Source: an uncultured Monoglobus sp.
Lineage (GTDB): Bacteria; Bacillota; Clostridia; Monoglobales; Monoglobaceae
DNA length: 64,000 nt
Assembly: GCA_947625055.1 (NCBI GenBank)
Contig: CANQMT010000003.1
Span: 1-64,000, forward strand
Direction: 5' to 3'
Numbering within the stretch: position 1 is the first letter of the stretch; the number at the start of each line of letters is the position of its first letter. The notes beneath the pieces are model-generated. The model was not told the DNA's origin. It did not search any database and saw only the letters and a list, made by a program, of their open reading frames with translations. Positions 1-64,000 of this stretch are shown one piece after another. The translations under genes were made by a program, and so were the position numbers.

Positions 1-94
1 CTCTCGATGGTCTGTTTGCTATACTCTCTTTATCCTGTATTATATACATTGTCTTTTGTTTTTTGTTTCAACCTTCTTGCTCCTTTCGATGTGT

Positions 95-123
95 ATTATA
101 CTTAAAAGTTATTAAAATGTCAA
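95..123 (-). promoter_or_regulatory. Consensus promoter firing off the left edge
   Basis: Read on the minus strand this is TTGACA, a 17-base spacer, then TATAAT, a perfect sigma-A type promoter. Downstream is AAAGGAG (79-86). The first start codon at normal spacing is a TTG at 67-69, which opens only 13 codons. An ATG at 47-49 stays open to the window edge but has poor ribosome-binding spacing. The gene served therefore lies mostly or wholly outside the window. Confidence 0.75.
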
Positions 124-152
124 GAGTAAAATAAAGATAGCGCAAATTTTTC

Positions 153-181
153 TTGTAATTATAAGGAATGTATGTTATAAT
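153..181 (+). promoter_or_regulatory. Promoter of the small gene at 199
   Basis: TTGTAA, 17 bases, TATAAT, with an extended -10 TG at 173-174. It is divergent from the minus-strand promoter at 95-123 and ends 18 bases before the start codon. Confidence 0.75.
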
Positions 182-198
182 AAAAACGAGGTGATATT

Positions 199-405
199 AT
201 GTCTAACCGCGAAAGAGCTATTAAAATAATCGACAGCATGGATGATAATCAGCTTGTGTTTATAATCAACATTCTTGAAAGCGTCAAAGGCATTGCGGGA
301 AAGTCGGATGAATTTGATTTGATGCTCGCCCGCGACGGCGAGATTGACAATGACGAGGAATATACATCCGAAGAAGTATACAGCATATTGGGAATAGAAA
401 GATGA
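199..405 (+). CDS. Small acidic hypothetical protein, 68 aa
   Basis: The start is firm: GAGGTGA lies at 188-194 and a good promoter just upstream. The product is short, acidic and probably helical in its first half; the second half is rich in Asp and Glu and ends in a Thr-Ser-Glu-Glu-Val and Leu-Gly-Ile stretch. There is no signal peptide or membrane segment. Its size, acidity and tail are reminiscent of small antitoxin-like or addiction-module proteins, but no toxin gene follows; a terminator comes 25 bases later, so it is monocistronic. I do not recognise a family and assign no function. Confidence 0.7.
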   Translation: MSNRERAIKIIDSMDDNQLVFIINILESVKGIAGKSDEFDLMLARDGEIDNDEEYTSEEVYSILGIER

Positions 406-430
406 AATATAATAATATTTAAAAACCGCA

Positions 431-456
431 AAAGAGACGCTTGCGTCTCTTTTTTT
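431..456 (+). terminator. Rho-independent terminator
   Basis: Nine-base stem AAAGAGACG / CGTCTCTTT with a CTTG loop, running into a T tract. It closes the small gene at 199-405. Bases 457-624 after it hold nothing I can support. Confidence 0.85.
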
Positions 457-624
457 GTATGCATTTACATATATATTGTGGTTGAAGCTTGAAAAATTAA
501 TATTTTATTGTCATTTCTTACAAAAACTTCAGCAGAATTTTGTATAACAATCAGTTGAAAAACGGATATGTTTTTGGTACAATATACTATGTATAATAGT
601 GTGGTTAAATGTACATATTTGCCA

Positions 625-656
625 AAACACCCATCCCTCCCGAATTTTCAATCGGG
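625..656. repeat. Hairpin-containing intergenic repeat, copy 1
   Basis: A 32-base sequence containing CCCGA / TCGGG arms around an AT-rich loop. It recurs at 865-896, so the two copies bracket the 92-base tandem repeat. Read on the minus strand it resembles a weak terminator ending in a T run. Confidence 0.6.
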
Positions 657-840
657 TGCGGCCGGAGCCGCGGAGCGGCTTCGGGGCACAATCGTATTCC
701 GTTTCCTCGGATAAACGAGGCCACAAATCATTAACGTTTGCGGACATGTGCGGCCGGAGCCGCGGAGCGGCTTCGAGGCACAAACGTATTCCGTTTCCAC
801 GGATAAACGAGGCCACAAATCATTAACGTTTGCGGAAATG
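656..840. repeat. 92-bp direct repeat, two tandem copies
   Basis: Copies begin at 656 and 748 (period 92) and differ at only a few positions. Each starts with a GC-rich palindromic stretch (GGCCGGAGCCGCGG) and ends in AT-rich sequence. A third diverged copy lies at 40048-40140, so the family brackets the two giant genes in the same orientation. Open frames across it on both strands look incidental. Confidence 0.8.
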
Positions 841-864
841 TGCCGAAAGAAGATACTCTTAAAA

Positions 865-896
865 AAACACCCATCCCTCCCGAATTTTCAATCGGG
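865..896. repeat. Hairpin-containing intergenic repeat, copy 2
   Basis: Same sequence as 625-656, but its right end runs into nine consecutive G residues (894-902) where copy 1 has three. Confidence 0.6.
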
Positions 897-914
897 GGGG
901 GGTGACTTGTTTTA

Positions 915-1211
915 ATTGACCTTTAGGGGCGGACGCCCCCGCCCGCCCGAGGCTCCCCTTGGGTCAATCAGCAAGCTTTGCTTGCGGGTTCAAAGCTATC
1001 TTTCAAAATCGCTTGCGATTTTGACCAAGAGCTTCCTTAATGCTGTCAGCGAAGCTGACTGAGAGGGGAAATAAACCAATGAGAACCCCTCTCCGTCTTT
1101 CCGCCTTTGGCGGAAATCCACCTCCCCCGAGGGGGAGGCAAATATGGGGGCCCACCTCATCCGATTTTTTGCCCGTTCGGGCAAAAACCCACCTTCCCCT
1201 CAAGGGGAAGG
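915..1211. repeat. Array of consecutive palindromes upstream of the giant gene
   Basis: An ATTGACC / GGGTCAAT pair encloses 915-968. Perfect or near-perfect hairpins then follow at 971-985, 1004-1023, 1045-1059, 1098-1116, 1121-1138, 1166-1187 and 1192-1211, the last with arms CCTTCCCC / GGGGAAGG. Bases 1084-1139 reappear inverted at 40156-40213, so this is a dispersed repeat family rather than a unique leader. Short open frames here are not credible genes. The giant gene's promoter was not identified; it may lie within or before the array. Confidence 0.75.
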
Positions 1212-1260
1212 CTCATAACAAAGTATATTAATAAATCAAACATATAAGGAGAGATGACAT

Positions 1261-4200
1261 ATGTTAAAAAAGGTTAATCGTATCTTAGCTTTCATGCTTG
1301 CTTTGATAATGGTGCTGGGCACATTGCCGGGCATCGCGGTTTTCGCCGCCGAGCCCGATAGCGGCGCGCTTGTAGGAGAAGCCGTCGACCCTGTCGTAGG
1401 GGACGGCTCCCTTGACGTCCCGCAAGGCGCAGACTCCGCCGTCGACCCTGTCGTAGGGGACGGCGCCCTCGACGTCCCGCAAGGCGCAGACTCCGCAGCC
1501 GACCCGGCCGCAGGGGAACCCGACCTCGACGTCCCGCAAGGGGATGCAGATTTGGACGTTCCGCAGGATGAGGCGGATGCCGAGGTGCAGGCTGACAACG
1601 GCATTATGCCGATTGCCAACACCTCTGTCAATTTTGTTGAATTTGACAGCAGTAACGGCTTTGCCGGTTCAGATGATTTTAAGAATCAGTCCACCGCGCA
1701 CCTTGAGGGTGACGGGGTCGTTATTGACTCGTATACATATATTCGCGGCGGCACATCCGCGACAACGATAACGATCCCTACCGAATATATTAAAGACGGT
1801 AAAACTTACAAAGTTGTCAGAATTGCCGACAACGCTTTTGCCGGTATGGAGCTTACAAGCATTACTTTTGCCGAAAACAGCGAGATAACCGATATCGGCA
1901 GCAACGCGTTTGCGTCAAACAACCTTACGCAATTTTCGCTGCCCGCGTCGGTTCAGACTCTCGGCGTTGGCTGTTTCCAGGGAAATACCGACCTTACAAC
2001 GTTTAATTTTGATGCAACATCAAGCCTTAAGTCTATTCCCGTTGATTGTTTCTATAACTGCCAAAATCTGACAACAATAACCCTGCCCGACGGCATTACC
2101 TCGATCGGCGCGAGAGCTTTTTACGAGAATGACGCACTTCATTATATAAAGATCCCCGGAAGCGTGTCGGAAATCGGAAGCCAGGCGTTTTCAAATATTA
2201 ACAGCGGAACTAAGTGTTATATTGATCTGACCGAACATGAGCCCGGCACAATAGCCGATGCGCCCTGGGGCAATGTTGACGGTTTTGTCCAGTGGAGTAA
2301 TACCGATAAAAATAAAGCTTACTATGATAATGACTCTCCTTTTATCATAGACCCCAACAGCGGACTTATTCTCGGCCTTAAGGCAAATATTGAACATGAC
2401 AGCAACGGCGGAAAGATCGGCTCCGAAACAGCAGACGGATCCGACTTCAGATGGTATGTAAAGCAAGGCAACGCCGATCATAAAGCAGGCGGCTCATCAT
2501 CCGGCGGCGAAGGCGGCTCAAGCGACGATATGATGAGCGCGGATGGATATGGCGCATCGGTTGATTTCACAACTCTTAGTAGTATTGATGAAGGAAAAAC
2601 ATATACAGACAATGGCATTACTTATGTAGGTGGGGGTGCTAACGATATTGGTGTTAGCTCCGGAACTTATAAAGGCAAGAAAGGTTTAAAATTTAACAGT
2701 AAAGGAAAAATTTATTTTACGCCCGGAAAAGACGGACTGTGTACTGTTGAGGCAAATTACAAGAAAGGAATGAGCAATAATTCCTATTTAAAGATTACTG
2801 CGAGTGATGAAACACAAATTGATAATATTCCAGTGTCTGATAGTACCACAATAACAACATGTAAATTTAATGTAAAAGCAGGAGTGAAATATACTCTTGA
2901 GAGAGAGGGAGATGAATTTACTGTTGTTAAAATTAATGTAAAATATGGTATGGATAGCGAAGGAAATCAAAGTCTATTTGCCTTTAATCCCGCGGACTAT
3001 GGGACTCTTGACATTACTACTAAATATGACAATATGTTTACACTGTTTAATGCTGCCACCACCACCGGTAAAGGAGGAACCGTTAAATACGCCGGATATA
3101 CGCTCACAAAAGCATTAAAATTCAATAATGACGGCGGTTTAAAATTTACTCCTGAACAGGATGGACTCATTACTCTTGTTTTCAGCGCATGGTCAGCGAA
3201 ATACGGCGGAGTAGACCTAAGCGCTAAAGCTACAGCGCCACCGGGCTTAGCAGATCCTACCTCAATAGAAATTAGAGATATTACAGACGGTGAGAGCAGT
3301 GATGTTGATGTTAAGACACAGACATTATCACAGGAAGGAGACGTAGACGGCGATAATTTTGTAACCGCTGTGTTTGAGTTTAAAGCGGGAAAAACCTATC
3401 AAATTAAAAGAGCATCCGGAACGGAGCAGCAGCTTTATTTAGCAATTGCCGAATACGGAGCGAGCCTTGCCACCCCCGTTCCCGAGCCCACGGAGACTCC
3501 CGAGCCCACGGAAGATCCCGGCTCGGACACTCCCAAAGCCCCGGCGGATTACAGCTATATTCACGAAAAGAGTGATAGCGACAGTTTTGCAATAGATGAC
3601 CTCACAAACGGCGGATGGCTTGATATTAAAATACCCCGTTATGTAAAAAAGAATAAGGACGGCTCCGATACCGATCCGAGTAATCTTATAGAGATCAAAG
3701 GCATAGCCGACGGCGCTTTTGCGACGCGTCCGGCTGTTTATGCCGTGCATAAAGTTGATTTTTCGGAGCTTGAAGGAGTCATGGAGAGCATTCCCGCAAG
3801 CGCGTTCTGGAACGCCCAAAAACTCAACAACGTGATAATTCCCGAGGGCGTCAAGACAATAGAAAAATTTGCGTTCCGCGGCTGCTATGCTCTTGAAGGC
3901 TCCGAGATCCCTGCAAGCGCTCCCGAATACGCGCAGGCCACCGCGAACGACAGCGGCAAGAAAAAGGCGATATATCTGCCGTCAACGGTTGAAAAAGTCG
4001 GTTACTGGGCCTTCCGCCAGTGCCAGGACAGCCTGCGCACGGTCATATTCGGAACACAGGCCAAAGACGGAACCGATTACACTAAGGACAACCGTCATGA
4101 CGCTCCGCTTACAAATATAGACACAGGCGCGTTTGCCCGCTGCTATAAGCTGCAGCACATATTTATGCAAGGAACTCCCCAAGGCAGTCTTCGCGGCACA

Positions 4201-7200
4201 ATGACCTATACCGACGGCGTGGAGACCGACGAAGGCCAAATTCCGGCTGAGCCTTTCTGCGCGTATGACGCGAATATACATTATAAGAACAGCAAGACCA
4301 CATATGCCTATAACGTTGAGGCGACTGACTCCGAGGGAAATACATGGGTGTTTGACCGCGTGAACAAGGATATAGTAAACTATGTCAGCGGAGCGACTAT
4401 AAAAAATAATACTATCAGCGAGATTACCATTCCCGCGGCTTTGACATATACCGATCCCGAGAGCAAAAGCGAGGTTAAGGACGACCTTGTTATCGGCGCC
4501 GGCCAGGGAACCGACAACACGGCGATATTTAATGTCAGCAGCTCGAGCAGGAGCATTCACAATCTTCCTCGGGTAACTAAGGTAGAAACGCTCCACATTC
4601 CTGCCACTATAAAGGAGATCAACTTCTCGGCTTTCTACCAGCTCGGTCTGGACACGATCGACTTCCAAGGCGGAGAGGACTCTCAGCTTGAAGATATAAA
4701 CTACCGCGCGTTCGGAACAAGCGCTTCCAGTGGAAGAGATATGGAAATTGAAAATTTGGTATTTCCTCCCAATATTAAGAACATCGGATCTTTGGCGTTT
4801 CAGAAAAGAACGCTCAATCAAACTGAGCAAGTAGAGCTTAAAGGCGCCGATGATCAGACGGTTCAAGCGGGCGTTCTGACCCTGCCGGGCGAGATCGAGA
4901 GCGTGGCGGTTGACGCGTTTGACGGCGCGGAAGGCGTAGGCAAAGTAAGCGTTCAGCAGTATCGTTACAACGAAAGCGACGGCGAATACAATCCGGCAGT
5001 CAGCCATTATTTTGACGCGCCCGAGGATGTGTACAAAAACGCGCCGTTCGGTTTTGTTCCCACAACAGCAATGAGTAATGCCGGCATAAAATCTCCTCAG
5101 ACGGAGTATGTTGACACTTCGCTGCCGAGATATTCGGATTATGTTCTGCAGCCTAAAAATCCCGAGAGGCCTAATGACAGACCTCACGCCAAAGCTGATC
5201 CGGATGGAACCAATACGGCCGTGATCAATCTGCAGATAATTATGGAAGGAAAAACTACCAACGTATATCAGGCGGAATATCAGCAAAACTTTGCGGTACC
5301 CACCGCCACGCCCGACCCGAGCCTGCCCACAGCCGTGCCCGCGCCGACTATGCCCGCCGAAGCTGCTCCCGGCACGAGCGGAGCTCAAAAGATCAGCAAG
5401 AGCGGCTTGCCGCAAGGTTTTGTTTTTGCGGCCTCGGGCGACAATCAGTATGTAACAGGCTCGGAAAGCGGCGTTACATATCTCAATAATGAATCGAAGG
5501 ATTATTTTAAGCTTGGCAGCGAAGATAGCATAATGTTCAAGTCCTCAAACTCCGGAACGCTCACATTGGTGTTCTCTGCCGCTGACGCGGGAAACGCCGC
5601 GCAGATAAATGTTAATGACGAAAGATATAATGTCTCAAAAGTCAGAGATCAAAGCGAGATGTATAGCAACGCGGCGACCGCGGTAATAGATATTGAACCC
5701 GAAACAGAATATACAATATCCAGAAGTTCGGGCACGCTTAATCTTTACTTTATCGACTTGAAATATGACGCAGTGAGCACGCCGGAGCCGACAGAAGAGC
5801 CTACGCCCACGCCCACAACCGGAACGGAGGAACCTGCGGCTACACCGACCCCCACAGCCACACCCGAAACAGTTGAGCCTACGGTTACACCCGGAACGGG
5901 CGAACCTTCCGGTGACGGCGTTGCCGCCGGTGTGCATAAGCTGGTAAGTGATAGCGGAGACAAAGAAACAATTAATGGTATAACAATTACCGGAGATACA
6001 AAACAATTAGATAATAGTATTACCTATGATGGACAAACAGCCACTTATGGAATAAAAACTGCTGATAAAATTGCTGAATTTACAGCCGCAGAAAATGGTA
6101 CATGTATATTAGTGAGCGGTACTATTGATAGTGGTAATTTTGATTCATCAACTCATAAGTTTAAAGTGGATAGTACTGATTATGAATTGTCCAAAGATGC
6201 AAATAGTGCTAATACTAATGCTTATATAACAAATTCAATACCGATAACTAAGGGAACAAAATATACTGTTACAAAAGGTAGTGGTACAAAAGCCGCTTTA
6301 TGCTTTATTGACATAACTTACACCTCCGGTGACAGCGGTATTGATGGGCCGTCAATAGCTTCGGCGGCCAAGTATGCTCCCGCGTCAAATCTCAAGCTTA
6401 TCCCGTTGGAGTATGAGCTTGATCCCCGCGCGGGCGGAGAAAACATCATCAACAACGAATGGTGGTCCGGTGACGCCAAACTTTCCGAACCGAAACAGAC
6501 TCAGGTCGATCTGCCCGAAAATTGGAAAACCGACCCGCAATCCGGTTTAGGCACGCAAAACAATGCCGATGTGCCGTATCAGATCGATCTGACAAATATC
6601 AGAGGAAACGGCACGGCCACATTCACAGTGTATTATCGTCCGGAAGGTCAGCCGTATATAACGATCGACTATCATGACGTTTTGGTCGACGTGTTCCATA
6701 AGCAGCTTTATAACAAAAACGAGAGCGGCGGCACGGTCAACGGCGATCTGCCGACACAGGATGACGCACAGCCCGAAGGCGGCGCCGACGGCGAGAAAAA
6801 TATGTACGTCGAGGGTTATAAGGTCAAGATCAAAAATGTGGATCAAGCCAACTTCTTTAAGAAGGAAGGCGCGCAGCTCTGCGCGTTTGCCGGCTGGCTT
6901 GTTGTGCCGAACGGCGCGGATGATCCGAAGATCACTTCCGGTCTTAACAAGATCTATGACGTTCCGCCTCAGCTTTCCGATTTTACATCCGCGAAAGCTC
7001 TTACCGACGCGGAACTTACTGATGAGAGTATTTCGTCCGCTCTCAAAGGTTTTGTGGGCGCTGACGGAGTCGCGTTTATCGGATATCAGAATTTAACTTC
7101 CGGTGATTTCACATTCCCGATGGGCGAAACCGACCGCACCCTGTACGCGGTGTGGGCAACCGATAACGACGGCGACGGTATTCCCGATTACAGCGACCTC

Positions 7201-10200
7201 AGAAAACTGAACTACCACATGAACGGCGGTTATTGGACAAACGGAGAGACGACTTATGGCGACGACGCGGACAGCGAACAGATCGATCCATACAGCGTTT
7301 TTGTTCCCAAAAATGAGCCGGCTTATGACGTGTACCAAAACAACGTTGATCCCGTTAAGAATGAGATAGAAAACTACGCGGGTCTCGGCAAAAAGATGAA
7401 GTTTGCCTTCCTCGGCTGGAATCTTAAGCAATATCCCGGATATATTGACGCGGAGGGAAATTATATTGACGAAGAAGGAAATTCAACCTCTCTCGAGGAA
7501 GACTCCGATATCGTCAAAAACATGGTCACGACCATAGACACACGCGACGATCAAAACATTTATGACCTTTACGCGGTTTGGGGCGAGGATCTGCAGCCCG
7601 ATCCGGGAACTTTAGATCCCGGCGACGGTGTGCCCGACTGCAACCAGGTGTTATATGTTTCGAACGAGCCTAAAGGAGCCGAAGGCAATCTTGTCGGCAC
7701 TGCAAAACATATCCCGACCGACAGCGGCAATTACAGAAGCGCGACTGCCTCGTCGGGCGCGGACAAAGTGATCGTTCAGCCCGAAAATGACTCGATCAGA
7801 CTTCCCGAGCTTGAGGGTTATGTGTTCCGCGGCTGGAGCACCTCTGAAAGTTACAGTGTTGACGATGAGCATTCCGCGAATTACGGCCCGGTCGGCGGCG
7901 TTGGAGCCGATCAAAAAGACCACAATCCGATCGACGATAATATATACTATCCGGCGCAGCTTAAAAACACAAAATACGCCGCCGGAGAGTTAATCACAGA
8001 TGAGAAGACTTGGTTCAGCAAACCCGCGGGCCTTACTAAGCTTTACGCGATCTGGGAGCCGGTCAAGTTCGGCGTGCGCTATCTGCCGAACGGATTTCCG
8101 AAATTCGGCGCGGAAGAGGAGACATATCCCAGAGCGCCGATCGACACAAAAACATATGAGGACGGCAAGGAGGTTACGCTGCTCGAGCCTTTGCGCGACG
8201 GCGGCGACACCACAGAATACTTCTTCGCGCCCGGCGAAGGCGGAGATATTTCGGGAAGTCATTCAGATAATGAACATTCGCTGTTCCTCGGCTGGACGGC
8301 AGGCGACGATGTGCCCAATATCACGTCATACTCGCTGTATAAAGATCATGAAGTTAAGAAGCCCGAAGAGAACGTCACAATGAAGAAAGACCCGTACAGC
8401 AACGTTATGAACGTGTTCGCGGTTTGGACCAATGATTACTATGACGCTGCAAAAGACGGCGCTGAGAGAGCATTAAACGCTGACGGAAGCGCCACACAGG
8501 GTCAGGGCGTGACATACCGAGACTTAAAGCCCGACTATATGCAGGTAATTTATAACAGCAACGCGGGCATTTACAGAGAAAATGTCAAAAATATGCCGTA
8601 TGACGATAACGTGTATTCAAGTGCAGGTGTTAGCGTTACGGTTTCGCAAGTAGGCGGTGACGGCACAGGCATACCCACAAGAGAAGGCTATAACTTCCTC
8701 GGCTGGAGCCTGAACGACCCCGAGCCTAAGGGCACCGACGGCAAGATCACGCTCTATTACCCGACCACAAAAGTTGCCGACGATAAATACACATACGCGA
8801 CAACCTTTGCCAAGGGCGACACAATGGATATTCTGTACGCCGTTTGGGAAGGCATACCCACCTATGGCGTTGTTTACAACGGCAACGGCGACACTCACGG
8901 AACCGAGCCGGTTGACAACCAGACCTACGTCACGGGCGCGGATATCACCGTAAAGGGCAATGTTGGTTTGGACGGCGACATCGGCGGCGAAGAAAATGAC
9001 GATTTGGTCCGCGAGGGCGCGGTCTTCCTCGGCTGGAGCAAAACCAAGACCGATCTTATTACGAAGCCCGATGATCTGAATGAAGTTACAATCTACAGCC
9101 CCGACGGCGACAAATCAACTGTACAAATGCCGGCGGAACTGCCCGACAACGGTATCTTCACGCTCTACGCGGTATGGGCGGCCGACGCCAACGGCGACGG
9201 CAAGCCCGATTATGATCAGATCATCTATCAGGCGGGCGACGCGGGCGACGCTGTGACGTTTGGAGACAAGAAATTCCCCTACGCGGTTGACGCTTTGACG
9301 GTAACGGATAGTTACACCATAATCCCCGAAGAGCCTCAATGGGAGAACAGCACCTTCCTCGGCTGGAAGAGCAACATAGAAGGCGACGAAACAATATACA
9401 AAACCGGTACCGGCAACACTTCGATCGCGAAAGATAAATTCCCTGCCACCGGTTTGATACTCACGGCGCAGTGGTCATCCACCGCCACGCTTGAGTATAA
9501 CTTAAACGGCGGAACATATCAAAGTGAAAGTAACAACCCCACGTTTAAGCATAACACTGGCGAGTATGTGACTCTCGGTACCGACGGCGGCGACCTTAAA
9601 GAAGAACCTACAAAAGAAGGATATGTTTTAATCGGCTGGACGGATGACGCAAAAGCCAATGGTGTAAGCGAATACGGCACAAAAGATCATCCTTTAGGCG
9701 AAGTGGCAACCGTTCCCGGAGTTGTTATGAACGCCGAGAATAATGGCACGACCACAGTTTACGCGGTATGGGCCAAGGACGAAAAGGGCGAAACGGGCAG
9801 CGGCGACAATACCGCCGATGCTTATCAGGTATGGTATGATCCCGGATATATGCCCGGAACGAAGGATCCGGCAACAGCAGCCCAAAATATACCCAATAGT
9901 GTTGAGACGTATGATACAATCGGTGCGAATGTTACAGTAAAATATGATACGGAACCCACACTTGAAGTTGATGGCAAAAAATACATTTTCTTGGGCTGGA
10001 GCCTTAATAATCCGGAATATGATCAAAGCGCGCCTCTGTATAAGGCGGGGCATATCTTCACAAAGTCGGGATATCCGGATATACTTTATGCGATATGGGC
10101 GACAGATGACTCTCTCACCCTGACTTATCATGAGAACGGCGGAACAATCAGTTCTTACACCGGTGACAGCTCGAGCAGAACCGAGCGTGAAGGCTGGAAG

Positions 10201-13200
10201 ACTGTGACAGGAACCGCGAATATGGTTATTCCGCTTGAAATGAACGGCGTTCAGCAAAGCGGATATACCAACGAGTTTATCGGTCCCAAATATCCCGTAG
10301 GCGACACGGGCGCCGACACAGTATTTATCGGCTGGACAGAGGAAAAGCCGGAAAGTGACAGCGGCAAGCTTAAGAAAGTTTACGGCAATGTCGAAAACGG
10401 TGCGGAAGAAATTGATTGGCCAAATATACTTTCAAGGTATACTTTTACAAATCATAACGCAGACGTCTACGCGGTATGGTCGACCGACACGTTCGGCGGT
10501 CCCGGCGAGGAGCCCGGCGCGACGCCCGGACCGGACGAGATAGCCGATGTTTATCAGATAAAGTATGATCCGGGCAAATATCCGGAGAGCGCGGGCGACG
10601 GGCTTAAGGGAAATCCCGTTACCGGCGCGGTTGGAATACCCGCGGATTATGACGAGCACACGATCGGTCAGCATGTGGTTGTGGCCGGTCCCGCTCCCAC
10701 GCTTGAGGGATATAAGTTCAAAGGCTGGAGCCTGAACGATCCGAACGGTGAGGGCTATAAAGACGGAACAAGTCTCTATCAGGCCGGCGACCACTTCATC
10801 AAAAACGGCCGCCTCGACACCCTCTACGCCGTATGGGAGAAGGTAGAAACTTATCCTCTGATATATGACGCGAATATTAAAAATCCTGATGAGAATAAAT
10901 ACATAGCGGAAAGCTATGAGGATGGACAGGAAATCACTCTCCTTGACTTACAAGCCATAAAAAATAAAGGTGGATTTACGGATGTTGAGGAGATCCAAAC
11001 AGGTGACGACGGAACAAAATATGTGTTCTTTGGCTGGCAATCTGTTAACGCCGGCGCTTCGCCTTCGACCGGATTGCGCAAGAGAGGTCAATCAGATATC
11101 GTATACAGCAAGGAATGGGTGCATGATAATAAGCTTGTAATGAATCAAGAGATTCTTGATGATAAGAGAATCACTAAGCATGGCAAATTAAACAAGGATA
11201 CCAATAATGACGGAAAATATGACAGCTTACAGGTATACGGTATTTGGGAGGAAGACACATTTAATAAAGATTCCGGCGATTATGGCGAGGACCAAAAAGG
11301 CAACGGCGACGGCATAGCCGATGTGCTGCAGGTTGCGTACAGACCCGGAGCGCCCGCAGATGCCGGAGTCAAGGTTGAGAACATGCCCAAGGATGAAGGC
11401 AAGTATTACTATTATTCGGCGCGCAGTGATGCTTTCAGTGACAGGATCGCAGACACCGTATACATCAAGGGCGCGGGAGAGGACGGAAAACAGCAGCCCA
11501 CGGCGGAAGGTTATAAATTCCTCGGCTGGACATTGACAAACGGCGATCATTACGCGGGTCAGGAGGGCAATAACCCGACCACAGGAAAGCCCTACATTTT
11601 GGGCGACAGCTTCATAAAGAGTCCGTTCCATGAAATTCTCACCGCCCAATGGGAGAAGACATACGATTATAAGATCAGATATAATTTTGATGAAACTCAA
11701 GAAGCTTGCGCCGGTCCCCACAATAACGGCGACACGGTTGTATTGGCCGATGACTTTAAGACAACCACAACCGGCGCCGACAGCGTTCCCACAAAGAATG
11801 GATATGTCTTTGTTGGATGGACGACCGATAAAGCAGAAGTGAATGCAATGTCTTTTGCTGATTTGAACAGTGCAAACACCACGATCTCCGTAACAATTAA
11901 TGACAGCGATACCGGTGGAAATGTCACCACCGACGAAGACGGTGTAAAATATGTTGACGTCTACGCGGTATGGGCCGTGGATGAAAAAGGCAAGATCGAA
12001 GATGGCGGTGCTCAAAACGGCGACGGTATACCCGATTTCAAGCAGGTATTCTATGATTGGGGACTTGCCGGTACTGTCGAGTCCGAATCAAAGACAGGCA
12101 AGCTGCCTGTTGACGGTAATGGCTATGAAAATGGCAATAAGGTCGTTGTCAAAGAGCCCGAAGAGAAGCTCGACTGGAAAGAGGGTTATTCCTTCGTGGG
12201 TTGGAGCTTCGATAAGCAAAGTGGAATAGGACAGGCGGACGATCTGAAAACGTTCACGCACAAGATACTGGTTCCCGGCGCGTCATTTACTATGGGCGAT
12301 ACGATCAGCGAGGTCGATAAAGAGGGCGATACGCACCCGAACGATAAAGGCGTAACACTATACGCGATCTGGGCGAAGGACGCGATCTATAAGCTGACAT
12401 ATAATCTTAATGATAAAAAAGAGGCGGGCGATGCTCAGACCTATGATGACGAGAAACTCTATCCCGCAGGCGCGTCAATTAATCTTGCCGACCCGAAATA
12501 TACCGAGACCATAACTGATAGAAATATTGGCGCTTTCGCGGGCTGGATCAACAAAACAGATAATACGTCTTTGGCTAAAATCCAAGACGGCGGCGCTCCG
12601 AAAGTGCTTGGTAAAGATGGCAGTCTGATTGATGCCGAGTTGGCGGAGGCTATGATCAACGGTGTGACGTTCGGCACGGATAATATTGAGGTTGTGGCTG
12701 TTTGGGCTGAGGATAAGTTCGACCCGAACAAGCCGGATAATGATCCCGATAATCCTCAGGCGCCCGACAGCGTTCCCGACGCGTTCCAGGTTGACTATAA
12801 CGCAAACGCGGGTACATATCCCGGCCTTAATGAGAAGGATATAAGCGGTATACCCAACGACACCGCCAAATACAGTGTCGGCGATACGGTACATATCGAG
12901 GGACTTAGCAATCCGACGTCAACGTCGGGCTGGACGTTTAAGGGCTGGAGCCTGAATAAACCCGACGGCACGGGATACAAACCGGAAACCGAACTACTCT
13001 ATCAGTCGGGTGACACATTCACCAAGAGCGGCAAGCTTGATATCCTCTACGCGATATGGACAAATGACGACAGATACACCGTGACATATGACGGCAACAA
13101 GCCGAGTGGAGCGAGTGACGCAACAGGTGCTCTTCCTCCGGTTAGTGAAAATCATCTCAACGGCGAGACTGTAACGCTTGAGGAGACACCAAACACTTAC

Positions 13201-16200
13201 AGCGTTCCGGGTTACACCTTCCTCGGCTGGTCGGAAGATAAGATCGATGCGGTTGATACCCACGCCAAAGAAGCGGCGGCGAAAGAAAAAATAGTAACAA
13301 GTGTTACCATTGACGGAGAAGATGCCACCGTCTACGCGGTATGGGCCGAGGATAAGAAAAACGCCGCAGACGGCACGGAGACCGGCGACGGAATTCCCGA
13401 CTACAAGCAGGTATTCTATAACGCGGGCCTGGCGGGCACAAGTGGCGATTTCTATGGCACGGTTCCCCATGACCCCACGCCGTATGACGATAAGGCCGAA
13501 GTAGTTGTAAAGGCTCCCGAAGATGAATTCTCGTGGACTGATGTCAGCGGCGATACCTATACCTTTATTGGCTGGAGCTTCGTGATCCAAGATAGCGCGA
13601 CAGCGGAATACAAACACGCGATCATGCCGCCGGGCTATGAGTTCACCATGGCCGATGAGATCAAAATGGAAGGCTATGAAGAAGAAGTACACAATCATAG
13701 CAGCAAGGGCGGAGTGACACTGTTCGCGATCTGGGCTAAGGACGCGATCTACAGAGTAAAATATAATCCGAACACCGAAGGCGTCGGCGTCAGCGGAACG
13801 GCAAGCGAAGTGTATTATTCCACATATCACGCGCTCGGCAGCACGGCGATGCTTGACACCGCGATAAGCGAAAGCATAACCGTTCCCACCGGCGCGGCGT
13901 TCGCGGGCTGGACGCAGGATGATACTTATAAATCAGCCACGGAAATGCCGTATGAAAAAATTGATCCCGAAAAGCTTGTTCACAGTGTTACTTTCACGAG
14001 TGATAAAGTGGGCGCTGACAACACCATTGAAGTGTTCGCGGTATGGGCCGCCGACACATTTAATCCGAGTGGTGAGGGAGGCGACGGCAAACCCGACGCT
14101 TATCAGGTAAAATATGTTGACGGCAAGCCCGAAGGCGTTGAGGCGAGTGTTGAACAAATGCCGTCGGATAATAAAGAGTATACTCCAGGTGAATATGTCG
14201 GAATAAACGACAAAGCCCCCACTCTGGAAGGTTACACCTTCCTCGGCTGGAAGCTGAACGAAGAGAGCACACTGTTGCCGGCGGGCGGAGGATTTCAGAA
14301 GTCGCAGGGCCTCGACACGCTTACCGCGCAGTGGGCAGAGATAACCGACATCTATTCCGTCAAGTATGATGCCAACGACGCAAATGGCGATGTTCCCACA
14401 GGCGGCACAAACTACAGCCTTGAGAGCGTAATTCTCGTTCAGGGCAACACAGGCAGAACCCCGCTCACGAAAAAAGATGCGGTATTTATAGGCTGGAGCC
14501 TTGACAAAAAGACGGAAAATGTCACCGAGAGACCGACTGAAAGATTTTTTGACGCGGGCGCTTCGTTTACTCTTAGTACTTATGAAAGTGATATTAAGGA
14601 AAACACCCTCACGCTCTACGCGGTATGGGCGACGGACGCCGAGGGCGGCAGCGACGGCATTCCCGATTATAATCAAATCATCTATCTGCCCGGAGACGCG
14701 GCAGGCAATGCCAATAATATGCCTCCCGCGCAGTTGATCCAAACGAGTGAAAATAAGGCGTCAAGCATAACTCCCTCGTGGGATAAGCATGACTTTAAAG
14801 GCTGGAAGGTGCAGGACGGCGAGACGACATACAAAGAGGACGCTGATCTGAGCGCTTCGATCAAGCCCGGCAAGGGTCTGGTTCTTGTGGCTCAGTGGAG
14901 CGCAACGGGAATGACGCTGACTTATGACTACAACGGCGGTAAGGTTGGAGAAGACGCCGAAAATCCCGAAGGTCCCAAGACTGTATCTTTCACAACCGAA
15001 AGCGCGGATTACACAAATCATAAGCTGGCGGCGGAAGGTTCTTTTGACGGTCTTACCGCGCTGCCCACAAAAGAAAACGCGATATTCGCGGGTTGGAGCT
15101 TGACGAGATACGAGGCTTCGCTCACGGCTTATCCGAGTGCAGGAGTAATAATAACCGAGGTAAATCTGACGAATTCGCCTACGGTCTACGCGGTATGGCT
15201 GGCGGATGTGAACGACGATAACACACCCGACACTATTGCCGACTGCTATCAGGTATTCTATCACGGCAATGGAAATACCGGCGGAACCGTGCCCGATGCA
15301 AAGACCGATAACAACGATAAGAACGAGTTTAAGGCCGGCGAAAATATCAAGATCGCGGATAAGGGCGATCTTGTAAGAGACGGCGCGATATTCCTCGGCT
15401 GGAGCGAGAAGAACAACTACGGCGCGGCGATCTCGACCCGCAGCGCGGAGGCGGCGATCAAAGAGGACGGCTTCCACGCGGAAGGCGAAACAATGAAGAT
15501 GTACGATCCGCCCCACAGGATCGACCTCTACGCGGTATGGGCGCTTGACAGAAACGGCGACAATATAGCCGATTATCATCAGGTGATCTATGACAGAGGC
15601 TCGGCTCCCGACACGGTTCAAGTGCCGAAAGATGAAAAACAGTATACAAATGAATATAAAAATGTCACGGTTTACGGAAACGATCATACCGAAGTCAATA
15701 ATGGCGCTAAGCCTTATTGGGAGAACCATGACTTCTTAGGCTATGGCCTTAACAGTCAGAATGAAGATGTCGGAATGAAGCCCGATAAGGGCGGTTGGTA
15801 CCAGATCGGCGATAAGTTTGACCTTCCCGACAGAGGCGCTATACTCTACGCGATGTGGGGCGGATTGACGGAAGTAACCATTACATATAATGGTTACTCG
15901 GGTGACACGGGGGCAGCGCCGGAAGAAGAAAAATATCCCAAAGGCGCGTTCGCGGTAGTTAAGGATAATGGAAGCCTTGGACATGACAAAGCCGTGTTTA
16001 TGGGCTGGACCAAGAGTTATCCGGGCGGAATTATAAGCGATTTGGCTAATTTAAGCGGCATTGGCGAGATTATCCGAGCCGGCAGCATACTCCAACTTGA
16101 TAATAATGTCGATCTGTACGCGGTATGGGCGACTGACGCCAAGGGCGGCGAAAACGGCAATACTCCGGACGGAGCCGCGGACTATATGCAGGTGTTCTAC

Positions 16201-19200
16201 ACAAAGGGAACATGCAGCAATCCGAATATCAAAGCGCCGATCGATCCGACCGAGTATAATGAAGGCGACACGATCGTTCTCCGCGATCTGAGCGGCGATG
16301 GATTCGTAAACGGAATGTGCAGCGTCGATCACAGAACATTCCTCGGCTGGAAATTGCAGGGCGGCGACGACGACAACACATACAAGCCCGGCGACACGAT
16401 CACTTTGAAAAAAGACAACTATGCCACATACGCCGGCAAGACGTTTGTGGCCCAGTGGGATGACACCTATACGATCAAGTATGCCGCCAACAACGGAACG
16501 GAAGAGAATAAAGTAGGCGGCAGCTACAGAAACGGCGATAGCTTTATCGTGCAGGGCCACGGCGATTGGTCAATGAATAACGCCGTATTTATCGGCTGGA
16601 GCTTAGATCAGGGATCGCAGCCCGTGAAATCGGCGCCGACCGGACTTTACGCTGATGGTCAAAAGGTTGAAATCAACAGTGTTGTTGAAAAAGCCGACAG
16701 TACAAAGACTATCACGCTTTACGCTCAGTGGGCGCAGGATAAATACAGCGTTGACCCGAACGCGGAAAAAGTTGAAACGCCCGACAATATCCCCGATTAC
16801 GAGCAGGTGATCTACTTTGTAAACGACACGGCGCATGAAAGCGAGTTTAGTCTGACGCCTCCGCGCGACACCAAGCGCTATAAACAAGGCGAGAGCGTAA
16901 CCGTCAGGGGTATGTCCGACCACAGCAACGGCGACCATAGGGCGCATAAGTTTATCGGCTGGTCCACAACGCAGGGCGCAACGACGAAAGAGCAAGTTGA
17001 ATATGATCCAAACGATCCGAGTAAGCAAAGCTTCAATATGCCTGCGAACGGCATGGTGCTCTACGCGGTATGGGAAAACGCGGAAATAAGCACCGCGACC
17101 CTGACATACAACGGCAATGGCAACAACGGCGGAACTGAACCCGACGCAGTGACATATGACGTTGGCGAATCGGTAGAGAAGCTGGACGAAAACAGCAGAA
17201 ATCTCCAGAGAGACGGTGCGGTATGGGTCGGCTGGAGCATGGCTCAGCATGACCCGATCACCACGTCAAAGGGACTTGACTACAGAGTGACCTTGCCGCT
17301 GAAAATGGACAGCGATATTACGGTTTACGCTCTGTGGGCAGCCGACGAAAACAAAGACGGCACACCCGACTACTATCAGGTCAAGTATGACGGCAACGCG
17401 GGCGAAGATGTTAAGGATCTGCCCGTTGACGGTGGAAAATATGATTTGTCGGATAATAAGACCGTAACGGTTGAAGAAGGAACCCCGACCCGCGATGGAT
17501 ACAGATTCGACGGCTGGAGCCTGAACGATCCGACAGGCAGCGACAGCGGAAAATATAACGACAGCGACAACCTCAGATTCTATAAGGTAGGCGACACATT
17601 CACAAAGAACGATAAGCTTGATGTGCTTTACGCGATCTGGTCAAAGGATTATACTCTGAAATATGATCCCAATGGAGGCGAGGGTTCGATCGACTCCGTC
17701 ACCGGAAAGCACACCGGAGAGAGCGCGGATGTTGATAAGAACGCGGACGGAAATATCCACAGAAACGGTCATAAGTTCTTGGGCTGGTCCGAGACGAAGA
17801 CCGAGGTCGTTAAAACCTATACCGACTATGTTCAGGTTCAGTTCGCGGGCGAAAAAGTCACGTTCACCGACGGCGACATTACACTGTACGCGGTATGGGC
17901 CGAGGATAACCTCACGCCCGGCGATGACAGTAAAGGCGACGGAACAGCCGACTTCTATCAGTACGGCTATTTCCCGAACAAGCCGGACGGCGCTTCGGGA
18001 AATGTTGAAAACATGCCCGAGCAGCCGACAGGAACATTTGAGCCCGACAGCATGATACCGCTGAGCACAACGGTTCCCACCCTCGAGGGCTACAACTTCG
18101 TGGGCTGGAGCCTTAACTCCGACGGCAAGGACGGCAGAAATAGAAATATAGTTACAGGCTCGTTCTCAAAGAATAACAGCTTTGACAAGCTGTACGCGAT
18201 CTGGGCTGGCTCGTTCACTTTGACTTATGAAGAGAATGGCGGAAGCGGCGGCCCCGCGGTTAAAGACCATATCAGCAGCGGCACCTATGTGACATTCGAC
18301 GCGACGAAACCGACGCGCGAAGGCTTTGTATTCCTTGGCTGGACAAAGGATAAAACCGCGAACGGCAAGACCTACGGCGACGGAACAGCTCTGCCCGAAA
18401 TGCCGAACGGACTGCGCATAGAAGAAGACACCACGGTTTACGCGGTATGGGCGAGCGACAGCTTCAATTCGGCGACGCCTGATCCCGGCACACCCGAGGT
18501 GACTCCCGAGCCGAATGACGATGTTGCAGACCTCTATCAGGTTCAGTATATCGCGAGCAAGCCCGTTGGCGCGGTAGGGGTTGTGCAGAATGTTCCGGTT
18601 GACACGGATAAGCACGAACCGGGCGCTTCCGTCGCGATCCGCAGCGCAAACGGCGCGGCACCCACTCTTGAGCATTACACCTTCAAGGGCTGGTGCCTGA
18701 ATGTTGATCCGTACGCCGAAAGAGCGGGCGATATTGAAAGCAATACATACCAGATAGGTCAGGTATTCTCAAAGAAGCCGCAGCTCGATAAGCTGTACGC
18801 GGTATGGAGCAGCGATGACGAAGTGACGCTCAAATATGACGGAAACGGCAATACCGCTGAAACATCAAGCAAAGTTCCGCCCGACGAGACTCACGTGAGA
18901 AACACAACGGCTTCGCTTGCCGATACGAGCGATTTGGGTCTCAAGAGAGATAACGCCGTTCTGCTCGGCTGGAGCAGTGAAGCGCATGAGCCGATAACAA
19001 ACGCGAACGCTGTTGAGCTTAAAATGGACGCTGTTCTGATGAGTGACAATGTGACGGTTCACGCGTTGTGGGCCGAGGATAAGATCGGCAAAGACGGAGC
19101 CGACAATATCCCCGATTACTCGCAGTTCGTATATGACGAGAACAAGCCGAGCGGCGCGGGTGACGTGTTCGGAATGCCCGAAAATGACTACACCGCGTAT

Positions 19201-22200
19201 GAAACCGGCGCGGACGTGAAGCTCAAGGCGATGAACGCAGTGCCGACCCTTGCGAATTACACATTCGCGGGCTGGAGCCTCAATGATCCCGAGGGCGGAG
19301 CAATAATCGAGGGCACCGATCAAACGTACGGCGAGGGCGCAAAAAGCTTTACAAAGACCGAAGGTCTTGACACTCTGTACGCGATCTGGCTCGGCGACTA
19401 CAGCCTGAATTATAACCTGAACTACGACGGAGCGACGGACACGCCGAAGGTTGACAACAACAGCGACAGCTATTATCACACGGGCGAAAATGTGGCAAAC
19501 GTTAATACACGCTACACGGAATTGTTCGACGCGAACCCAACCAGAGACGGTTACAAGTTCTTAGGCTGGTCGCGCACCAAGCACGATGACATCACAACCA
19601 ACACCGATCGCGCTCTGGTGACTGACATAGTTACAGATCAGGTAACATTCAGAAGCGGCGACATCAATCTGTACGCAGTATGGGCGCTTGATAAGGACGG
19701 CGAGAGCCACGCATATCCGGGTGGCGGCGACGACGTTGAGGACTACACCCAGTATATCTATGTTGCCAACAAGCCGCTTGGCGCGGCAGAGGCCGAGGTT
19801 CAGAACATGCCCGAGAACGATAAGGGCGGACACAAGACGGGCGATACCATAACGATCAGCTCGTTGACCGCTCCCGAACTCGATGGATATGACTTTATCG
19901 GCTGGAAGCTCAACGACGGCGCGATAATTCCCGGAACCGAAACCGGTGTATATGAAAGCGCGACCTTTACCAAGGGCGACGGTCTTGATGTGCTTGAAGC
20001 GCAGTGGGCAGGATCATACCGCCTGACCTATAACTCCAACTATCAGTCAGGCGATGAGGACACCGCGAAAGACGACAGCGCGCACTATTACAAAGACGAC
20101 AGCGCGCCTTTGGCGGCGAGCGCTCAAAACCTGCCGGACGGAAAGACGTTCACAAAGGACGGCGCGGTATTCCTGGGCTGGACCAAGGCATCTCCCGCGC
20201 CCGGATTGGTGACAAGCCACACGGAGGAGAGAAACGCCGGCATAGTCGGATCCGTTAAGTTTGAAACCGACGACATCGACGTTTACGCCGTTTGGGGCAA
20301 GGATACCAAGGGCGGAGCCGACGGATCCGACGGCAAAGCGGATTACAAGCAGGTATTCTATGACAAGAACACCGAGTCAGAGGATGTCACCGCGCCAACC
20401 GACGCGAACACATACGGAAGCGGCGATCAGGTGACTGTTCAGAGCCTTGACAGAAACGATTACAAGGATCACACCTTCCTCGGCTGGAGCACCAACAAGT
20501 ATTACAACCCCGACGAACCGGGCGATGATAAGCTGTATCAGCCGGGCGATACCTTTAGAGTTGAGAATGAAATCAAATCAACTCCGGACGGTATCACCCT
20601 GTACGCGGTATGGCGCTCGCTCTACAAGGTCGTATATGACCGCAACGGCGCTGACAACGGCGCGCCTAACGAGGGCGGAAACGCTTACGCGCCGGGCGAC
20701 ATGATCGTTCTTCAGAACGAGAACACGCTGACGCGGAATAACGCGGCGTTCATCGGCTGGAGCGAGAAAAAGATTGAAGATCCCGTGACGGCGGAGCCCA
20801 AAGCGGACGATCCGAACGGATTCCACAAGGTGGGAGACAGAATTCCGTTTAAGCTTGACGAGGGAAGCTCCGACACCATGACGGTATACGCGGTATGGGC
20901 TGTAGACAGCAACGACAACAAGACCGCGGATTATCTGGAGCATGTTGTTAAATACAACGTAAACACTCAGATGAGCGGCAATGACGTTTACAATTCACAG
21001 CCCTATCCCCCGGAGGCGGCTGTGGTATTGGATGATTTTGAAGCCGCGAAAGAACATTATAAGGATCAGTTTAAGAAAGAGCTCGAGGCTCCGAGCGGAT
21101 ATGTGCTGATAGGCTGGACCCGGACGAACATAGAGGGCAAAAAATACGACAAGGATAATACCATGGACTTCCCCTTGATCGAGAGCGGACTTATCATGGG
21201 AAATGCGGACGTTACCGTATACGCAGTATGGGCTCAGGATACGTATAATTACAAAGAACCCGGCACGGACGGATCCGACAGCATGCCCGACTTGTATCAG
21301 GTAAGATATGACGCGAACGACGCGGGCGATACTCCGAAGGCTACAAACGTTCCGGTATGCAGCGACCAACACGCGCCCAATACCGAGGTAACGGTTCTTG
21401 GAGTAAACGGCGCGGAGCCGACGCGCGAGGGTTATGTGTTCGCGGGCTGGAGCCTGAATGACCCGAGCGGCAACGGCAAAAAGCTTGACGGCAGTCTCTA
21501 CAGAGTGGGCGACACGTTCACAAAGAGCGCCAAGCTCGATGTTCTGACGGCCATATGGACCAAGGATTACGGCGTGCTCTACCACAACAGCGCGGAGGAA
21601 GACAAGACCGCGCAGGGCAGAAGCACCTATCCCAAGGACGCGGAAGCGCAGTTCTCGACTCTTGATCAGATCAAGACCGAAGGCTTTGACAGATCGGGCG
21701 AGGGTCTGGCGTTCGTCGGCTGGACGCTTGACAACAGCATCGGCACGAACGGCGTTGTGACAAGCCTTGACGATCTTAAAAAGGGCGAGGAAAGCGTGCT
21801 TTCGACCTCATTCAAGTTCAGTGACGAGAATGTCGGAAAGTACATAACAGACGACGACCTTACGCTTGACGTATACGCGCTGTGGGCGGAGGACGCCTAC
21901 GGCGGCGGAAGCGATCCCGATGTTCCGCAGGCGGATAAGACGGCCGACATGTATCAGGTTAAGTATGACGCCAATATTCCCGCTGATCAGCCGGGAGTAA
22001 CGGCTGAGAACATTCCGGTCGACAGCGGAAAATACGAGGCGGGAATTCTCGTCACGGTGATCTCGGCAGGCGGCATGCCGCACCGCGGTATGTATAACGG
22101 CCAGGCCTACAGCTTCGCGGGCTGGAGCAACAATAAGGATTATGAGATAGGCGGCGAAAACGCCGAGGGTGACTTCCTTAAAAACGCGGGAGAAACATTC

Positions 22201-25200
22201 ACCAAGTCGGTGGGTCTTGACACCTTGTACGCCATTTGGACAACGGACAGCTTCGCCTACTCCGTGGAGTATAACTACGATTGGGACAAGGATAAAGGCT
22301 GGACGAATAAGGCGAAGGTCAGGGACGGCAGCGACGCTCCTGCTGATGATTCGTCATACGCCAGAGGCCAGGCGGTAACGCTGCTCGGCGGCGACAGCCT
22401 CGAAAAGGAAGGCGCGGTATTTATCGGCTGGACAAGAAACAGCGTTATCGGCGAAGATCAGCTCAACGCTAACGGAAACGTTACCAAAGAGCCTACGAGC
22501 AACTTCTTTAAGGCGGCTGCTCAGGCACAGATGCAGCCCAGTAACACGACGGGCAGCACAAAGATGATCATGTACGCCGTATGGGCCGAAGACTCCAACA
22601 AGGACGGAGTTGCGGATTATACTCAGATCATCTACGATCCGGGAACCGCGGGCGACGACGCTAAGGGAATGCCCGTTATGTCAACGGCGGTAACTCCGAA
22701 TTCCGACGCAAGTCTGGCGAGCACGCGTCCCACATGGACGGGACACACATTCGGCGGATGGAAGATCATCAAGCCCGAAACGGCGATCGACAGTATGACG
22801 TATCAGCCGGGCGGACAGATACATGTTCCCGCCGAGGGCCTGACCGTTCAGGCGGTATGGGATGACACCTACAGCGTTATCTATCATTCCAACTCCGGCG
22901 ACGAGACGGATGCAGACGTTGTCGCCGAGGATAAGTACCACAATCCGGGCGAGAGCGTGACGCTCAGCGAGGAATTCCAGAACAACGATATCAAGAGCAA
23001 GCAAAAGGGCAAGAACCTGCTGTTCATCGGCTGGACAAAGACCGAACCCGGCGCCGACAAGGGCTACGGCTACGGCGGCGCGGGCGACACAAAGCCGATC
23101 CCGACGCTTGAGACATCGGTTACGATCGAGGGCAAAGCGAATGTTGACGTATACGCCGTATGGGCGGTCGATAATTACAGTTATAAGCAGCCCGGAACAG
23201 AGGGCGCCGATGATTATCCCGACATGTATCAGGTTAAATATGACAAGAACTGCGATGATGAAGTTGCCCACATGCCCGTATGCAGCGACACGCACATGCC
23301 GAACACGGACGAGACGGTTCTGGGCGACGGCGGATTTGAGCCGACGCGCGAGCATTACGCGTTTGACGGCTGGAGCCTGAACGACCCGAGCGGCAACGGC
23401 AAAAAGCCTGACGGCAGCCTTTACAGGATCGGCGACGTGTTCCGCAAGAGCGATAAGCTTGACGTGCTCTACGCGGTATGGCACAAACTCAGCGAGGTTA
23501 CTTTGACCTATGACGGCAACGGTAAAACCGGCGGAGATGTTCCGGATCCCGAGATCCATGAGCAAAACAGCGTTACGCAGCTCGCGGAAAATACCAAGAA
23601 CCTCACAAGAGAAAAAGCGATATTCAAGGGCTGGAGCGAGCTCAGGCACGATCCGATCACATCGAAGGCGGCGGAGGAACTGGCGGTGACGTCGGTTACT
23701 CTCGGCACGAGCAACAAGACGGTTTACGCGCTGTGGGCGGCTGACAGTTACGGCAGCGGCACAAACAGCGATCCGCAGCCCGACAATATTGAGGATTACT
23801 ATCAGTACAGATACGACGCCAATCTCGACAGCGTCGGCGGAATCGGAACCGTCGAGGGTATGCCGAACGATCCGAGCGGCAGATACGACGCGGGAAGTCA
23901 GATCACTCTGCCCGAAAGCACGGCGGCGCCCGCGCTCAGCGGCTACACCTTCCGCGGTTGGAGCCTCAATGATCCCGAGGGCAACAATATTATAGTAGGA
24001 ACCGAGAATGGAACCTACGAAGAGATCCCCAACGCGTTCGTGAAGACAGACGGTCTTGACGTGCTCTATGCCGTTTGGGACGGCGAGTACAGTCTGAAGT
24101 ATGATCTTAAGTACAGCCTTGACGAGCTGAGCGAAATCAGCGGCACGGTTGACGACGCGACAATATACTACCATAACACTTCCGTGACCCTTGACAAGAC
24201 CGAGATCAAGGAGATCGACGAGAAGACGAGCGGACTCACGTTTGTCGGCTGGAGCAAGACAAAGCCGACAAAGGTTGTAGACAGCAGCAGTGACCTTAAT
24301 GATCTTGAAATGGTCGAAAGCGTCACATTCGGCTACAAAAACGAGACGGTATACGCGGTATGGGCGGTCGATACCAACAACGATAGGGATGCTTCGGATA
24401 AGAACGGCGATAATATCCCCGACTACTATCAGTACAGATATGACGCCAATCTGCCCGCGGAAGGAACCGTTCAGGGAATTCCGAGCGTTCCGCTCGATAC
24501 AAAGTACACCGCGGGTCAAAACATAACAATACCCAACAGCGCGCCCACATTCGACAAATACAGATTTGTGGGCTGGAGCCTCAACGATTCCAAGGGCGGC
24601 AACATCAGAGTAGGATCGTTCACCAAGACCGATAAGTTCGATGTGCTGTACGCGATCTGGGAGCTTATACCCACATACAAGCTCATTTATGATCCAAACG
24701 GAGAGAGTTATGAGATCACAGGCTCTATTCCCGAGGTTGACGGAAATCCTGTCAATACCGAGATCACGCTTGAATCAAATGACGACGCGCGTATCAAGAA
24801 GCAGGGCAGAACGTGGATAGGCTGGACGCTCACAAAGCACGGAGACATATCAAATCTCGACGTTCTTAATGAGATAACCGACAGAGTTACGAGCGTGACG
24901 TTCACCTCGCCCGCCAATATCACGGTTTACGCGCTGTGGGCGGTTGATGAGAACGGCAGCAGCAGCTCCGTGACCCCCGCGACGCCGACGCCGGATCCGG
25001 ACGTATCGCCCGATCCCGACGCGACGCCCGCTCCCACGGCTGCTCCGATAGCTCCCGACGGCGTTCCCGACTATTATCAGTTCAGATATGACGAGAACAA
25101 GCCGAGACTCGCGAGCGGCAGCAATGTTGAGAACATGCCGGCAAGAGACGCCACAAAGTATGACGCGGGAAGACCCGTTACTCTGGCGGAGTCAAAGACG

Positions 25201-28200
25201 GCTCCCACGCTTGACGGCTACACATTCATGGGCTGGAGCCTTAACGATCCGAGAGGAAAAAATATTCTGAGCGGAACCGAAAACGGCATATACGGCGCGG
25301 ACATTACATTTAACAAAGGCAGCGGCGAGGATGTTCTCTACGCGATATGGTCGGGCGCTTACGGACTCCATTACGACAATAACGGAGGCGCCGGAACGAT
25401 CACAGATGACAATCCGTACAACAACGGCAACATGGTAACTCTCAGCGACAATAAGGGCGCCGAGGGAGCTCCGATAATGACAAGAAGCGGCGCCGTATGG
25501 CTCGGCTGGACCGAATCCGCGGTACATGATATTATAAACGGATTTAAGGCGGAAGCAGCCGTTCAAGACAAAGTAACGGAGATAACCTTCCCGAGAAGCG
25601 ACGTCACCGTATACGCGCTGTGGGCAAAGGATACGCTGAGCGCTCCGTACGGCACAAACGGCGGCGACGGAATACCCGATTACAGACAGGTATTCTACAA
25701 CAAGAACTTTGTTGACACCAACAGTTCGGTTGAGGCGCCCAAGGACGGCAAAGAGTGCAGCTTGAACGAGAGAGTCGTTGTGCAGAGTCTCGACAAGAAC
25801 GAGCGTACAGGCTACACCTTCCTCGGATGGAGCACAAATCCGAGCGCGGGAGAGGCTGACAGCCTCTATAATTCGGGCGATTGGTTCTCGATGCCCGATA
25901 ATCCGGACGGCGTAACGCTCTACGCGATATGGCGCGCGAATTACGGCGTTGTATATAACGGAAACGGAAACACCGACGGCGATGCGCCCGTAAGCGACGC
26001 GATTTACGGACCGGGTTCGGAGTTCAATCTGCAGGGTCAGGGAACGCTCAAGAAGTCCAAAGCCGTATTCGCCGGCTGGGTTGACAGCAACAGCGCCGGA
26101 AAATATATCGGAACGACTATCACCGAGGTTCCCGGAAGCGAAGTTTGGGCTCCGGGTCATCACACGGCGTTTATCGGCGACAGCGATAAGCCCGAGACCA
26201 TGACGCTGTACGCGGTATGGGCGGCCGATGAAAACGAGGACGGCGTACCGGATTACAGCCAGGTATTCTACGAGGCGGGCGCGAGCGGCGAAGTCGTTTA
26301 CAACATGCCCGATCCCCACACCGGCGTTGTCGGTGAGACAACATCCGTAGCGCGTCAGACCCCCGCGAGAGTCGGATATAACTTCGCGGGCTGGACGACC
26401 GAAAGCCTTACACCCGATGAAAACGGACAGACCTATGGATATGACCGGACGGCGAGACAGGTATCGCACTTCAACATGCCGAACCACAGCGTTGTATTCA
26501 CCGCGCAGTGGACGCCGGTTGATCTGGAGATCTACTATGAAGCGGCGGGCGGATCGATTATTCACGACGACGTTCCGGGTGACAATGATATGGTAACGCA
26601 CACGCATATCTATCCCGACACTCCGCTTGTTTACGGCGAGACTGTAGAACTCTATAATCCCGCGAATACGCCCAAAGTCCAGATGAAGCTTGACGGCGCG
26701 GTATTCGAGGGCTGGAGCCTTACCGACACCGTGAATGAGGACGGAAGCGCGGTCAAGTACGCGAGAAAAGAGGCTATGCCTCCGCTCATCACTCAGATAG
26801 ACGAGCTGACGCAGCCGGTTGTTGTATACGCGGTATGGGCGGCTGACTCATTCAGCGCGGATCCCGATAAGCCGAACGGTGACGGTGTGCCCGACTACAC
26901 GCAGGTTCGCTACGACGGAAACGGCAGTGGCGACACCGTCACCGGCGTTCCCACCGACAACGGCAAGTACACGCCGGGCAGCACGGTTGACCTGCAGGTC
27001 GGCACACCCGTAAGAGACGGCTATGAGTTCATCGGCTGGAGCCTGAACGAGCCCAACGGAACAACGGCGGTTGACAAGAGCTTCACCAAGAGCGACGGAC
27101 TTGACGTTCTGTACGCGATATGGAGCAGCGGCGAGTATAAGATCAAGTACCACGCCAACACCAACGCGAGCGAAAACGCCGAGACGGATATTTACGAGTC
27201 TGAGGAGGCATACGGCTCCAATAGGAGTGTCGCGCTTGCCGAAAGCATCACATGGGCCGACAGCAAGACCGGATTTGCGGCGCCCAAGGGTTACGCGTTC
27301 GCGGGCTGGAGCGCGACAAAGCCCGACAAGCAGACCTACGATGACGGCGAAAAGCTTCCCGAGCTCAGCAAATACGTGACGTTCGGAACATCCGACATCG
27401 ACGTATACGCGGTATGGGCCGAGGATAAGAGCGGCACCAACAACAGCGGAGGCGAGCCCGGAACGGAGCCCGACAACATTCCCGACCGTTATCAGGTGCG
27501 CTATGTCGGCGGCCTGACTCCCGAGCAGATCGCGGCGGGCGAGAAGGTAACGGGAATTCCCGTTGACAACAAGCCTTACAGCGCGAATGAAGATGTTACG
27601 GTAAAATCCGACGAAAACGGAGTTCCGACGACCACGCTCAAACTCAACGGCGTTCCGTATGTATTCAGCGGCTGGAAGCTCAATGACGGCGAAGTATACC
27701 GGCCCGGCGGAACCTTCAAGAAGTCCGACGGACTTGATGTCCTCACGGCTCAGTGGACGGTCGCGGAGAATATCTACAGCGTTGTCTACGACGCGAACGG
27801 CGGCGTAAAGGTTGACCCGAGCAGCGATATGCCTAACGATCCGCTCAAGTACGCTTTGAATGAGCAGATCACAACGGCGGCGGGCGACAACCTCAAGAAG
27901 GACGGCGCGGTATTCATCGGCTGGGTTAAGAAGGCCGATTATGACGCGAACGCTGATTACTTCAAGAGTGTGATCGATAAACAGCCCGATGATGAGACGC
28001 AGGCGAGGATCCACGGCGCAGGAACGTTGGTTGAGCTGGTTCCCGACGGCGGCGCGAGCGTGACAATGACGCTGTACGCTGTATGGGCGGCTGACGTTGA
28101 CAGCGACGGTTCCGCCGATTACCTCGAGCACAGAGTCGTATATGACGCGAATCTGGGCGATGCAGACGCGGCAGCGGCGAATGTTAAGCACATTCCTGTT

Positions 28201-31200
28201 GACAACAATCCGTACAGAGTGGGAGCTTACATTGAAGTTCTTGAGGCGGACCGCTCGGTTCCCACCCGTGATGACGGATACCACTTCGTCGGCTGGAGTC
28301 TGAACGATCCGAACGTTGAAGAGGCGGATTACGACAAGCTCTACGCGGCGGGCGACAGCTTTGCCAAGAACGAGGGTACCGATACGCTGTACGCGATTTG
28401 GACGACGGATTACACGCTCACATATAACAAGAACGACAACGGCGAAGAGTCAAACGACTATCTGTCAAGGCTGATATTCTCACACAACGAGACGGCGACG
28501 CTTGCCGAGATCTCGACGATAGACAGCAGAGAGCCCGGATTTGCCTCAAGAGAGGGATACGCGTTCGTCGGCTGGACACTTGACAAGAATGTCGGAACAA
28601 ACGGCGTTGTGGCAAGCCTTGATGAAATTAACGGAAAGACAGTAACCTCGGTTACTTATGACGACGAGACAATAGCGAAATACGTAGACCCGACGACCGG
28701 AAATCTGACGGTGTACGCTCTGTGGGGCGAGGACAACATCGGCAGCACGGGCGAGATCGAACCGTCGCCGACGGACGATCCGAGCATCACGCCGGATCCC
28801 GACGCGACTGAGAAACCGACGCCGGATCCCGACGCTACGGAAGAACCCGCGCCCACGCCGGGCAAACCGAGCAAACCCGACGGCATACCCGATATTTATC
28901 AGGTAATGTATGACGCGAACCTGACCGAGGCGGAGATCGCCGCGGGCGTAACGGCCGCGAATGTTCCGAACGACGGCGGAAAGTATGAGCTTGGCGCTTC
29001 GGTAGATGTTCTGAACGCTCCGACGCGCGCGGGTGACACGGGCATGACCTATCACTTCAAGGGTTGGAGCCTGAACAGCCCCGCCGAAACGGACGGCAGC
29101 CTCTATCAGCCTGGCGAGACCTTCACAAAGACCGGCGGCCTCGATGTGCTTTACGCGATCTGGGAGCCCGACAGCAGAGTTTACAATGTTGTTTATAACG
29201 GCACGACGGCGACCGAGGGCGAAGCGCCGATCGATCCCGTGCCGTACGAGCTCACCGATGAGATCAACGCCTCCAACGAGGGCGAACTTAAAAAGAGCGG
29301 AGCGGCGTTCGTCGGCTGGACGGCCAACAAGGCGGTCGCGGACGATCTGCTGAACGCGAACGGCAATGTAACGCGGGCGCCCGAAGGTCTGATAAAGACG
29401 GGCGATCTGGTTCCGTTCACGCTCGACGATCCCGAGGGCATGATAATGACAATGTACGCGGTATGGGCCGAAGACAGCAACGGCGACGGCATCGCGGATT
29501 ACGCTCAGATCCTCTATGAGCCGGGCGTTCCCGCGGGAGAGGAAAGCGCTGTAACGGGCATGCCTCACAATCCCTCGCTTGTAACCGACGGCGTCGGAAC
29601 GGTCGCCGGAGCGGTTCCGAGCAGAGAGGGCGGCTACAGCTTCACGGGCTGGAAGATCAAGAACGATCCCGCGAGCAAGCTGTATCAGCCCGACGAAGTG
29701 ATCACCGACATTCCGCCCACGGGCCTTGTGCTTGTGGCGCAGTGGAGCGGCGCGGAGCTGTCGCTGACGTATCACGCCAACGAGGGCGCGATCACCTATA
29801 ACGGCGACGGCGGCGAGATCACCGTTGACTCGGTTGAACACAGCGCGGTTTACGGAAACACATGGACATACGGCGAAAAGGTAACGCTCGATCCCGACGG
29901 AAAGCTCACGCTTACCAGAGACGGAGCGGCGTTCGCGGGCTGGAGCCTGACGCAGAACACAACGGTATTCTTAAGACAGGAAGCGATGCCCGAGATCATA
30001 ACAAGCATTGACTCGCTGACCGGCAGCGTTGACGTGTACGCGGTATGGGCGGCCGACAGCTACGGCGGAGATCCCGATCCGAGCGTGACCGATCCCGACA
30101 GCATACCCGACTACAAGCAGGTTCGCTACGACGGCAACGGCGGCGGAGAGCCGGTTGAAAACGTTCCCGTTGACAAGGGCGGGTATGTTCCGGGCGACGA
30201 TGTTGAGGTTAAAAGCGAGACCCCCGTTCGCGAGGGCCACGAGTTCCTCGGCTGGAGCCTGAATTATAACAACGGTTCCGGAACCAAACCCGACGGTAAT
30301 CTCTATCAGGCGGGAGACTTCTTCACCAAGGGCGACGGACTTGATGTTCTGTATGCTATTTGGGATGCGGTCGAGGCGACACCTGCGCCTTCGCCCGATG
30401 TAACGCCTGAGCCGGATGCGACTCCGACGCCCACGGAAGAACCGATACCCACGGAAGAGCCTACGGAGGAACCCCTGCCCACGCAGGCGCCCGCACTGAA
30501 GCTGACATACGACGGCAACGGCGCTGACGGCGGCGAGGTACCGGTTGACAACACCGACTACGGACCGGGCAGCGTGGCGGCCCTTAAGGACGGAAGCGTG
30601 AGAAGGACCGGCGCGGTATTCCTCGGCTGGAGCCTTAAAAAGACAGATAAGCTCATCACAAGCGCTGCCGAACAGGCGGCGGCCGAAATAACGGACGAGG
30701 TAGTATTCAGCGACGGCGACATCACGGTATACGCGGTATGGGCTGAGGACGTAAAGGGAGACAGCACAGCGGCAACTCCGCCTCCGGCGGCCACGGCCGA
30801 CCCGAGCATCACGCCCGATCCTGATGCGACCGCAGCGCCGACGCCCACGACGGGTCCGGCGATATACCCCGACGGAAAACCGGACTATAAGCAGGTCATT
30901 TATAACCTTAACTACAGCACGAGCGCTATACCGCCGATCGACAAAGAAACGCACGAGTCGGGCGAGACCGTAACTGTAACGAGCGAAAAGCCGACGAGAA
31001 GCGGCTACAACTTCCTCGGCTGGAACAGAGACGCGAAGGCGGCAGATGCGGAATACACCGCGGGAGACACCTTCCTGATGCCTGGCGAGGGAATTACCCT
31101 CTACGCGGTATGGAAGCCCGTATCCACCGGCGGCGGAAGCAGCGGCGGCGGTGGAGGCGGCGGAGGCGGATGGTATCCGTCACCGACAGCCACCCCGACG

Positions 31201-31995
31201 GCGGCGCCCGAGCCGACGCCCGCTCCGAGCACCGGAGGCAGCGGAAGCGGCACAGGCGGCAACACGCCGCAGCTTAACCACGAGGATCACTTCGCTTACA
31301 TCGTGGGCTATCCCGAGGGCGACGTTCGTCCCGAGAATAACATAGCCCGCGACGAAGTGGCGACGATATTCTTCAGAATGCTGACCGACGAATCACGCAG
31401 AACGTATTGGTCACAGACCAACGGTTACAGCGACGTTTCGGCGGATCTGTGGTCCAACAACGCGGTATCAACGATGAGCAACGCGGGAGTTCTTACCGGA
31501 TATCCGGACGGCAGCTTCATGCCTGACGCGTTTATCACAAGAGCGGAGTTCGCGGCGATAGCGGCGAGGTTCGACAGCGGCGACTATGACGGAGTTGACA
31601 TGTTCAGCGACGTATCGGGCCACTGGGCTGAGGAGTACATCAGAAGAGCCGCGGCGAGAGGCTGGATAAACGGCTATGAGGACGGAACCTTCAGACCCGA
31701 CCAATACATCACGAGAGCCGAGGCGATGACGCTTGTCAACAACATACTGAACAGACACGTGACCGTCGAAGGTCTGCTCGAGGGAATGATAACATTCACC
31801 GACAACAGCGACCCGAGCGCGTGGTACTACACAGCGGTTCAGGAAGCGACGAACTCTCACTACTATGAGAGGGCGGAAGGCGAGACCAACGAGACGTGGA
31901 CTGAGATCAGACAGCCGCGCGACTGGGCACAGCTTGAAAAAGAATGGTCCACATCGCGCAGCGCGGGAATACAGGACTCGGTATATCCGCAGTAG
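1261..31995 (+). CDS. Giant SLH-anchored surface protein with ~75 InlB B-repeats, 10,244 aa
   Basis: One open frame of 30.7 kb. The start has AGGAGAG seven bases upstream and opens a clear signal peptide (Lys-Lys, hydrophobic core, Ala-rich cleavage site near residue 30). Domain order by approximate residue: acidic repeats with DVPQG (38-110); BspA-type leucine-rich repeats (153-343); two beta-rich modules (433-737); a second leucine-rich block (760-1283); two more beta modules (1377-1690) joined by Pro-Thr-Glu linkers; about 75 InlB/Listeria-Bacteroides type B-repeats (1813-9950), each with a GW near the middle and YAVW or YAIW at the end; a Gly-rich and Pro-rich linker; three SLH domains (10005-10183). 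Many repeats continue into an acidic loop such as DANGDGKPDY that resembles calcium-binding loops. SLH domains bind pyruvylated wall polymer, so I infer an extracellular fibrous or adhesive protein. Ligand unknown. Confidence 0.9.
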   Translation: MLKKVNRILAFMLALIMVLGTLPGIAVFAAEPDSGALVGEAVDPVVGDGSLDVPQGADSAVDPVVGDGALDVPQGADSAADPAAGEPDLDVPQGDADLDVPQDEADAEVQADNGIMPIANTSVNFVEFDSSNGFAGSDDFKNQSTAHLEGDGVVIDSYTYIRGGTSATTITIPTEYIKDGKTYKVVRIADNAFAGMELTSITFAENSEITDIGSNAFASNNLTQFSLPASVQTLGVGCFQGNTDLTTFNFDATSSLKSIPVDCFYNCQNLTTITLPDGITSIGARAFYENDALHYIKIPGSVSEIGSQAFSNINSGTKCYIDLTEHEPGTIADAPWGNVDGFVQWSNTDKNKAYYDNDSPFIIDPNSGLILGLKANIEHDSNGGKIGSETADGSDFRWYVKQGNADHKAGGSSSGGEGGSSDDMMSADGYGASVDFTTLSSIDEGKTYTDNGITYVGGGANDIGVSSGTYKGKKGLKFNSKGKIYFTPGKDGLCTVEANYKKGMSNNSYLKITASDETQIDNIPVSDSTTITTCKFNVKAGVKYTLEREGDEFTVVKINVKYGMDSEGNQSLFAFNPADYGTLDITTKYDNMFTLFNAATTTGKGGTVKYAGYTLTKALKFNNDGGLKFTPEQDGLITLVFSAWSAKYGGVDLSAKATAPPGLADPTSIEIRDITDGESSDVDVKTQTLSQEGDVDGDNFVTAVFEFKAGKTYQIKRASGTEQQLYLAIAEYGASLATPVPEPTETPEPTEDPGSDTPKAPADYSYIHEKSDSDSFAIDDLTNGGWLDIKIPRYVKKNKDGSDTDPSNLIEIKGIADGAFATRPAVYAVHKVDFSELEGVMESIPASAFWNAQKLNNVIIPEGVKTIEKFAFRGCYALEGSEIPASAPEYAQATANDSGKKKAIYLPSTVEKVGYWAFRQCQDSLRTVIFGTQAKDGTDYTKDNRHDAPLTNIDTGAFARCYKLQHIFMQGTPQGSLRGTMTYTDGVETDEGQIPAEPFCAYDANIHYKNSKTTYAYNVEATDSEGNTWVFDRVNKDIVNYVSGATIKNNTISEITIPAALTYTDPESKSEVKDDLVIGAGQGTDNTAIFNVSSSSRSIHNLPRVTKVETLHIPATIKEINFSAFYQLGLDTIDFQGGEDSQLEDINYRAFGTSASSGRDMEIENLVFPPNIKNIGSLAFQKRTLNQTEQVELKGADDQTVQAGVLTLPGEIESVAVDAFDGAEGVGKVSVQQYRYNESDGEYNPAVSHYFDAPEDVYKNAPFGFVPTTAMSNAGIKSPQTEYVDTSLPRYSDYVLQPKNPERPNDRPHAKADPDGTNTAVINLQIIMEGKTTNVYQAEYQQNFAVPTATPDPSLPTAVPAPTMPAEAAPGTSGAQKISKSGLPQGFVFAASGDNQYVTGSESGVTYLNNESKDYFKLGSEDSIMFKSSNSGTLTLVFSAADAGNAAQINVNDERYNVSKVRDQSEMYSNAATAVIDIEPETEYTISRSSGTLNLYFIDLKYDAVSTPEPTEEPTPTPTTGTEEPAATPTPTATPETVEPTVTPGTGEPSGDGVAAGVHKLVSDSGDKETINGITITGDTKQLDNSITYDGQTATYGIKTADKIAEFTAAENGTCILVSGTIDSGNFDSSTHKFKVDSTDYELSKDANSANTNAYITNSIPITKGTKYTVTKGSGTKAALCFIDITYTSGDSGIDGPSIASAAKYAPASNLKLIPLEYELDPRAGGENIINNEWWSGDAKLSEPKQTQVDLPENWKTDPQSGLGTQNNADVPYQIDLTNIRGNGTATFTVYYRPEGQPYITIDYHDVLVDVFHKQLYNKNESGGTVNGDLPTQDDAQPEGGADGEKNMYVEGYKVKIKNVDQANFFKKEGAQLCAFAGWLVVPNGADDPKITSGLNKIYDVPPQLSDFTSAKALTDAELTDESISSALKGFVGADGVAFIGYQNLTSGDFTFPMGETDRTLYAVWATDNDGDGIPDYSDLRKLNYHMNGGYWTNGETTYGDDADSEQIDPYSVFVPKNEPAYDVYQNNVDPVKNEIENYAGLGKKMKFAFLGWNLKQYPGYIDAEGNYIDEEGNSTSLEEDSDIVKNMVTTIDTRDDQNIYDLYAVWGEDLQPDPGTLDPGDGVPDCNQVLYVSNEPKGAEGNLVGTAKHIPTDSGNYRSATASSGADKVIVQPENDSIRLPELEGYVFRGWSTSESYSVDDEHSANYGPVGGVGADQKDHNPIDDNIYYPAQLKNTKYAAGELITDEKTWFSKPAGLTKLYAIWEPVKFGVRYLPNGFPKFGAEEETYPRAPIDTKTYEDGKEVTLLEPLRDGGDTTEYFFAPGEGGDISGSHSDNEHSLFLGWTAGDDVPNITSYSLYKDHEVKKPEENVTMKKDPYSNVMNVFAVWTNDYYDAAKDGAERALNADGSATQGQGVTYRDLKPDYMQVIYNSNAGIYRENVKNMPYDDNVYSSAGVSVTVSQVGGDGTGIPTREGYNFLGWSLNDPEPKGTDGKITLYYPTTKVADDKYTYATTFAKGDTMDILYAVWEGIPTYGVVYNGNGDTHGTEPVDNQTYVTGADITVKGNVGLDGDIGGEENDDLVREGAVFLGWSKTKTDLITKPDDLNEVTIYSPDGDKSTVQMPAELPDNGIFTLYAVWAADANGDGKPDYDQIIYQAGDAGDAVTFGDKKFPYAVDALTVTDSYTIIPEEPQWENSTFLGWKSNIEGDETIYKTGTGNTSIAKDKFPATGLILTAQWSSTATLEYNLNGGTYQSESNNPTFKHNTGEYVTLGTDGGDLKEEPTKEGYVLIGWTDDAKANGVSEYGTKDHPLGEVATVPGVVMNAENNGTTTVYAVWAKDEKGETGSGDNTADAYQVWYDPGYMPGTKDPATAAQNIPNSVETYDTIGANVTVKYDTEPTLEVDGKKYIFLGWSLNNPEYDQSAPLYKAGHIFTKSGYPDILYAIWATDDSLTLTYHENGGTISSYTGDSSSRTEREGWKTVTGTANMVIPLEMNGVQQSGYTNEFIGPKYPVGDTGADTVFIGWTEEKPESDSGKLKKVYGNVENGAEEIDWPNILSRYTFTNHNADVYAVWSTDTFGGPGEEPGATPGPDEIADVYQIKYDPGKYPESAGDGLKGNPVTGAVGIPADYDEHTIGQHVVVAGPAPTLEGYKFKGWSLNDPNGEGYKDGTSLYQAGDHFIKNGRLDTLYAVWEKVETYPLIYDANIKNPDENKYIAESYEDGQEITLLDLQAIKNKGGFTDVEEIQTGDDGTKYVFFGWQSVNAGASPSTGLRKRGQSDIVYSKEWVHDNKLVMNQEILDDKRITKHGKLNKDTNNDGKYDSLQVYGIWEEDTFNKDSGDYGEDQKGNGDGIADVLQVAYRPGAPADAGVKVENMPKDEGKYYYYSARSDAFSDRIADTVYIKGAGEDGKQQPTAEGYKFLGWTLTNGDHYAGQEGNNPTTGKPYILGDSFIKSPFHEILTAQWEKTYDYKIRYNFDETQEACAGPHNNGDTVVLADDFKTTTTGADSVPTKNGYVFVGWTTDKAEVNAMSFADLNSANTTISVTINDSDTGGNVTTDEDGVKYVDVYAVWAVDEKGKIEDGGAQNGDGIPDFKQVFYDWGLAGTVESESKTGKLPVDGNGYENGNKVVVKEPEEKLDWKEGYSFVGWSFDKQSGIGQADDLKTFTHKILVPGASFTMGDTISEVDKEGDTHPNDKGVTLYAIWAKDAIYKLTYNLNDKKEAGDAQTYDDEKLYPAGASINLADPKYTETITDRNIGAFAGWINKTDNTSLAKIQDGGAPKVLGKDGSLIDAELAEAMINGVTFGTDNIEVVAVWAEDKFDPNKPDNDPDNPQAPDSVPDAFQVDYNANAGTYPGLNEKDISGIPNDTAKYSVGDTVHIEGLSNPTSTSGWTFKGWSLNKPDGTGYKPETELLYQSGDTFTKSGKLDILYAIWTNDDRYTVTYDGNKPSGASDATGALPPVSENHLNGETVTLEETPNTYSVPGYTFLGWSEDKIDAVDTHAKEAAAKEKIVTSVTIDGEDATVYAVWAEDKKNAADGTETGDGIPDYKQVFYNAGLAGTSGDFYGTVPHDPTPYDDKAEVVVKAPEDEFSWTDVSGDTYTFIGWSFVIQDSATAEYKHAIMPPGYEFTMADEIKMEGYEEEVHNHSSKGGVTLFAIWAKDAIYRVKYNPNTEGVGVSGTASEVYYSTYHALGSTAMLDTAISESITVPTGAAFAGWTQDDTYKSATEMPYEKIDPEKLVHSVTFTSDKVGADNTIEVFAVWAADTFNPSGEGGDGKPDAYQVKYVDGKPEGVEASVEQMPSDNKEYTPGEYVGINDKAPTLEGYTFLGWKLNEESTLLPAGGGFQKSQGLDTLTAQWAEITDIYSVKYDANDANGDVPTGGTNYSLESVILVQGNTGRTPLTKKDAVFIGWSLDKKTENVTERPTERFFDAGASFTLSTYESDIKENTLTLYAVWATDAEGGSDGIPDYNQIIYLPGDAAGNANNMPPAQLIQTSENKASSITPSWDKHDFKGWKVQDGETTYKEDADLSASIKPGKGLVLVAQWSATGMTLTYDYNGGKVGEDAENPEGPKTVSFTTESADYTNHKLAAEGSFDGLTALPTKENAIFAGWSLTRYEASLTAYPSAGVIITEVNLTNSPTVYAVWLADVNDDNTPDTIADCYQVFYHGNGNTGGTVPDAKTDNNDKNEFKAGENIKIADKGDLVRDGAIFLGWSEKNNYGAAISTRSAEAAIKEDGFHAEGETMKMYDPPHRIDLYAVWALDRNGDNIADYHQVIYDRGSAPDTVQVPKDEKQYTNEYKNVTVYGNDHTEVNNGAKPYWENHDFLGYGLNSQNEDVGMKPDKGGWYQIGDKFDLPDRGAILYAMWGGLTEVTITYNGYSGDTGAAPEEEKYPKGAFAVVKDNGSLGHDKAVFMGWTKSYPGGIISDLANLSGIGEIIRAGSILQLDNNVDLYAVWATDAKGGENGNTPDGAADYMQVFYTKGTCSNPNIKAPIDPTEYNEGDTIVLRDLSGDGFVNGMCSVDHRTFLGWKLQGGDDDNTYKPGDTITLKKDNYATYAGKTFVAQWDDTYTIKYAANNGTEENKVGGSYRNGDSFIVQGHGDWSMNNAVFIGWSLDQGSQPVKSAPTGLYADGQKVEINSVVEKADSTKTITLYAQWAQDKYSVDPNAEKVETPDNIPDYEQVIYFVNDTAHESEFSLTPPRDTKRYKQGESVTVRGMSDHSNGDHRAHKFIGWSTTQGATTKEQVEYDPNDPSKQSFNMPANGMVLYAVWENAEISTATLTYNGNGNNGGTEPDAVTYDVGESVEKLDENSRNLQRDGAVWVGWSMAQHDPITTSKGLDYRVTLPLKMDSDITVYALWAADENKDGTPDYYQVKYDGNAGEDVKDLPVDGGKYDLSDNKTVTVEEGTPTRDGYRFDGWSLNDPTGSDSGKYNDSDNLRFYKVGDTFTKNDKLDVLYAIWSKDYTLKYDPNGGEGSIDSVTGKHTGESADVDKNADGNIHRNGHKFLGWSETKTEVVKTYTDYVQVQFAGEKVTFTDGDITLYAVWAEDNLTPGDDSKGDGTADFYQYGYFPNKPDGASGNVENMPEQPTGTFEPDSMIPLSTTVPTLEGYNFVGWSLNSDGKDGRNRNIVTGSFSKNNSFDKLYAIWAGSFTLTYEENGGSGGPAVKDHISSGTYVTFDATKPTREGFVFLGWTKDKTANGKTYGDGTALPEMPNGLRIEEDTTVYAVWASDSFNSATPDPGTPEVTPEPNDDVADLYQVQYIASKPVGAVGVVQNVPVDTDKHEPGASVAIRSANGAAPTLEHYTFKGWCLNVDPYAERAGDIESNTYQIGQVFSKKPQLDKLYAVWSSDDEVTLKYDGNGNTAETSSKVPPDETHVRNTTASLADTSDLGLKRDNAVLLGWSSEAHEPITNANAVELKMDAVLMSDNVTVHALWAEDKIGKDGADNIPDYSQFVYDENKPSGAGDVFGMPENDYTAYETGADVKLKAMNAVPTLANYTFAGWSLNDPEGGAIIEGTDQTYGEGAKSFTKTEGLDTLYAIWLGDYSLNYNLNYDGATDTPKVDNNSDSYYHTGENVANVNTRYTELFDANPTRDGYKFLGWSRTKHDDITTNTDRALVTDIVTDQVTFRSGDINLYAVWALDKDGESHAYPGGGDDVEDYTQYIYVANKPLGAAEAEVQNMPENDKGGHKTGDTITISSLTAPELDGYDFIGWKLNDGAIIPGTETGVYESATFTKGDGLDVLEAQWAGSYRLTYNSNYQSGDEDTAKDDSAHYYKDDSAPLAASAQNLPDGKTFTKDGAVFLGWTKASPAPGLVTSHTEERNAGIVGSVKFETDDIDVYAVWGKDTKGGADGSDGKADYKQVFYDKNTESEDVTAPTDANTYGSGDQVTVQSLDRNDYKDHTFLGWSTNKYYNPDEPGDDKLYQPGDTFRVENEIKSTPDGITLYAVWRSLYKVVYDRNGADNGAPNEGGNAYAPGDMIVLQNENTLTRNNAAFIGWSEKKIEDPVTAEPKADDPNGFHKVGDRIPFKLDEGSSDTMTVYAVWAVDSNDNKTADYLEHVVKYNVNTQMSGNDVYNSQPYPPEAAVVLDDFEAAKEHYKDQFKKELEAPSGYVLIGWTRTNIEGKKYDKDNTMDFPLIESGLIMGNADVTVYAVWAQDTYNYKEPGTDGSDSMPDLYQVRYDANDAGDTPKATNVPVCSDQHAPNTEVTVLGVNGAEPTREGYVFAGWSLNDPSGNGKKLDGSLYRVGDTFTKSAKLDVLTAIWTKDYGVLYHNSAEEDKTAQGRSTYPKDAEAQFSTLDQIKTEGFDRSGEGLAFVGWTLDNSIGTNGVVTSLDDLKKGEESVLSTSFKFSDENVGKYITDDDLTLDVYALWAEDAYGGGSDPDVPQADKTADMYQVKYDANIPADQPGVTAENIPVDSGKYEAGILVTVISAGGMPHRGMYNGQAYSFAGWSNNKDYEIGGENAEGDFLKNAGETFTKSVGLDTLYAIWTTDSFAYSVEYNYDWDKDKGWTNKAKVRDGSDAPADDSSYARGQAVTLLGGDSLEKEGAVFIGWTRNSVIGEDQLNANGNVTKEPTSNFFKAAAQAQMQPSNTTGSTKMIMYAVWAEDSNKDGVADYTQIIYDPGTAGDDAKGMPVMSTAVTPNSDASLASTRPTWTGHTFGGWKIIKPETAIDSMTYQPGGQIHVPAEGLTVQAVWDDTYSVIYHSNSGDETDADVVAEDKYHNPGESVTLSEEFQNNDIKSKQKGKNLLFIGWTKTEPGADKGYGYGGAGDTKPIPTLETSVTIEGKANVDVYAVWAVDNYSYKQPGTEGADDYPDMYQVKYDKNCDDEVAHMPVCSDTHMPNTDETVLGDGGFEPTREHYAFDGWSLNDPSGNGKKPDGSLYRIGDVFRKSDKLDVLYAVWHKLSEVTLTYDGNGKTGGDVPDPEIHEQNSVTQLAENTKNLTREKAIFKGWSELRHDPITSKAAEELAVTSVTLGTSNKTVYALWAADSYGSGTNSDPQPDNIEDYYQYRYDANLDSVGGIGTVEGMPNDPSGRYDAGSQITLPESTAAPALSGYTFRGWSLNDPEGNNIIVGTENGTYEEIPNAFVKTDGLDVLYAVWDGEYSLKYDLKYSLDELSEISGTVDDATIYYHNTSVTLDKTEIKEIDEKTSGLTFVGWSKTKPTKVVDSSSDLNDLEMVESVTFGYKNETVYAVWAVDTNNDRDASDKNGDNIPDYYQYRYDANLPAEGTVQGIPSVPLDTKYTAGQNITIPNSAPTFDKYRFVGWSLNDSKGGNIRVGSFTKTDKFDVLYAIWELIPTYKLIYDPNGESYEITGSIPEVDGNPVNTEITLESNDDARIKKQGRTWIGWTLTKHGDISNLDVLNEITDRVTSVTFTSPANITVYALWAVDENGSSSSVTPATPTPDPDVSPDPDATPAPTAAPIAPDGVPDYYQFRYDENKPRLASGSNVENMPARDATKYDAGRPVTLAESKTAPTLDGYTFMGWSLNDPRGKNILSGTENGIYGADITFNKGSGEDVLYAIWSGAYGLHYDNNGGAGTITDDNPYNNGNMVTLSDNKGAEGAPIMTRSGAVWLGWTESAVHDIINGFKAEAAVQDKVTEITFPRSDVTVYALWAKDTLSAPYGTNGGDGIPDYRQVFYNKNFVDTNSSVEAPKDGKECSLNERVVVQSLDKNERTGYTFLGWSTNPSAGEADSLYNSGDWFSMPDNPDGVTLYAIWRANYGVVYNGNGNTDGDAPVSDAIYGPGSEFNLQGQGTLKKSKAVFAGWVDSNSAGKYIGTTITEVPGSEVWAPGHHTAFIGDSDKPETMTLYAVWAADENEDGVPDYSQVFYEAGASGEVVYNMPDPHTGVVGETTSVARQTPARVGYNFAGWTTESLTPDENGQTYGYDRTARQVSHFNMPNHSVVFTAQWTPVDLEIYYEAAGGSIIHDDVPGDNDMVTHTHIYPDTPLVYGETVELYNPANTPKVQMKLDGAVFEGWSLTDTVNEDGSAVKYARKEAMPPLITQIDELTQPVVVYAVWAADSFSADPDKPNGDGVPDYTQVRYDGNGSGDTVTGVPTDNGKYTPGSTVDLQVGTPVRDGYEFIGWSLNEPNGTTAVDKSFTKSDGLDVLYAIWSSGEYKIKYHANTNASENAETDIYESEEAYGSNRSVALAESITWADSKTGFAAPKGYAFAGWSATKPDKQTYDDGEKLPELSKYVTFGTSDIDVYAVWAEDKSGTNNSGGEPGTEPDNIPDRYQVRYVGGLTPEQIAAGEKVTGIPVDNKPYSANEDVTVKSDENGVPTTTLKLNGVPYVFSGWKLNDGEVYRPGGTFKKSDGLDVLTAQWTVAENIYSVVYDANGGVKVDPSSDMPNDPLKYALNEQITTAAGDNLKKDGAVFIGWVKKADYDANADYFKSVIDKQPDDETQARIHGAGTLVELVPDGGASVTMTLYAVWAADVDSDGSADYLEHRVVYDANLGDADAAAANVKHIPVDNNPYRVGAYIEVLEADRSVPTRDDGYHFVGWSLNDPNVEEADYDKLYAAGDSFAKNEGTDTLYAIWTTDYTLTYNKNDNGEESNDYLSRLIFSHNETATLAEISTIDSREPGFASREGYAFVGWTLDKNVGTNGVVASLDEINGKTVTSVTYDDETIAKYVDPTTGNLTVYALWGEDNIGSTGEIEPSPTDDPSITPDPDATEKPTPDPDATEEPAPTPGKPSKPDGIPDIYQVMYDANLTEAEIAAGVTAANVPNDGGKYELGASVDVLNAPTRAGDTGMTYHFKGWSLNSPAETDGSLYQPGETFTKTGGLDVLYAIWEPDSRVYNVVYNGTTATEGEAPIDPVPYELTDEINASNEGELKKSGAAFVGWTANKAVADDLLNANGNVTRAPEGLIKTGDLVPFTLDDPEGMIMTMYAVWAEDSNGDGIADYAQILYEPGVPAGEESAVTGMPHNPSLVTDGVGTVAGAVPSREGGYSFTGWKIKNDPASKLYQPDEVITDIPPTGLVLVAQWSGAELSLTYHANEGAITYNGDGGEITVDSVEHSAVYGNTWTYGEKVTLDPDGKLTLTRDGAAFAGWSLTQNTTVFLRQEAMPEIITSIDSLTGSVDVYAVWAADSYGGDPDPSVTDPDSIPDYKQVRYDGNGGGEPVENVPVDKGGYVPGDDVEVKSETPVREGHEFLGWSLNYNNGSGTKPDGNLYQAGDFFTKGDGLDVLYAIWDAVEATPAPSPDVTPEPDATPTPTEEPIPTEEPTEEPLPTQAPALKLTYDGNGADGGEVPVDNTDYGPGSVAALKDGSVRRTGAVFLGWSLKKTDKLITSAAEQAAAEITDEVVFSDGDITVYAVWAEDVKGDSTAATPPPAATADPSITPDPDATAAPTPTTGPAIYPDGKPDYKQVIYNLNYSTSAIPPIDKETHESGETVTVTSEKPTRSGYNFLGWNRDAKAADAEYTAGDTFLMPGEGITLYAVWKPVSTGGGSSGGGGGGGGGWYPSPTATPTAAPEPTPAPSTGGSGSGTGGNTPQLNHEDHFAYIVGYPEGDVRPENNIARDEVATIFFRMLTDESRRTYWSQTNGYSDVSADLWSNNAVSTMSNAGVLTGYPDGSFMPDAFITRAEFAAIAARFDSGDYDGVDMFSDVSGHWAEEYIRRAAARGWINGYEDGTFRPDQYITRAEAMTLVNNILNRHVTVEGLLEGMITFTDNSDPSAWYYTAVQEATNSHYYERAEGETNETWTEIRQPRDWAQLEKEWSTSRSAGIQDSVYPQ

Positions 31996-32008
31996 AAACA
32001 AAAAGAGG

Positions 32009-32040
32009 GGGCGTTCCCATTCGGGAACGCCCGTTCTTTA
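32009..32040 (+). terminator. Terminator of the giant gene
   Basis: Ten-base perfect stem GGGCGTTCCC / GGGAACGCCC with an ATTC loop, followed by a T-rich stretch, 13 bases after the stop codon. The same hairpin follows the paralogue (39907-39938), so the two genes share their 3' flank. Confidence 0.85.
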
Positions 32041-32122
32041 TTTTAATTCATTATCAAATTACATATATTTTGCGCTTTAATTCTCAAAATCGGTAAAATA
32101 TTATCTAAATTAAACAAAATCC

Positions 32123-32151
32123 TTGAATTTGTATTTTAAAAGTGCTAAACT
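32123..32151 (+). promoter_or_regulatory. Promoter of the second giant gene
   Basis: TTGAAT, 17 bases, TAAACT with an extended -10 TG (32143-32144). It is located about 70 bases before the ribosome binding site AGGAGA (32205-32210). Its presence, after the terminator at 32009, suggests the paralogue is transcribed separately. Confidence 0.55.
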
Positions 32152-32211
32152 ATTTACTAGTTATGTAACATAGTGGTTTTCTATGTATTAAAAAAATTCA
32201 GATGAGGAGAG

Positions 32212-35200
32212 ATGTTTTATGAAGAGAAAAACGAGACGGCTTATGTCCATGCTGCTGGCACTTATGCTTGTGGCGACCACTCTTCCCGGAATGACGATTT
32301 TTGCGTCGGGGGGGGTCAGTCTAATGACGGCATAGCCCTGACGGCGGAGACGCCGGGCGGCGTTACCTTCACCGGCAGCAACGGCGAGGCCAAAAAGGCG
32401 GACGGCTCAGGTCAAGATGATGAGCTCTTGAACTGGATCACCGCGGAACTTGACGGTGACGGCAATGCTATAATAACCGGTTATAAGTATATCCAAGGCG
32501 CGGGTGGCTCGCCTCTTGATATAACTATTCCTTCATATCTGCAGACCGGCACCGCTCAGGATGGCAATGTAACAAAGCATCCCGTTGTCGCTATAACGGA
32601 CGATGTTTTTTCGGGCTGCGAGCTGACAAGTGTTAAGTTTGCCGATACCGAGACAGATCCATGCGCGATCACGAGCATCGGCGCGAGAGCTTTTGCATCA
32701 AACGCTTTTTCGGAAATAACTTTGCCCGATTCGGTTACAGAAATGGGCTTCGGCTGCTTTACCGGCAACGACACCAAGCTTACAACCGTTAAGCTTCCCG
32801 CTAATTTGACATCTGTTCCCGAGAACTGTTTCTATAATTGTGTTAAGCTGGCGAATATCACTCTGCCTGACGGTCTCGAAACAATTGGCGCCAGAGCTTT
32901 TTACGAGTGCGATGCTTTAAGATATATAAAGATCCCCGCAAGTGTTCAAACGATCGGAACACAGGCGTTCTCGAACATTGACGCGGATATGCTTATCGAC
33001 TGCACGGCTTTTGATCCCAATGAGATTGCCGACGCGCCCTGGGGAAATGCCGACGGCTATGTTGAGTGGGATCCCAACAGTGATTTTTATAAAAACGATT
33101 CTCCGTTTTTGATCGATCCGGCTACAGGCAAAATTCACGGCCTTAAGTCAAACGTTACATATCAAGACGGAAAACTTGTGACCGATAAGGGTTACACAAA
33201 TGATAAGAACGACTATAGATATTATGTAAATCAGGCGCTCGGCGGCGGCAGCACCTCTCCCACATCGGCGCCCAAGCCCACGGATACACCTAAACCTGTT
33301 CCGACTCTTGACCCGAACGCAGAAAAATATACATATAATTTTACGGAGAACTTTATTTCTTCAAACAAGTTTACCGAAGACAGATATGTAAGTTTTGGAT
33401 CACCGAAAAGTACGGAACTTCCTGCAGATCCTGAAGTTAAGTATGATAATAAGATATTTACAACGGCATTCGCTCCAAGCGGAGGCAGCAATTATGTATA
33501 TATTAAATTGCCAAAAGCCGGTAAATGCAGATTGGTTTATCAAGATACCGGTTCATTTAGAGTAGGAGTGAGCGGCACCGATAATTCGTCCGTTGAATTT
33601 AACAGCCAAAACGGTACTCGTCCCGACAGCAGCGATTCATCAGCGTCAAATGTTGTTTACTTTGATTTTGACTTGTCGGCAAATGTAGATTATACAATTA
33701 AAAGAAACGGTTCGTCACAATATCTTTGCTATATTGAAGTGATTTTTAACGGCGGAAGCGTTGAGCCTTCGACTCCCACGCAGACGCCCGAGGCGGGCGG
33801 CGACGTTGAAACGCCTTCTCCCTCACCGACAGCGGAAGCGAGCGCACCCACAGATGAGCCCTCTCCCACACCCGCGTCCGGCGGCGAAACAGGCGATATA
33901 ATAGATTTTAGCAATGGTATACCAAGCGGAGGTCCTATTGCATTTGAAAATATGACAACACCGACATCTTTATCAAATGCTGTAGTGATGACTTACAAAG
34001 GACAGGAGTATACATTTAATTCATCGGTTTCATTGACTAAAAACAGCAGTGCTTTTTCGTTGACACCAACGGCTGATGTTACTTGTGTAATTTTCTGCAC
34101 TTCTGGGAAAAAGTTTAATGTATATAAAGATGGGACACAAGAGAAAAGCTATCCTCAATCAGATAATAATGGCATTTGTACAATTTCTTTAACGGCAAAT
34201 AATCTGTATAAAATAGAAGCTCGTGATACTCAAGATTTATACGGTATTTTGCTTGACTATGACACTGCCGCATCATCATTGTCGCTTGAGCCTCTGGCGG
34301 CTGATAACTCCGAGCCGGAGATCGTGCCTCTTTCGGCAGCGGCTTCTGCGGGCGAATATAATTATCTCTCCGTTGACGGAGACAAAGCTGATAACATAGG
34401 CAAGCAAGGCACGCTGAACATAGACGTTCCCGTAAGCGTTCCGAAGCTGAATGCCGAAGGAACAGCAACGGGCGAGTCAATAACAATAACCGGCATAGCG
34501 GACGGCGCCTTTGGCTCGCGCCCCATGAACTATGTGCTGAAATCCATTGATTTCACCGATATAAATATGACCGAGGTTCCCTCAAGCGCGTTCTGGAACG
34601 CTCAGCACATGACGAACGTGATTCTGCCCGAGGGAGTTGAGACCATAGGAAAGTATGCGTTCCGTAAGTGTCAAGCCCTGACAGAGCTGACTCTTCCTTC
34701 AACTCTCACTCGGATCGATTACTGGGCTTTCCGTCAGTGCGACAAGATGAAAACCGTGACGTTTAACACTGTCGCGAAAAACGGAACCGATTATTCGGAA
34801 TCCGACGCTAAGAACGCGCCTTTGACGCGCATTGACCGCGGCGCTTTCTCACGCTGCAACGCTCTTACGGAAATTAACATGAAGGGCACTGTGATGGGCT
34901 CTATTCAAGGCGTTGTAACAGCAGGCGACACCGTTGTTAACGAGGAGTCGATCGCAACCCATCCTTACGGCGCGTATTACGCCACGATCAATTACAAAAA
35001 CGGAGAAAAAGACACTCCCTATACTGTGACCGATACGACCGGAGATTGGCAGTTTAACAGAGTTACCGGAGATATTGTATATTATTTGGGCACAAACGTT
35101 GGTGAAAACGCAAGACTTGAAATTCCCACCAAGCTCACTTACACGCTGAACGGTGAGAATAAAGATGTTACGATCACAGGCATAGCGCAGCCCGAGGAGA

Positions 35201-38200
35201 ACACTCCGATATTGGACAGTGACGTCAATAAGAATCTTAACAGTTCAAAAACGTCAAACGATCACGGCATAGGAACTCTCGTAATTCCCCCGGGAATAAA
35301 GAATATTAACGATTCCGCGTTCTACGGCTTGTATGTCGGAAAAATCGAATTCGGAAATCCTTCCACCGTTGAAAAGATCGGATACCGTGCGTTTGGCTGC
35401 GCGATAAACTCCAAGACAAGAGAATATGAAAAGCAGTTTGCGATGTCTGATCTTGTTCTGCCCGAGTCACTGCTCACTATTGAGGATATAGCGTTCGAGG
35501 GCCGCATACTCAATCAAACCAGAAAAGAAAAAGTTACAAGCACCAAAGAAGGCGTTGCTGATCCGGAAGTCGGAGTCCTCGAAATACCGAAGGATGTGAC
35601 CAGAGTTTCATCCTCCGCTTTCCATAATGCGGAAGGCGTCGGCAAGATTGTTATAGACCAGTATCTCTATAACGAGGATGACGAAAACTATCATCGCTCG
35701 CCTCCCGGAGTTTCTTCGTACACGCCGTTCGGATTTAAGGTTCCGACGGAACTTACAAATGCGGGAATATCGCAGCTCGTGTCCCAGTATATGGACAGCG
35801 GCGAGCCTATGTTCTCGGATTATAAGCTCGACGTCGATCCCGTGAACCCGACGCACCCGATTGCCGCAAAGCCTGCCGGCGCTGTCGGCACGGAAGGCTA
35901 CAGCAATGTAAACGCGGCCGTTATAAATATCGGCGCGATCATGCCCGAAATGACTACGCCGGTATATAAGCTTGAATACACACCTAACGGAAAGAAGACG
36001 GATAATACGACCAGTATCAACACAGAGTGGTGGTCGCAGTATGCAGTTCCTGAGAATGAGAGTAGTCAGGCAATTGAAGGGGCCGGTGAAACATACAATG
36101 AATCAAAACCATATACACTTGATTTGAACAACATTCTGGGCAACGGTCTTGTGACGTTCCATGTAAATTACAGACCCACCGGACAAGAAATTTCCGAGGA
36201 TAGGTACAGAAATGTCAGAGTGAATATATTCCACAAGCATCTATATGACGCAAACGATGGAGACGGCACTGTTCCGATTGCGGATGACGGAATTGATCAA
36301 AACAACACCGGCTATCAAAACGAGGAAAATGTCGGCACGCCCGGCGCTAATGAGGCATTTGTCGAGACATACGGCGTTTCGGTTGACAACAACAAAAAAG
36401 TTGACGGCAGCAATAATCTCACGAAGACCGGTTCGGTATTTATCGGCTGGTATGTAGTTGAGGCCGACGAAACCGGCGTTATGACGAAACCCGCGGAAAT
36501 AGAGACTTCGCTCACCGAGGCCCCGAATTTTGGAGATAAGTTTATTGACATGACAAGCTCCGCGGACAATGTAAAGCTCGCAATGGGAACAAAGGACAGA
36601 ACGCTCTACGCGGTATGGGCGGTTGACGAAAACGACAACGACATTCCCGACTACAACGAGGCCAAGCTTGTGTATGATATGAACGGCGGTACATACAGCG
36701 TTCCGGCAGCTTCTCAAACAACGAACCGGTATGAGACTATGGTTCCGCGTCAGCCGAATTATGAGCTTGATGAAAGCATTAATCCCACTCGAGGCGGCTT
36801 TGTATTCCTCGGCTGGACGGAGGAACAGCAGAATGATATTATGGCCGATGAAAAGATCGCTGCGGCTGCGGATAAACTTGTAACAACTGTTAACACATCA
36901 GCCGCGACAACCACCGATCCGAAGACGGTATACGCGCTCTGGGCGGAAGATAACTTTGATTATAAAAATCCTCCCGAAAACGATACCGACGATACCAAGA
37001 AAGGTCCCGATAACATCGCCGACTATCAGCAGGTAGTATACTTCGGCAACGAGCCCGAGGGAGTTCCCATAAAGGCGCAGAATATCCCGCAGGATGAGGA
37101 ATCTTACACAGCGGGACAGAACGTAACCGTTCTGCCCGGAGATGATAATCTTCCGACGCTGGGAGGCTACAAATTCCTCGGCTGGTCGTTCGATCCTAAA
37201 AGCGTAACTCCGACGCTTCAGCCGAAGGAAACATTCCAAAAAGGAAACGGTCTGATAAAAATTTACGCGGTATGGGCAGCGGAGACATTCGGAGTTGTTT
37301 ATCACGCGAACAACGGAAGTGATCCGGAAGCGACAACGACAGACTTCAAGGAATATGCCCGCAATCAATTGGTTGAGCTGCTTGAAAACGAGTTCAATAA
37401 AGCCGACGCCGCGTTCGCCGGCTGGACAAAGAATGAAAAGTTTGAGGGAACCGCGACAAAGCTCTCGGATTTTGGCGGCAAAATGTTGTATCAGCCCCAA
37501 ACTCAAATTGAAATGGATCCGGCTGTCGGCCAAATGAATATGGACATGTACGCGGCATGGGGCAGAGATGTTGTCGGAAATATAAATCCGCAAACCGGTG
37601 ATTCCGTCGGAGACGGCGTTGTTGACTACACTCAGGTTGTCTATGTTGACGGAATAAAAGGCAGCACGCGCGCCGGAAATATGCCCGAAAACTCAAATGA
37701 ATTGACAGCAGGAGAACAATACACTGTTTCTGAAAATATACCGACAAGAGATGGATATAAATTCAGCGGCTGGAGCGGTTCGGACGGTAAAACTTATCAG
37801 GCGTCGGGAACCGTTGAGGCACTTCCCGAGGAAGGACTTGTGCTGACCGCAGAGTGGACACCCGAGGCAACACCTGAACCGATAGCTACAGAAGCTCCTA
37901 CGGAAGCGCCTACGATAGCTCCTACAGAGGCACCTACGGAAGCGCCTACAGAGGCACCTACGGAAGCTCCTACGATAGCTCCGACAGAGGCGCCTACAGA
38001 AGCTCCTACGGCAGCTCCCACAGAGGCACCCACGGAAGCTCCTACGGCAGCTCCCACTGAGGCGCCCACGGAAGCACCTACGGCAGCTCCAACAGAGGCA
38101 CCTACGGAAGCGCCTACGGCAGCTCCGACAGCGGCACCTACAGAAGCGCCTACGGCAGCTCCGACAGCGGCACCTACGGCAGCTCCCACTGAGGCACCTA

Positions 38201-39894
38201 CAGAAGCTCCTACGATAGCTCCGACAGCGGCACCCACGAACGCGCCTACGGCAGCTCCGACAGCGGCACCTACGGAAGCTCCTACAGAGGCGCCTACAGA
38301 AGCTCCTACGGCAGTTCCCACAGCAGTTCCGACAGAAGCGCCTACGAACGCTCCCACTGAGGCACCCACGGAAGCTCCTACAGCAGTTCCGACAGAAGCG
38401 CCCACAGTCGCTCCTACAAACTCACCCGCGCCTATATTCAGGCTGTTCTACGACGGCAACGGCGCCACGGGCGGCACGGTTCCGACTGATGCGGCCGAGT
38501 ACCTCGGCGGCAGCGCCGCGAAACTTCAGGATTCCGGAAGCCTTGAGAAATACGGCGCGACATTCCTCGGTTGGAGCCTTACTCCGGTAAGATCGCTTAT
38601 CACCAACGCTGAGGAGGAAGCGGCTGCGAACATAATCGACAGCGTGACATTCGCTGACAGCGACATCACGGTATACGCGGTATGGGCCGAGGACGTAAAG
38701 GGAGACAGCACAGCGGCAACTCCGCCTCCGGCGGCCACGGCCGATCCTAGCATCACGCCCGACCCTGACGCGACCGCGGCGCCGACGCCCACGACGGGCC
38801 CGGCGATATATCCCGACGGAAAACCGGACTATAAGCAGGTCATTTATAACCTTAACTACAGCACGAGCGCTATACCGCCGATCGACAAAGAAACGCACGA
38901 GTCGGGCGAGACCGTAACTGTAACGAGCGAAAAGCCGACGAGAAGCGGCTACAACTTCCTCGGCTGGAACAGAGACGCGAAGGCGGCAGATGCGGAATAC
39001 ACCGCGGGAGACACCTTCCTGATGCCTGGTGAGGGAATTACCCTCTACGCGGTATGGAAGCCCGTATCCACCGGCGGCGGAAGCAGCGGAGGCGGATGGT
39101 TCATCACACCGACGGCCTCTCCCGCGCCTACGGCGGCGCCCGCGGCAACGACCGCGCCGGCTGCGCCTCAGCTCAACCATGAGGATCACTTCGCCTACAT
39201 CGTGGGCTATCCCGAGGGCGATGTTCGTCCCGAGAACAACATAGCCCGCGACGAGGTAGCGACGATATTCTTCAGAATGCTGACCGACGAGTCAAGAGCG
39301 GCCTACTGGACGCAGACCAACGGCTACAGCGACGTTCCTGCGGATCTGTGGTCGAACAACGCGGTATCAACGATGAGCAACGCCGGAATCCTGACCGGAT
39401 ATCCTGACGGAACATTCATGCCGGAAGCGTTCATCACGAGAGCGGAGTTCGCTGCGATAGCGGCGAGGTTCGATACGGCCGGCGGCTCCGGAGTTGACAT
39501 GTTCACCGATATTGACGGCCACTGGGCAGCCGATTACATCAAGAGAGCGGCTGCGAGAGGCTGGATCAACGGTTACGGAGACGGAACGTTCAGGCCCGAT
39601 CAATACATCACCAGAGCCGAGGCGATGACGCTTGTGAACAACATACTGAACAGGCATGTCACGGCAAACGCTTTGCTCGCGGGAATGATAACATTCACCG
39701 ACAACAGCGACCCGAGCGCGTGGTATTACACCGCGGTTCAGGAAGCGACGAACTCTCACTACTATGAGAGAGCGGAAGGCGAGACTAACGAGACGTGGAC
39801 TGAGATCAGACAGCCGCGCGACTGGGCGCAGCTTGAAAAACAGCAGTCAACGGCTCAAAGCGCCGGCTCCGAAGGCTCGATATATCCGCAGTAA
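32212..39894 (+). CDS. Second giant SLH surface protein, ~2,550 aa, signal peptide out of frame
   Basis: Paralogue of the 10,244-residue protein. The long frame opens at 32212, only one base after AGGAGA, and its first ~34 residues are not a signal peptide. The proper start is probably 32219, eight bases after AGGAGA, which encodes a good signal peptide in another frame; a G8 run at 32308-32315 separates the two. Domains by approximate residue of the long frame: leucine-rich repeats (90-290), two beta modules (373-510, 563-685), leucine-rich repeats (713-1160), five InlB B-repeats (1340-1883), an Ala-Pro-Thr-rich linker (1886-2071), two more B-repeats (2075-2295), three SLH domains (2321-2506) and the same C-terminal tail as its neighbour, ending VYPQ versus IYPQ. 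As written, the exported form would not be made unless the G run changes length or ribosomes shift. Confidence 0.85.
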   Translation: MFYEEKNETAYVHAAGTYACGDHSSRNDDFCVGGGQSNDGIALTAETPGGVTFTGSNGEAKKADGSGQDDELLNWITAELDGDGNAIITGYKYIQGAGGSPLDITIPSYLQTGTAQDGNVTKHPVVAITDDVFSGCELTSVKFADTETDPCAITSIGARAFASNAFSEITLPDSVTEMGFGCFTGNDTKLTTVKLPANLTSVPENCFYNCVKLANITLPDGLETIGARAFYECDALRYIKIPASVQTIGTQAFSNIDADMLIDCTAFDPNEIADAPWGNADGYVEWDPNSDFYKNDSPFLIDPATGKIHGLKSNVTYQDGKLVTDKGYTNDKNDYRYYVNQALGGGSTSPTSAPKPTDTPKPVPTLDPNAEKYTYNFTENFISSNKFTEDRYVSFGSPKSTELPADPEVKYDNKIFTTAFAPSGGSNYVYIKLPKAGKCRLVYQDTGSFRVGVSGTDNSSVEFNSQNGTRPDSSDSSASNVVYFDFDLSANVDYTIKRNGSSQYLCYIEVIFNGGSVEPSTPTQTPEAGGDVETPSPSPTAEASAPTDEPSPTPASGGETGDIIDFSNGIPSGGPIAFENMTTPTSLSNAVVMTYKGQEYTFNSSVSLTKNSSAFSLTPTADVTCVIFCTSGKKFNVYKDGTQEKSYPQSDNNGICTISLTANNLYKIEARDTQDLYGILLDYDTAASSLSLEPLAADNSEPEIVPLSAAASAGEYNYLSVDGDKADNIGKQGTLNIDVPVSVPKLNAEGTATGESITITGIADGAFGSRPMNYVLKSIDFTDINMTEVPSSAFWNAQHMTNVILPEGVETIGKYAFRKCQALTELTLPSTLTRIDYWAFRQCDKMKTVTFNTVAKNGTDYSESDAKNAPLTRIDRGAFSRCNALTEINMKGTVMGSIQGVVTAGDTVVNEESIATHPYGAYYATINYKNGEKDTPYTVTDTTGDWQFNRVTGDIVYYLGTNVGENARLEIPTKLTYTLNGENKDVTITGIAQPEENTPILDSDVNKNLNSSKTSNDHGIGTLVIPPGIKNINDSAFYGLYVGKIEFGNPSTVEKIGYRAFGCAINSKTREYEKQFAMSDLVLPESLLTIEDIAFEGRILNQTRKEKVTSTKEGVADPEVGVLEIPKDVTRVSSSAFHNAEGVGKIVIDQYLYNEDDENYHRSPPGVSSYTPFGFKVPTELTNAGISQLVSQYMDSGEPMFSDYKLDVDPVNPTHPIAAKPAGAVGTEGYSNVNAAVINIGAIMPEMTTPVYKLEYTPNGKKTDNTTSINTEWWSQYAVPENESSQAIEGAGETYNESKPYTLDLNNILGNGLVTFHVNYRPTGQEISEDRYRNVRVNIFHKHLYDANDGDGTVPIADDGIDQNNTGYQNEENVGTPGANEAFVETYGVSVDNNKKVDGSNNLTKTGSVFIGWYVVEADETGVMTKPAEIETSLTEAPNFGDKFIDMTSSADNVKLAMGTKDRTLYAVWAVDENDNDIPDYNEAKLVYDMNGGTYSVPAASQTTNRYETMVPRQPNYELDESINPTRGGFVFLGWTEEQQNDIMADEKIAAAADKLVTTVNTSAATTTDPKTVYALWAEDNFDYKNPPENDTDDTKKGPDNIADYQQVVYFGNEPEGVPIKAQNIPQDEESYTAGQNVTVLPGDDNLPTLGGYKFLGWSFDPKSVTPTLQPKETFQKGNGLIKIYAVWAAETFGVVYHANNGSDPEATTTDFKEYARNQLVELLENEFNKADAAFAGWTKNEKFEGTATKLSDFGGKMLYQPQTQIEMDPAVGQMNMDMYAAWGRDVVGNINPQTGDSVGDGVVDYTQVVYVDGIKGSTRAGNMPENSNELTAGEQYTVSENIPTRDGYKFSGWSGSDGKTYQASGTVEALPEEGLVLTAEWTPEATPEPIATEAPTEAPTIAPTEAPTEAPTEAPTEAPTIAPTEAPTEAPTAAPTEAPTEAPTAAPTEAPTEAPTAAPTEAPTEAPTAAPTAAPTEAPTAAPTAAPTAAPTEAPTEAPTIAPTAAPTNAPTAAPTAAPTEAPTEAPTEAPTAVPTAVPTEAPTNAPTEAPTEAPTAVPTEAPTVAPTNSPAPIFRLFYDGNGATGGTVPTDAAEYLGGSAAKLQDSGSLEKYGATFLGWSLTPVRSLITNAEEEAAANIIDSVTFADSDITVYAVWAEDVKGDSTAATPPPAATADPSITPDPDATAAPTPTTGPAIYPDGKPDYKQVIYNLNYSTSAIPPIDKETHESGETVTVTSEKPTRSGYNFLGWNRDAKAADAEYTAGDTFLMPGEGITLYAVWKPVSTGGGSSGGGWFITPTASPAPTAAPAATTAPAAPQLNHEDHFAYIVGYPEGDVRPENNIARDEVATIFFRMLTDESRAAYWTQTNGYSDVPADLWSNNAVSTMSNAGILTGYPDGTFMPEAFITRAEFAAIAARFDTAGGSGVDMFTDIDGHWAADYIKRAAARGWINGYGDGTFRPDQYITRAEAMTLVNNILNRHVTANALLAGMITFTDNSDPSAWYYTAVQEATNSHYYERAEGETNETWTEIRQPRDWAQLEKQQSTAQSAGSEGSIYPQ
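32219..32335 (+). other. Out-of-frame signal peptide of the second giant protein
   Basis: ATG at 32219 is eight bases after AGGAGA, the same spacing and leader as in the 31-kb gene. It encodes MKRKTRRLMSMLLALM and then an Ala-Thr-rich core and a plausible cleavage site, a classical signal peptide. It hits TAG at 32333. Adding one G, or removing two, in the G8 run would fuse it to the long frame at the residues GGGQSNDG. Confidence 0.8.
32308..32315 (+). repeat. G8 homopolymer at the signal peptide junction
   Basis: Eight consecutive G residues exactly at the end of the predicted signal peptide. Runs of this kind are known sites of slipped-strand mispairing, and also of sequencing error. Confidence 0.9.
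37870..38425 (+). repeat. 12-bp coding minisatellite (Ala-Pro-Thr-X)
   Basis: About 46 tandem tetrapeptides of the type APTE, APTA, APTI, APTN or APTV lie inside the second giant gene. The 12-base units vary at synonymous positions and at the first residue. The stretch forms an extended, potentially O-glycosylated linker between B-repeats. Copy number is likely to vary between strains. Confidence 0.9.
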
Positions 39895-39906
39895 AAATAA
39901 AATAAA

Positions 39907-39938
39907 GAACGGGCGTTCCCATTCGGGAACGCCCGTTC
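39907..39938 (+). terminator. Terminator of the second giant gene
   Basis: Fourteen-base stem GAACGGGCGTTCCC / GGGAACGCCCGTTC with an ATTC loop. It matches the terminator at 32009 but is longer and perfectly symmetric, so it could work in both directions. Confidence 0.8.
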
Positions 39939-40047
39939 CTGTTCACTTGTTAGGTTTGCCCAAAAAGGTTTTTGCAATGAAATGATTGCCCAAAGCCCAT
40001 ATTCCGCCCTGCCAAGCCGCGGGCGGCAAAGAAGCAAAAACCTTTTG

Positions 40048-40140
40048 GTGCGGCCGGAGCCGCGTTAGCGGGTGCGGGGCACAACCGTATTCCGTTTTCT
40101 CGGATAAACGAGGCCATAAATCATTAACGTGAGCGGACAT
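40048..40140. repeat. Distant copy of the 92-bp repeat
   Basis: A diverged single copy of the repeat found twice at 656-840, in the same orientation. It retains the GGCCGGAGCCGCG start and the conserved ATAAACGAGGCC core. Confidence 0.75.
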
Positions 40141-40155
40141 TCGCCCTCGACGTCC

Positions 40156-40213
40156 CGGCTCCCCTTGGGGGAGCTGGATTTCCGCCGTAAGGCGGAAAGA
40201 CTGAGAGGGGTTC
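40156..40213. repeat. Palindromic repeat, inverted copy of 1084-1139
   Basis: Contains the hairpin TTTCCGCC / GGCGGAAA and a CTCCCC-type hairpin. Its reverse complement aligns with the array upstream of the first giant gene. Confidence 0.7.
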
Positions 40214-40282
40214 CTAATCCCTATTCGCTAATCACTAATCACTACGTTGGCTGAGAGGGGTACCTAATTCCTATTCGCTAAT
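40199..40282. repeat. Direct repeat running into the 3' end of nth
   Basis: Two near-identical units, starting around 40199 and 40249, share CTGAGAGGGG and CTATTCGCTAATC. The second supplies the last codons and the stop codon of nth. Related sequence with AGTGATTAGTGA occurs at 48709-48742. Confidence 0.7.
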
Positions 40283-40932
40283 CGCTTTTCCACGCCGATC
40301 TTCGGACAAAGATGAGCGATCGGGCACTCTCCGCAGCGCGGCCTGCCCGCGGGGCAGTATTCGCGCCCGTGATAAACCAGACGGTGGCAGAACGCTGTCT
40401 GATGCTCCTCCGGCACGATCTTGAGCAGATCGAACTCGATCTTGGTCGGGTCGCTGTTTGTCGTCAGCCCCATTCGGTTTGACAGTCGCTTGGCGTGGGT
40501 GTCGACCACGATCCCGGGAATTTTGAAAAAGTCGCCCCGCACCAAATTCGCGGTCTTTCTGCCAACGCCCGGCAGACGCAGCAGATCGTCCATAGCCTCG
40601 GGGACTTCGCCGCCGTAGTCGCTTATCAGCATTTTGCAGCAGCCTATGATGTTTTTGGCCTTGTTCCTGAAAAATCCGGTGGAGCGTATGTCCTCGCGCA
40701 GCTCGAGCTCGTCGGCGTTCGCGAAGGCGTACACATCGGGGTATTTTTTGTAAAGGTCTTTGGCGACTATGTTGACCCGTTTGTCGGTGCACTGCGCGGC
40801 GAGCTGGGTCGAGATCAGAAGCTGCAGCGGGTTCGTGTAATCCAGGGTGCAGTCCGCGTCCGCGTAAACCTCGTCAAAAATATCAATAATTTCCAAAACT
40901 CTGGCTTTTTTATCGGCAATTTTCTCTCTCAT
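40264..40932 (-). CDS. nth: Endonuclease III
   Basis: DNA glycosylase/AP lyase of base excision repair, removing oxidised pyrimidines and cutting the abasic strand. The 222-residue length is typical. It has the helix-hairpin-helix LPGVGRKTA, which carries the catalytic lysine, then VVDTHAKR with the catalytic aspartate. The C-terminal iron-sulfur cluster has the full C-x6-C-x2-C-x5-C pattern. The start ATG at 40930-40932 has AGAGGT about ten bases upstream. It is divergent from glyA, whose -35 box overlaps the nth leader. The last residues, LANRN and the stop, are encoded by an intergenic repeat unit, which suggests the natural C-terminus was replaced. Confidence 0.95.
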   Translation of the reverse strand: MREKIADKKARVLEIIDIFDEVYADADCTLDYTNPLQLLISTQLAAQCTDKRVNIVAKDLYKKYPDVYAFANADELELREDIRSTGFFRNKAKNIIGCCKMLISDYGGEVPEAMDDLLRLPGVGRKTANLVRGDFFKIPGIVVDTHAKRLSNRMGLTTNSDPTKIEFDLLKIVPEEHQTAFCHRLVYHGREYCPAGRPRCGECPIAHLCPKIGVEKRLANRN

Positions 40933-40947
40933 AACTTAAAATACCTC

Positions 40948-40976
40948 TTGCAAAATTCTATATTTAACATTATAAT
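40948..40976 (+). promoter_or_regulatory. glyA promoter
   Basis: TTGCAA, 17 bases, TATAAT, about 58 bases before the glyA start. No purine or glycine operator was recognised around it. Confidence 0.75.
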
Positions 40977-41034
40977 AGATTTGTATAAAATTTTCAACAA
41001 AAATTTATCAAAATTTTATCCGGAGGAATGATCA

Positions 41035-42273
41035 ATGTTTGAATTTGAAAATCTGAGCAAGACCGACCCCGAGGTGAAGGCGGCGATCGAGAAGGAGATC
41101 GGCAGACAGCGCGGCAAGATCGAGCTTATTGCGTCCGAGAACTTCGTCAGCCCCGCGGTTATGGAAGCCATGGGAACGCCCCTTACCAACAAGTACGCCG
41201 AGGGTTATCCCGGCAAGCGCTATTACGGCGGCTGCGAGTATGTTGACATCGTTGAGGATCTGGCCCGCGACCGCGCCAAAGAGCTGTTCGGCGCCGAGTT
41301 CGCGAACGTTCAGCCCCATTCGGGCGCGAGCGCGAACTTAGCCGTTTTCTTTGCGGCCATGGAGCCCGGCGACACATATCTCGGCATGAACCTTTCCGAG
41401 GGCGGACACCTGAGCCACGGCTCGCCGGTGAATATTTCGGGCAAATACTTTAACGTTGTGCCCTACGGCGTTGACCCCGTGACCCATAGGATCGACTATG
41501 GCAAGGTTCGCGAGCTTGCTCTTGAGCATAAACCCAAGCTGATATTGGCGGGCGCGAGCGCCTACGCGAGAGAGATCGACTTTAAGCGTTTCCGCGAGAT
41601 CGCCGACGAGGTCGGCGCGTATCTCATGGTCGATATGGCCCACATCGCCGGTCTGGTCGCGGCGGGACTGCATCCCAGCCCGGTTCCATACGCCGACTTT
41701 GTGACCACCACCACGCACAAGACTCTGCGCGGCCCTCGCGGCGGACTTATCCTCTGCAAAGAGGAGTACGGCCCGATGATCAATAAGGCCGTGTTCCCCG
41801 GAAGCCAGGGCGGCCCGCTGATGCATGTTATCGCGGCCAAGGCGGTCTGCCTCAAAGAGGCGCTGAGCGACGAGTTCAAGGCCTATCAGACGCAGGTCAA
41901 GAAAAACGCGGCGGCTCTGGCCGAGGCGCTCATGGAAAGAGGAATTGAGATCGTGTCAGGCGGAACGGACAACCACCTGATGCTAGTCAGCCTGATAAAG
42001 CAGGGGCTGACCGGCAAAGAGGTCGAGCATATGCTTGACGAGGTCGGCATCACCTGCAACAAGAACACCATTCCGGGCGACCCCAAGAGCCCGTTCGTGA
42101 CGAGCGGCATCAGACTCGGCACCCCCGCGGTAACGACCCGCGGCTTCAAGGAAGAGGACATGGTTGAGGTCGCAGAGCTTATCTCAATGATAATTAAGGA
42201 CTTTGAGGGCAATAAGAACGAGGTGGCGGACCGCGTCCAGGCTCTCTGCAAAAAGCATCCGCTTTACGAATAA
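41035..42273 (+). CDS. glyA: Serine hydroxymethyltransferase
   Basis: PLP enzyme converting serine and tetrahydrofolate to glycine and 5,10-methylene-tetrahydrofolate, the main source of one-carbon units. At 412 residues it has the usual bacterial length. The PLP lysine is in [14 protein letters not shown] near residue 228; the N-terminal IELIASENF and the YPGKRYYGG stretch are family hallmarks. GGAGGA precedes the ATG at normal spacing. It has its own promoter and is followed after 44 bases by rarA on the same strand, with which it may be co-transcribed. Confidence 0.97.
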
Positions 42274-42317
42274 CAGCGATCGGCACGGCGGACAGACTGT
42301 GCCCCGTAACCATTTTT

Positions 42318-43622
42318 ATGAATAATATGAATAAAAATAATTACAACAAAACACCGCTGGCGGACAGACTGCGTCCCGCGACCCTTGACGAGGTTGTGGG
42401 ACAGCGGCATATTTTAGGCAAAAACCGTATTCTGCGCAACATTATCGAGAGCGGGAATATCCCCAATATGATATTTTACGGTCTCTCGGGAACAGGAAAG
42501 ACCACGGTCGCAAACATCGCGGCTAAGGCCTCAAACAAGACTTTGTACCGCCTCAACGCGACAAACGCGTCCGTGGCCGACATCAAGAGCATCGTCAAGG
42601 AGAGCGACGGGCTTTTCGGGCAGAACGGGATATTGCTTTATCTGGACGAGATACAGAATTTCAACAAAAAACAGCAGCAGTCGCTGCTGGAATACACGGA
42701 AAACGGGAAAATAACGCTGATCGCCAGCACCACCGAAAACCCGTATTTCTATATCTACAACGCGATACTGAGCCGCTGCACGGTGTTTGAGTTTAAGCCC
42801 CTCACCGTGGAGGACATTGAATGTGCCCTTAAACGGGCGGTCAAATGGGTCGGAGAGCACGATTTTCCCGATTCAAAGATCATCTGCGGCGACGAGGTAT
42901 TAAGGCACCTCGCCGAAAAATCAGGCGGAGACGTGCGAAAGGGCCTGAACGCCCTTGAGCTTGCGGTCATGTATTCAAAGCCGAACGAGAGCGGCGACAT
43001 CGAGATAACGCTTGAGCTCGCCGAGCAGTGCACGCAGAAGAAAGCGTTTCAATTTGACAAAAAAGGCGACAATCAATACGACGTGATGAGCGCCCTGCAA
43101 AAATCTATCCGCGGCAGCGATCCGGACGCGGCTGTCCACTATCTGGCGAGACTGGTCGAGGCCGACGATATTCAGTCGATCTGCCGCCGCCTTATGGTCA
43201 TCGCGTGCGAGGACATCAGCCTCGCCTATCCTCAGGCGATCTCGATCGTGAAATCCTGCGTTGACAGCGCGCTGATGCTCGGCTTTCCCGAGGCTCGGAT
43301 ACCGCTTGCACACGCGGCGATCCTGCTGGCGACCGCGCCAAAGTCAAACTCGGCGATCATGGCGATCGACGCGGCGATCAAAGACATTGAGACGATAGAC
43401 ACGGGCGAGATCCCGCGTCAGCTCCAGAACAAGCACTACGACGGCGAGGGCAACACGGTAAAAGGTCAGAATTATCTGTACCCGCACAGCTATCCCAACC
43501 ATTATGTCGAGCAGCAGTACCTGCCCGACAACATAAAGGACAGGGTCTATTACGAATACGGTGAAAATAAAAACGAACAGGCGGCGAAGGAATATTGGAA
43601 AAGAATAAAAGGAGAGAAATAA
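42318..43622 (+). CDS. rarA: Replication-associated recombination protein A (AAA ATPase)
   Basis: Clamp-loader-like ATPase of the RarA/MgsA/WRNIP1 family, acting at stalled replication forks. Walker A is GLSGTGKTT near residue 55, Walker B LLYLDEIQ near residue 107, followed by the family ASTTENP sensor. The C-terminal tetramerisation part is present and the length (434) is normal. The start is weakly supported: no good ribosome binding site precedes 42318, so translation may depend on coupling from glyA or an internal ATG. Its 3' end overlaps ogt by 28 bases, so the two repair-related genes form a pair. Confidence 0.95.
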   Translation: MNNMNKNNYNKTPLADRLRPATLDEVVGQRHILGKNRILRNIIESGNIPNMIFYGLSGTGKTTVANIAAKASNKTLYRLNATNASVADIKSIVKESDGLFGQNGILLYLDEIQNFNKKQQQSLLEYTENGKITLIASTTENPYFYIYNAILSRCTVFEFKPLTVEDIECALKRAVKWVGEHDFPDSKIICGDEVLRHLAEKSGGDVRKGLNALELAVMYSKPNESGDIEITLELAEQCTQKKAFQFDKKGDNQYDVMSALQKSIRGSDPDAAVHYLARLVEADDIQSICRRLMVIACEDISLAYPQAISIVKSCVDSALMLGFPEARIPLAHAAILLATAPKSNSAIMAIDAAIKDIETIDTGEIPRQLQNKHYDGEGNTVKGQNYLYPHSYPNHYVEQQYLPDNIKDRVYYEYGENKNEQAAKEYWKRIKGEK

Positions 43623-44095
43623 CGGCGGCTCGGGTTATCGACTCTCCGATAGGAAAGCTTTATATCGCGGAAAACGGCGCGGGGCTTTGCGCCGTCAGGA
43701 TGTTTTTCATGCTTTCGGGAAGCGAGCCGATAATGCAGGAAAAAGCGTCGCCGCTGCTTGACGAGACCGAAAGGCAGCTCGGCGCGTATTTCCGCGGCGA
43801 GCTAAAGGAATTCGATCTGCCGCTCGCTCCCGAGGGGACCGAGTTCCAGAAAAAGGTGTGGAGCGCCCTCTGCGAGATCCCCTACGGCGCGACCGATACC
43901 TACGGCGGGATCGCGAAAAAAGCGGGAAATCCCAAGGCCTGCCGCGCCGTCGGCATGGCCAACAACAGAAATCCGATAATGATAATCGTTCCGTGCCACA
44001 GAGTGATAGGCGCTGACGGCTCTCTCGTGGGCTTCGGCTGCGGGCTTGACACAAAGCGGTTTTTGCTTGATCTTGAGCGCAGCGCGCAGAACTGA
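43595..44095 (+). CDS. ogt: Methylated-DNA--protein-cysteine methyltransferase
   Basis: Suicide repair protein that moves the methyl group from O6-methylguanine to its own cysteine. The active-site motif is PCHRV near residue 133, preceded by the helix-turn-helix region with GNPKACRAVGMANN. At 166 residues it is the short Ogt type without an Ada domain. The start is unusual: the frame opens with TTG at 43595 inside rarA. A stronger ribosome site, AAGGAG at 43608-43613, precedes no standard start codon in this frame, only an ATA at 43619 overlapping the rarA stop. Either way the protein is translationally coupled to rarA. A terminator follows. Confidence 0.93.
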   Translation: MEKNKRREITAARVIDSPIGKLYIAENGAGLCAVRMFFMLSGSEPIMQEKASPLLDETERQLGAYFRGELKEFDLPLAPEGTEFQKKVWSALCEIPYGATDTYGGIAKKAGNPKACRAVGMANNRNPIMIIVPCHRVIGADGSLVGFGCGLDTKRFLLDLERSAQN

Positions 44096-44118
44096 GCGGA
44101 TTTTGATATGAAAAAAGT

Positions 44119-44149
44119 TCCCTCGACTGTTTACAGTCGGGGGATTTTA
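44119..44149. terminator. Bidirectional terminator between ogt and the thi operon
   Basis: Stem CCCTCGACTG / CAGTCGGGGG (one G-T pair) with a TTTA loop, A-rich on the left and T-rich on the right. It can close ogt from the left and the HAD gene from the right. Confidence 0.75.
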
Positions 44150-44152
44150 AAA

Positions 44153-44824
44153 TTAAATTTTGATCAATTCTCTGAAATCCTTAATATAAATATCCGCCTC
44201 GGACTTGAGGCGCTCGCGATCCGACGCGGAGGCCGCGTCCTCGGCGATAACCACGCTGAGGCCTATTTTTTTCGCGGTTTTAAGCGCCTCGTATATGTCC
44301 TCAAACAGCACGGTGTTTTCGGGCTTCGCGCCCATTTGAGCGAGAGTCTTGAGATATATGTCGGGGCTTGATTTTCCGCTGCCCACATCGTCGGCGAACA
44401 CAAGAACGTCAAAATAATCGAGCATGCCGTTGTTTTTTAGGCAGACCTCGGTCAGCTCACGTGAGTTCGCGGTCGCCATAGCAATCGCGGCGCCGCCTTT
44501 TTTTACGCGTTCAAGAAATTCTTTCGCGCCCGGCTTGGGCTTGATCGAACGGGCGTATCCGTCATAGATCATGCTCCGCCACTCGTCGTAGATCTCCTCG
44601 GCGCTGAGCCCGAGATCATACATCTCGCTGACGAGCGCCGAGCTCTGCAGCAGCGACATACACGCCACGTCGCGGAGCAGGTCGGGCGGTGTCTCGTGGC
44701 CGTACTTTGCCAGAAAGTCGATCAGGAGATTGTCCCAGACATACATTGAGTCAACCAGCGTTCCGTCCATGTCGAATATGTAATTCCGCATTTTTTTAAA
44801 ATCAATGCCGTTGTTTATTATCAT
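44153..44824 (-). CDS. HAD-family phosphatase, last gene of the thiamine operon
   Basis: Haloacid dehalogenase superfamily hydrolase with the N-terminal nucleophile motif FDMDGTLVDS, a helical cap of the phosphoglucomutase/gph type, a Lys in KPKPGAKEF and a late acidic motif (ENTVLFEDI). Length 223 fits phosphoglycolate-phosphatase-like enzymes. The annotated ATG overlaps the thiE stop; the second Met (residue 12), directly before the HAD core, is another candidate. Translational coupling to thiE suggests it acts on thiamine phosphates or HMP phosphates, but the sequence does not fix the substrate. Confidence 0.85.
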   Translation of the reverse strand: MIINNGIDFKKMRNYIFDMDGTLVDSMYVWDNLLIDFLAKYGHETPPDLLRDVACMSLLQSSALVSEMYDLGLSAEEIYDEWRSMIYDGYARSIKPKPGAKEFLERVKKGGAAIAMATANSRELTEVCLKNNGMLDYFDVLVFADDVGSGKSSPDIYLKTLAQMGAKPENTVLFEDIYEALKTAKKIGLSVVIAEDAASASDRERLKSEADIYIKDFRELIKI

Positions 44825-45447
44825 AAGTTATGCACCTTTTCTTTAAGCGCCGCAGCCGCGGCTTCGGGATCGCGCGAGGCCATTATGCATGACACTACCG
44901 CTACGCCGTCAATGCCTGTGCCGCGCAGCTTTTCAATGTTTTCGGCGTTGATCCCGCCTATTCCGACGATAGGGATCTTAACCGCTCCGCGGACGGCTTT
45001 CAGCATGTCGATCCCCACGTTTTCCGCGTCGTCCTTGGTGGAGGTGGGGAACACCGCTCCAACTCCGAGGTAGTCGGCGCCGCCTTGCTCGGCCTCGACG
45101 GCCTCGGCCACCGAGCCCGCCGAAACGCCGATTATTTTGTCTTTTCCGAGCAGCCTTTGCGCCGCCTCAAGCGGTATGTCGCTCTGGCCGATGTGGATTC
45201 CGTCGGCTCCCGCCGCTAAGGCAATATCAACTCGGTCGTTGATCAAAAGCGGCACGGCGCGCCTCGCGCAGAGCGCTTTAAGCGCCAGCGCCTCCTCGTA
45301 AAACGCGCGCGACGAGATATCCTTTTCGCGGAGCTGTATCAAAGTCGTGCCGCCGTCTATCGCCTTTCCACACACGTCGATAAGGTTCTCGCGTGGGCAC
45401 ATTCCGGTGTCAGTCACCAAATAAACGCTGTAATCCGTTTTGCTCAT
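44821..45447 (-). CDS. thiE: Thiamine-phosphate synthase
   Basis: Joins HMP-pyrophosphate and thiazole phosphate to form thiamine monophosphate. TIM-barrel fold; visible hallmarks are LIQLREKD, LLINDRVDIALAAGADG, HIGQSD and the phosphate-binding VVSCIMA near the C-terminus. Its 208-residue length is normal. The ATG overlaps the thiM stop codon by four bases and the 3' end overlaps the HAD gene, so all three are translationally coupled. Regulated by the TPP riboswitch upstream of thiC. Confidence 0.95.
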   Translation of the reverse strand: MSKTDYSVYLVTDTGMCPRENLIDVCGKAIDGGTTLIQLREKDISSRAFYEEALALKALCARRAVPLLINDRVDIALAAGADGIHIGQSDIPLEAAQRLLGKDKIIGVSAGSVAEAVEAEQGGADYLGVGAVFPTSTKDDAENVGIDMLKAVRGAVKIPIVGIGGINAENIEKLRGTGIDGVAVVSCIMASRDPEAAAAALKEKVHNL

Positions 45448-46298
45448 ATTAACCGATCCTCCTCGATTTTTGCCCGCTTGATGAAGTCCTCGTCGCTCAT
45501 CAGGTAAATATAGTCAAACAGCTTTACCTTGAAGGTGCCTATGCCGCTCTCGTTTTCGTTCGCGTACTCATGGGCCTGCTCGCCCGCTATGCCCAGCATG
45601 ACAACCGCAGCCGCGGCAGCAGTGAACGGATCGCCCGCCGCGGCCATGGCTCCGGTCATCGCGGAGCACATGCAGCCCGTTCCGGTGACTCCGCAGAGCA
45701 TTTCATGTCCGTTTTTGATATAGCAAACCCTGCCGTCGGGCGCGGCGATTATGTCGATCGCTCCGGTGGCGCAAACAACGCTGCCCGTCTTTTGGGCGAA
45801 GCCTTTCACAAGCTCGCCGAACTTTGCTTTGCTGCTCTCGGTCACGGCGTCGTCGCTTGAGGCGTCAACGCCGCGGCTTGATACCGAAGCGCCGCACAGC
45901 GCGCGGATCTCCGACATGTTGCCGCGGATGATGTCCGGCCTTGCGAGCTCGATCATCTCGGCGCACACGCTGTCGCGGAGTTTAGACGCTCCCGCGCCGA
46001 CGGGATCGAGGATTATCGGCTTGCCCTGCTCCTTCGCGGCCTTCGCCGCAGCTTTCATCGCGGCGAGATACGGCTCGTCGAGCAGTCCGAGATTGATAAC
46101 CAGCGCGCTTGACACGCCCATTATTTCCGCCATTTCGCACTCTATCTCAGCCATGATCGGCGACGCGCCCATAGCCAGCAGCATGTTGGCGCAGTCGTTG
46201 ATTGTGACGCGGTTTGTCAGACACTCGACGATAGGCTTTGTCCGCTTCATGTTATTCACAAGATCGATTATTGATTTTAATATTTGATTATTATTCAT
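45444..46298 (-). CDS. thiM: Hydroxyethylthiazole kinase
   Basis: Salvage enzyme phosphorylating 4-methyl-5-(2-hydroxyethyl)thiazole. Ribokinase-like fold with the N-terminal signature NRVTINDCANMLLAMGASP and the anion-hole/catalytic GTGCM near the end. At 284 residues it is slightly longer than average. Its ribosome site AAAAGGAG sits inside the thiD 3' end, two bases separate the genes, and thiE overlaps it. No thiazole-synthesis gene (thiG, thiS, thiF, thiH) is in this operon, so thiazole is probably salvaged here or made from another locus. Confidence 0.95.
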   Translation of the reverse strand: MNNNQILKSIIDLVNNMKRTKPIVECLTNRVTINDCANMLLAMGASPIMAEIECEMAEIMGVSSALVINLGLLDEPYLAAMKAAAKAAKEQGKPIILDPVGAGASKLRDSVCAEMIELARPDIIRGNMSEIRALCGASVSSRGVDASSDDAVTESSKAKFGELVKGFAQKTGSVVCATGAIDIIAAPDGRVCYIKNGHEMLCGVTGTGCMCSAMTGAMAAAGDPFTAAAAAVVMLGIAGEQAHEYANENESGIGTFKVKLFDYIYLMSDEDFIKRAKIEEDRLI

Positions 46299-46300
46299 AT

Positions 46301-47134
46301 TTACTCCTTTTCAACGCATTTATATTCGGTTTCAACATTGGGGTCCGATGTTCTCCACAAATCGTAAAAATGGTGGAGCGGGCCGTTTCCGCCGCCTATG
46401 CGCGGCGCGTTTGTTATTCCGGTTTCTATGTATTTTTTCGCCTCGCTTACGGCCAGGGCAACGTCCATTCCGCGGGCGATATTGGCGCAGATAGCCGACG
46501 ACATGGTGCAGCCCGTGCCGTGGGTGCTGGTCGACATTATGCGGCTTCCTTCAAATATCGTCATGGTCCTGCCGTTATAAAGCAGATCGTCAACTCCCGA
46601 GCGCAGGTGCCCGCCCTTTACGAGGACATATCCGCAGCCTGCCGCGCCGATTATCTGGGCGGCCTTTCCCATGTCGTGAATGTCGTTGATTTTTATTCCG
46701 CTCATGTTCTCGGCTTCGGGAATATTGGGCGTCACCATTTTCGCAAGAGGCAGCAGGCGCTCGGTTATAACGCCCGATACGCCGTCCGCCGCCAGCTCCG
46801 AGCCGGTAGTTGACACCATGACCGGATCGACGATAAGAAGCTTGGGGCGGTAAAGCTCCATCATTTCCGCCACGGCTTCGGCTGCCTCGACGCTGCCGAG
46901 CATGCCGATCTTCACGCCGTCGATCACGAAATCGTCAAACACGGCGTTTATCTGCGCTTTGATGATCTCGGGGCTGATCCCCGCAATTCCGTAAACGCCC
47001 TTTGTGTTCTGGGCAGTTACCGCGGTTATCACGCTCATGCCGAAGCAGCCGTGCGCCGCGAAGGTTTTAAGATCGGCCTGAATACCCGCGCCGCCTCCCG
47101 AGTCCGAGCCGGCGATAGTCAGTAAGTTTTTCAT
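46301..47134 (-). CDS. thiD: Hydroxymethylpyrimidine/phosphomethylpyrimidine kinase
   Basis: Phosphorylates HMP and HMP-phosphate to the pyrophosphate used by ThiE. The signature GSDSGGGAGIQADLKTF opens the protein, and the catalytic region has HGTGCTMSSAI. Its 277 residues include a short C-terminal extension with several charged residues. AGGAGGG lies seven bases before the ATG. It sits directly after thiC (ten intergenic bases) and before thiM. Confidence 0.96.
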   Translation of the reverse strand: MKNLLTIAGSDSGGGAGIQADLKTFAAHGCFGMSVITAVTAQNTKGVYGIAGISPEIIKAQINAVFDDFVIDGVKIGMLGSVEAAEAVAEMMELYRPKLLIVDPVMVSTTGSELAADGVSGVITERLLPLAKMVTPNIPEAENMSGIKINDIHDMGKAAQIIGAAGCGYVLVKGGHLRSGVDDLLYNGRTMTIFEGSRIMSTSTHGTGCTMSSAICANIARGMDVALAVSEAKKYIETGITNAPRIGGGNGPLHHFYDLWRTSDPNVETEYKCVEKE

Positions 47135-47144
47135 GCAATCCCTC

Positions 47145-48449
47145 CTAAATTCCTATATCCTCGCCGCCGAGGATCTTGTTCATGTTCTTGACGGCGCACT
47201 GCTCGCCGCACATGGTGCAGGTGTTCTCCTCGCGGGGCTTTGAGCTTGCCCGATAAGCCTTGGGCTTCTCTGGGTCAAGCGCGAGCTCAAACATCTTGTC
47301 CCAATCGATCTCTCGGCGAGCGTCCGCCATTTTGTTGTCCCAGTCCATCGCGCCCTTGACGCCTTTGGCGATGTCGGCGGCGTGGGCGGCTATGCGCGAC
47401 GCGATTATGCCCTCGCGCATGTCGTCAAGATCGGGAAGGCGCAGATGCTCGGCCGGGGTGACGTAGCACAAAAAGTCGGCTCCGTTCGCCGCGGCTATCG
47501 CGCCGCCGATCGCCGAGGTTATGTGGTCATATCCCGGCGCGACGTCGGTCACAAGCGGGCCCAGCACATAGAACGGCGCGCCGTGGCACAGCCGTTTTTC
47601 CATGATCATGTTGGCCGCGATCTGGTTCATCGCCATGTGGCCCGGGCCCTCGACCATTACCTGAACGTCGTGCTCCCACGCGCGCTTTGTCAGCTCGCCG
47701 AGCACGATCAGCTCCGATATCTGCGCCGGGTCGCTGGCGTCGTCAAGACAGCCGGGACGGCAGGCGTCGCCGAGGCTTATCGTAACGTCGTGCTCGCGGA
47801 ATATCTCCATGACGTCGTCGTAGTATTCAAAAAACGGATTCTCGTTTCCGGTCATCTCCATCCACGCGAACAGCAGAGCGCCGCCGCGCGAGACGATATT
47901 CATTCTGCGTCGGTTGTTCTTGACTTTCTCGGCGGTCGCGCGGTTTATGCCCGCGTGGATCGTCATAAAATCAACTCCGTCCTCCGCGTGCTGACGGACG
48001 ACCCGCATAAAGTCGTCCTTGGTGATGTCTTTAAGCTTTTTCTCGCAGTAGCCGATCGCGTCATAAACCGGAACCGTGCCCAGCATCGCGGTCGATATGT
48101 CGAGTATCCTGCGGCGCATCTCGCGGGTCTTGCCGTAGTTTGAAAGATCCATTATCGCCTCGGCCTTCATGTCGATAGCGGTGCGGACCTTGTTGAGCTC
48201 AAGCTCAACATCCGCCGCGTCGCGCGATATTCCGAGGTTGACGTTGATCTTGGTCCTGAGGCCCTCGCCTATACCCTCGGGCGAGAGCGTGTCGTGGTGC
48301 TTGTTGGCGGGAATAACCACCGTTCCGGCGGCGATCTTCTCCGCGAGCTCGTTGATGTCGATATCCTCTTTCGCGGCGACGATCTCCATTTCGGACGTGA
48401 TTATGCCTTTTCTAGCCGCGTCCATTTGCGTTGTGTAACTCTGACTCAT
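47145..48449 (-). CDS. thiC: Phosphomethylpyrimidine synthase
   Basis: Radical SAM enzyme that rearranges aminoimidazole ribotide to HMP phosphate. The C-terminal iron-sulfur motif CTMCGEQC is present, and the core has [10 protein letters not shown] and [22 protein letters not shown] chose the start [10 protein letters not shown] (ATG at 48447-48449) because AAAAGGGG lies just upstream. The frame could begin 26 codons earlier, but those codons run through the terminator hairpin and next to the riboswitch. The resulting 434 residues match the short clostridial form without the plant/proteobacterial N-terminal extension. First gene of the thi operon. Confidence 0.97.
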
Positions 48450-48465
48450 AAAAATTCCCCTTTTC

Positions 48466-48504
48466 GCAAAAAATAATGCACTTGCCAAAATCGAGGCAAG
48501 CACA
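48466..48504 (-). terminator. Intrinsic terminator in the thiC leader
   Basis: On the minus strand a ten-base stem (TGTGCTTGCC / GGCAAGTGCA, two G-T pairs) is followed by TTATTTTTT. It sits between the riboswitch and thiC and is the likely expression platform: TPP binding would favour termination. Confidence 0.7.
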
Positions 48505-48525
48505 AATAAATTATCTAAAATATTC

Positions 48526-48612
48526 ATGCTTTCCTACGCCGGTGTTAGCCGTCAGGTTCAAAGGGTCAGGCCGCGCCTATCTCAACCGCCTCGGGCGGTT
48601 CCCCCAGCAGAT
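48526..48612 (-). promoter_or_regulatory. TPP riboswitch (THI element)
   Basis: Read on the minus strand it contains the conserved blocks GGGG near the 5' end, TTGAGATAGG (the CTGAGA-type block), GACCCTTTGAACCTGA, and CACCGGCGTAGG. The arms closing the element pair TGCT with AGCA. It begins within a few bases of the predicted transcription start and controls the thi operon by premature termination at 48466-48504. Confidence 0.96.
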
Positions 48613-48614
48613 AT

Positions 48615-48643
48615 ATTATAACCCAAGCCGCGCAGCATTGCAA
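48615..48643 (-). promoter_or_regulatory. thi operon promoter
   Basis: Minus-strand TTGCAA, 17 bases, TATAAT, ending right before the riboswitch. Confidence 0.8.
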
Positions 48644-48708
48644 GAGTTTTATTGATAATTTTTTAATATTTTACGGCGACGTTAAATATACATACGAATT
48701 GTCAACAT

Positions 48709-48742
48709 AGTGATTAGTGAATGGCAATAGTGATTTGTGAAT
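48709..48742. repeat. Short tandem AGTGATT-type repeat
   Basis: Two imperfect copies of AGTGATTAGTGAAT about 20 bases apart. The core matches the repeat at 40199-40282 read on the other strand, so it is probably a remnant of the same dispersed family. The rest of 48644-48752 shows nothing else. Confidence 0.5.
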
Positions 48743-48752
48743 CAAAAAATTA

Positions 48753-48781
48753 TTGACTGAATTTTCATAATATGATATACT
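48753..48781 (+). promoter_or_regulatory. Promoter of the PBP-like/transglutaminase operon
   Basis: TTGACT, 17 bases, TATACT with an extended -10 TG. Predicted transcription starts at about 48787, the first base of the large inverted repeat, so the transcript begins with the structured leader. Confidence 0.8.
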
Positions 48782-48785
48782 AAAA

Positions 48786-48993
48786 CTGCGACATAACTTA
48801 ATATCGATTTCATATTTATTGTATGTGTTATTTTTATAGTATGTATTTTTATGCCTTTAGGCAAAAATGCAAGCTCTATTTTCGCATACTATATAAGCAT
48901 ACTGTATATGAAATCGAAAGTTGTGTCGCAGCAATCGGAGCTATGTATTTTTCGTGTGTGGCTCGGATTGCAGCCACACACTTTTTGTTTTTT
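48786..48993 (+). promoter_or_regulatory. Attenuator-like structured leader RNA, class unknown
   Basis: The 280-base leader starts with a long-range stem: 48786-48815 pairs with 48906-48931 (about 25 pairs, one four-base bulge). An inner hairpin at about 48845-48868 (ATGCC / GGCA around TTTA) lies within. Then comes a perfect ten-base terminator, GTGTGTGGCT (48954-48963) with AGCCACACAC (48972-48981), followed by TTTTTGTTTTTT. An alternative stem pairs GCAATCGGAGC (48931-48941) with GCTCGGATTGC (48961-48971), one G-G mismatch. It shares bases with the terminator, so the two exclude each other. This is the layout of a transcription attenuator. I see no conserved block of T-box, c-di-GMP, SAM or other classes I know. 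Confidence 0.65.
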
Positions 48994-49067
48994 GGGGGTG
49001 AGATTGCAAAAATATGCCAAATACAATTTAATAATAAAATTAATTAAAAACGAGAGGAGCATATGAA

Positions 49068-50351
49068 ATGAGAAAAATAACAGCTATCTTATTAGCAATA
49101 ATTTTATTGTCACTGCCGGTTTTGTCGTATTCCGATGAAATGACGGAAAGTGATAAAAAACCTGAGATTACAGCACTTAATTCATGCATAATGGACTATG
49201 ATACCGGAGAAATCTTATATGCCAATGCCGAAGATGAGCATCTTCCGGTGGCGTCTATCGCTAAAATGATGTCGGTTTATGTAGTGATGGATAAGATCAA
49301 AACCGGTGAATTGACGCTTGATACGGTTGTGCCAATCAGCGAAAATGTTTATAATCTTTCAAGAAATGAAGAATATAAAATGATGGCAAAACTTGAATAT
49401 GACGAGACTTACACACTTAATGAAATGCTTGACATGATTATAATAGACTCTGCTGCGGCGTGTGTTACGGCGGTTGCCGAGCTTGTGTCGGGAAACGAAG
49501 GTGAGTTTGTAAATCTTATGAACGCCAAGGCGGCTGAAATCGGTATAAACAGCGTTTTTCATAATGGAACCGGAGTGTGTTTGAATCCTGATACAGATAA
49601 TGAGGAAAATCTTATGTCTGCCAAAGAAGTTGCGGTAATGACAAGACACATGATACAAGATTATCCCGAGCTGCTTGAGAGAACAAAACAAGCCTCGGTT
49701 GATTTTCATGGAAATGTGTACGAAAATCTTAACAAACTGTTCACGACGTATTATTATGAAGGTGCAGATGGATTTAAAAACGGTATGACAGATGCTTCGG
49801 GATATTGTATGTGCGGCACAGCGGAGCGCGGCGGTAAACGTGTTATAACCGTCGCCTTAAGATGTGAGAGTAACGACGCGCGTTTTACAGATACCATAAG
49901 TATGTTTGATTACGCTTTTGATAAACTGGGAATTGATGCAACGCAAGCTGAGGATGCAACGCCGAGAATAATCGTTGACGGAAATCTGGTAACATTCCCC
50001 GATCAGCAGCCGGTTATAATTGATGGACGTACTTTTGTTCCAGTTCGCGGTGTGCTTGAGACAATGAATAAAAAAGTTGAGTGGGATGAGGAAAGACAAG
50101 CAGTGATAATTTCAGATGAGCTGATAACATTGGAACTTGTTATCGGCAGTCCGACAATGTTAAACGCTGTTACCGATCCGGTTTCAGGTGAGGTTTTTAA
50201 ATTTGAATCAGAACTTGACGCACCGCCCAGAATAATCAACGACAGAACTTGTTTGCCGATACGCGCTGTGGCTGAAGGCTTTGGGGTAAAGGTTGATTGG
50301 AATGACGAAAATCACACTGTTATTATAGATACGGGGGCTTCAACATGTTAA
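49068..50351 (+). CDS. Penicillin-binding-like S11 peptidase homologue with degenerate active site and copper-amine-oxidase-type wall domain
   Basis: A signal peptide (residues 1-22) is followed by a D-alanyl-D-alanine carboxypeptidase (S11) fold to about residue 295. Two copper amine oxidase N-terminal-like segments follow (VDGNLVTF, PVRGVLE, then PIRAVAEGFGVKVDW), common in secreted clostridial wall proteins. The SxxK motif is intact (S63-I-A-K66). However, the SxN motif reads S128-A-A, and the KTG motif reads K237-N-G. Both changes hit residues usually required for catalysis, so activity is doubtful; a binding or scaffolding role is possible. The start at 49068 follows AGAGGAG; the ATG five bases earlier stops at once. 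It overlaps the SLH-transglutaminase gene by seven bases. Confidence 0.85.
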   Translation: MRKITAILLAIILLSLPVLSYSDEMTESDKKPEITALNSCIMDYDTGEILYANAEDEHLPVASIAKMMSVYVVMDKIKTGELTLDTVVPISENVYNLSRNEEYKMMAKLEYDETYTLNEMLDMIIIDSAAACVTAVAELVSGNEGEFVNLMNAKAAEIGINSVFHNGTGVCLNPDTDNEENLMSAKEVAVMTRHMIQDYPELLERTKQASVDFHGNVYENLNKLFTTYYYEGADGFKNGMTDASGYCMCGTAERGGKRVITVALRCESNDARFTDTISMFDYAFDKLGIDATQAEDATPRIIVDGNLVTFPDQQPVIIDGRTFVPVRGVLETMNKKVEWDEERQAVIISDELITLELVIGSPTMLNAVTDPVSGEVFKFESELDAPPRIINDRTCLPIRAVAEGFGVKVDWNDENHTVIIDTGASTC

Positions 50352-51652
50352 AAAACTTTTTAAGTATTATATTAACAAGCGTATTGTTTGTCGCAATCAT
50401 TGGATTTAGCGCGTATGCCGCGGAAAATGATGCGGGCAAATATGTAATGGAGACGGAAAAACATGAAAAATATATGTCCGGCACCAGCGCTTTGGAATTT
50501 GAACCGGACTCATATTTGACGCGCGCAGAGACTGCGCAGATTATTTACAATCTTTTAACACAAAAACCACAAGTTTCAAATCAGTTTAAGGACATAGAGA
50601 ACAGCGAATGGTATTTTGAGGCGGTTAACAGTCTGTATTCCGCCGGGATCGTTCATGGAAAATACGGCGACGATACATACTTTCCGGACGATTTAATAAG
50701 CAGAGCTGAATTAATAGAAATGTTGTGCTATTTTGCCCCACCTTCAAATCTGTCTACTCGGGAAAGAATATCGTTTGATGATGTAAAGCCGGAAAATCCA
50801 ATGTATAATTATATTCTCAAGGCTGCCTCAAACGGATGGATTTCAGGATATGAAGACAACACTTTCAGACCTGAAAACCCGCTTACACGGGCTGAAGCGG
50901 TATGTGTGTTTAATCGGGTTTTAGGTCGTATTCCTGACGCAGAATATATAAGCGGCTCAAGTGATATGCGCTTGTTTGTGGACGTTGATTATGATATGTG
51001 GGCTCATGACAACATCATGGAAGCGACAGTTTCTCATTCATATGAAAAAACGGACACTGAAAAATGGACGGATTTTAAACCGGAATTGCCCGGTCTTTCG
51101 GCGGGTCCGCATATTTTCAATCATTATTTGTATTATATCGACGAGGAAAGCGGAAATTTTTTAAGAGACTGCGAAATAAAAGGATATACTTTAAATAAGA
51201 ATGGAAGATACACAACCGGTGACGCTGAACTTGACGAAAGTCTTCATAAGATCATCACAGAATTATGTACCAACGAGGCAAATAAAGAAGAAAATTTGAG
51301 AAAGGTATATGATTATGTGAGGGATAATTTCGTGTATCAGGCAAGGGCGCATGTTGCACGCGGCGCGAAAGGCTGGGAACTTGAATACGCAGTTCCGATG
51401 ATGCGAACCCATTACGGTAATTGTTACAGTTGGGCGGCAGTCTTTATGTATCTTGCAAGGAATGTGGGATTTGAAGCTTATTGCCAAAGCGGAGCGGTTG
51501 GAGCTAAAGTTGAGGATCACGGCTGGACAGAAATAATGTTTGACGGTGAATGGTTGATTTTTGATCCCGAACTTGAAAACGCCAATCATCAAAGGTGGTC
51601 GTTCTATAAACTGCCATATGACAATGATTTTAAAAACTATTATAAATATTGA
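50345..51652 (+). CDS. SLH-domain protein with transglutaminase-like domain
   Basis: Secreted (signal peptide about 1-25), with three SLH domains (residues about 35-225) for binding wall polymer, then a linker, and a C-terminal transglutaminase-like/cysteine-protease fold. The expected triad is visible: C360 in NCYSW, H392 in DHGWTEI and D407 in FDPE. Right after the SLH block it has SHSYEKT and EKWTD, matching the SHYYERA and ETWTE of the giant proteins. Its start overlaps the previous stop (ATGTTAA), so the two are translationally coupled. I infer a wall-bound enzyme that cross-links or trims surface protein or peptidoglycan; the substrate is not shown. Confidence 0.88.
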   Translation: MLKNFLSIILTSVLFVAIIGFSAYAAENDAGKYVMETEKHEKYMSGTSALEFEPDSYLTRAETAQIIYNLLTQKPQVSNQFKDIENSEWYFEAVNSLYSAGIVHGKYGDDTYFPDDLISRAELIEMLCYFAPPSNLSTRERISFDDVKPENPMYNYILKAASNGWISGYEDNTFRPENPLTRAEAVCVFNRVLGRIPDAEYISGSSDMRLFVDVDYDMWAHDNIMEATVSHSYEKTDTEKWTDFKPELPGLSAGPHIFNHYLYYIDEESGNFLRDCEIKGYTLNKNGRYTTGDAELDESLHKIITELCTNEANKEENLRKVYDYVRDNFVYQARAHVARGAKGWELEYAVPMMRTHYGNCYSWAAVFMYLARNVGFEAYCQSGAVGAKVEDHGWTEIMFDGEWLIFDPELENANHQRWSFYKLPYDNDFKNYYKY

Positions 51653-51667
51653 TAAATTCCGTTTATC

Positions 51668-51691
51668 GGCCCGCGGTTTTGCGGGCCTTTT
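51668..51691 (+). terminator. Terminator of the PBP-like/transglutaminase operon
   Basis: Seven-base perfect stem GGCCCGC / GCGGGCC around GGTTTT, followed by TTTT, 16 bases after the stop codon. Confidence 0.8.
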
Positions 51692-51763
51692 CCATATGTA
51701 TTTTAACAAAATAATAAGGTAATACTAATATTTGGTTAACTCAATATTACAAATCAGTCAAAT

Positions 51764-51793
51764 TTAACACAAATTAAAAAATCGTGCTATAAT
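51764..51793 (+). promoter_or_regulatory. ymfF-ymfH-lgt promoter
   Basis: TTAACA, 18 bases, TATAAT with an extended -10 TG (51785-51786). Confidence 0.7.
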
Positions 51794-51829
51794 ATTATAA
51801 TGAAATTATTTATGTAAAGGATGAAACAA

Positions 51830-53107
51830 ATGACCGAGCGAATTAAAAACGGCGTGGACTTTCATTATTTAAACGCCGAAAAGTTTAAAACAAACACGAT
51901 AAGCGTGTTTTTCAACATACCGTTAAAGCGCGAAACCGTGACCAGGGCGGCGCTGCTCCCCGCGGTCATGAAGCGCGGCACCGAAAAGCACAGGACCATG
52001 CTCGAGATCTCAAAATATCTTGACGAGCTTTACAGCGCGACGCTGCACGCGGGAATACGCGTAAAGGGCGACGGCGAGGTTCTGTATTTCACGATCGAGT
52101 ATATCCGCGACGAGTTCATCGGCGAGAGCCTGACCGAAAAGATCACGGCGCTTCTGAAAGAGTTTTTGTTCGAGCCCCTTTGCGACGAGGGCGGCTTTAA
52201 CGAGGAGTACCTGACCGGCGAGAAGCGGAACCTTAAAAACGCGATAGAGGGCCTTATCAACGACAAGCGCGAGTATGTTGAGTTTAAGTGCCGCGAGGCC
52301 ATGTTCGGCGGCGAGGGCTACGGAATGTTCGAGGCGGGCCGCGTTGAGGATCTTCCGGGCATCACCCGCGTGAACCTTTACGAGTTCTATAACGAAATAA
52401 TAAACGGCGCCAAGGCGGACGTGTTCGTCAGCGGCAGCTTTTCGGAGGCGGCGCTTGACATGATCAAAAACAGTCTGTGCGGCGCGTTCCCCGAAAGAGA
52501 CGCGGATTACGTCAGGACCGAGGCGGCGGCGCCTCGCGAGGGCGTTGAGGAATATATAACCGAGGAGATCCCGGTGGTGCAGAGCAAGCTCTGCATAGGC
52601 TTAAAATGCGGGATCGAGCCGACCTCGAAAATGTATTACGCACTGATGCTGGGCGGATGCGTGTTCGGCGGCAGCCCGTTCTCAAAGTTATTTAACAACG
52701 TGCGCGAGAAGCTGAGCCTCGCCTATTACGCGGCGTCGCGGACCGAGCGTTTCAAAAGCACAATGTTCATAAGCTGCGGAATTGAAACCGAAAAATACCA
52801 AGCCGCCTATGACGAGATAATTGCGCAGTTTGAAAAAATGAAAAACGGTGAGATCGAGGACAGCGAGATCGAGAATTCAAAGCTCTACATGAGCAGCCGC
52901 TTCACGTCGATGAAGGACAGCCTCAGGACTATGGAGGATTACTATCTTTCGCAGGCGATAATGGGCAACGACGGCGGCATAGATCAGCTTATCGAGCGGA
53001 CAAACGAGGTAACAAAAGAAGAGATCGTCGAGGCGTTTAACAGAATAAAGCTTGACGTGGTTTACTTCCTCAAGGGAAACATGGAGCCGGAAGGAGGCGA
53101 GGAGTAA
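51830..53107 (+). CDS. ymfF: M16-family protein YmfF-like (zinc motif absent)
   Basis: Non-catalytic partner of an M16 metallopeptidase pair. It has the M16 fold (for example SPFSKLFNNVREKLSLAYY) but no HxxEH zinc motif. In Bacillus the homologue lies in the ymfFHI cluster linked to the 5-aminopentanol modification of elongation factor P. I place the start at 51830 (MTERIKN), because AAAGGA at 51816-51821 is eight bases away; an in-frame ATG at 51821 is inside that site. It ends in TAATG shared with the next gene, so the two subunits are made together. Confidence 0.88.
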   Translation: MTERIKNGVDFHYLNAEKFKTNTISVFFNIPLKRETVTRAALLPAVMKRGTEKHRTMLEISKYLDELYSATLHAGIRVKGDGEVLYFTIEYIRDEFIGESLTEKITALLKEFLFEPLCDEGGFNEEYLTGEKRNLKNAIEGLINDKREYVEFKCREAMFGGEGYGMFEAGRVEDLPGITRVNLYEFYNEIINGAKADVFVSGSFSEAALDMIKNSLCGAFPERDADYVRTEAAAPREGVEEYITEEIPVVQSKLCIGLKCGIEPTSKMYYALMLGGCVFGGSPFSKLFNNVREKLSLAYYAASRTERFKSTMFISCGIETEKYQAAYDEIIAQFEKMKNGEIEDSEIENSKLYMSSRFTSMKDSLRTMEDYYLSQAIMGNDGGIDQLIERTNEVTKEEIVEAFNRIKLDVVYFLKGNMEPEGGEE

Positions 53108-54423
53108 TGAGCCGAGAGATACAGGAATTTGCGAGCGAAAAGCTTGGTGAAAAAATGCTTTTCGCCGTTCACGAGAGCGGACTTAAGGTGTATGTGTTCC
53201 CCAAAAAGGGGTTCAGTAAATATTACGCCATATACGGAACGGACTACGGCTCGACCGACCGCGAGTTCATTGTTCCCGGCGAGACCGAGAAGACGGTCGT
53301 GCCCGACGGCATAGCCCATTTTCTCGAGCATAAAATGTTTGAGCAGCCCGACGGCAGCAACGCCTTTGACAGCTTCGCGCTGACCGGTGCGTCAAGCAAC
53401 GCGTTCACAAGCTTTGATTTGACGGCCTATCTTTTCACCTGCACCGACAGGTTTTACGAGAACCTCGACATTTTGGTGGATTTCGTGAACAGCCCGCATT
53501 TCACCGACGAGAACGTAAACAAGGAAATGGGCATAATCGGCCAGGAGATAAAAATGTATGACGACGATCCCGGCTGGCGCGTGTTCTTCAATGCGCTGCG
53601 CGGAATGTTCAAAAACAATCCGGTCAAAATAGACATAGCGGGCACGGTTGAGAGCATAGCGCAGATAGATAAGGATATACTCTATAAGTGCTACAACACA
53701 TTCTATAACCCCGGCAACATGATGCTCGTGCTGGTGGGCGACATTGACATGAACGAGGTCTTAAACCGCCTTGATAAACGCATGAGCGGCGGCAAAAACT
53801 TAGGCGAGATCGACCGCCCCGAGGTAAGCGAGCCGCGGGAGCGCGTTCGCGAATTCGTCGAGCAGCGCCTTGTTGTGTCACAGCCCATGTTCAATGTGGG
53901 ATTTAAGGACATAACCCCGTTCACGAGCGGCGAGGAGCTTGCGCGCCGCGAGGCGGCGACCGAGATAATTCTTGACGCGCTTTTCGGCAAGAGCAGCGAG
54001 TTTTATATGAAGCTCTATAACGACGGCCTGATCGACAGCAGCTTCAGTGCCGAGACCGAGCTTGAGAAGCGTTACGGTTTTTCGCTTATCGGCGGCGAGT
54101 CCAAAGACCCGGCGGCGGTGTATTCCGCGATCAAGGAGCGGATCGAAAGGGCGCGGGCCGAGGGCATAGACAAAAGCGACATAGAGCGCACCAAAAAGGT
54201 GATGAAGGCCTCGGGCATAAAGATGTTCAACTATATCGAGGGCATGGGCAACGCGTATATCAGAATGTTGATGAAGGGCATTAACCCGCTTGAATATAAC
54301 AAAATTATCGACAGTCTCGGCTATGAGGACATTATGGAGCGGTTCAAGGCCCACTTCGACACCGGAAACTGCGTGCTCTCTACGATCCTGCCCGCCGGGA
54401 CGGGCGGAGCGGAGGCGGTCTGA
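53107..54423 (+). CDS. ymfH: M16-family zinc peptidase YmfH-like
   Basis: Catalytic-type member of the M16 pair: HFLEH at about residue 71 is the inverted zinc motif, with the third ligand expected in the following helix (NKEMGIIGQEI supplies the glutamate). The remaining 350 residues are the usual two-lobed M16 fold. Its start overlaps the ymfF stop and its stop overlaps the lgt start (TGATG). Known context: Bacillus ymfF-ymfH near EF-P modification; the ymfI reductase is not present here, so a role in EF-P modification is inference only. Confidence 0.9.
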   Translation: MSREIQEFASEKLGEKMLFAVHESGLKVYVFPKKGFSKYYAIYGTDYGSTDREFIVPGETEKTVVPDGIAHFLEHKMFEQPDGSNAFDSFALTGASSNAFTSFDLTAYLFTCTDRFYENLDILVDFVNSPHFTDENVNKEMGIIGQEIKMYDDDPGWRVFFNALRGMFKNNPVKIDIAGTVESIAQIDKDILYKCYNTFYNPGNMMLVLVGDIDMNEVLNRLDKRMSGGKNLGEIDRPEVSEPRERVREFVEQRLVVSQPMFNVGFKDITPFTSGEELARREAATEIILDALFGKSSEFYMKLYNDGLIDSSFSAETELEKRYGFSLIGGESKDPAAVYSAIKERIERARAEGIDKSDIERTKKVMKASGIKMFNYIEGMGNAYIRMLMKGINPLEYNKIIDSLGYEDIMERFKAHFDTGNCVLSTILPAGTGGAEAV

Positions 54424-55229
54424 TGGTCAACGTCATTTCTTTTCCGAATTTGGGGCTGAGCTTTAAGATCAGCCGAACAGCCTTCACTGTCGGCGGGATA
54501 AACATCTATTGGTACGGCATAATCCTCGCCTGCGGCATGATAGCGGGCCTGCTCTACGCCTTCCGCGAGGTGAAAAAGCAGGATATAAAGCAGGACGACG
54601 CGCTCAATATGTTCCTGATCGCGGTGCCCGTGGCAATAATCTGCGCGCGGCTTTACTATGTGATCTTCAGCTTTGACATGTATCGGGATGATCTTCTCGA
54701 GATATTCGACATCCGCGGCGGCGGCATCGCGGTCTACGGCAGCTTTATCGGCGCGGCGCTTGTGGTGTTTTTCTACTGCCGCGCGAAAAAGATAAGCCTC
54801 GGCAAGGTGCTTGACATTTTGGCAGTCGGATTTCTGATAGGCCAGGTGATAGGCCGCTGGGGAAACTTTGTCAACGGTGAGGCCTACGGCGGCCCGACCG
54901 CGCTCCCGTGGGCGATGTCGATAACCGCCGAGGGCGGGAGCCATGTCGATATGGTGCACCCGACGTTTTTGTACGAGAGCTTGTGGGACGCGCTGGGTGT
55001 CGCGCTGCTGCTGCTTTTCAAAAAGCATAAAAAGTTTGACGGCGAGGTGTTCTGCCTCTACATACTCTGGTACGGAGCGGGCAGATTTTGGATCGAGGGC
55101 CTGCGCACCGACTCGCTTTACCTCGGCTCTGTGAGGATCTCGCAAATCGTGGCGCTGCTTTCGGCGGTCGTCGGAGCGGCTGTTATCATTATCAAACGGA
55201 TAAAAATAAAAAACAAAGGCAATGTCTGA
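54423..55229 (+). CDS. lgt: Prolipoprotein diacylglyceryl transferase
   Basis: Membrane enzyme that transfers diacylglycerol from phosphatidylglycerol to the lipobox cysteine of prelipoproteins. The Lgt signature GRWGNFVNGEAYGG is intact, preceded by YGSFIGAALV and followed by HPTFLYESLWD. Seven hydrophobic segments can be traced. Its 268-residue length is normal. It is translationally coupled to ymfH and followed after 12 bases by a 45-codon gene, so it belongs to the same operon although its function is unrelated. Confidence 0.96.
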   Translation: MVNVISFPNLGLSFKISRTAFTVGGINIYWYGIILACGMIAGLLYAFREVKKQDIKQDDALNMFLIAVPVAIICARLYYVIFSFDMYRDDLLEIFDIRGGGIAVYGSFIGAALVVFFYCRAKKISLGKVLDILAVGFLIGQVIGRWGNFVNGEAYGGPTALPWAMSITAEGGSHVDMVHPTFLYESLWDALGVALLLLFKKHKKFDGEVFCLYILWYGAGRFWIEGLRTDSLYLGSVRISQIVALLSAVVGAAVIIIKRIKIKNKGNV

Positions 55230-55241
55230 CAGGAGGGCAAT

Positions 55242-55379
55242 ATGGAACAGGATATTCAGATTTTAAAACAGCGTATGGCGGAGCTTGTCAACTCCGACGA
55301 ACTGAAGTACGAGGATATTTACAAAATGAAACTGGAAATGGACGCCCTGATCGACAAGTATTACTTTGAACAGATGTAA
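55242..55379 (+). CDS. Spo0E-like aspartyl-phosphate phosphatase, 45 aa
   Basis: A 45-codon frame with AGGAGGG six bases before the ATG, 12 bases after lgt. The product is two helices, with the tail KLEMDALIDKYYFEQ resembling the Spo0E signature region (SxxLD followed by a basic and aromatic tail), though Met-Asp replaces the usual Leu-Asp. In Bacillus, Spo0E proteins remove phosphate from Spo0A and so oppose sporulation; this one probably acts on a clostridial Spo0A. Its sequence is coding-like throughout. Family assignment is by eye. Confidence 0.65.
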   Translation: MEQDIQILKQRMAELVNSDELKYEDIYKMKLEMDALIDKYYFEQM

Positions 55380-55465
55380 AATAACTTAAATTGACTGTTG
55401 ACTTGCGCGCCCTTTGGTGCTAAAATAAATACGGCCTGACACTGAGGGTAAGTCCCGAGGGGGAA

Positions 55466-55636
55466 GGCAACGTAGAGACTAGGGAATAGGTACTAGATAC
55501 TAGGCACTATTTTGCGGGCGGATGGCTCTCCCTTTGGGGAGAGGCTGTCGCGGTAAATCCCGCGGGGACAAGCGGATGTTTTTAGCTACTTATCTCCGCG
55601 TAGTCCCTAGACCCTATTTCCTAGTCTCTACGTTGC
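55466..55636. repeat. MITE-like element with 24-bp terminal inverted repeats
   Basis: GCAACGTAGAGACTAGGGAA at 55467 reappears inverted and nearly perfect (CCTATTTCCTAGTCTCTACG) at 55613-55636; the full arms are 24 bases with one mismatch. The inside contains further palindromes (CTCTCCC / GGGGAGAG; CGCGG / CCGCG) and no gene. Relatives share GCAACGTAG with the repeat at 40199-40282. An open frame crossing it in front of the next gene is not its true 5' end. Confidence 0.7.
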
Positions 55637-55665
55637 TCCCTCGCTCGGCGAAGGGAGGTTTTTTT
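55636..55665 (+). terminator. Terminator-like hairpin overlapping a ribosome binding site
   Basis: CTCCCTCGC / GCGAAGGGAG with a TCG loop and one bulged A, followed by seven T residues that end exactly at the next start codon. The 3' arm is the ribosome binding site AGGGAGG of the TM1266-family gene. It can end transcripts from upstream or hide that site. Confidence 0.6.
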
Positions 55666-55914
55666 ATGGAGCAAAATCGTGTCGCCCTGATCGGGATCAT
55701 CGTTGAGGATCTGTCCGTGACAGACAGGATCAACGAGGTCATCCATGAGTATAATTCATACATAGTCGGCAGGATGGGCATTCCCTACCGCAGCCGCGGA
55801 GTCGCGATAATCAGTCTGGTGATCGACGCGCCCGGGAATGTTATTTCCGGCCTTTCCGGCAGGCTGGGCATGATCGAAAACGTTCAGGTTAAAGCGCAGT
55901 ATACCAAAATTTAA
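55666..55914 (+). CDS. TM1266-family iron-only hydrogenase system putative regulator
   Basis: An 82-residue protein with a ferredoxin-like/ACT-type fold, typical of the family found next to [FeFe]-hydrogenase maturation genes. Visible hallmarks are the repeated Ile-Gly-Ile start, INEVIHEYNSYIVGRMGIPY, and GNVISGLSGRLG. The upstream frame runs through the inverted repeat, but the start at 55666 has AGGGAGG seven bases before it and gives the family's normal length. HydG follows 22 bases later, supporting a role in hydrogenase maturation or its control. Biochemical function in the family is not settled. Confidence 0.85.
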   Translation: MEQNRVALIGIIVEDLSVTDRINEVIHEYNSYIVGRMGIPYRSRGVAIISLVIDAPGNVISGLSGRLGMIENVQVKAQYTKI

Positions 55915-55936
55915 TGACGTAAAGGAGATAAAACAT

Positions 55937-57370
55937 ATGGAAAAATCGTATAAGTATGATGTGAAATCACCCAAAGCGGAGGAGTTTATCAACGATGAGG
56001 AAATCAAGGCAACCTTAAAATACGCCGAGGAAAACAAAAATAACCGCGAGCTTATCGAGTCGATAATCGAGAAGGCGCGGGAGTATAAGGGCCTGAGCCA
56101 CCGCGAGGCGGCTGTGCTTCTCGACTGTGAGCTTGACGATCTTAATGAGAAAATGTTCGCCTTGGCGAAGGAAATAAAAGAAAAAATATATGGCAGGCGC
56201 ATAGTGCTTTTCGCGCCGCTGTATCTCTCGAACTACTGCGTGAACGGCTGCGTTTACTGCCCGTATCACGCGAAAAACAAGAACATCTGCCGCAAAAAGC
56301 TCACTCAGGACGATGTGCGCCGCGAGACGATTGCGCTTCAGGACATGGGCCACAAGCGCCTTGCTCTTGAGGCGGGCGAGGATCCGGTCAACAATCCGCT
56401 TGAGTATATTCTGGAGTGCATAAACACGGTCTACGGCATCAAGCACAAAAACGGCGCGATCCGCCGCGTGAACGTGAATATCGCCGCGACCACGGTCGAG
56501 AACTACAAGCGCCTCAAGGACGCGGGAATAGGAACATACATACTGTTCCAGGAGACTTACAATAAGGAAAATTACCTAAGCCTTCACCCCGCGGGCCCCA
56601 AGCACGACTACGCCTACCATACCGAGGCGATGGACAGGGCCATGACCGCGGGCATCGACGATGTCGGCTGCGGAGTGCTGTTTGGCCTGAACCTTTACCG
56701 CTATGACCTGGTGGGTCTTCTGATGCACGCCGAGCATCTTGAGGCCACGTTCGGAGTCGGTCCCCACACCATAAGTGTGCCGAGGATCTGCCCCGCCGAC
56801 GACATTGACGTGAACGACTTTTCAAACGCGGTCTCCGACGAGATATTCCACAAGATCATCGCTGTGATAAGGATAGCCGTGCCGTACACGGGAATGATAA
56901 TCTCCACACGCGAGAGCGAAAAGAGCCGCGAAAGAGCGCTTGAGCTCGGTATTTCGCAGATAAGCGGCGGCTCGCGCACCAGCGTCGGAGGCTACGCCGA
57001 CGAGGAGCCCGAGGAGGAAAACTCGGCGCAGTTCGACACCAGCGATCGCAGGACTCTCGATGAGGTAATAAACTGGCTCGTTTCGCTCGGCTATATTCCG
57101 AGCTTCTGCACCGCCTGCTACCGCGAGGGCAGAACGGGCGACCGCTTTATGCCGCTCGCCAAGTCGGGCGCGATCCAGAACTGCTGCCAGCCCAACGCGA
57201 TTATCACGCTCAAGGAGTATCTTGAGGACTACGCCTCGCCCGAAACCAAGCTAAACGGCGAAAGGCTGATAGAGGATGAAATAAAAAAGATCCCCAACCC
57301 CAAGGTATACAACACCACGAAGGAATACCTGAAAAAAATCGAGCAGGGCGCCCGCGATTTCAGGTTTTAA
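55937..57370 (+). CDS. hydG: [FeFe]-hydrogenase H-cluster maturase HydG (tyrosine lyase)
   Basis: Radical SAM enzyme that splits tyrosine to give the CO and CN ligands of the hydrogenase active site. The N-terminal CX3CX2C cluster (NYCVNGCVYC) is near residue 100, and the C-terminal auxiliary cluster region CTAC...QNCC is present, distinguishing it from ThiH. At 477 residues it has the usual length. AAAGGAG precedes the ATG at 55937. hydE, hydF and a hydrogenase gene are not in the window, so the other maturases must be encoded elsewhere. A strong terminator follows. Confidence 0.96.
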   Translation: MEKSYKYDVKSPKAEEFINDEEIKATLKYAEENKNNRELIESIIEKAREYKGLSHREAAVLLDCELDDLNEKMFALAKEIKEKIYGRRIVLFAPLYLSNYCVNGCVYCPYHAKNKNICRKKLTQDDVRRETIALQDMGHKRLALEAGEDPVNNPLEYILECINTVYGIKHKNGAIRRVNVNIAATTVENYKRLKDAGIGTYILFQETYNKENYLSLHPAGPKHDYAYHTEAMDRAMTAGIDDVGCGVLFGLNLYRYDLVGLLMHAEHLEATFGVGPHTISVPRICPADDIDVNDFSNAVSDEIFHKIIAVIRIAVPYTGMIISTRESEKSRERALELGISQISGGSRTSVGGYADEEPEEENSAQFDTSDRRTLDEVINWLVSLGYIPSFCTACYREGRTGDRFMPLAKSGAIQNCCQPNAIITLKEYLEDYASPETKLNGERLIEDEIKKIPNPKVYNTTKEYLKKIEQGARDFRF

Positions 57371-57407
57371 AAAAAGTCTGCCGCAAAACGCTGCGGCAGA
57401 CTTTTTT
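57370..57407. terminator. Bidirectional terminator between hydG and the hydrolase gene
   Basis: Fifteen-base stem AAAAAGTCTGCCGCA / TGCGGCAGACTTTTT, symmetric on both strands, so it ends convergent genes from both sides. Confidence 0.9.
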
Positions 57408-57410
57408 GGT

Positions 57411-58406
57411 TTACTTTAAATATTCGTTAAAAAAACTTTCGAGCTTGTCGAACGGAATGGCGTTTTTGCCGCCGCCGTCATAAAGATCGGTGTGGACGGC
57501 GTCGGGGATTATAAGCAACTCCTTGTTGTCGGGGCATGGATTTCCGTTTATCATATCCGCGTATGCGTCGCGGCTGAAATAGCACGAGTGCGCCTTTTCG
57601 CCGTGCATAACAAGCGCCGCGCTGCGTATCTCGCAGCTATATTTCAGTATCGGCTGATTGATGAACGACATGCAGCCTATCTTGTTCCAGCCGCCGTTTG
57701 AGTTCAGCGAGCGCTTGTGATAGCCGCGCTTGGTCTTATAATAATCGTAGTAATCCTTGACAAAGAACGGCGCGTCCTCCGGCAGCGGGTCAACAACTCC
57801 GCCGCCCAATTCATAGCTTCCGTTTTTATAGTCTGCCACGCGCTGCGCGTTCAGCGCCTTTTTGAGCTCGTAACGCTTTTCCTCGCTGTTGTCGGCGTCA
57901 AAATAGCCGTTGGCGTTGACCCTCGTCATGTCATACATGGTCGAGGCGACGGTCGCCTTGATCCTCGTGTCGAGCGCCGCGGCGTTCAGCGCCATGCCGC
58001 CCCAGCCGCAGATGCCGATTATGCCTATTCTTTCCGGATCGACGTCGTCGTTGACCGAAAGAAAATCAACAGCGGCCTGAAAATCCTCGGTGTTAATGTC
58101 GGGCGAGGCCATATACCGCGGCTGTCCGCCGCTCTCTCCCGTGAATGACGGGTCAAAGGCTATGGTCAGAAATCCGCGCTCCGCCATTGTCTGGGCGTAT
58201 AAGCCCGACGCCTGCTCCTTGACTGCGCCGAACGGGCCGCACACCGCGATCGCCGCGAGCTTTCCGCTGTGGCCTTTCGGCTTGTATAAGTCCGCCGCGA
58301 GGGTTATTCCGTAGCGGTTGCGGAAGGTTACTTTTTTGTGATCGACCTTTTTGCTTTTGGGGAAGGTCTTGTCCCATTCACTTGTGAGTTTCAATGTCTC
58401 TGCCAT
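57411..58406 (-). CDS. Alpha/beta hydrolase with a cysteine nucleophile (dienelactone-hydrolase-like)
   Basis: 331 residues from the chosen start MAETLKLTSEW at 58406; an upstream extension of 20 codons crosses the ribosome site. The nucleophile elbow reads GICGWGG, with C133 in place of the usual serine, as in dienelactone hydrolases. A late PDAVHTDLY supplies the likely catalytic histidine. No signal peptide. It has its own promoter (58452-58480) and lies just behind hxlR on the same strand. Its 5' end (58350-58406) is repeated as a fragment at 61663-61719. Substrate unknown; HxlR neighbours often respond to reactive aldehydes or quinones, so a detoxification role is plausible. Confidence 0.85.
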   Translation of the reverse strand: MAETLKLTSEWDKTFPKSKKVDHKKVTFRNRYGITLAADLYKPKGHSGKLAAIAVCGPFGAVKEQASGLYAQTMAERGFLTIAFDPSFTGESGGQPRYMASPDINTEDFQAAVDFLSVNDDVDPERIGIIGICGWGGMALNAAALDTRIKATVASTMYDMTRVNANGYFDADNSEEKRYELKKALNAQRVADYKNGSYELGGGVVDPLPEDAPFFVKDYYDYYKTKRGYHKRSLNSNGGWNKIGCMSFINQPILKYSCEIRSAALVMHGEKAHSCYFSRDAYADMINGNPCPDNKELLIIPDAVHTDLYDGGGKNAIPFDKLESFFNEYLK

Positions 58407-58451
58407 GATAACACATTCCTTTCCGTGATATTTTTGGAATTTTATGTAATT

Positions 58452-58480
58452 ATTATACCGTATCAATTCAAAAATATCAA
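58452..58480 (-). promoter_or_regulatory. Hydrolase promoter
   Basis: Minus-strand TTGATA, 17 bases, TATAAT. The same promoter is present unchanged in the duplicate at 61663-61866, where it reads into a 26-codon broken frame. Confidence 0.75.
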
Positions 58481-58514
58481 ATACCTATATCGAATAGAGA
58501 AAAATGCCTTTCGG

Positions 58515-58841
58515 TTATGACAAAGACTTATAGCCCTCGCCCCACGCCTTCATCGCGTCCAAAATCGGTTTCAGCGTCGCGCCGAGCTCCGACAGCGCGT
58601 ATTCCACCCGCGGCGGAACCTCCGCGTAAACGGTGCGCGTGATCAGCCCGTCAGCTTCCATTTGTCGCAAATTGTCGGTCAAAACCTTTTGGCTGATGCC
58701 TTCTAAGTTTTTATGAAGCTCGTTGAACCGCCACGGGCGCTCGAGCAGATTTCGTATGATAAGCAGCTTCCATTTGCTGCCTATCAGTTGAACGGTCACG
58801 GCGACCGGACATTCCGGTATAAGTTCATCCTTGGTTTTCAT
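58515..58841 (-). CDS. HxlR-family transcriptional regulator
   Basis: 108 residues from the ATG at 58841, chosen because GGAGGG lies six bases upstream; the five-codon extension starts with a TTG inside that site. Winged helix-turn-helix of the HxlR/MarR type with CPVAVTVQLIGSKWKLLIIR and a wing around TRTVYAEVPPRVEYALSE. A cysteine in the N-terminal CPVA position is the usual redox-sensing residue in some members. Divergent from the ACGX peptide gene; two inverted repeats in the 220-base gap are likely operators. Its 3' end is duplicated at 61828-61866. Confidence 0.92.
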   Translation of the reverse strand: MKTKDELIPECPVAVTVQLIGSKWKLLIIRNLLERPWRFNELHKNLEGISQKVLTDNLRQMEADGLITRTVYAEVPPRVEYALSELGATLKPILDAMKAWGEGYKSLS

Positions 58842-58866
58842 GCCTGTTCCCTCCAATACTTCAAAT

Positions 58867-58912
58867 TTGAATGTTACATTAAAATTCTATCATAACATTC
58901 AATAAAACGCAA
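58867..58912 (-). promoter_or_regulatory. hxlR promoter with overlapping operator
   Basis: Minus-strand TTGCGT, 17 bases, TAGAAT with an extended -10 TG. A perfect ten-base inverted repeat, TTGAATGTTA (58867-58876) and TAACATTCAA (58893-58902), sits across the -10 region, so autorepression is likely. Confidence 0.65.
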
Positions 58913-58967
58913 TAGAAAAAATTTTTTATTCAAAAGGCCCGCAAACACGCGATAGTTACAAAATGGT

Positions 58968-58994
58968 AAGTACCGCACAAAAAGGTGCGTACTT
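58968..58994. promoter_or_regulatory. Inverted repeat, possible HxlR operator for the peptide operon
   Basis: AAGTACCGCAC pairs with GTGCGTACTT (one bulged C). It contains GTAC half-sites, as reported for some HxlR-family operators, and lies about 70 bases before the peptide gene. No convincing promoter was found for that gene. A transcript hairpin is the alternative reading. Confidence 0.45.
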
Positions 58995-59063
58995 GCGCGG
59001 GATGAAAATATGTGCAAAAATAAAAATACGGGAAAACCCGAATACTTGCAAGGAGGTTATGAC

Positions 59064-59249
59064 ATGGCGCTTTCAAATCTTTCCGACTGGACGGATAAAA
59101 AGGCGGCTTCGGCCTGCGGCGCCGCCTGCGGAGCGGCTGACAAGCCCGAGGAAAAGCCCGCGGCCTGCGGCAGCGCATGCGGAGCTTCAGACCAGCCCGA
59201 GGAAAAGCCCGCGGCTTGCGGCAGCGCATGCGGAGCGGCGGATAAATAA
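59064..59249 (+). CDS. ACGX-repeat cysteine-rich RiPP precursor peptide, 61 aa
   Basis: AGGAGG lies eight bases before ATG 59064; the frame could open at 59010 but without a ribosome site. After a leader of about 15 residues (with SNLSDWTDKK), the peptide has three units of the tetrapeptides ACGA or ACGS followed by ACGA. Linkers D-K/Q-PEEKPA separate them, a 17-residue (51-base) direct repeat. All six cysteines are in CGxxCG pairs. The radical SAM-SPASM gene follows 98 bases later. Tetrapeptide ACGX repeats are a described class of predicted radical-SAM-modified peptides; the modification is unknown to me. Likely thioether-type crosslinks, by inference. Confidence 0.8.
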   Translation: MALSNLSDWTDKKAASACGAACGAADKPEEKPAACGSACGASDQPEEKPAACGSACGAADK

Positions 59250-59268
59250 CTTGTCCGTTCTTAAAATC

Positions 59269-59299
59269 ATCTCCGACGGGAGCGATCCCGTCGGAAGAT
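59269..59299 (+). promoter_or_regulatory. Intercistronic hairpin between peptide and maturase genes
   Basis: Perfect ten-base stem TCCGACGGGA / TCCCGTCGGA with a GCGA tetraloop, extended by three more pairs. There is no T tract, so it is more likely an RNA-stabilising or processing hairpin that raises peptide over enzyme than a full terminator. Confidence 0.6.
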
Positions 59300-59347
59300 T
59301 TCGATCATTATTCGGTAAAACGATTATATATAAAGCGAGGTAAAAAT

Positions 59348-60379
59348 ATGAGGCAATACTTTTCTTTCCAGTGGCATATCACCGACGAGTGCGATCAGCG
59401 GTGCAAGCATTGCTATATTTTTTCAGGCGGCAGCGGCAAGCCACTTAGCTCAATGACCTGGGAGCAAATAAATGACGCGTTTTATAACTGTCTTGATTTT
59501 TGCGAGATGTATGACAGGCAGCCATATTTTTACATTACGGGCGGCGACCCTATCCTGCACCCGGATTTTTGGCGGCTGCTGAAGCTGATGCGCGAGCGTG
59601 ATATTCCGTTTACGATCATGGGAAATCCGTTTCACCTCGGCGACGAGGTGTGCCGAAAGTTAAGATCATACGGCTGCGAGAAATATCAGCTTTCCCTTGA
59701 CGGGCTTCGTGAGACGCACGATTGGTTCAGAAAACCCGGATCGTTCGACTGCACGATTGAAAAGATCGGCTGCATCAACCGCGCGGGTATCCGCAGCGTT
59801 GTAATGACTACGGTTTCGACCGAAAATATGGCGGAGGTGCCGGGTATTATTGACGCCGTTGTAAAAGCCGAAGTAAATGTGTTCGCCTTCTCGCGCTATG
59901 TTCCGAGCGGCGGCGAGCTTGACGCGAACATGTCTCCGCGGGATTACCGCGCTCTTTTAGAGACGTGCGACAGAAAATTCAAGGAATACGAAGCCGCGGG
60001 CTGTGGGACTTATTTCAACAAAAAAGACCACCTCTGGACGCTTTACGAATACGAAACCGGGGAATTTAAAATTCCCGAGACGGCAAAGGAGGGAATGATT
60101 TACGGTGGCTGCAACTGCGGCAACTGCCACATAACGATTTTGCCGACAGGCGATATTTACGTCTGCCGTCGGGCGGCGGACAGCAGGGTCGGCAATGTGT
60201 TTGAGGACAGGCTTGCGGACATTTGGGTATGCGAGATGGAGCGGTACCGCGAATATGATAAATTTGAGAAGTGCGGAAAATGCGAACTGCTGCCCTACTG
60301 CCGCGGCTGCCCCGCGGTCGCCAAGGGCACAAGCGGCAGCTTTTACGCCGCCGACCCGCAATGCTGGAAAGAGTTGTAA
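59348..60379 (+). CDS. Radical SAM-SPASM peptide maturase
   Basis: 343 residues. The radical SAM cluster is C15-x3-C19-x2-C22 (ECDQRCKHCY), followed by the GGD motif (YITGGDP). The C-terminal SPASM domain has GGCNCGNCH, a later CRR, then CGKCELLPYCRGCP and a final DPQCW, enough cysteines for two auxiliary clusters. Such enzymes install thioether or carbon crosslinks in ribosomal peptides. Directly downstream of the ACGX precursor, it is the natural modifying enzyme. No obvious N-terminal RiPP-recognition domain is visible, unlike many maturases; the start at 59348 with GAGG upstream leaves no room for one. Confidence 0.9.
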   Translation: MRQYFSFQWHITDECDQRCKHCYIFSGGSGKPLSSMTWEQINDAFYNCLDFCEMYDRQPYFYITGGDPILHPDFWRLLKLMRERDIPFTIMGNPFHLGDEVCRKLRSYGCEKYQLSLDGLRETHDWFRKPGSFDCTIEKIGCINRAGIRSVVMTTVSTENMAEVPGIIDAVVKAEVNVFAFSRYVPSGGELDANMSPRDYRALLETCDRKFKEYEAAGCGTYFNKKDHLWTLYEYETGEFKIPETAKEGMIYGGCNCGNCHITILPTGDIYVCRRAADSRVGNVFEDRLADIWVCEMERYREYDKFEKCGKCELLPYCRGCPAVAKGTSGSFYAADPQCWKEL

Positions 60380-60400
60380 TTTGTTTAAGGATGTGATATT

Positions 60401-60979
60401 ATGGAACTGATAAACGCAATAAAGGCGCGGCGCTCTGTTCGCAAATATACGGACAGGCAAATCCCGCGCGCGGATCTGGAAAAAATAATCGAGGCGGGAA
60501 CATACGCCTCAAACGCGGGCGGCGGTCAGCGGAGCATGATCGTCGGAATACATAACGCGGATATGGTTGAAAAACTCGGCAGAATGAATATGGCAAAGCT
60601 TGACCGAAGCCGCCTTATAGGCTCATATGTTTCCAAAGAGCAGCCGAGCGTTATTGACGACCCCTCGATCAAAAGCGGCTTTTACGGCGCGCCCTCGCTG
60701 TGCATTGTGTTTGCGCAGAAAAATTTCATGTTCGGTATTCCGGACGCGTTCTGCTGCGCGGAGACCATGCTTATGGAGGCTTTTGACCTCGGCATATCAT
60801 CATGTATTGTCTCGCGCGCCGAGGAAACCTTTGACAGCGGGATCGGCGCGGCGCTCTTAAAGGAGTGGGGAGTGCCGGAAAACTATATCGCGCGCTGCTT
60901 CGTAACTCTCGGCTATTGCGACGGCGAATATCCGAAAGCGAAGCCGCGCCGCGCGGGCAGAAGCAAAATAATCGAATGA
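60401..60979 (+). CDS. Nitroreductase-family flavoprotein
   Basis: 192 residues of the nitroreductase fold: an RRSVRKYTDRQIP start, GTYASNAGGGQRS (FMN phosphate region) and a C-terminal FVTLGYCDGEYPKAKPRR. It binds FMN and reduces small substrates using NAD(P)H. The gene follows the radical SAM gene by 21 bases and is coupled to the next (ATGA overlap or 14 bases, depending on start). In this operon it could serve as an electron supplier or as a peptide oxidase; the context favours a redox role but does not prove it. Confidence 0.9.
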   Translation: MELINAIKARRSVRKYTDRQIPRADLEKIIEAGTYASNAGGGQRSMIVGIHNADMVEKLGRMNMAKLDRSRLIGSYVSKEQPSVIDDPSIKSGFYGAPSLCIVFAQKNFMFGIPDAFCCAETMLMEAFDLGISSCIVSRAEETFDSGIGAALLKEWGVPENYIARCFVTLGYCDGEYPKAKPRRAGRSKIIE

Positions 60980-60993
60980 CGGAGGGAAATATA

Positions 60994-61611
60994 TTGGACG
61001 CACAAACTTGTTTAAAGAAATTGGAATATGTCGGCGTGCTTGCGTTCGCGACCGTTGATGAAAACGGCGCGCCGCAGATACGCAATATAAGCGCCATACA
61101 CTATGAGACGGACGGCATGTATTTTTTTACCGCCAAGGGAAAGGCGTTTTGCAGAGAGCTGATGACTGACGGACGCGTTCAGGTTCTCGGATACACTAAA
61201 TATAAAGAGATGATACGCCTGTCGGCAAAAGCCGCGCCCGCGCCCGAGGCGGAGCAAAAGAAACTGATTGACACCATATTCGGTGAGCAGCCGTATCTCG
61301 CGAACGTATACCCGGGCGGCACGCGTTATCTCGCGGGGATCGTTTTTGAGATAAAAGACGCGGAAATAGAGTACTTCAATCTCGGCGTCAGCCCGATTTT
61401 CCGGGAAAAATATGTTATCGGAAACGGTCGGATAACCTTTAAGGGATATGCGATCACGGACGCTTGCATAGGCTGCGGGAAATGCGCGGAATGCTGCCCG
61501 CAAAGGTGCATAACCCCGGGAGATCCGTATCAAATACAGCAAGAGCACTGCCTGCACTGCGGCAACTGCTATGAGGCTTGCCCGATGCGCGCGGTTGAAA
61601 AGAGAGGATAA
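60994..61611 (+). CDS. Flavin-binding PNPOx-like protein fused to a 2[4Fe-4S] ferredoxin domain
   Basis: The start is TTG at 60994: GGAGGG sits seven bases before it. An ATG at 60976 overlaps the previous stop and lacks a site. The 205 residues begin with a pyridoxamine-phosphate-oxidase-like barrel (residues about 5-140; GVLAFATVDENGAPQIRNIS is typical) and end in two ferredoxin motifs, CIGCGKCAECC and CLHCGNCYEACP. It is likely an FMN protein passing electrons through iron-sulfur clusters, possibly the reductant of the radical SAM enzyme. A broken second copy lies at 63210-63274. It ends two bases before a truncated copy of the macrodomain gene. Confidence 0.85.
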   Translation: MDAQTCLKKLEYVGVLAFATVDENGAPQIRNISAIHYETDGMYFFTAKGKAFCRELMTDGRVQVLGYTKYKEMIRLSAKAAPAPEAEQKKLIDTIFGEQPYLANVYPGGTRYLAGIVFEIKDAEIEYFNLGVSPIFREKYVIGNGRITFKGYAITDACIGCGKCAECCPQRCITPGDPYQIQQEHCLHCGNCYEACPMRAVEKRG

Positions 61612-61612
61612 C

Positions 61613-61662
61613 ATGACGCAAAGTGAAAGACGGATTTATTTGATCGAGCGGCTTATCGCCGA
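61613..61662 (+). pseudogene. 5' fragment of the macrodomain gene (duplication joint)
   Basis: The first 16 to 17 codons of the macrodomain gene (MTQSERRIYLIERLIA), with the same upstream bases as at 63260-63325; 66 bases match with one difference. At 61662 the match stops and the hydrolase copy begins. The frame runs on to 61741 through unrelated sequence. Confidence 0.85.
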
Positions 61663-61719
61663 TTTACTTTTTGGGAAGGTCTTGTCCCACTCGCTTGTGA
61701 GCTTTAATGTCTCTGCCAT
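61663..61719 (-). pseudogene. 5' fragment of the hydrolase gene
   Basis: Nineteen codons (MAETLKLTSEWDKTFPKSK) identical in protein sequence to the start of the hydrolase at 58406, then a stop after seven foreign codons. Part of the 204-base repeat 61663-61866, which equals 58350-58553 without gaps. Confidence 0.85.
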
Positions 61720-61827
61720 GATAACACATTCCTTTCCGTGATATTTTTGGAATTTTATGTAATTATTATACCGTATCAATTCAAAAATATCAAATACCTA
61801 TATCGAATGGAGAAAAATGCCTTTCGG

Positions 61828-61866
61828 TTATGATAAAGATTTATAGCCCTCGCCCCACGCCTTCAT
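61828..61866 (-). pseudogene. 3' fragment of hxlR
   Basis: The last 12 codons and stop of hxlR (MKAWGEGYKSLS), matching 58515-58553. Beyond 61866 the sequence differs and the toxin-antitoxin promoter begins. Confidence 0.8.
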
Positions 61867-61887
61867 TGTAATATTTTAAATAATGTA

Positions 61888-61916
61888 TTGCAATTAGTGA
61901 TACAATATGATATAAT
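61888..61916 (+). promoter_or_regulatory. Toxin-antitoxin promoter
   Basis: TTGCAA, 17 bases, TATAAT. Located 22 bases after the hxlR fragment, inside the surrounding scar. Confidence 0.75.
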
Positions 61917-61942
61917 CAATGACAGAAAGGAAGGTGCTTATT

Positions 61943-62239
61943 ATGGCAACAAAAAGCGCGAATGTGACGGCTCGCATACAACCCGAGATCAAAAGGCAGG
62001 CAGAGGCGGTTTTAAACAGGATCGGATTGCCGGTTTCGGTTCTGATTGATACATTATACAGACAAATCATTATGACCGGCGGAGTTCCGTATTCCCTTGT
62101 TGTGCCGAAGTTGTCTGCGAGAGACAGCTTGACCGATGAGCAGTTTAACGCGATGATGGAAAAAGGATACGATCAGGCGAATTCCGGCGAAGGATTGCCC
62201 ATTGACGAGGCTTTTTCCAAAATCCGCGGGGGAATTTAA
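61943..62239 (+). CDS. RelB/DinJ-type antitoxin
   Basis: 98 residues from the ATG at 61943, chosen because AAAGGAAGG is about eight bases upstream; the frame opens eight codons earlier inside that region. The N-terminus is a ribbon-helix-helix (SANVTARIQPEIKRQAEAVL, LPVSVLIDTLYRQI) that should bind its own promoter. The acidic C-terminus would wrap the toxin. Two bases separate it from the toxin gene. Both were probably brought into the decayed second copy of the peptide unit. Confidence 0.88.
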   Translation: MATKSANVTARIQPEIKRQAEAVLNRIGLPVSVLIDTLYRQIIMTGGVPYSLVVPKLSARDSLTDEQFNAMMEKGYDQANSGEGLPIDEAFSKIRGGI

Positions 62240-62241
62240 GC

Positions 62242-62583
62242 ATGCGGTATGAAGTGAAATTGACCGCGCAGGCGATCGGGCAAATTGAAGAAACTGTGCA
62301 ATATATATCCAAAATCATGTTGGAGCCGGAAATTGCTCTAAAATGGGCGAATACTCTTCAATCTGAAATCGGAAAGTTGAGTTTCATGCCTTTAAAATAT
62401 GCTCTCACTGAGGAAGAACCGTGGCGTGAAAAAGGAATTCGTAAAATGCCCGTTAAGAAATTTCTTGTTTATTATTTGATTGACGATGAAAATAAGACTG
62501 TATGGGTCATGGCGGTAATTTACGGACGGAGAGATCAGAGCGCGGCATTGACGGATATACAGCAAATTGATACGGAAAGCTAA
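62242..62583 (+). CDS. RelE/ParE-family toxin
   Basis: 113 residues of the RelE/ParE fold: MRYEVKLTAQAIGQIEETVQYI, then RKMPVKKFLVYYLIDDEN and the strand VWVMAVIYGRRDQ near the end. Such toxins cleave mRNA on the ribosome or act on gyrase; the sequence does not decide which. It follows the antitoxin by two bases and precedes the HD-domain gene by 25 bases. Confidence 0.88.
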   Translation: MRYEVKLTAQAIGQIEETVQYISKIMLEPEIALKWANTLQSEIGKLSFMPLKYALTEEEPWREKGIRKMPVKKFLVYYLIDDENKTVWVMAVIYGRRDQSAALTDIQQIDTES

Positions 62584-62608
62584 ATCAAGATTTGGAGATG
62601 AGTTATAT

Positions 62609-63202
62609 ATGGACGAACGGCTTAAGAAGCAGCTTAACTTTTCTTTGGAAATAGATAAAGAAAAAACCATTGTCAGACAGACGCATATATCGGGCGGCTC
62701 GCGCAAAGAAAATGACGCAGAACACGCTTGGCATATGGCGATTATGGCGTATTTGCTGCGGGAATATGCTAACGAAGAGGTGGATATTACAAAAGTTATA
62801 TTGATGTGCCTTATCCATGATATTGTGGAAATTGATGCCGGTGATACATATGCTTATGATGAAGAAGGTCTGAAATCTCAGAAATTAAGAGAGGAACGGG
62901 CAAAAAACAGAATTTTTTCTCTGCTTCCCGAGGATCAAAAATCGGAAATGATCGCGCTGTTTGATGAGTTTGAGGACTGTCAGACTCCGGAAGCCGGATT
63001 TGCCCATGCAATGGATAATTTGCAGCCGTTGATTTTAAACAACAGCAATAACGGCGGTGATTGGAAGGAACACAACGTATCGGCAGACGCGGTTTACAAT
63101 CGGCAGAAAATGACGCGCCTTGGTTCGGAAAAATTGTTTGAAGTCGCGAATTTGATCATAAAAGAGAATGTCCGAAAAGGAAATTTGCGACAGGAAAAAT
63201 AA
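62609..63202 (+). CDS. HD-domain hydrolase (YfbR-like 5'-nucleotidase group)
   Basis: 197 residues from the ATG at 62609 (weak GGAG upstream; the frame opens 14 codons earlier inside the toxin gene). The metal-binding HD motifs are visible: EHAWHMA (first His), LIHDIVEIDAGDTY (His-Asp) and a late HAMDNLQPLIL aspartate. This matches the family of small HD hydrolases that act on nucleotides. Its job beside a toxin-antitoxin pair is not evident; it may be a passenger. It ends eight bases before the ferredoxin-gene fragment. Confidence 0.85.
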   Translation: MDERLKKQLNFSLEIDKEKTIVRQTHISGGSRKENDAEHAWHMAIMAYLLREYANEEVDITKVILMCLIHDIVEIDAGDTYAYDEEGLKSQKLREERAKNRIFSLLPEDQKSEMIALFDEFEDCQTPEAGFAHAMDNLQPLILNNSNNGGDWKEHNVSADAVYNRQKMTRLGSEKLFEVANLIIKENVRKGNLRQEK

Positions 63203-63209
63203 AAATCCG

Positions 63210-63274
63210 GGCGCGGAAACAGAGTGTTTTAACCTCGGAGCCAACCCGATTTTCAGTGAGAAAAGAGAGGATAA
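63210..63274 (+). pseudogene. Remnant of a second flavin/ferredoxin-fusion gene
   Basis: Encodes AETECFNLGANPIFSEKRE, aligning with AEIEYFNLGVSPIFREK of the intact protein (about 61357-61406). It joins straight to the last codons (EKRG) near a GAGAAA match; the ferredoxin clusters are deleted. It occupies the place expected for the gene's second copy in a duplicated unit. Confidence 0.75.
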
Positions 63275-63275
63275 C

Positions 63276-64000
63276 ATGACGCAAAGTGAAAGACGGATTT
63301 ACTTGATCGAGCGGCTTATCGCCGAGCAGCCGCGGTATAACGGTTTAACGATGCCTCAGAGTGAAGCGGAACGGAAAAATCTGCTCCGCTCGCTTTTTAA
63401 CGTCCGTATGCCAAAAGTGGCCGACGAGGATTTTCTTAAAATTCAGGACGAATATCTTTGTGAGGAAACCGCGCGAAAGGGCGTGACCGACATTGCGGAG
63501 CTGACTCCCGTGAAGGAGGGAATTTATCTGTGGCAGGGCGATATTACGACGCTGCGCTGCGGAGCGGTTGTGAACGCCGCCAACAGCGGCATGACCGGCT
63601 GCTATGTTCCGTGCCACGGCTGCATTGACAACTGTATCCACACTTACGCGGGAGTGCAGCTCCGTCTCGAGTGCGCGCGGATCATTAATAAGCAGGGCCG
63701 CGAGGAGAAAACGGGCGGCGCGAAGATCACGCCCGCGTATAATCTGCCGTGCGAATACGTCATTCACACGGTGGGGCCGATAGTGCGCGGCGCGCTGACC
63801 GAAACTGACAAAGATCTTCTCGCGTCATGCTACCGCTCGTGTCTTAATATCGCCGACAAAAACCGAGTGAAAAGCGTCGCGTTTTGCTGCATATCCACGG
63901 GCGAGTTTCATTTTCCGAACGACAAGGCGGCGGAGATCGCGGTCAAGACCGTAAAGGAATATAAGGAGAAAACAGGCAGTAAAATTGAGGTGATATTTAA
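63276..64000 (+). CDS. Zinc-type macrodomain protein-ADP-ribose hydrolase (partial, cut by window end)
   Basis: 241 codons are visible and the frame is open at base 64000; the family is about 265 residues. GAGAGGA is about six bases before the ATG. The macrodomain core has LWQGDITTLRCGAVVNAANS, and the zinc loop GCYVPCHGCIDNCIHTYAG supplies the Cys-His-Cys ligands known in the zinc-dependent group. These proteins remove ADP-ribose from proteins and often lie with a sirtuin-like transferase and a lipoyl-protein gene, which would be beyond the edge. Its 5' end is duplicated at 61597-61662. Confidence 0.9.
   Translation, partial: MTQSERRIYLIERLIAEQPRYNGLTMPQSEAERKNLLRSLFNVRMPKVADEDFLKIQDEYLCEETARKGVTDIAELTPVKEGIYLWQGDITTLRCGAVVNAANSGMTGCYVPCHGCIDNCIHTYAGVQLRLECARIINKQGREEKTGGAKITPAYNLPCEYVIHTVGPIVRGALTETDKDLLASCYRSCLNIADKNRVKSVAFCCISTGEFHFPNDKAAEIAVKTVKEYKEKTGSKIEVIF

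Follow-up and report, generated by a model that had tools for sequence, protein, structure and literature searches.

The window, a 64,000-nucleotide stretch of DNA from an uncultured Monoglobus sp., carries on its forward strand a two-gene operon preceded by a long structured leader. Gene 1 (49068-50351, +) encodes a secreted D-Ala-D-Ala carboxypeptidase (Peptidase_S11) with a Cu_amine_oxidN1 domain, and gene 2 (50345-51652, +), which overlaps it by 7 bases, encodes a protein with SLH domains and a transglutaminase-like domain. A ribosome-binding site region, GAGAGGAGCATATGAA (49052-49067, +), lies upstream of gene 1, and a sigma-70 type promoter, TTGACT-17-TATACT with an extended TG (48753-48781, +; 10 of 12 consensus matches), precedes the leader. 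Back to back with the leader, on the opposite strand, a TPP riboswitch (RF00059, 68 bits; 48514-48615, -) precedes a divergent thiamine cluster composed of a thiC-like gene (47145-48527) and thiD/thiM/thiE-like ORFs extending to 44821.

The -10 box ends 4-5 nt upstream of the RNA element, and the 25-pair stem that the initial annotation had placed just behind a consensus promoter begins 5 bases past this box. The stem is composed of the closing stem P1 (48787-48799 with 48918-48930, +; 13 bp, found by folding and covariation), an AAUA bulge (48800-48803, +) whose bases are each 81-96% conserved in the class-wide alignment, and the lower part of P2 (48804-48815 with 48906-48917, +; 12 bp). Folding adds the P2 segments 48821-48826/48897-48902 and 48835-48842/48886-48893 (+), and P2 is seen again in copies with different sequences. 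P3 is formed by GUAUUUUU (48843-48850, +; strand 1) and its local partner AAAAAUGC. Strand 2, AAAAAUGCAAGCUCU (48863-48877, +), is by covariation the 5' half of a long-range pseudoknot, the 3' half of which, GGAGCUAUGUAUUUUU (48937-48952, +), belongs to strand 3. The same strand provides the antiterminator 5' strand, GCAAUCGGAGCUAUGUAU (48931-48948, +), found by both folding and covariation. Strand 4 (48954-48971, +) comprises the antiterminator 3' strand and doubles as the terminator 5' arm (48954-48963) and loop, and strand 5 (48972-48986, +) comprises the terminator 3' arm (48972-48981) and the U-tract.

The intrinsic terminator and the overlapping alternative stem described in the initial annotation are both present. 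The former has 10 bp followed by TTTTT (48954-48986), and the latter pairs GCAAUCGGAGC (48931-48941) with GCUCGGAUUGC, contains one G.G mismatch and occupies the terminator 5' arm and loop. In the minimum-energy fold this stem is lengthened through UAUGUAU/GUGUGUG (6+11 pairs). The leader folds at -76.7 kcal/mol versus -48.2 ± 3.7 kcal/mol for shuffles (z -7.7; 0 of 200 shuffles). The evolutionary test, which relies on compensatory changes in dozens of homologues, is stronger than this fold-energy test.

Homologue searches revealed that the leader is multicopy, a property beyond the initial annotation. The same genome holds six copies by BLASTN and 10 by R1, a covariance model built from the genus copies. 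Across the genus, BLASTN detects copies in 10 of 12 genomes, and R1 counts up to 35 copies in one genome; the closed genus genome, G002, has 0. R1 matches 35 of 38 family genomes, 1 of 13 genomes from the rest of the order and 79 of 291 genomes in the class sample (50 of 181 genera), a class-wide count that strict filters make a lower bound. The other phylum-sample genomes yield 0 matches to R1 in 298, which doubles as a specificity control. Relatives occur in Monoglobus metagenome assemblies from rabbit gut and in uncultured Oscillospiraceae, Ruminococcaceae and Clostridia of herbivore gut and rumen. Plasmids gave 0 matches, as did IMG/VR for one exact leader pattern. Two unannotated human-faecal contigs labelled 'Bacteriophage sp.' (MT837627.1 and MT835845.1), which may be bacterial fragments, each carry a leader copy. 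tRNA-linked islands were considered and rejected, a tRNA lying near only a minority of loci.

The covariance search proposed in the initial annotation was run and proved positive for the antiterminator and the terminator. Four helices covary among 114 distinct sequences: P1, the antiterminator, the terminator and the pseudoknot AAAAAUGCAnGCUCU/GGAGnnAUGCAUUUUU, a long-range helix in the leader family that adds to the earlier description a further partner for the antiterminator 5' strand. Alignment A1, a MAFFT alignment of the 38 genus copies not fitted to structure, gives 124 double-change cells for P1, terminator and pseudoknot together versus 33.5 in shuffles, with slid controls at or below 25. 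Alignment A2 comprises 115 class-wide matches (114 distinct rows). Its fitting used P1 and the terminator, so that the values for these two helices (99.1% paired; 270 double-change cells versus 66.9 shuffled) lean towards them. The aligning model contained neither the pseudoknot (95.5% paired; 77 double-change cells versus 27.6 shuffled) nor the antiterminator (92.0% paired; 49 versus 24.7); the antiterminator covaries least of the helices, with up to 37 double-change cells in its control slid by -2. The shuffle controls take no account of relatedness among sequences; with 67 representatives below 70% identity, all four helices exceed every shuffle.

Individual compensatory swaps include ACUC/GAGU replacing GCUC/GAGC and AAAAACG/GCGUUUUU replacing AAAAAUGC/GCAUUUUU. 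At paired sites, G-U pairs are far commoner than A-C mismatches, and therefore selection acts on the RNA of the sense (+) strand. Most copies show P3 complementarity, and its covariation is weak (68/112 against a shuffled maximum of 66), with no excess over shuffles for sequences lacking UGC flanks; we regard P3 as plausible. A second leader subtype, in tandem with canonical copies, is found at eight loci (L032, L044, L047, L048, L050, L071, L077 and L079) and has the flank AAAAACG/GCGUUUUU and a longer pairing, e.g., GCUUUGAUU/AAUCAAAGC.

The class consensus starts, behind the promoter, with UUGCGACACAA (P1), an AAUAU bulge, P2 and GUAUUUUUA-loop-UAAAAAUGC (P3), and continues with AUGCUCUNUUUUCG, P2', UUGUGUCGCA (P1'), CAAUCGGAGYUAUGCAUUUUUC and GUGCGUAGCUUCGGCUGCGCAC-UUUUU. 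Its five strands are GUAUUUUU (1), AAAAAUGCANGCUCU (2), GGAGYUAUGCAUUUUU (3), GUGCGUAGCUUCG (4) and the terminator 3' arm (5). Strand 3 is common to the pseudoknot and the antiterminator, making these two helices mutually exclusive, and strand 4, common to the antiterminator and the terminator, likewise makes those two mutually exclusive. In the aligned homologues, compensatory changes show that each of the pairings 2:3, 3:4 and 4:5 is kept; their alternation in time, and what drives it, we infer. The median helix energies are -7.1 kcal/mol for P3, -14.7 kcal/mol for the pseudoknot duplex, -17.0 kcal/mol for the antiterminator and -16.4 kcal/mol for the terminator.

Promoter, leader and gene form a regular cassette. 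Class-wide, among the 104 copies that score well for a promoter, 102 have a -10 box ending 4-5 nt upstream of the element, and this fixed spacing places the beginning of P1 at about the first transcript bases. The start codon follows the U-tract by 15-29 nt in about 61 of 111 copies. Wherever a downstream gene is clear, the leader has a constant (sense) orientation to it; some copies have no obvious gene downstream. Tandem copies each possess their own promoter (e.g., L024, L030, L032 and L201). A leader-peptide attenuator was considered and rejected, with no conserved upstream ORF and an internal ORF with a ribosome site in 1 of 115 leaders.

Two Monoglobus genomes carry an orthologous operon without the leader, encoding 86-87% and 75% identical proteins. 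Both operons retain the promoter and the ribosome site, with ~70 nt from the -10 box to the start codon versus 286 nt in the window, indicating that the element is a module, located between promoter and gene, that can be removed. In the RNA's place, the leaderless operons (G007:C9:22820 and G010:C38:19796; L085 and L084) contain a short GC hairpin, GCGGCGTTCGTGCCGC. A search for a leader remnant in the two operons gave nothing significant (p 0.19 and 0.67), and comparison of filled and empty sites, judged by eye, reveals no obvious target duplication.

Such empty sites, together with multiple copies at unrelated loci and tandem arrangements, could also be produced by a dispersed mobile element (a MITE, as named in the initial annotation, or an IS-borne attenuator) whose inverted-repeat ends mimic an RNA stem. 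Mobile attenuators have been described: related attenuators directly upstream of unrelated genes were attributed to transposon-borne terminators (Naville and Gautheret 2010, PMC2965389). This origin is nevertheless very improbable here, being already largely refuted by the covariation: compensatory changes extend over four helices, overlapping alternatives included, the G-U excess is strand-specific, the orientation to the gene is constantly sense, and the empty orthologous sites keep promoter and ribosome site without an obvious duplication. The initial annotation had counted missing covariation, a hit to an Rfam class or a match to a dispersed MITE family at unrelated loci against an attenuator; covariation is found and no Rfam class was hit, while copies do precede unrelated genes. 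Its central proposal, an attenuator leader of no known class, is upheld by the absence of an Rfam match, by the covarying alternative stems and by a geometry of promoter, terminator and ribosome site that fits. We conclude from the comparative sequence evidence that the leader very probably belongs to a new and widespread family of RNA switches that act in cis and attenuate transcription, whatever their signal.

The downstream genes define a regulon dominated by exported and LRR proteins. Domains in 75 downstream proteins include BspA-type LRR (LRR_5) in 21 and Cu_amine_oxidN1 in 9, along with SLH, CHAP, M23, S11, S8, GDSL and RCC1. A crude hydropathy rule predicts export for 39 of 45 downstream proteins of at least 150 aa versus 86 of 413 background ORFs (21%; p = 1.5e-18). 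The remaining downstream genes encode small orphan proteins, AbrB-like regulators and single cases. The regulon points to no single pathway or metabolite, a pattern uncommon among riboswitches. The initial annotation suggested wall stress or a wall metabolite as the signal; neither gains specific backing from a regulon that consists of exported and surface proteins generally, with the BspA-type LRR first among them.

Several small protein families recur behind the leader. Eight loci in several Monoglobus genomes (L015, L023, L034, L036, L037, L041, L046 and L075) encode an AbrB-like 79-80-aa protein that has CxxC motifs and is a possible regulator inside the regulon. Three orphan families, each of about 50-85 aa, are characterized by MNIKxELLK... 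(L150, L146, L126 and L139), MVDYKKLYxKLFN... (L105, L107, L109, L111, L192 and L196) and the cysteine-rich GxELxPGNxGKDCPGNG... (L132, L135, L148, L153 and L167); their representatives match nothing in Pfam, NCBIfam or PHROGs.

A trans-acting RNA-binding protein that binds P1-P2-P3 or strand 3, and thereby tips the choice between antiterminator and terminator, would accommodate this regulon, as the diverse exported-protein genes resemble the regulon of a regulator more than that of a metabolite. The conserved single-stranded GCUCUNUUUUCG and CAAUCGGAG could serve as its binding site, and among the genes found behind copies are one for an AbrB-like regulator and one of the LytTR type. Usual protein binding sites are, however, smaller than the conserved secondary structure of this leader, and two known types of regulator are disfavoured by gene absence: none of the 38 family genomes encodes the LicT/SacY RNA-binding domain (CAT_RBD), and 16 of them, including carriers with 9-21 copies, lack ANTAR proteins. 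Protein control of the leader is a minority reading, which we consider rather unlikely.

Gene absence bears also on a known riboswitch class that has diverged beyond the reach of Rfam, such as c-di-GMP-I/II, T-box or another. c-di-GMP switches are frequently located ahead of clostridial surface genes. Against such a class, neither the window leader nor the leaders at eleven loci holding relatives attain the gathering score of any Rfam 15 family, and with E up to 10 nothing comes near that score for the window or its relatives. GGDEF is absent in several carriers: G007 (28 copies, 94% complete), G031 (21 copies), G026, G028, G030 and G034. Control by c-di-GMP, LicT/SacY-type or ANTAR proteins is disfavoured because carrier genomes lack the corresponding proteins, an argument that is strong only in aggregate since some assemblies are incomplete. 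Overall, a divergent known class is highly unlikely. G002, which has no leader copy, encodes 14 GGDEF domains, and its copy-rich genus relatives encode 0-5; the two numbers may be inversely related.

A directly bound small molecule or ion, which would make the leader a riboswitch, is the most likely signal, at about an even chance, and is favoured over an RNA-binding protein; the regulon of exported and surface proteins would have this signal in common. Transcription is predicted to start at P1, and sensing would fall to P1-P2-P3, including the conserved AAUA bulge and the single-stranded GCUCUNUUUUCG. In the putative read-through state, 1:2 (P3) would form together with 3:4 (antiterminator) and polymerase would pass; in the stop state, 2:3 (pseudoknot) would form together with 4:5 (terminator) and polymerase would halt. 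Stabilisation of the pseudoknot by the signal would lead to termination, and absence of the signal to expression of the downstream gene, a polarity that is a guess leaning modestly to this side.

A physical switch without a signal, either a thermosensor or a kinetic attenuator responding to NTP or elongation rate, could draw on the A/U-rich pseudoknot and P3, the fixed promoter spacing and the similar strength of the competing helices. The conserved unpaired AAUA, GCUCUNUUUUCG and CAA exceed the needs of a pure stability switch, and we regard this explanation as improbable. Returning to the riboswitch reading, its fullest form, namely a new riboswitch class, restricted to mostly uncultured gut Clostridia, that coordinates the secreted and surface proteome through up to ~35 copies per genome by five-strand exchange between pseudoknot and antiterminator, is put forward tentatively, at slightly less than even confidence.

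A literature search found no paper describing the leader family, which could sit unnamed in survey supplementary lists (PMC8040213), outside that search. Mechanistically, the attenuating leader RNA is of a known kind; as far as our searches reach, novelty lies in the family, in the pseudoknot that shares a strand, in the locked promoter and in the surface-protein regulon. A regulatory RNA common ahead of surface-protein genes of rumen and gut Clostridia is absent from Rfam 15; the closed genus genome without a copy, together with carriers that are mostly metagenome-assembled, may explain why it was missed. The family would show how such bacteria jointly switch BspA-type and other surface proteins, and once its signal is identified, a cue derived from host or diet, or a new second messenger, could come to light. 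Since pseudoknot, antiterminator and terminator overlap and covary, a few compensatory mutants would test the switching model directly.

Several known systems resemble the leader in part. T-box leaders likewise are clostridial leaders with a choice between terminator and antiterminator; the window leader differs, having no T-box match in Rfam and no visible T-box sequence. c-di-GMP riboswitches (GEMM-I/II) are often present in many copies per clostridial genome ahead of surface genes and can be tandem, but here there is no sequence or profile match and several carriers lack GGDEF. Mobile attenuators (PMC2965389) also precede different genes; the present family differs in its four covarying helices, with no transposon trace seen. 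The trp/his leader-peptide attenuators differ in that no conserved leader ORF occurs here, and are alike in alternating 1:2, 3:4 with 2:3, 4:5. Attenuating riboswitches, e.g., the pseudoknotted preQ1 and SAM-II, share the structured 5' leader, conserved unpaired segments and a pseudoknot, as well as a mutually exclusive antiterminator and intrinsic terminator. Unlike the preQ1 and SAM-II types, this leader has a regulon of diverse exported proteins and no Rfam match, its pseudoknot and antiterminator share a strand over a long distance, and its transcription start is locked to the closing stem.
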